A stretch of 32,754 bases of DNA. Origin: a virus. A program made the translations under genes and the position numbers. Below the pieces are notes generated by a model, which was given only the letters and a program-made list of their open reading frames with translations, was not told the DNA's origin and did not search any database. The stretch lies in IMG/VR virus record IMGVR_UViG_3300005933_000038, positions 1-32,754 of that record. One strand, 5' to 3'. Position 1 is the stretch's first letter; each line of letters opens with the position of its first letter. This document shows, in pieces, positions 1 through 32,754 of the stretch.

Positions 1-511
1 CAAGAAACGCGTCAATGGCCATCCCTGGGCGGTCCTCGGGTCCATCGCCCCCTGACCACTGGTAGTCATCAAAAGCCAGTATGCCCCAGGGTTTTAGGCA
101 CTCGTAGGCATTGACGGCATCTTTGAGAACTCCGTATGCTGTGTGGTCTCCGTCTATGTAAATGAAGTCAAATTTTTCTTGGTTATTTCTGAAGAAGTGG
201 TCACTGGTCAATTTCACTTTGATAATTTTTTTCTCGTTGCGTGCCACTAAAATTTTTGCGTCATAGACGCTTTCTACCGTCCCCCAGTCCAGAGCGTGAT
301 GAGCCACCTCATCAGACCCTTCCCACGTGTCTACGTCGACAAGTACCGAGTCAGTGCCCCTGAGCACGTTGTTGTACAGCCACACACTGGCGTCCCCGGT
401 GTAGGCGCCTATTTGGAGGGCACGTATATTTTTCCCACCATAGTCTGGAAGAACAATATTTTCAAAGTTCTCTTGGCCGTCTTTGGCAAACCAGTTGGGG
501 AGGGTACTCAT
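1..511 (-). CDS. Class I SAM-dependent methyltransferase (partial, N-terminal 170 residues)
   Basis: An open reading frame starts at ATG 511-509 and runs without a stop off the left edge, so the C-terminus is missing. The translation begins MSTLPNWFAK. It has a glycine-rich SAM-binding motif (LQIGAYTGDAS, residues 32-42), an acidic end to the next strand (VDVDTWEG, about 58-65), and the pair IYIDGDH (118-123) and LAFDDY (145-150). This layout matches the Methyltransf_24/TylF-like group, whose members act on small molecules or sugars rather than DNA bases. It is the last gene of the minus-strand fibre run, 45 bases after the preceding stop, with GGTAGG upstream as a modest ribosome-binding site. 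It could modify a glycan or surface compound during infection, but the substrate cannot be read from sequence. Confidence in the fold is high and in the role low. Confidence 0.85.
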   Translation of the reverse strand, partial: MSTLPNWFAKDGQENFENIVLPDYGGKNIRALQIGAYTGDASVWLYNNVLRGTDSVLVDVDTWEGSDEVAHHALDWGTVESVYDAKILVARNEKKIIKVKLTSDHFFRNNQEKFDFIYIDGDHTAYGVLKDAVNAYECLKPWGILAFDDYQWSGGDGPEDRPGMAIDAFL

Positions 512-556
512 TCCTTGAGCCTACCACAATGGGAGGGTGGTTTAGGGGCTAGTGCT

Positions 557-1921
557 CTAGCCAATAATGTTGATAGTGCCGACCATAGCTGAATGGTTTT
601 GGCACTGGTAGTACAAAGTGCTTGGGGCACCAGCATCTATCGTAAACTGAAGCCCACCCACGGCGACACCGTTGTTCGTAACGCCAGTGTTGTATACGTC
701 TCCCGAAGAGTAGCCCGCCCCAGTAGTCTGAATCCAAAATGGGTGCCCAGAAGCGTTTACAGTAAAGAAGTATGTGTTACCACGAACTAGGGTTAATGTG
801 GGATTATCGCTGCCGTCTATAACGTAGGCAGATGACCCGTTGTTAGTTACTTGAAAGTTCTCAATAACAGTAAGTCCGTCAGCCCCATCGGCTCCTGCAG
901 GACCAGTAACTGTGCTGTCCCCGCCAACGGGTCCTTCGGGTCCCTCGTCCCCCTGGGGACCAGTGGGTCCAGTAGGTCCAGTGACCGTACTATCGTCACC
1001 TGTTGGTCCTGTGACCGAGGGTCCAGTAGGTCCTGTGGGTCCAGTTGGCCCTGTTACTGTGCTGTCCCCCCCGGCAGGTCCGGCAGGTCCGGTAACTTCG
1101 GGACCAGTAGGACCAGTTGCCCCTGTGCCCCCGGTGGGGCCTGTAGGTCCACCGGACGGCCCTGTGGAGCCCGTTGGCCCCGTAACCTCGGGACCGGTAG
1201 CTCCAACTGCGCCTACTGCACCGGTTGGTCCGGTCGGGCCAACGGGTCCCTGGATTGGTCCAGCGTCAGCCCACTCTTCGTTTAGGCTCGACCAGATGTA
1301 CAGGTCCTCCTGAACAATGTAGCCGTCACCCACGTTCCCAACGGGATTGTCGGCTTCGAGAAATTCTAAAGCTGTATATGTTCCAAGGATGCTAATTCCG
1401 GAGCCGCCCGGACCTGTGGGTCCAGCGCCCCCTATGCCGCCAGTGGGTCCAGTAGGTCCAGTAGGTCCAAGCCCAATGTAGGCCAATTGTTCCCAGCCAC
1501 TGTTGTTTGTGTAGAAGTAAACCTCGCCGTTGCTGGGCTTTACCCATATGTTCCCAATCTCTGGGTACCCTGGCTGATTTTCTAGGTACGTGACAGTAGT
1601 AGTCCCAACAGTTTCGTAAAGCAAGTTCATAGAAAACGAGACACTATTTGTATTTGAAAGAACTGTAACTACATCATTTTCTTCAACAATAAATCTAAAT
1701 GTTTCGTAGGACTGTCCAGCCTTCACTAGCAGATTGTATGTCAAATAGATTCTGCTGTTTTCGGAAGATGTTCCTGCTGGCTGAATGTACACCGTTGTCT
1801 CGGCTTCATTCAAAGATTTGTTTGCAACAATCACAGAGGACACACCCGTAGTACCAACTGCGGGCAGCGCTGTGGGTGTGTTGGCTACCGGGTTAGCTAC
1901 ACCTACTCGGGTTACTGCCAT
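557..1921 (-). CDS. Collagen-like virion fibre protein with C-terminal cupredoxin-like domain
   Basis: This 454-residue protein has four parts. Residues 1-120 form a beta-rich domain clearly paralogous to the N-terminus of the next gene upstream (shared blocks such as YETFRF and SVSFS), probably the attachment end. A short linker module (about 126-165) and a GD-Y-V..LYIW module (about 178-225) flank Gly-Pro-Thr collagen tracts (about 150-178 and 226-345). Residues 347-454 resemble a cupredoxin. His393 lies in GHPFW, and Cys440, His443 and Met446 lie in [10 protein letters not shown], giving the C-x2-H-x2-M spacing of amicyanin-type blue copper proteins. There is no signal peptide, which fits a virion protein. 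AAGGAAG precedes the ATG at 1921. Being a tail fibre or tip protein is inferred from context; copper binding is inferred from the ligands. Confidence 0.9.
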
Positions 1922-1958
1922 GTTGTTATCGCTTCCTTAGCATCTATGGTGGGCATTA

Positions 1959-2897
1959 CTAGGCGGACAGACTTCTAATTTCCAGGGCGCCGGTCATTGC
2001 TGGGTGAACAGAGCAGATGTATCGCCAGGTTCCGGGGCTCGATATAGCAACTTCCCAAAAAAGTTTTCCGCTTGTTTTCCCCTGAGCTAAGCTCCCTGTG
2101 GACAAAGTGCCGTCATCCTCGACGTGGGTTAGCCCTGATGTGATGTTGGAGTACCCACCGCCAGTGTCGAGCTGTATCTGGAAAGGATGAGACTCAGAGA
2201 CGTTTGTGAGGTCAAAGCACAAGCTCGCCCCTGAGAGCGCGTAGATAGAGGGGTTGTCCCCTGTGTAGTGGCTGTTGAACTGGTATGCTCCGGAGCCGTT
2301 ATTTGACACGTCTAGTGTAGCAATTGCGTTGTAGGCGGGCCCTGCAGGTCCAGCAGGTCCTGTGGAACCGGAACCGGAACCGGAGCCTACGGGCTCCCAG
2401 GTGGTAGAAGTTCTAATTTCTAAGGCTTCGAATTCTGTGTTGTACCTGACGTACCCTTCTTCAGCATCGCCTCGGCGTTCACCAGTTGTGCCTTTGTCCA
2501 CATAGACAGTGTTGTTTATCCCACGAACTATCTTGTTTGTGAAAGTCTGCGCGAGGTCTCCTTGACCGACAGCGTCGTCCTGAAGAATTCCGTACAAGCT
2601 GAAAGAAACGCTATCGGTGCTGCTGCGGACAAAAACAGCGTCACCGGAGTTGACAGCAAATCTAAAAGTCTCAAAACTTACCCCGTAACCCACGGTCAAG
2701 TTGTCAGCAATGTAGACGTACGAGCCCTCGGTTGATGACCCTGACGGAGCCACGTACACCACGATTTTTGGAATCGGAGTGAGTGAGGGGGAAATGTTGG
2801 TGACGATTATGGATATCAGGTAGCTGTGCTGAAAGGTGTACAACCCTGTGCTTACGTTTGTAGCGGGCCGAACCGCAGCTAATCTTTGAATTGCCAT
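1959..2897 (-). CDS. Virion fibre protein with paralogous head and C-terminal cupredoxin-like domain
   Basis: The start is set at ATG 2897 and not the longer open frame from 2930. AGGAGGAG sits just upstream of 2897, and the resulting N-terminus (MAIQRL) lines up with MAVTRV of the neighbouring paralogue. The product has 312 residues. About 1-115 form the shared head domain. A middle segment contains VDKGTTGERRGD, and a glycine/serine linker with a very short Gly-Pro-Ala tract follows (about 175-190). The cupredoxin-like domain occupies about 195-312. Its candidate copper ligands are His237 (SHPFQ), Cys295, His298 and Met301 (YICSVHPAM), the same C-x2-H-x2-M spacing as in the paralogue. The stop of the giant gene upstream lies 11 bases before this start, so the two are probably co-translated. 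Virion role and metal binding are inferences. Confidence 0.9.
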   Translation of the reverse strand: MAIQRLAAVRPATNVSTGLYTFQHSYLISIIVTNISPSLTPIPKIVVYVAPSGSSTEGSYVYIADNLTVGYGVSFETFRFAVNSGDAVFVRSSTDSVSFSLYGILQDDAVGQGDLAQTFTNKIVRGINNTVYVDKGTTGERRGDAEEGYVRYNTEFEALEIRTSTTWEPVGSGSGSGSTGPAGPAGPAYNAIATLDVSNNGSGAYQFNSHYTGDNPSIYALSGASLCFDLTNVSESHPFQIQLDTGGGYSNITSGLTHVEDDGTLSTGSLAQGKTSGKLFWEVAISSPGTWRYICSVHPAMTGALEIRSLSA

Positions 2898-2908
2898 GGG
2901 TACTCCTC

Positions 2909-5900
2909 CTAAGCCTGTGCCTCGCCCCATGACAGTCTAGCGGAGCAGAGTGTCTCTTGACCTGTAAGACGTGCTACTGCAACGGTGAGAATGTCTGGGC
3001 CGTCTGGGAATACTGAGTCGCCGCCGAGAATAGAGTTTGACAGCTCAAACAAGTCACTCAAGTTGACGTTAGTTGCTTGCTCTTCCCCCTGGTTCCCAGA
3101 TGCTTTGAAGTTGTACACCTGGATTCCGCCGGAGATGGTGTCGTTTGATGTGTGCTCAACAACCTGGACCAGCGACGGCGTCTCCACACCTGTAAAGTTC
3201 AAGTTGTTGAGTCGAGAGTTCAGCAGAACCTTCACGTCGACCAGTTGGTTTGTTTGGACACCAACCTCCTGAAGCCGGAGCTGCATTCGGTTGATAATGT
3301 CTCGGTCGCCTAGCGCACCTGTAAGACCTTCAGAAACTGAGGGGCTCAGTCGGATAGAGATAAGAGGCTGATAGTTTGTACCAGAAGTGTTGTTTAGCGC
3401 ACCCACGGGGGAGATGGTGTAGCTGGACTGAGTGTTTCCACTATTTTCGAAGTCAATCACGTCTGAGAGAACGTAACCCGTGGCAGACACAGAGCTGATG
3501 CTTCTTGCGTAGCGGTACTGGTAGTACCTAAACGTGTTGGCATCTACTATCTGGCTCACTCGTGCTACCCCGGCAAATCCGAGATAGCTTGTAGTGCTCT
3601 CTGGAATACTGATAAGGACATAATCATCCACCGAGAGACCGTGAGAGCCACTTGTGTCTACAGTCACAAGATAGTTGCTCTTGCTGATGGTGGTAATATT
3701 GGTTGCGGTCTGGGTAGCTGCCTCGAGGGAGTTAGTCATAGCAATATTATTTGTGTCAATTGCCCTAACAAAATATATATTTTCATTAATAAGGTAGCTG
3801 TAGGGGTTGTACTCACTAATAAACCGCGTCCGAGGGTTTTGACTGTTAGACTGCGGCAGACCGTTGGTGCCTACACCCAGGAACTGAACCGAGTCCCCGC
3901 TGGCAAACCCGTGAGATGGGATGTTAATAATGTCAGTGTCCCTGTCAAGAGCGTTAGACCCGAAAGTTTTCGAGGTAGTGCCCCCGATTGACAGTGTCTG
4001 GCTGGACCTCGTGAACAGGTACGCCTTGTCGTCGTCAAATCGTCCATCCATGATGACCGAGGTACCCCAGTGAAACAGAGACGGAATGTAGGTCGGGTTA
4101 TCGAAGGTTGTTACTTCATAGCGGGCTGGCAAGTTACCAGAGCGGAAGTAGGACTCATAGAGTTCGTTGTTGTGTGTAAACTCGTGCGTGTACTGCACTT
4201 GTCCGCTAAGAGTCTTGAATCCAAAGCGGATTTTACCGGCACCGTACCAAGAGTAGTCCATGTAAATCATCTGGATTTTGGAAAGGTCAAGGTTGTACCC
4301 TGTGGGCCCAGTTCCATCAGAAGGGTCAAGGTTCCAGTCTTCTTGAGGAATTTTAGTGTCTACTGTCAGGGTCGCAATGATTCCAGTTTTGGCAGGAGTC
4401 AGTGAGTGGGAGGTTGTTGTGCCTATATTGGAGAGGTTTACAAAGTTGACTGCGTCTGGCAAAGCTTTCAATTTGAAAGTATTGCTCGTCAAAACAGTTA
4501 CATAGTACGTCCGCCCGTTGACCAGTCCGCCAATAGGCTCGCCGTCAATAGAGTTGTAGACGACCGGGATACTCTCGGTGAATCCGTGGCTCAGAATGGT
4601 GAACACGTCAGTGAGTGTTTCTACCGCGGTAGCAGGGTCAAAGATTTTTTCGGAGCCCGAGGACCCCTTGTACTCTGGCTTGATAGTGAGCCTAGAGTTC
4701 GATTCAATGCTGGCTACGCGATACGACTGTCCTCGCAACACGAGGTAGGAACCCACCTCAAGTTGTGTCATAAAGGCCGTGTTTGTGCCGAACACCCGCT
4801 CTGACCCGTTCAAGCACGCGAGTGTCCCCGCGGCTTGCTGGGTAGATGAGCGACGAACAGCGTAGAGTTTGTCCCCATCAAATTCGTAAAACATCCCGTT
4901 TTGGAAGTCGAACATACCTGCGCGAATGGCTCCGTTGCTCCACTCAGTCACGTGGAGTCTAGGGTATCCGTAGACCGTAGGCTCAACAATTTCTTGCTGA
5001 GCAATGACAGTAATGTTGAAGGAGTCAATAACTGTGACTTGGAATGTCCCATTGTATACAGGGTTGTCTACGCCAAACTGGTCTTTAGCGTCCTCGACCT
5101 GGATGGTCAAGCCATTGATAAGCCCGTGGACCCGCCTGGTACGTATCTGGATGACATTCGAGGACCCAACTCTGTACATTGTTTCGATGTCAATGCTGGG
5201 CTTGAAGTTGACAGCAGCCGAGGTCTGGATGCCCTTACCGGACTGGTACCTAAAGTACTTACGAGTCTGGCGCACAATCTGAGCAAATGACGTCCCCGTA
5301 CCAGTTGACATCTCAACACCGCCGTCAAAGGGGCGGTGAAGAGCGTACCCCTGTGGGCGCACGTAAACGAATGTTGGGTAGGAGTACGCAACATTCTCGT
5401 AGGCTGTGGTGTACGGGCGTGTTACGGTGATTTGGGTGTCCGAACCAATAGCTGCAATTTTACGAACAATGGGCGCCACAGGGACAACATGGTTCAAGAA
5501 AAGCTGACTTCCAGACCCAGCGGTCGCAAGGTCTACAGTGTTCAAGTTTCCCACAGCGTCGACACTTGTCGAGTGGAGTGTGACAAAGTTGCTGCTGCTG
5601 GTGACTACCGACCCCGTGGCCGAGACGTTCGTAATATTGGAGCCCTCTGAGTTGAACTCAAAAGTGGTTGCCGAGGGGACGGCAATGATGACGTGCTCGC
5701 CATTAAAGATTTCAGGACTGACTCCTGAGATATCCGCTATGGTAATAACGTTTCCAACCTGCAAGTCGTGGTCGGTGGTAGTAGTAATCCTTGCCACTTC
5801 ATTTGTCCGGTAGCGTGAGGTGATGCTCCGGGAAACGGCGTCCACTATTCTGCGTGTGTAGTAGTAGCTGTTGTCCACCAAGGGCGCGGGGGCAACGCCT

Positions 5901-8900
5901 ACCCCGCCTTCTTGAACGGCGAGAGCTCCTGGGTCCTGGTTCTCTACGGCAAGAGTAAAGCTCTCCGCGGCTGTATACCTAAACTCAAAAATTCCTGCAT
6001 TTACTGAGGTAATAGTAAACGTTCCCTCAAAATCCGGTGCAGAGGTGCTACTCAGACCCTCAATAGAGACTGTGTCCCCGACTAGGAAACCGTGAGTCTC
6101 ACTAGTTGTCATAATTCTGGTTGTGCCAGAGCTCTGGATTCGTGCGACTCCCAGCCTACGGCCACCGGAACCGGGATTGAAGACGACGGACTCACCGGTG
6201 ATGAAGGGGTGAGATGCAACGAGAATCTGGTTGGTAGCGGTGTCTACGTCTGAAGACTCAAAGTAGCCTTTGTCCGCTCTGTCTTGTGGGAACAAGCGGA
6301 ACGCGTCACCCACTTTGAGAATCTTGGAGAACGTAGTTCCTGTGCCATCAACAAGAACAGAATCTACTGTTGTTGCGACTGTTCCAGTCCCCGTGACCTG
6401 CCCACTAATCTGTGAAGAAGTGAAAGTGTGCTCTGCCCCTGCACCTGTAGTTGTGATAGTCAGCGGAACCCCCGAGGCAGCGTTTTCGGCTGTGGAGGCA
6501 AGCTTGATAAAGTCTTTGTTGACCGTAATAGCAAAGTAATACGTTGCATCTACCAGCCCGCCAAGAGTTGTCCCGCCGCCGTTAGAGTACACAATTTTTG
6601 TTCCGGTCAAAAGCCCGTGGGACGCTAGACTAATAATGTTCTGGTCCAGGTCTACTGAGAACTGGGGATTAAACGTTTTGACAATTGCTGGGACTGTCCC
6701 GTTAGCTGTAACCTCAAAAGTGGTTGCAGAGGGGACATCGCTGATTTCATACGTGCCATCAGGGGTGCGGATAAGGGACTTGAGGGTGTGTACCCCTGTG
6801 GGGACAGCATTGCTTAGCAAGTCAACAGCCACTCCGTTTTCGGAGTTGTTGAGCGTCGTAGCGAGCTTGAGTGTGTTTCCATCTATTGATATGACATAGT
6901 AGGGAGTAGCTGAAGTCAGACCACCCAGCGCAGTGCCACCGGCGGTGTCGTATTCTACAAGCTCGCCGCTGGAGAACCCGTGATTAGGGATTGTTATTGT
7001 GTCGACCACGTAGTCAATTGATTTATTGACAATCGAGTGGGCGCCCACTCCAACACCTTTAATGTCCGCAATTTCTGTGAACGAGGCGTCAGAAGACAAT
7101 CTAATAGTGTTGTTGTCTACTTTTTGGGTGTAGTAGGTTTGCCTGTTATTGAGTCCAGTGATTCCTGTGTCAGTCACAGCAAAACCATTGAAAGACTCTG
7201 TGGTAATTTCTACCAAGTCAGCGAGCCCGCCGGGGTTTGCTCTCCCTGTAATCGTGTCGTCTGCATCCAATCGGATGTTTCCTGTAAGGGGGGTAGGGGA
7301 GTCTGGGACATTCTGAAGAAGACATAGTCCTGTTACCACTGCAGCCGGAATAGTACCAACGTTGTTGTTGGGGTCTACAAACTGAAGGCGGTTAGCCGCG
7401 GGGATGCCCGTGACAATGTGAGTTCCATTGAAGCTCTCAAAGTCGGACCCGGTCATGTTGCTGATAGTCACGGTGTTGCCGACTTCGAGATTGTGTGTCG
7501 TGTTTAAGGTGACATCGCAAAGGAAGGAGCTACGGTTTCTGTTCACGACACCAAAGCTTGTTACGTTAGCCACGGTGGGCCGTGTCACAGTAAAGTTGTT
7601 GCTGTCAATGTACCCGCTGACAACATACTGCCCCTCAAAGACAGTGTCGTTTCCCCCAGATATAGTGCTAGCAGTCATAGTCATACCAGGGACAAACCCG
7701 TGCTCAAATTCCGTGGTGTAGAGAGCGACGTTGTGGGATAGAAGCTGCCTGTTGACCAAAGCATAGTCGAAGTAGGGCACGTTTATAGCACGAATTTGGT
7801 GGCTTGCGTACACGAGACCGTTGATGTTTTGCTGGGCTATCGACGTAGAGTTCGCAGTTATGTACTCAATTTGGTTGGCGCCAGGTGTGCCAGTAATTGT
7901 GATAAAGCCCTCGAACTCAAGTGGGTCATCACCGGTCACCTGTGTGATTCTCAGCTTCTCGCCGACCTCCATGTTGTGGGTGCCGTCCAGCTGCATAGTT
8001 ACGACATTGGCATCACGTCGTCTCCATGTAATTCCAATACTGTAAACAGTGTCCAAGAAGTACGCACGGCGCACCCTGCCTATTTGGGTGGAAGTCTCAT
8101 TGAAAGCTACCGTGAGACTTACCCCTGTGTCTACATCGTAGTAGAACTCGTTGGGCCCATTCGTCCCGGCGACAATCCAGTCACCGACAAACTCAGCTGT
8201 GCTTGATGGGGTGCCATCATTGAATTCGGTAATACGGACACGAAAGTTGGTCCCCAACCGGTGCGGGTTGTCCGTCCGAACATAGCGACGTGCACCTGCC
8301 GAAGAGCGGTCGACAATGTTGGTCTCAGCCGAATAAAGACTGTCGGACCCATCGGTGAAGTCCCGCATCTGGAACCAGGCGTCTCCGCCGTCGCTCCAGC
8401 CGTGGGGCTCTGTGAAGTTTAGGTACATGTCGTTGCTACCAGTCAGCCGGATGCTCTCAACTTCGTTGGTGACAGAGTCATCAAGTTCCGAGTAGAACTC
8501 GTCCGCATCAATAATCTCACTTACACGGAACTCACGATTGAATACGTTGCGGAACCTATTCTCCATGCTGATAACGCTCACACGGTCGCCGAGCTCCACG
8601 TCATTTGTTGTGCCAAGGTTTAGGTAGACCCTGGTGCGCTTAGTAAGCCCTCTAGAGTCAACGTAGTGGCTTCTCTTGGAGACGTACCCCGTGGCCTGCT
8701 CCTGGGACTGGGTGTGGCTTGCAAAGTTGTTCCTGAATCGAAGTCTTGTACTCGCCCCACTCAGACCAGTTTCAATGTTGTCGATACGTGCAATTGGCTT
8801 CACTGATGAGCTGGTCCCAACTATAGCTGGGTCCTCTGTGTAGAAGGAGTCAAAAGGAAGTTGTAAGTTGTCATCCTTCTCAAACTCACCGTTCTGCGTC

Positions 8901-11590
8901 CCAGCGGTCCAGTAGAGGCCGTACTCGTCGACTCCCGAGCTGGTTCCACCTGGATTCCAAGATGAGTCCGCCACAAACCACTCGCCATTGAAGTACTCTC
9001 CGTAGGGCGCGGGGATTCCCTCGACCTTAATTGCGTACCCCACGTCATGGTAGTGGGGGCGGTCGAAGTAAAGTCCACGAGTTGTGCCGTTGCTGTAGAG
9101 CCCTCTGATTTTGACAGACCGGTCCCCAAGGAAGTACTCGTAGTCGAGGTCACGGATGTAGGCGGCTCCCTCAGGGGCTGGTCCATCAGCCTGAGTAAAA
9201 TTTTCTTCCGAAGTGAAAGAGAACTCGTTGGCTGACTGGATACCAGTAATTCTCCAAAAACCATTCCACCGGCGGTCATCGTTCACCGTGTCGGAAGGCA
9301 GGCCAGAAACAGTGACAAACATGTTGGTCAGCAGGTCGTGGTCTTGTGCCGTGGTCATGTATCTGGTTGTTCCAGAGCTTCGGTAGTTTGTAATCTCAAC
9401 AATGGGGAATGCGGCTGCGGTGTCAGGACGCTGCACCTGGTCCAGAGAAATAAATTGGTTGACCTCAAAACTGCCGTTTGTGACCGTGTCAATATATTTG
9501 TACACACCGCTCGCGTACAGGGCACGAATTTCAAAGTCCCGGGATTTAGCGTACTGGACTGTTTGCCCCGTGACAAACCCATGGCTAGGGATGTAAATGC
9601 TGTCTTCTAGTTCGTTGACAACAGTAAAGATAAAGCTGTGGACAGTGCCCTGACCCAAAGAAGTCAGGTTCAACTCGGGCCCGCCCAGGGACTGACTCAG
9701 AGTAAATGTGTTAGCATCTACAACCTCTTTGATGTAGTACGTTGCGTTATCTTGGAGAGGGGTAACTTCATCTTGCTCGTTTGTCCGGTACCTCACAGGC
9801 TGGTTCGCCAAGAACCCATGGTTGGGGATTGTGAACCTGTTTGTCTCCAAGTTGACAACAACTTTTCGGAACCCTTCAGATGTTGCACCCGAGGGGGCCG
9901 TGATATTGATGGTAGTGAAAGAGGGTCCTGGGGTCGTGCTAAGCCCAAAGGTGTAGTCGTCAAGTACAGTGACGTAGTAGGCAGTGTTTGCAGCTAAGGT
10001 AGCCACAGGAGTTTCGGAGAAGAAGTAGTTGATAGCTTCACCATCAAAAAACCCGTGGGGCTCCGTGAAGTGAAACTTGTTGTTGTGCGTGTCTACAGTA
10101 ATAGGAACTAAAGCGTGAGTAGAAGTTCCGGCTGCGGCAACCGCAATAGAATTGATTTCGTTGACAGCGTCTTCTGGGCTGCCGTACAGCTCAAATCCAA
10201 AGACTGAGGACTCGACCAAAACAACGTCGACAGACCCTTCAGCATCTGGTTCATTCCAAGTTGTGGTTGTGATGGGTCGACCCAACAACTGCGTGGACCC
10301 ATTGTAAGTCCCCTCAGACGTGGCTACATTGAGAGCTGTTGTGACAACCCATGAGCCCCCACCGCCGCTCCAGAAACGAGAAGAGCGGTTGTTCGGTGCG
10401 CCTCCGCCGTAACCTCCAGCGCCTCCTGCTCCGCCCCATGCCTGTCCGTCAGAACCTCCACCGCCGCCGAAACCTCCGGACCCTGACGAAGTGCCCGCTG
10501 GGTACCCTCCAATCCCTCCTTGAAGGAACCCTTGGCCACCGCCACCGCGCTCTGAGTCGCCACCGTTGGAGTAAAACCCCCCACCGGCACCTCCCGAGGA
10601 GCGCCCTATGGCGCCCTGTCCTTCGAGTCCACCGGTGTACCCGACCTGGGATGTTCCACCTTCGGCGGTGGTCTCACCATTACCACGGTCCGCACCTCTG
10701 GCGGTGGTGGAGAAGACAGAGGAAGACCCACCTCCGGCAACAAACAGGGGGACGTTACCGTTTTTGCGGGCAACAAATGTCCCACCGGAGGACGCGGGGT
10801 AGGCCGTGCCGTTCGGGGCGAACTCCCCAACTTGTCCACACAGAATAGTAATAACTTCGCCCTTAGTAAGGCGTACTTCACCAATAATTCGTGCGCCCAG
10901 ACCCGCCTGAGCGTTTCCTTGGCGTCCAGAAGCGCCTCTAACATCAAATCGGTAGACTCCGTCTACGGGAACTGTCCAGTCCTGGTACCCCTGGAAGTCA
11001 CCCTGGGAGATATAAGTGGTCGCCCAGCTTGCCCCCCCAGCAACATATTCGTCACGAAGAGCAGTGATTGTGGGTCCGTATCGCCCAGTAGCTCCACCTG
11101 TAGTGAATGTCTGTGTTTCAAAGTTGTAGAGGCTACTGCCACCTAAACCGTCCAGAAGGTTTCGGACAAAGTAAACATCTCCGGATGTGAGCCCGGTGAG
11201 GGGGGTCTCATTTGTGAGATACTTCACTGCCTGTTGGTCAGCGTACTTGACAGATGAGATATTGAATTCGTTATTGTACACCGCTGGAAAGTTGAGTGTT
11301 ATGCGACCATCTGAAAAGTTGATGAGGTCGAGACTGGCACCCCCGGCTGTCTCGGCAAATCCTACGGCAAACCCATCTGTGTTGACAAAGTAAATTTCTT
11401 CGCTTGTGACTCCGAGAATGTCCCCGGTTTCTTCGCGGAACACCCAGGCGCTCTCATCTGTGACGTCAGATGGGAGAGTTGTGGCGAGGGTGCGCCCAGG
11501 GAAGTACACATAACTGTCCTCGAGGTTGACGTTAGTCTTCCTGAGGGAGTGTGTACCTGCACCACCTGCAGCAGTGATATTTAATGCCAT
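2909..11590 (-). CDS. Giant virion structural/adhesion protein (2893 residues) with about twenty HGF-type repeats
   Basis: The N-terminal 190 residues precede a domain at about 195-415 that resembles the Gly_rich/ALK-LTK ligand-binding type domain (Pfam Gly_rich). It begins with W-x-VP..G.Y, continues through LTKGEVITILCGQ, and ends in dense GGGG tracts. From about 500 to 2600 there are roughly twenty beta repeats, each with an HGF/HNL/HDL-x-x-G core followed by a YYV...NTF.L strand pair. The last 175 residues (RDIINRMQLRLQE ... PDGPDILTV ... SWGEAQA) resemble a C-terminal domain I associate with marine phage structural proteins. AAGGAG lies 9 bases before ATG 11590. The protein is likely a long tail or baseplate fibre. 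No enzymatic motif is visible. Its large size and repetition make misassembly possible, but the frame is intact throughout. Confidence 0.93.
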   Translation of the reverse strand: MALNITAAGGAGTHSLRKTNVNLEDSYVYFPGRTLATTLPSDVTDESAWVFREETGDILGVTSEEIYFVNTDGFAVGFAETAGGASLDLINFSDGRITLNFPAVYNNEFNISSVKYADQQAVKYLTNETPLTGLTSGDVYFVRNLLDGLGGSSLYNFETQTFTTGGATGRYGPTITALRDEYVAGGASWATTYISQGDFQGYQDWTVPVDGVYRFDVRGASGRQGNAQAGLGARIIGEVRLTKGEVITILCGQVGEFAPNGTAYPASSGGTFVARKNGNVPLFVAGGGSSSVFSTTARGADRGNGETTAEGGTSQVGYTGGLEGQGAIGRSSGGAGGGFYSNGGDSERGGGGQGFLQGGIGGYPAGTSSGSGGFGGGGGSDGQAWGGAGGAGGYGGGAPNNRSSRFWSGGGGSWVVTTALNVATSEGTYNGSTQLLGRPITTTTWNEPDAEGSVDVVLVESSVFGFELYGSPEDAVNEINSIAVAAAGTSTHALVPITVDTHNNKFHFTEPHGFFDGEAINYFFSETPVATLAANTAYYVTVLDDYTFGLSTTPGPSFTTINITAPSGATSEGFRKVVVNLETNRFTIPNHGFLANQPVRYRTNEQDEVTPLQDNATYYIKEVVDANTFTLSQSLGGPELNLTSLGQGTVHSFIFTVVNELEDSIYIPSHGFVTGQTVQYAKSRDFEIRALYASGVYKYIDTVTNGSFEVNQFISLDQVQRPDTAAAFPIVEITNYRSSGTTRYMTTAQDHDLLTNMFVTVSGLPSDTVNDDRRWNGFWRITGIQSANEFSFTSEENFTQADGPAPEGAAYIRDLDYEYFLGDRSVKIRGLYSNGTTRGLYFDRPHYHDVGYAIKVEGIPAPYGEYFNGEWFVADSSWNPGGTSSGVDEYGLYWTAGTQNGEFEKDDNLQLPFDSFYTEDPAIVGTSSSVKPIARIDNIETGLSGASTRLRFRNNFASHTQSQEQATGYVSKRSHYVDSRGLTKRTRVYLNLGTTNDVELGDRVSVISMENRFRNVFNREFRVSEIIDADEFYSELDDSVTNEVESIRLTGSNDMYLNFTEPHGWSDGGDAWFQMRDFTDGSDSLYSAETNIVDRSSAGARRYVRTDNPHRLGTNFRVRITEFNDGTPSSTAEFVGDWIVAGTNGPNEFYYDVDTGVSLTVAFNETSTQIGRVRRAYFLDTVYSIGITWRRRDANVVTMQLDGTHNMEVGEKLRITQVTGDDPLEFEGFITITGTPGANQIEYITANSTSIAQQNINGLVYASHQIRAINVPYFDYALVNRQLLSHNVALYTTEFEHGFVPGMTMTASTISGGNDTVFEGQYVVSGYIDSNNFTVTRPTVANVTSFGVVNRNRSSFLCDVTLNTTHNLEVGNTVTISNMTGSDFESFNGTHIVTGIPAANRLQFVDPNNNVGTIPAAVVTGLCLLQNVPDSPTPLTGNIRLDADDTITGRANPGGLADLVEITTESFNGFAVTDTGITGLNNRQTYYTQKVDNNTIRLSSDASFTEIADIKGVGVGAHSIVNKSIDYVVDTITIPNHGFSSGELVEYDTAGGTALGGLTSATPYYVISIDGNTLKLATTLNNSENGVAVDLLSNAVPTGVHTLKSLIRTPDGTYEISDVPSATTFEVTANGTVPAIVKTFNPQFSVDLDQNIISLASHGLLTGTKIVYSNGGGTTLGGLVDATYYFAITVNKDFIKLASTAENAASGVPLTITTTGAGAEHTFTSSQISGQVTGTGTVATTVDSVLVDGTGTTFSKILKVGDAFRLFPQDRADKGYFESSDVDTATNQILVASHPFITGESVVFNPGSGGRRLGVARIQSSGTTRIMTTSETHGFLVGDTVSIEGLSSTSAPDFEGTFTITSVNAGIFEFRYTAAESFTLAVENQDPGALAVQEGGVGVAPAPLVDNSYYYTRRIVDAVSRSITSRYRTNEVARITTTTDHDLQVGNVITIADISGVSPEIFNGEHVIIAVPSATTFEFNSEGSNITNVSATGSVVTSSSNFVTLHSTSVDAVGNLNTVDLATAGSGSQLFLNHVVPVAPIVRKIAAIGSDTQITVTRPYTTAYENVAYSYPTFVYVRPQGYALHRPFDGGVEMSTGTGTSFAQIVRQTRKYFRYQSGKGIQTSAAVNFKPSIDIETMYRVGSSNVIQIRTRRVHGLINGLTIQVEDAKDQFGVDNPVYNGTFQVTVIDSFNITVIAQQEIVEPTVYGYPRLHVTEWSNGAIRAGMFDFQNGMFYEFDGDKLYAVRRSSTQQAAGTLACLNGSERVFGTNTAFMTQLEVGSYLVLRGQSYRVASIESNSRLTIKPEYKGSSGSEKIFDPATAVETLTDVFTILSHGFTESIPVVYNSIDGEPIGGLVNGRTYYVTVLTSNTFKLKALPDAVNFVNLSNIGTTTSHSLTPAKTGIIATLTVDTKIPQEDWNLDPSDGTGPTGYNLDLSKIQMIYMDYSWYGAGKIRFGFKTLSGQVQYTHEFTHNNELYESYFRSGNLPARYEVTTFDNPTYIPSLFHWGTSVIMDGRFDDDKAYLFTRSSQTLSIGGTTSKTFGSNALDRDTDIINIPSHGFASGDSVQFLGVGTNGLPQSNSQNPRTRFISEYNPYSYLINENIYFVRAIDTNNIAMTNSLEAATQTATNITTISKSNYLVTVDTSGSHGLSVDDYVLISIPESTTSYLGFAGVARVSQIVDANTFRYYQYRYARSISSVSATGYVLSDVIDFENSGNTQSSYTISPVGALNNTSGTNYQPLISIRLSPSVSEGLTGALGDRDIINRMQLRLQEVGVQTNQLVDVKVLLNSRLNNLNFTGVETPSLVQVVEHTSNDTISGGIQVYNFKASGNQGEEQATNVNLSDLFELSNSILGGDSVFPDGPDILTVAVARLTGQETLCSARLSWGEAQA
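3780..10090 (-). repeat. Array of about twenty HGF-type beta repeats
   Basis: Within the 2893-residue gene, units with an HGF/HGL/HNL/HDL-x-x-G core, a short strand such as LVEY or VQYA, and a YYV...NTF.L strand pair recur from about residue 500 to 2600. The units have diverged in sequence and vary in spacing (roughly 45 to 110 residues), so this is an old expansion and not a recent tandem duplication. Related but fewer units occur in the 822-residue gene (for example around 12640-12900). Confidence 0.8.
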
Positions 11591-11639
11591 TTAGCGAGGC
11601 TCCTTATGGGTTAGTTCTATTTACAGTTTACAACAATAA

Positions 11640-14108
11640 TTAGCGGACGAATACCGCTAAGCCAGTGAAAAGACGGTCATTTGTGGCGCCAGTGTCATAG
11701 CTACTGCCCCAGAAGTGACCCCCGGTTCTGAAGTTATAGTTCGAAGTATAGTTAAATCCAATACCTCCACCGAAGCGACCACTAGTGTTCGTGGTCCCGC
11801 CCATACCAATCATCGACGCGCCGTGCCCAGTAACGTTACCCGAGCCGACAGGGTCGTACCCACCGGTCATGTAGCTGTCCAGGCTCCCGTAGTTGTTAGC
11901 ACGGTCCGAGAGCATTTTGAATCCGAAAACAGTGGGTGTTTGTGCCTGGTTTGTTCTTACCCCTGGGAAAGTCTCCAGACGGAGATTAAGAGCGTATTCC
12001 AATTGCTGGACATCAGGGAATAGCCACTGGTCCGCGTAGGTGGAGAGGTTTGTCCCACCGGTGACGGCACGCATGTTCGCAATCTGAGCGTTGTGCTTCC
12101 AGCCAACACGTTTTTGCGTGTCATTGATAGAAACAAGCATGACATCGTTGAAAGGCAGCTTGTAGAACAGCTTGGAGAAGGAGTCAATATCACTGAAATC
12201 TGAGTTGGCAGAGTCCGTGAAAAGTGTGTCAAATGATGCGTCATCGTCCCATGCCCAGCCGTCCCAGATAGCACTGAATGTGAACCCAGCACCGGACTGA
12301 GGTGCCGTACCGTTTCGCCCGAGGTAGTTGTCAAGCAAGGTGTTTGTAGATAGTTTCATCATCTGAGTCCAGCCACCACCCTCAGTGGTCATGTCACAGT
12401 AGGTAAGGTGGGCCGTGGCCGTGCCTTCTGGCTTAATCCAGTATGAGCCACTGGTAGAAGCGGGGTTAAGATTGAGGATTTCTTGTCCGCTTGCAGCCGC
12501 ACGTATTTCAGTGCTCCCATCAAGGGTAAATCCACCGGATGTTGTGAGCTTAATGTGTATTCCGTCGGGGTATACATTCTGAATGAAGTAGTAATTTTTC
12601 GCTGCCTCAGAAGTTGTGAGGGCTCCGCCTACTGGAAAGGCGTACTCCACCATGTCTGCTTCTTCAAAGTCGTGCCCAGAGACGGAGATAATATCACGGT
12701 CTAAAGAGACAGAGATGGCTTGCAAAGTTTGGGTGCCACTGCCACCAGAAATGGAGGTCAAAGTTGCCCCATCAGGCTCAGAAGCTACGTTGATGACACT
12801 GGCGGAGGGGTTTGCAGCAGTAACCCAGTACGTGGTGTTATTGGTTAGCCCTACTGCAGCTGCACCCGTGGCATTGTAAAACACCATTTGACCAATTTCC
12901 CAGTTGCTGTTCCCATTTAGAGCTATATTGCCAAGCCCTGTAATGCTGGTAACTGTGTAAGTCGCACCCTCCGAATTGTCACCATCGAACTCGTACACAG
13001 CACCTCGAGTAACATCGAGAGAAATCTCAGCTGTGGGGTCGCTGTTGTTCCCCGCAAAGAAGGCCACTAGGTCGGCGTGCTGAAAACTTCCCACAATGTT
13101 TGACACAATGGCGATAGGTGTGCCACCAGGAATTTCGCTGACCTGAAAGGTAGACAAAGAAGCGCCGAGAGCGCCCACTGAAGCCAAGAATACAACACCT
13201 CGTGGGTTGCTATTGAAGTGCCCCGTAGCAGAAACTACGTCGTAGTATAGAGGAGAGCCGAGGGAGAGAGAAGTAAAATCAACCCCGCTGTGGCTAACCG
13301 TAATGGTGTCCTGTTCCGTGTCAACACTGACAACGGGGCTACCCACGGAGCTGAGCGGGAGGCTCGCTACACGGTTTGTGAAGTCATAATTGGTCGACAG
13401 AAGAGTGTTAGATGGGTCAAATGTCCGGGCTGTGGCACTGTTGCCTGAGTCAAAAGATTTTGAAGCTGTGTTTGTGGAATCAAATTCTTGTGAAATAGTG
13501 GAGTTAAGATTCAAGAAATAGAACGGGGTGCGCACGCCAAATCCATGGGGGCTGTCAGTTTTGACAGTCAAGGTAGATGGAGTGAGTCCGTCAGTCACCA
13601 GGCCATCAGAGTCTGAGATACGAATTTGAGAGCCCTGAAAGAACTCACCGGTCACGATTGAGGTGTAAAGGTCCTCGATTGAGGAGGTAAAAAACTGATT
13701 CTCTTTTGCCAAATATGTGAAAGAAACGGGGGTAGGAACTGAATTAATGATGTACGCACCATCTGCGGTAACAGACTTTGAGCCCGTGACATTGATGGGG
13801 ATTCCAACAGAAAGAGCGTGGTCGAGCCCTGTTGTCACCGTAACTTCTCTAGAACCCTGAATTGTGTTGATAGACAAAATGTTGGGGATTGTCGTGTCAC
13901 CGGATTTTGAAAAGAACGAAGGGGTGTTATTGATAAGCTCAAGGGTTTCCCACTTGGTAGGCTGGAGCCCGTACTCGAAGTCGGTGTCAATAAGGTTCTC
14001 GGGATTGGATACCCGAAGCTTAGTTACCGGGTCAATAAACTCTTTGGGGAACGAAATTTCGCCCCCGGTGCCGCCGGAGCCGCCGGAGCCGCCAAGAAAA
14101 CCAGGCAT
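11640..14108 (-). CDS. Virion adhesion protein with C-terminal fibrinogen-like domain
   Basis: This 822-residue protein starts with a glycine-rich tip (MPGFLGGSGGSGGTGG) and has a central region (about 60-540) of beta repeats related to those of the giant neighbour, for example a GQMVFYN..G..GLTNNTTYWV block. Residues about 545-822 begin with SGSYWIKP, YCDMTTEGGGWT and then a long aromatic- and glycine-rich tail ending FTGLAVFVR. The YCDM...GGGWT pair is the signature opening of fibrinogen C-terminal-like domains, which bind acetylated sugars in animal ficolins and occur in some phage and bacterial proteins. Recognition of host surface glycans is therefore a reasonable inference. AGAAGGA precedes ATG 14108, and the next gene starts 50 bases beyond its stop. 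No reverse transcriptase or template repeat is visible, so nothing suggests targeted hypermutation. Confidence 0.92.
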   Translation of the reverse strand: MPGFLGGSGGSGGTGGEISFPKEFIDPVTKLRVSNPENLIDTDFEYGLQPTKWETLELINNTPSFFSKSGDTTIPNILSINTIQGSREVTVTTGLDHALSVGIPINVTGSKSVTADGAYIINSVPTPVSFTYLAKENQFFTSSIEDLYTSIVTGEFFQGSQIRISDSDGLVTDGLTPSTLTVKTDSPHGFGVRTPFYFLNLNSTISQEFDSTNTASKSFDSGNSATARTFDPSNTLLSTNYDFTNRVASLPLSSVGSPVVSVDTEQDTITVSHSGVDFTSLSLGSPLYYDVVSATGHFNSNPRGVVFLASVGALGASLSTFQVSEIPGGTPIAIVSNIVGSFQHADLVAFFAGNNSDPTAEISLDVTRGAVYEFDGDNSEGATYTVTSITGLGNIALNGNSNWEIGQMVFYNATGAAAVGLTNNTTYWVTAANPSASVINVASEPDGATLTSISGGSGTQTLQAISVSLDRDIISVSGHDFEEADMVEYAFPVGGALTTSEAAKNYYFIQNVYPDGIHIKLTTSGGFTLDGSTEIRAAASGQEILNLNPASTSGSYWIKPEGTATAHLTYCDMTTEGGGWTQMMKLSTNTLLDNYLGRNGTAPQSGAGFTFSAIWDGWAWDDDASFDTLFTDSANSDFSDIDSFSKLFYKLPFNDVMLVSINDTQKRVGWKHNAQIANMRAVTGGTNLSTYADQWLFPDVQQLEYALNLRLETFPGVRTNQAQTPTVFGFKMLSDRANNYGSLDSYMTGGYDPVGSGNVTGHGASMIGMGGTTNTSGRFGGGIGFNYTSNYNFRTGGHFWGSSYDTGATNDRLFTGLAVFVR

Positions 14109-14172
14109 TAAATAGTCCTTCTCTCACTCAACTTATGTACTGAATACAGAATACCAGATGATACCCGCACTG

Positions 14173-14823
14173 TTATACGCCCAACCACCAAGAAGTGGAC
14201 ACAGCAAAGGTGCTTTGCACTCCTCTGGGGCCAGATGGTCCGGTCTGCCCGCCCTGTGTTTCTACATATACTCCGTTAAAGAATACATATGTTTTTGCAG
14301 TACCTGTGTCAAACCAAGTGTCACCGTTTACAGAAGTGTTAATGTCCGGCTCCGAGGGGCTGGCAACAAACTTACCGGCTGGCCCCGTGGGTCCCAGGGG
14401 ACCAGCTACTGTGGATGCGGGACCTATCACTCCTGTTGGTCCGGTCTGGCCTCGAGGTCCAGTAGGTCCTTGTGGCCCTGTGACGTAGGAGTCCGCACCT
14501 GTCGGGCCAAGAACTCCCTGGTCACCGGGGACACCCTGAAGCCCCTGGGTCCCCGTGGGACCCAAAGGTCCTGTGGGACCGGTTAGCCCCTGGGGACCAG
14601 CTACATCGGAAACAGGTCCAGTGGGTCCTTGAATTCCCTGAGAGCCCGTTGACCCAACTGCACCCGTAGGTCCAGATGCGCCCTGAATACCTTGGTCACC
14701 TACGGGGCCTGTGGGTGCGACCCGAACAGCCTCCCAAGCAACGCCAGTCCACTTCCAACTTTGGCCGTTAACTGTGAAAACTTCATCCAACACAGCGGGG
14801 TCTGGAAAATCAATTGCTGCCAC
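14173..14823 (-). CDS. Short collagen-like fibre protein (216 residues)
   Basis: The protein opens with an AIDFP...W.WTG.AW module (residues 1-37) shared with the genes at 15964-17865 and 17875-18582, which marks a common anchoring domain. Gly-Pro-Thr-type triplets fill about 38-150. The protein ends with one D-WF-x5-YVFFNGVYVE module (about 152-190) and a short tail finishing SWWLGV. The start is GTG at 14823, chosen because AAAGGAG sits 9 bases upstream and the AIDFP block follows directly. The gene lies between the 55-residue ORF and the fibrinogen-like gene in the same minus-strand run. It is probably a thin trimeric rod on the tail or capsid. It lacks the globular tip seen in its paralogues, so it may be a truncated family member. 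Confidence 0.9.
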   Translation of the reverse strand: MAAIDFPDPAVLDEVFTVNGQSWKWTGVAWEAVRVAPTGPVGDQGIQGASGPTGAVGSTGSQGIQGPTGPVSDVAGPQGLTGPTGPLGPTGTQGLQGVPGDQGVLGPTGADSYVTGPQGPTGPRGQTGPTGVIGPASTVAGPLGPTGPAGKFVASPSEPDINTSVNGDTWFDTGTAKTYVFFNGVYVETQGGQTGPSGPRGVQSTFAVSTSWWLGV

Positions 14824-14872
14824 GGCGGGGTCTCCTTTCTAAGCTTCTACTTATAGTCTACTTTACTATTAA

Positions 14873-15040
14873 TTACCCAATATAGGGTTCTTGGGCCCCT
14901 AAGTTTTTTACGTGTACATACTCTTCCGCCCAGTCAATTGCTGCATTCAAAGATTCCCAAGGACCAGACACGTCAAAAACATTTTCTCCGTGCAAAATTT
15001 CTACTAAAGGTCCCTCAAGAATTATTTTGTATGTAAACAT
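14873..15040 (-). CDS. Small acidic ORF of 55 residues, unknown function
   Basis: An ATG at 15040 opens a 56-codon frame that begins MFTYKIILEG and stops at TAA 14873-14875. It starts only 4 bases after the stop of the beta-propeller gene and fills most of an otherwise empty 221-base gap, which suggests translational coupling. The ribosome-binding site is weak (CTAGAAAA). The composition looks coding, with an amphipathic WESLNAAIDWAEEYV segment in the middle. I do not recognise a family. Alternatively the gap is non-coding and the frame is open by chance. Confidence 0.55.
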   Translation of the reverse strand: MFTYKIILEGPLVEILHGENVFDVSGPWESLNAAIDWAEEYVHVKNLGAQEPYIG

Positions 15041-15044
15041 TTTT

Positions 15045-15962
15045 CTAGGCCGAGTAAGCTATCTTCCCGTTATTGCCAACTGCGATACTGACGTTGCTGT
15101 CAAAAAGTACATCGTTTATAGTGTCTAGGTCAAACCCGGAAGCCCTCTGTGTCCAACTCTCTGGGACAGTCGCGGTCCCAATTTTTCCGCCAGAGCCTAC
15201 AGCAACATAGCTGTCACTGTTTGCCGCGACAGAGTTCACAATAGAGGCTCCAAAAGAGCTACTGGGGAATATCTGGGTCCAGTTTACCCCGTTGGGGGAA
15301 GTTGCTATCGCTCCCGCGTCACCCACGGCAATATATTCTGAAAGGTTTGGTTTAGCTGTGACACCGAAAATGCTTCCATTGACAAATGACGAAGCTCGCT
15401 GGGTCCAAGTGGTGCCATTTGTTGAGGTTGCTAGTTTTCCGTCGTATCCCACTGCAATAGAGATACCCGCCGACGAGTACACATCATTTATGAAAGTTGC
15501 CCCAAACGACGAAGAACGCAACACCCATGCAATCGCGTCTACTGACGTTGCTAGTTTCCCTGAACCACCTACAGCAATCCAAAGAGATGCCACCGGTGAC
15601 CATGAAATCCCCAAGATAGGGCTTGCACCGAAACCTGAATTGCGTTGTGTCCAGCTCACTCCGTCGAGGGACGTAGCTAACTTCCCTGTGCTCCCCCCAA
15701 TGACGAAAATTCCGTCTCCGTGCGCAGCGGAGAAAATGTTTGTTCCCCCGAAGCCAGTGTCAACAGCTGACCAAGAAAACCCTCTATCTGTTGAGATTGC
15801 AGCTTTCCCAACGCTACCGACAGCAAGGTGTGTTTCAGAGTTGTCACCAACAACGGAGTTCACATTTGATGTCCCAAATGTTGAATCTGCGGTCAACTGC
15901 CACCCAGCTGCGATGAAAGGCGCTGGGAGTGTGGCAAAGGCGGCATGGGAAGCAATAAGCAT
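15045..15962 (-). CDS. Seven-bladed beta-propeller protein (YCF48/BNR-like repeats)
   Basis: The 305-residue product contains seven consecutive units of about 40 residues. Each has the pattern F..-x-I..V..-x-IAVG-x-GK-x-ATS-x-G-x-WTQR-x-S. The seventh unit stops after GKIAYSA without its final strand, while the N-terminus (GWQLTADST, about 20-28) supplies a matching strand. This is the arrangement expected for a closed propeller with a velcro seal. The repeats resemble the YCF48/sialidase-like Asp-box family; no sialidase catalytic set is evident. In a virion it would be a compact binding head. Start ATG 15962 lies 1 base after the stop of the collagen-like gene upstream, so the two are probably co-translated. 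The first 20 residues are hydrophobic (MLIASHAAFATLPAPF) but not a convincing signal peptide. Confidence 0.9.
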   Translation of the reverse strand: MLIASHAAFATLPAPFIAAGWQLTADSTFGTSNVNSVVGDNSETHLAVGSVGKAAISTDRGFSWSAVDTGFGGTNIFSAAHGDGIFVIGGSTGKLATSLDGVSWTQRNSGFGASPILGISWSPVASLWIAVGGSGKLATSVDAIAWVLRSSSFGATFINDVYSSAGISIAVGYDGKLATSTNGTTWTQRASSFVNGSIFGVTAKPNLSEYIAVGDAGAIATSPNGVNWTQIFPSSSFGASIVNSVAANSDSYVAVGSGGKIGTATVPESWTQRASGFDLDTINDVLFDSNVSIAVGNNGKIAYSA

Positions 15963-15963
15963 C

Positions 15964-25468: not shown

Positions 25469-28081
25469 GTGGTTGAAAACAGGCTCCCGGGCGGAGCAGC
25501 GTATTACGCCGGGCTGGGGTGGAAGATACTCCCCTGCCATGGCATTGTCGATGGTAGGTGCACGTGTACTCGAGCTCACGGTGAACCAAAAGAGGTCGGC
25601 AAGCATCCTGTTCTAAACCAGTGGAACTCCGCCTCTACGTCGGACATAGACACTGTCACTAAATGGTGGGGCGCCAACCCCAACTACAACGTCGGGGTCC
25701 ACTGCTCCAAATCTGGATTTTTTGTTATAGACATCGACCCCCGCTCAGGGGGTCCAGACTCTTTTATAGAGTTCCAAAAGCTTCTCCCTGGGGGGTTGCC
25801 ACCGACAGTGGAGGCAATAACGGGGACGTACACAGGCGCTGGCGGTGTGGGGCAACGTGGTCGCCACATCTTCTATCGTTGCTCTCCCGAAGAGGGGCTA
25901 ATTGGTAACCTGAACAATCTTGGCCTTGAGGGTGTCGATATCAAGCACAACGGATACGTGCTCATAAACCCAAGTAATCACTTCTCCGGAGTCCAGTACG
26001 GGTGGGCCCCAGGGCACGCTCCATACGAAATGGATATGGCCGAGGCACCCGAAGAACTCCTAGATATCTTGCGGAAGAGGGCCAAAAGAAACTCACGAAG
26101 CCTCACTAGCGGCAACTGGGACAACCTCGAGTGGGAAAAATTTGACATCAGTAAAATGATGAAGGACGGCATATCAGAGGGGTCCAGAGCTACTGATATC
26201 TACAAACTAGCTTGCTCACTCGCCAACAAGTACGGAACGGACGACGACGCACGTCGAATGATTGAGTCAGACGTACTCAGATTCAATGCATTCAAAGTGA
26301 GCCCACCGCTTGAGACGGAAGAACTTCTGCACCACCTCCACAACGGTATCGACTTTGTGGCGGACAACCCCACCAAATCAAATGTTCCTGATAACGTCGC
26401 TAAGTGGGAAAAAGCCCAGGCGGAAAAGATTATTGCGAAAAGAGAGCCATCTAGTGAACTTGTCGTACACCGGGCTGTGTACCCCGAGATTAGTTCCGAA
26501 ATAACTGTGGGCGAACTTGACGATTTTGTCGATTCGGGGGCATCATGGGGAATCGGAATGGCTGTTCGCCAGTCAATCGAGAACGGAAACTCTATATCTG
26601 AGGCTACAAGCCTCACAAACATTAATGTCCCGCAGGACACCGACGCTCTTGATGAGCGGGACGGTGCAGTGGAGGGTGGCCGGTCACTCTCAGATATTGG
26701 GAACGGCCGTAGACTTGTCGATAGCTTTGGTGCCGGGGCCCGGTACACCACCGGGCTTGGGTGGTTTGTCTGGAAAAACGGGTACTGGAAGCCAGACCGT
26801 GAAGATTTAGAAATATCCGAATTGGCAAAGAGAATTGCTCCGATTGTCAGCTCCGAGGGGGTGGGTCTTGCGGAAAGTGAAAAAGCAAAGGTGCTGAACT
26901 GGGCAATCCTCAGCCGGGGAAGCTCCCGAATACGAAACGCCATAGACAGTGCAAAGAGTGACCCCCGGGTTGCCGTAGAAGTGAACGATTGGGACAAAGA
27001 CCCCAACCTCTTAGGTGTTCTCAATGGGGTAATTGATCTAAAAACTGGGAACCTCATCAAAGGGCGCCCGGACCTGCACATTACTCGGAGAGCCCCCGTG
27101 ACATACACCCAGGGGCACCGAAATGTGCGCTGGGAGAAGTTCCTTGATGAAGCCACCCACGGGGACAAAGAGTACCAAGAATGGCTACAAAAGGCCGCGG
27201 GGTACTCCCTAAGTGGGTCGAACATGTACGACATTATGTTCCTGGTCTACGGACCCTCCGGGACTGGTAAGAACACTTTTGTTGAGGCCCTGGTGAAGTG
27301 TCTGGGTACTAATGAGTACGCATGGCCCTTGGACTCCTCAATTCTTGCCCAGGGCGACGGACAATCGAACAGCACTGACCTCTACCACTGGGCACAGCTC
27401 CGTGGGCGTCGAATGGTGTGGGTTGATGAGCTTCCAGAGTCCGAGCGTATCAAAGAGAACGCGGTGAAGAAGCTAACAGGCTCCTCAGAAATCTCAGCCC
27501 GTTCCCCTGGGGAGCAACCCTTTACGTTCCAGTCACAGGCAAAGCTGTGGATTTCTACGAACAACCGTCCCATCATCACAGACGACGCTATGTGGCGTCG
27601 GATTAGGCCCATACCTTTTGACTTCAGGCCCCTCGAGCTAGACCCCGGGCTCAAAGAGTTTATCTTTGACCCCGAGGGTGGCCTACCCGCCGTTCTTTCG
27701 TGGGCAGTAGAGGGCGCAATAAAGCTATTCAACTCCCCCGAGAAGGATGCACTGGGGTGGTGCAAGCGGGTGAAAGAGGCCGCTGAAATTTATAGGCAGA
27801 ACGAAGACCGCATTGGGCTGTTCTTGAGCGAGGAAGCCGAGCAGGTTGCGGGCGAAGAAGTCCACGTCAAAACCCTTTTCAGCCGGTACCGTAACTGGAC
27901 AATGGATAGAGGTGAGCGCCCCATGGGGACACTCACGTTCCAGAGAAAACTCGGTGACCGAGGATTGACTATCAATGGCTCGGGTGCCCGGGCAATTATT
28001 CCTGGCTACCGAATGGTCCCCCGCGTGAACGAGGGCGCCGGGTTTGACTTTGCTTCTATGGCGGACAGAGCTGGGTTCTAG
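25469..28081 (+). CDS. Bifunctional primase-polymerase / SF3 (D5-like) helicase
   Basis: The 870-residue product has an N-terminal archaeo-eukaryotic-type Prim-Pol domain (about 10-205): a cysteine/GKHP knuckle (Cys23, Cys31, Cys33, GKHP 44-47), the catalytic pair Asp88-x-Asp90 in VIDIDP, His133 in GRHIFY, and GVDIKHNGYV (155-164). A D5_N-type linker region (about 430-560) leads to an SF3 ATPase: Walker A GPSGTGKNT (595-603, Lys601), Walker B MVWVDE (649-654) and a sensor WISTNNRP (694-701). The protein would unwind the phage origin and lay down primers. The start is GTG 25469 with AGGAG upstream. It is the only large plus-strand gene here, and its stop overlaps that of the terminase. Functional assignment is firm. 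Whether the Prim-Pol part also extends primers as a polymerase is unknown. Confidence 0.95.
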   Translation: MVENRLPGGAAYYAGLGWKILPCHGIVDGRCTCTRAHGEPKEVGKHPVLNQWNSASTSDIDTVTKWWGANPNYNVGVHCSKSGFFVIDIDPRSGGPDSFIEFQKLLPGGLPPTVEAITGTYTGAGGVGQRGRHIFYRCSPEEGLIGNLNNLGLEGVDIKHNGYVLINPSNHFSGVQYGWAPGHAPYEMDMAEAPEELLDILRKRAKRNSRSLTSGNWDNLEWEKFDISKMMKDGISEGSRATDIYKLACSLANKYGTDDDARRMIESDVLRFNAFKVSPPLETEELLHHLHNGIDFVADNPTKSNVPDNVAKWEKAQAEKIIAKREPSSELVVHRAVYPEISSEITVGELDDFVDSGASWGIGMAVRQSIENGNSISEATSLTNINVPQDTDALDERDGAVEGGRSLSDIGNGRRLVDSFGAGARYTTGLGWFVWKNGYWKPDREDLEISELAKRIAPIVSSEGVGLAESEKAKVLNWAILSRGSSRIRNAIDSAKSDPRVAVEVNDWDKDPNLLGVLNGVIDLKTGNLIKGRPDLHITRRAPVTYTQGHRNVRWEKFLDEATHGDKEYQEWLQKAAGYSLSGSNMYDIMFLVYGPSGTGKNTFVEALVKCLGTNEYAWPLDSSILAQGDGQSNSTDLYHWAQLRGRRMVWVDELPESERIKENAVKKLTGSSEISARSPGEQPFTFQSQAKLWISTNNRPIITDDAMWRRIRPIPFDFRPLELDPGLKEFIFDPEGGLPAVLSWAVEGAIKLFNSPEKDALGWCKRVKEAAEIYRQNEDRIGLFLSEEAEQVAGEEVHVKTLFSRYRNWTMDRGERPMGTLTFQRKLGDRGLTINGSGARAIIPGYRMVPRVNEGAGFDFASMADRAGF

Positions 28082-29493
28082 CGTGTAAAGACCCTTGCTC
28101 CGGGTCCCTTTGGCTGTGGAAGTCGTCTTGCTCCGGAAGACTTTGCGACAAGCTTTCCACCCATGAACCCGGGAGGGGGCTTGATGAGCAGGGCTGTCAT
28201 AGCGTGCACCATGGCGTCGACGCGGTCAGGGGACTTCCTAGTCTCACCAGGAATCCACGAGTACATTTGAGACTCGAGCTCGGGGAGATAGTTGACGTGG
28301 TGGATTCGACTCTGTTCGTACGCTAAAACGATAGGTTCTGCACGTAAAGCTTTACCTTGTTTTGAGTGGACCTCTAGGACCTTGATTGAGGGGTCGATAG
28401 AGTTGATAGCGTTCCTCACCAAAGCTCCACCCTGGTTTACTTCAGCCACAACAGGGCACCCCCACTTGCGGGCCATCTCAACAACTTTGTTTGCCCAAAC
28501 CTCGGGGGAGCCGTGGATAGACGCATCTTCCATGACCCAGGCGTGCCTTTTGTACAGGTCACGGTCTGCAGAGGACGCACACACGACAATCCCACATTCG
28601 TCACGAGGGTTCTCGGCAACCGAGGGGTCAACCCCAATGACTCGCAAGGGGGCGTGTGGTGGTAGCAACATCTCTCGGGCTTGGTCAACCAGGTCAATAG
28701 TCCACAGTGCGCCCTCAACATCATCAAGCATTTCCCCGTAAAGCTCCTGGCGAGCCAAAGCGGTCCCCTCGTAAACACCAGTAATTGTGTCTAGATAAGC
28801 TGCGGAAAGATTTCCAGCGTTGTCCAACGTGGAGCCACGAGTAATGATAACTTTGGAACCTTGAATCTTGACTGCTTTGGATTCTTCAATCAGCTTGTAA
28901 AGAATCGGAACTCTTTTGGGAGTTGTCGTAACAACCATTTGCGGGGTCTGTCCGAGACGAGTACCAACTCGAAGGTTGTCAAAAGCTGTCATGCCTGCAG
29001 CATCGGGGTTCTGTCTCCAGGCCGCGATCTCATCACCCCAGGCGTGGGTGAACTGCGGACCACGCAAACCATCAGGTTCGTCTGCAGTGAAGAGACTTGC
29101 AGTGTTACCGTTTGGCCAAGTCAGTCTTCGCTTGGACGGTTCGTAGTGGGGTCTTTCAGAAGGCGGGGAGACATTGATAATCCCGGACTCGCCTTCAACA
29201 ATGACATCTCGAACGTCAGCAGCGGTACGAGCGACAAGCGCAAAGCGTCGTTGCCCCTCGTTAGTTACCTTAGCTTGGTCGCGGACCCACTCGGCAGCAA
29301 GGCGCGTTTTTCCAAACCCTCTCCCGGCAAGAACGAGCCAAATCGCCCAGTCCTTGCCCTCGGGGGCAATTTGCTCTGGGCGAGCCCAAGAGGGCCAATC
29401 CCAGACAAGTTGACTCAAGTCCATGTCGGCAAGTACGGCTTGTTGCTCTTCTGGGGATAAAAGAGCAATGTGCTCCATAAGGCTCTTGCCCAC
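28078..29493 (-). CDS. terL: Terminase large subunit (ATPase and nuclease)
   Basis: The 471-residue product is the DNA-packaging motor. The ATPase has Walker A AGRGFGKT (56-63, Lys62), Walker B ending in Asp154-Glu155 within HAWGDE, and a coupling motif TTTPKR (189-194). The RNase H-like nuclease domain has Asp289 (VIGVDP), Glu351 (VVAEVNQGG) and Asp423/Asp426 (SPDRVDAMVHA). Its length and motif spelling fit the Terminase_6/Terminase_6C group, which includes gene-transfer-agent-type terminases. GTG 29493 is used because TAGGT lies 8 bases upstream and it follows the preceding stop by 8 bases; ATG 29478 is an alternative that would remove five residues. The gene follows a small HTH protein, as TerL usually follows TerS. 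Its stop shares CTAG with the convergent helicase gene, leaving no room for a terminator between them. Confidence 0.97.
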   Translation of the reverse strand: MGKSLMEHIALLSPEEQQAVLADMDLSQLVWDWPSWARPEQIAPEGKDWAIWLVLAGRGFGKTRLAAEWVRDQAKVTNEGQRRFALVARTAADVRDVIVEGESGIINVSPPSERPHYEPSKRRLTWPNGNTASLFTADEPDGLRGPQFTHAWGDEIAAWRQNPDAAGMTAFDNLRVGTRLGQTPQMVVTTTPKRVPILYKLIEESKAVKIQGSKVIITRGSTLDNAGNLSAAYLDTITGVYEGTALARQELYGEMLDDVEGALWTIDLVDQAREMLLPPHAPLRVIGVDPSVAENPRDECGIVVCASSADRDLYKRHAWVMEDASIHGSPEVWANKVVEMARKWGCPVVAEVNQGGALVRNAINSIDPSIKVLEVHSKQGKALRAEPIVLAYEQSRIHHVNYLPELESQMYSWIPGETRKSPDRVDAMVHAMTALLIKPPPGFMGGKLVAKSSGARRLPQPKGPGARVFTR

Positions 29494-29501
29494 GCGGGTA
29501 C

Positions 29502-29972
29502 CTATCTGTTTCGTTGGATGCTTCTCTGTACTCCATAGTACAGGGGAGCGGCAGAGCTGAGTCCTATCTTTCGAGCCAAAACGGAAAGAGCTATTCCTGA
29601 ACGGTACTCTTTAGCAAGTTGATCGTGATACGCATCCGTGCCGACAAATTTGGCCTGAAGAACTCTCTCTGACGCCGCCCCAATTTCCTCGGGGGTCTTG
29701 CGAGTTACCAAAGGCTTGAAAGCGGTGGCGGAAATTCCTCGCATTGCCACTCGGCGCCTGACCCCGGTGTACGCTACACCAAGCTCCTTGGCCAAGAGCG
29801 GAAGACTACCGCCTCTCATCTGGAACTCCGCCAGGAGGTCTGTGTATTCCCTACTTGCGTCGTGTTCGGCGCTGGCTCGTGTTCGGGACCCATAAGCTTT
29901 TTGTGCGAGTGATAGCAAAGGCTGAATTTTCTCTGCGTACTCCGTTACTAGGTCTTGGCTAACAATGTTCAT
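29502..29972 (-). CDS. Two-HTH DNA-binding protein, candidate terminase small subunit
   Basis: The 156-residue protein has two predicted helix-turn-helix stretches: about 55-78 (GSLPLLAKELGVAYTGVRRR) and about 126-150 (LSVLARKIGLSSAAPLYYGV). A charged segment joins them, and a helical N-terminus could oligomerise. It lies directly upstream of the large terminase with an 8-base gap, the usual place for the small terminase, which recognises the packaging start site. AGAAGGA precedes ATG 29972. I recognise the HTH character but not a specific TerS family. An alternative is a transcription regulator cotranscribed with terL. A strong hairpin lies 61-96 bases upstream of the start and could be its target or a transcript element. 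Confidence 0.8.
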   Translation of the reverse strand: MNIVSQDLVTEYAEKIQPLLSLAQKAYGSRTRASAEHDASREYTDLLAEFQMRGGSLPLLAKELGVAYTGVRRRVAMRGISATAFKPLVTRKTPEEIGAASERVLQAKFVGTDAYHDQLAKEYRSGIALSVLARKIGLSSAAPLYYGVQRSIQRNR

Positions 29973-30021
29973 GTGTGTCCTTCTGTCGTTTCTTACGTTA
30001 CTAGTTCCTAGTATATCTTAT

Positions 30022-30348
30022 TTAACTGTGGAAGTCACCCAGGCAATAGGACTTATTGCCTGGGGACTCCGTAAAGCTTTCCGCTGTTGCTTCAGCGGGT
30101 TCCTCATCCTCAGCGGCCGACTGCGTATCGACCTCGGAATCGGACTCGTGAATCACCTCCGACGACGCATTTTCAGTTCAGGAACCGGGGGCTTCAAAGT
30201 CCGTGGCCTCCTCTCATGAGTCGGTAGCGTGTGCAATTGTAGAAAATATATCTCCACTAATGCAAAGTATACCAACAACATAAGCTAATGAAAGTACCTC
30301 GGGATGCAAGGCGGAGGGCAATATTGCCAGTAAAACGCTAGAGTTTAG
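30022..30348 (-). pseudogene. Possible decayed small membrane/acidic ORF after the recombinase
   Basis: The 376-base stretch 29973-30348 has no intact gene of normal size. In the recombinase frame, reading continues after its TAG as three open segments separated by two TGA codons. These are 30217-30348 (44 residues, including a hydrophobic run LSLAYVVGILCI), 30181-30213 (11 residues, acidic), and 30025-30177 (51 residues, rich in Glu, Asp, Ser and Ala), ending at TAA 30022. The shared acidic character across the second TGA suggests one former gene with a membrane segment and an acidic tail. No ATG with a good ribosome-binding site starts it. GTG 30156 could open the last 44 codons as a separate peptide, but GGAGGTGAT at this spot overlaps that start. 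It could equally be chance. Confidence 0.28.
30033..30068. other. Strong inverted repeat (hairpin) upstream of the terminase genes
   Basis: An exact 11-base inverted repeat, CCCAGGCAATA at 30038-30048 and TATTGCCTGGG at 30054-30064, surrounds a 5-base loop. AGTC at 30033-30036 and GACT at 30065-30068 extend it after one bulged A. No T-run follows on either strand, so it is not a standard intrinsic terminator. It overlaps the end of a doubtful small ORF. It may be an operator, an RNA processing site or a packaging-related site; the sequence does not decide. Confidence 0.6.
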
Positions 30349-31014
30349 CTACAGTTGGCTGGCAGAAAGTGCCATAAAAACATGGCGAACAGTGGATGGA
30401 TACCACTCTTTCCCGCCGTTTGTTGTGGGCACTCCGTCGCTGTTGAGGGACTTAGCAATCTCTCCGTATGAAACCCCAGCATGACGTGACGCAAAGATGA
30501 ATGTCTTGTAGCCCTCATCTAGCGCCGACTTAGGCCCAAGATCAACACCCCACACTTTACCTTGAGTTCTCCGGTCCTCGTGGACCTCCTTCTGCCGAGC
30601 AGAAATCATGCCGCGCTCCATCTCTGCCATAGCAGACATGATGGTAACCACAAAGCGCCCGTTAGCAGTAGTGGTGTCGAGCCCCAGGTCGAGCATGACC
30701 AGTCGCCAGCCATACTGATTGGAGCGGTCTATGATGCTCAGGAAGTCCCGGGTGGAGCGAGCCAGTCGGTCTAGCCTTGTCACGTAGAGGGCTTGAGCTT
30801 TCCCGGCGTCTAGGTCCTCTAGGGCCTGCCTAAGAATCGGACGACCCTTGATGCTTTTACCTGAGCGCCCCTCTTCCCGAAGGAGCTCAGCTGTGTACCC
30901 AGAGCCGCTGGCCGAGGCGATGAGCTGGCGCTCTTGGGCGCCGAGGCTCATGCCGTCATCCACTTGCATCTGGGTAGACACTCGTGCGTAGCAATACGCT
31001 ACCCCCGAGCTCAT
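30349..31014 (-). CDS. Short serine recombinase (resolvase/invertase type)
   Basis: The 221-residue product carries the resolvase catalytic domain (about 5-145). The nucleophile is Ser13 in YARVST, Arg80 lies in TRLDRLARS, and the long dimer helix includes EMERGMISAR (131-140). A C-terminal helix-turn-helix portion (SYGEIAKSLNSDGVP..., about 182-215) resembles the start of the Recombinase domain of large serine integrases, but the protein ends there without the zinc ribbon and coiled coil. It is therefore more likely a resolvase or invertase than an integrase. It could resolve genome multimers or switch a DNA segment. Its ATG overlaps the stop of the upstream membrane gene (ATGA, 31011-31014), so translation is probably coupled. 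No attachment or crossover site pair was identified in the window. Confidence 0.93.
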   Translation of the reverse strand: MSSGVAYCYARVSTQMQVDDGMSLGAQERQLIASASGSGYTAELLREEGRSGKSIKGRPILRQALEDLDAGKAQALYVTRLDRLARSTRDFLSIIDRSNQYGWRLVMLDLGLDTTTANGRFVVTIMSAMAEMERGMISARQKEVHEDRRTQGKVWGVDLGPKSALDEGYKTFIFASRHAGVSYGEIAKSLNSDGVPTTNGGKEWYPSTVRHVFMALSASQL

Positions 31015-31250
31015 CCCTTGTTAAAGGAGACGGTAGTAGCCTCCCCGGGGGTAGCTTCAGTCCCTGTAAACAGGTCCTTTGCTTTGTTCTTCTTTTTGAT
31101 AGCGTTTCTGATTGTGACCACGGTGGCTCCTATGATTCCCCAGGTCAGGAGCCCAAAGCCAATTATGATGACAGTAACTAGCGTCCATCCCAGCCCGAAC
31201 ATAAAGATTTCAAAAGCTAACCTAAACGGTGCTGTCCAGTCAATATCCAT
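31011..31250 (-). CDS. Small membrane protein (79 residues), unknown function
   Basis: The protein begins MDIDWTAPFR and contains one long or two short transmembrane segments (about 10-48, including LVTVIIIGFGLLTWGIIGA). A basic stretch IRNAIKKKNKAK and a polar C-terminus follow, suggesting the tail lies in the cytoplasm. AAAGAGGTA precedes ATG 31250, and the stop overlaps the recombinase start. The size and topology fit a holin or a phage membrane modifier, but no lysis enzyme is adjacent. I do not recognise a family. Confidence 0.75.
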   Translation of the reverse strand: MDIDWTAPFRLAFEIFMFGLGWTLVTVIIIGFGLLTWGIIGATVVTIRNAIKKKNKAKDLFTGTEATPGEATTVSFNKG

Positions 31251-31348
31251 TGTTTTACCTCTTTCTGTAGTTGATTAGGACCAGCATAGCATACACACTT
31301 AGAATTAAGACTGTACGACTTTAGTCTGTCCCTATACGGCTATGTTCT

Positions 31349-31354
31349 ATTATA
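31349..31354 (-). promoter_or_regulatory. Candidate -10 box upstream of the membrane protein/recombinase pair
   Basis: Read on the minus strand, the hexamer is TATAAT, a perfect -10 match, about 100 bases before the start at 31250. No good -35 lies 16-18 bases further upstream; TTGTAC is present but 22 bases away. The leader also holds an AGACT/AGTCT inverted repeat around 31309-31325. The promoter is tentative. Confidence 0.3.
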
Positions 31355-31382
31355 GCTAATGTTCACTTGGCAGTTCGTACAA

Positions 31383-31766
31383 CTAATCTGCGTCTGTCGT
31401 ATCCTGTGACACCCGCAAAATATAAGTATCTAGAAGGCTCGCAAGAGAGAATGCAGCTTCACGGTAAACAGCGCTGTCCTCGACTGCACTTGCTGTGTTT
31501 CCTGCGGTGTAGCCCCCTGCGACTTGGAGCTTAATAATTTCAATAACGTTTGAAATCATTTGCTCGTTAGCAAGCCTGGTTATTGCCGCTGCATTGAGCC
31601 TGTCCCCCATTGAGGAGTGAAGAAAGGACTCATCTGGAACTGTAAAAGTCCCTGTCTTTGTCCGAACAATCTTCTCAAATACCTCCATATCGTTGCTGAT
31701 TTCGGCTACTGCCTCTGACGGCTCCTCAAGAAACCGGTAAGCTTTGGACCAGTAAATATTTGTCAT
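31383..31766 (-). CDS. Hypothetical protein (127 residues)
   Basis: The product is a soluble, mostly helical protein that starts MTNIYWSKAYRFLEEPSEAV. It has acidic and alanine-rich stretches, no membrane segment and no cysteine motif. TAGGAGAA precedes ATG 31766, and the ATG overlaps the stop of the upstream frame (ATGA, 31763-31766). I do not recognise a family. The helical central part (AAITRLANEQMISNVIEII) may mediate self-association. It lies in the small-gene cluster upstream of the recombinase. Confidence 0.75.
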   Translation of the reverse strand: MTNIYWSKAYRFLEEPSEAVAEISNDMEVFEKIVRTKTGTFTVPDESFLHSSMGDRLNAAAITRLANEQMISNVIEIIKLQVAGGYTAGNTASAVEDSAVYREAAFSLASLLDTYILRVSQDTTDAD

Positions 31767-32242
31767 TTTAATTTTTCTCCTAACAAGAAATTGTATTGTG
31801 AACGTATAAAGACTCTAGCACAGAAGGGGGAAAAAGGAAACGGCCCCCGCAGGAACGAGGACCGTTTCAACATGTTTCCCAAACCGCGAAATTTAGGAAA
31901 CTTCCCATGAAGGAACTTAACAATAATCAGTGTATCACAGAAGTTTTTTTCCGCTCTAGCTTTCTCGATATCTCTGCAACAGAAGCAAGTTCCCTTGAAT
32001 TCTCTCTTAAAACACATGTCCCCATCGCAGCAGGGCTCGACACAGCAGGCATCTTCACTCACGTACACTTTGCTGTGGAGCTCCATGTAGGCTGTGTTCC
32101 ATCGAACATAAGCCTCTTGGCCGGGGACGAAAGGGAACTTATCGAGCATCTCCCCGAGGACGTCTAGCATCTCGTATTCGTATTCAGAGGTCACTTTTTG
32201 CTCGCTCTCTTTCTTTTCTTTGCTTGCGGATACCCGAATCAT
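31763..32242 (-). CDS. Cysteine-rich hypothetical protein; C-terminal third doubtful
   Basis: The frame encodes 159 residues. The first 100 or so look genuine: an acidic helical N-terminus, then a cysteine-rich region (ACCVEPCCDGDMCFK ... TCFCCRD, about 64-91) that could bind zinc. The remainder has an unconvincing composition and is crossed by a strong intrinsic terminator at 31831-31868. At 31943-31949 the minus strand reads A AAA AAC in slippery phase. A -1 shift, or one extra A in the run of seven, would end the protein at TGA 31935-31937 after about 102 residues. The start is also uncertain: ATG 32242 lies 59 bases inside the upstream gene, and a GTG 48 bases downstream is possible. Unknown function. 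Confidence 0.6.
   Translation of the reverse strand: MIRVSASKEKKESEQKVTSEYEYEMLDVLGEMLDKFPFVPGQEAYVRWNTAYMELHSKVYVSEDACCVEPCCDGDMCFKREFKGTCFCCRDIEKARAEKNFCDTLIIVKFLHGKFPKFRGLGNMLKRSSFLRGPFPFSPFCARVFIRSQYNFLLGEKLK
31831..31868 (-). terminator. Rho-independent terminator, minus strand
   Basis: In the minus-strand transcript, GAAACGGUCCUC pairs with GGGGGCCGUUUC over 12 base pairs, two of them G-U, around an 8-base loop. A short C and then five U follow. The two G-U pairs exist only in the minus-strand RNA, which supports this orientation. It would end transcripts from the small genes to its right before the 127-residue gene, implying a promoter between about 31767 and 31830 or partial readthrough. 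A TACAAT hexamer in that gap is a weak -10 candidate. Confidence 0.75.
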
Positions 32243-32642
32243 AGATAGCTCTGTTTATGCGTTCAGCACGCCAATCCCACCAGCACAAGGTAGCAATGTA
32301 GCCCCTCGAAGATTGGCGACCTGCACGGCCACAACGTTCGCAAGTCCTAGAAGACTTCCTTTCAGCAGCCCCGACTAGTTCCCAACCCTTCTCGGTCATC
32401 TCGCCCGTATAGTAGCGAAGGCCCCCAAACTTTTCCTTTACCTGGATAATGTAATAGGTTGGGTTTTCTTCCACTAGCTTCTTGTGCAGATTGAGAATAA
32501 GTCGGTACCAGCCTACAGGGGGGTAGAACCCGATGAAGTACCCACCGTTCTCGCGCCTACCAAAGTAAGGCTCGAGGACAGCAGTGATGTCCTCCTCAGA
32601 GACGTTGTGGTTTGTCTTTCTGTACGACACTCTAAATGGCAT
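32184..32642 (-). CDS. Conserved phage hypothetical protein with zinc-binding Cys motif
   Basis: The 152-residue protein contains a block QVKEKFGGLRYYTG (about 67-80) followed by a CERCG-type motif (about 100-104) and TLCWWDWR (about 118-125). This combination, a KEKFGGLR block plus a small cysteine knuckle, is a recurring phage protein of unknown function as I remember it. Cys100, Cys103 and Cys119 are the candidate metal ligands. A ribosome-binding site GGGAG lies 8 bases before ATG 32642. Its C-terminus overlaps the start of the next frame by 59 bases, more than is usual here, which is one reason to suspect that the next start lies further downstream. Confidence 0.85.
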   Translation of the reverse strand: MPFRVSYRKTNHNVSEEDITAVLEPYFGRRENGGYFIGFYPPVGWYRLILNLHKKLVEENPTYYIIQVKEKFGGLRYYTGEMTEKGWELVGAAERKSSRTCERCGRAGRQSSRGYIATLCWWDWRAERINRAIYDSGIRKQRKERERAKSDL

Positions 32643-32660
32643 TTTCGCGCTCCCATTCCG

Positions 32661-32753
32661 TTACTTGCGTTGGTTGAGCTTAGCAATAATAAAACCAAAA
32701 AGCAAAATGCCAATCCCAATAGGGTAACCACTACGCCAAAAGCTGTTATCAAA
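32661..32753 (-). CDS. C-terminal fragment of a small membrane protein (partial)
   Basis: A frame enters from the right edge and ends at TAA 32661-32663, giving 30 visible residues with a hydrophobic helix (YPIGIGILLFGFIIAKL) and a basic end (NQRK). It stops 18 bases before the next start, leaving room for that gene's ribosome-binding site. Another frame here is also hydrophobic, but it overlaps the next gene by about 130 bases. The start and function lie outside the window. Confidence 0.5.
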   Translation of the reverse strand, partial: FDNSFWRSGYPIGIGILLFGFIIAKLNQRK

Positions 32754-32754
32754 A

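Follow-up and report, generated by a model that had tools for sequence, protein, structure and literature searches.

The fibre gene and its neighbourhood

The window, the whole stretch of DNA analysed here, is identical with a virus record of 32,754 bases. An 822-residue protein encoded on its minus strand comprises a conserved stalk and a C-terminal head (Table 1). The ORF adjoins that of a giant protein of 2,893 residues (2909-11590); neighbouring proteins match Pfam Collagen above the cut-off (15964-17865 and 14173-14823), and terminase and primase genes are located farther along the window. No close DNA relatives of window positions 1-20000 were found in the phage collection. Among named phages, Actinomycetia phage DSL-LC01 (Dishui Lake, China) is the nearest relative; its gene order around the protein is similar, and its counterpart (WJZ48559.1, annotated 'hypothetical protein') is 62.8% identical over the full length. 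An Actinomycetia host was predicted for DSL-LC01 by the authors of its genome (PMC10611076). The window phage is taken to be tailed; judged by this relative, its host probably belongs to the freshwater Actinomycetia. A 221-residue ORF at 30349-31014 contains a resolvase domain (PF00239, E 2.8e-35) and possibly encodes a serine recombinase.

Table 1. Features of the fibre ORF and their positions in the window
Feature	Residues	Positions	Strand	Basis
Fibre protein, whole ORF	1-822	11640..14108	minus	ATG, 822 aa + stop
Conserved stalk	1-525	12534..14108	minus	60 IMG/VR loci; identity drop at 520-530
N-terminal part	24-192	13533..14039	minus	phrog_5838, E 4.3e-21; tblastn to S-PM2, S-RSM4, ctQRb9
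Stalk segment	411-524	12537..12878	minus	resembles a stretch of the giant protein 2909-11590
Exchangeable head, fibrinogen-like, predicted intelectin-like	530-822	11643..12521	minus	profiles, models, relatives' heads 53-81%
Fibrinogen-like opening with YCDM...GGGWT	540-585	12354..12491	minus	NF040941 and PF00147 over cut-offs

The N-terminal part is common to virion structural proteins of the cyanophages S-PM2 and S-RSM4; according to the S-RSM4 annotation, a nearby protein, not this one, resembles an S-PM2 protein detected by mass spectrometry. Podovirus ctQRb9 encodes the N-terminal part in a gene flanked by a tail fibre gene on one side and lysis genes on the other, with two small ORFs intervening. 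This part likely attaches the protein to the virion. The PHROG category of its family, phrog_5838, is 'head and packaging', which counts against a firm assignment of its position on the virion. The resemblance of the distal stalk segment to the giant protein amounts to 27.8% identity in tblastn; the E value of 6e-4 refers to a small local locus database.

The original prediction put a fibrinogen-like domain at the tip of a phage adhesin, and such a domain does form the C-terminus of the fibre protein; the prediction also surmised at least four head types on the virion, which is borne out in part. The giant neighbour does contain a stretch of 44% glycine (10355-10690), but near its N-terminus and not at its end. 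The proposed cupredoxin head is weakly supported by the C-terminal part of protein 1959-2930, which bears a faint likeness to copper nitrite reductase (E 0.011) and matches phrog_677, baseplate wedge tail fiber protein connector. For the proposed propeller protein (15045-15962), neither Pfam nor a sequence search of the PDB gave any match at E values up to 1; it weakly matches a PHROG of unknown function, and the DSL-LC01 gene at the same place is annotated 'photosynthesis system II assembly factor'.

A fibrinogen-like opening on exchangeable heads

SGSYWIKP and TYCDMTTEGGGWT are present in the ORF at the predicted positions. The NCBIfam model NF040941 (GGGWT_bact) matches residues 540-581 with E 2.6e-15 and 56.2 bits against a cut-off of 30, and Pfam PF00147 (Fibrinogen_C) matches residues 548-585 with E 1.8e-5 and 25.1 bits against a gathering score of 22. 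Both matches stop near residue 585 and cover about 40 residues, in PF00147 only profile positions 11-48 of 221 and not most of the profile. A single-sequence phmmer search of the PDB gave fibrinogen beta (6.2e-4) and intelectin-1 (7.9e-4) as best matches. As judged from these profiles, residues ~530-822 begin with a true fibrinogen-like segment, and the presence of a fibrinogen-like domain is confirmed. The predicted start at residue 545 located the domain correctly, but its true start lies somewhat earlier, with the exchange boundary near residues 525-530. The head's opening thus shares the fibrinogen-like YCDxxxxGGGW domain of NF040941 well above the curated cut-off; the model has 46 positions, and the remaining ~240 residues of the head fall outside it.

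Databases (UniProt, PHROGs) already name fibrinogen-like domains in phages, and one paper counts a 'fibrinogen-like coiled coil protein' with the genes by which marine phages recognise their hosts (PMC3909814). Searching viral contigs for the pattern YCDM-x3-GGGWT retrieved 81 stretches. Among 72 distinct ORF ends with the motif, drawn from this and related searches and including two window-type heads, the stop codon is in view in 61, and in all 61 phage ORFs the motif begins 149-253 residues before it. Fibrinogen-like ends are therefore recurrent in environmental phage proteins.

Heads of several kinds are mounted on the stalk of the window protein. With its first 489 residues as query, 60 IMG/VR loci were found, which reduce to 43 distinct ORFs after removal of one locus lacking an ORF (L089), two cut by the contig end (L068 and L082) and 14 identical copies. 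These ORFs carry 15 fibrinogen-like heads, one look-alike and 27 glycine-rich heads, defined by at least 35 Gly per 100 residues and including one that is cut at a contig end (L063). Thirteen of the fibrinogen-like heads are of the window type and two of a second type (L052 and L064); the latter helped build the scoring profile, yet both are confirmed by NF040941 above its cut-off. The look-alike (L076) was assigned by eye and from a 19% alignment to another head; at E values up to 0.1 it is matched by neither Pfam nor NCBIfam. Six of the 27 glycine-rich heads were scanned against Pfam: four match the Ig-like He_PIG above the cut-off, one matches Gly_rich_2 and one matches nothing. In related phages this stalk bears glycine-rich heads in place of the fibrinogen-like one; a glycine-rich stretch occurs in the 2,893-residue neighbour as well.

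Between the window protein and phages without its head type, identity is 0.30 at residues 501-520 and drops to 0.16 at residues 521-540. In the stalk tree, rows with the window-type head group as a single clade (support 100/99); those with the second and third fibrinogen-like types are placed among glycine-rich rows. The tree requires three head changes, the minimum possible for four labels; the second type comprises two rows (support 82/82), the third is a single row, and one glycine-rich row (L071) is long-branched. Because the same stalk bears other heads, and given these tree positions, the head is a module, one that is stably inherited in the lineage of the window phage. The protein thus has the layout of a modular fibre, with a constant N-terminal part and exchanged C-terminal heads. 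Hypervariability of the head was not found: unlike many receptor-binding tips, it does not exceed the outer stalk in variability, mean identity being 0.64 in the head and 0.60 in the outer stalk (residues 241-520). The most variable stretches comprise head residues 66-80, 183-194 and 269-281.

Predicted fold of the head and its likeness to intelectins

Window-type heads were collected from 20 IMG/VR contigs (53-81% identity; 16 aligned) and from L095. More distant heads, 32-36% identical, are the two of the second type, found via the stalk, and that of L113; the L113 head is 32-34% identical to that of the window and is encoded on a virus contig of 115 kb. A profile of 18 heads searched against the PDB matched the intelectin XEEL (3.8e-7), intelectin-1 (6.2e-7) and fibrinogen beta (3.5e-6). 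In hhalign, the head profile aligned with three vertebrate intelectins at E 5e-8 over head residues 11-164, and with ten intelectin-type sequences (these three and seven from genomes of the phylum of a Myxococcales MAG) at E 3.2e-13 over head residues 11-166. A sequence proof of intelectin identity after the motif failed with both sets: for the part after the motif, shuffled columns scored as high in 56 of 60 trials with three sequences and in 37 of 80 with ten, so that this signal is not significant. For the last third alone the counts were 59 of 60 with three intelectins and 1 of 80 with ten, the latter on seven aligned columns at the LAVFVR end. Since the signal without the opening is no better than that of shuffles, homology is shown by sequence for the opening, and the intelectin-like shape of the remainder is a prediction. 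Among 50,697 phage records searched with human intelectin-1, the DSL-LC01 counterpart gave the lowest E value (0.005, query residues 1-135), and no record matched over 80% of the query length.

We obtained two AlphaFold2 models of the head, both of modest confidence, one from 17 sequences (model 1; mean pLDDT 52, pTM 0.60) and one from 18, three of them distant (model 2; mean pLDDT 66, pTM 0.76). The models have 14 sequences in common and are not fully independent. Confidence is lowest at head residues ~203-285, the expected location of the intelectin sugar site. In a Foldseek search of the PDB with model 2, intelectin-family chains take the first six places (E 3.4e-7 to 2.2e-5), at TM-scores of only 0.38-0.49. 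VIA-align, in which Z scores below 8 may reflect a common arrangement only, placed five intelectin-family chains above that level for model 2, at Z 11.2-12.2 with 212-224 aligned residues (6usc_A: Z 12.2, 214 residues, rmsd 3.8), followed by other fibrinogen-like domains at 8.0 and lower values. Model 1 repeats this ranking, with intelectins at Z 11.2-12.1 as against 7.7 for the next family; its best intelectin match has Z 12.1, 210 aligned residues and an rmsd of 3.8. The original prediction had made a profile or structural match beyond the YCDM-GGGWT segment decisive. No sequence profile provides it convincingly, whereas the comparison of predicted structures does: the models suggest a match over nearly the whole domain, with the intelectins (X-type lectins) as nearest solved folds, at low model confidence in head residues 203-285.

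The likeness to human intelectin-1, XEEL and lamprey LSSL thus extends over nearly the whole head in predicted fold and over its first ~155 residues in profile alignment; the C-terminal third, in contrast, is not confidently alignable, and the head is part of a phage fibre. Eight cysteines are conserved in vertebrate intelectins (PMC9682848). The window head has one cysteine and so does not show this set. Since this feature is missing and the C-terminal homology comes without a reliable alignment, the head is filed as a member of NF040941 and not with the intelectins. The paired cysteines of the animal Fibrinogen_C domain are likewise not found: there is one cysteine in the head and none in two of the 18 aligned heads.

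Calcium mediates the binding of exocyclic vicinal diols by intelectin-1, in which W288 and Y297 form an aromatic box (PMC12800186), and acidic residues coordinate calcium in lamprey LSSL (PMC9682848). For comparison with the intelectin site residues E274, W288, Y297 and H263, D735, H762, Y787 and W800 were placed by eye via the predicted strand order, in a region that has no reliable alignment. The same letter occurs at these positions in 15, 11, 13 and 8 of 15 window-type heads, respectively, and D735 in all 18 heads. These four residues could form an intelectin-like calcium/sugar site and provide a lead. DSL-LC01 carries a gene for UDP-galactopyranose mutase (discussed in PMC10611076), and a link to galactofuranose would be an attractive fit to an intelectin ligand. 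This gene sets DSL-LC01 apart from the window phage: no match was found in the other 31 records searched. We do not use the link as evidence because the mutase occurs in one of 32 records only, many of which are fragments.

Three cyanophage fibrinogen-like proteins rank 1, 4 and 3 among structural matches in a viral library (P-HM2 E3SSV2, P-SSM4 Q58LR8 and S-ShM2 E3SJT6, respectively). At 301-358 residues they are too short to contain the stalk of the window protein, and their sequence identity is 13-24%. An intelectin-like fold is less expected in a phage than the fibrinogen-like domain already annotated there, since a 2022 paper denies phages the intelectin domain. The present models suggest that this phage lineage at least has more of the domain than was thought. 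No description of an intelectin-like phage head was found in the titles and abstract openings of the literature matches listed. That a true intelectin-type lectin serves as the host-recognition head of phages, probably of freshwater bacteria, is possible but less likely than not.

Receptor binding and alternative functions

We consider it reasonably probable that 11640-14108 encodes a virion fibre with an exchangeable tip of fibrinogen/intelectin fold, most likely a glycan lectin that binds the receptor. This reading builds on the observed opening, head exchange and C-terminal place, and on a predicted intelectin-like fold for the remainder; attachment to the virion, a glycan as ligand, the role towards the host and any use of calcium are inferred. 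The first ~525 residues would fix the fibre to the virion and form the stalk, and the last ~293 residues would be a separate globular head with a fibrinogen/intelectin fold. Exchanged as a module among phages with the same stalk, this head would fasten the phage to a host-surface glycan as a receptor-binding lectin.

The head may instead bind a host surface protein and use its fold for protein contacts as angiopoietins and tenascins do. The fibrinogen-like domains of ANGPTL2, angiopoietin and tenascin are among the next structural matches (Z 7.2-8.0), and the calcium residues of intelectins are not placeable with certainty in the head. Intelectin-family chains, which are known sugar lectins, score ~4 Z higher in both models, however, and we regard a protein receptor as unlikely. 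Acetyl groups as the ligand of an ordinary ficolin-like domain, as originally proposed, would agree with the presence of ficolins, FIBCD1 and tachylectin 5A among the structural matches, but only at Z 7-8. Both models are closer to the intelectins by ~4 Z, which argues against kinship with the acetyl-binding ficolin/tachylectin type. Because intelectin folds rank above other fibrinogen-like domains, ficolin-style binding of acetylated sugars is not the best analogy. Animal fibrinogen domains carry disulphides from paired cysteines, which cannot form in a head with a single cysteine. We therefore think this proposal very improbable.

A sugar-binding head need not select the host. A fibre on capsid, collar or tail that served for decoration or particle adhesion, by attaching to glycans in the environment, would be in line with the 'head and packaging' category of the N-terminal family and with the collagen-like proteins in the neighbourhood; in cyanophage S-CAM4, a fibrinogen-like gene adjoins a 'minor coat protein' gene near head-tail connector genes. 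The position of the N-terminal part in ctQRb9, close to a tail fibre gene, speaks against such a role. Receptor-binding fibres usually follow the pattern seen here, a constant stalk with exchanged heads, and this argues in the same direction, which makes a decoration fibre rather improbable.

If a receptor-binding lectin of intelectin type is correct, a fold of vertebrate innate immunity would have functional relatives both on virions and in bacteria, and animals would recognise microbes with a lectin of the type by which phages select their hosts. The head is a concrete, expressible phage domain with which the origin of the intelectin fold can be tested, as can the question of whether the microbial sugars recognised by phages are also those recognised by animal immunity. 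A stalk that bears either fibrinogen/intelectin-type or glycine-rich heads also helps to predict receptor-binding tips in uncultivated phages.

Outside phages, the head profile, applied to the genome collection in a pattern-led scan, matched a single Myxococcales MAG (head residues 5-62), and a search of plasmids gave two Pseudomonas records, matched in the opening only. Human intelectin-1 matches 110 of 282 genomes from the phylum of this MAG at E <=0.001, mostly in the opening. Four of these 282 genomes have proteins 33-36% identical to it over much of the query, and three further genomes encode intelectin-type proteins 44-46% identical over the query's length. In the phylum of the Myxococcales MAG, bacterial ORFs of ~740 residues (L205, L206 and L207) end in a domain with this 44-46% identity to human intelectin-1.
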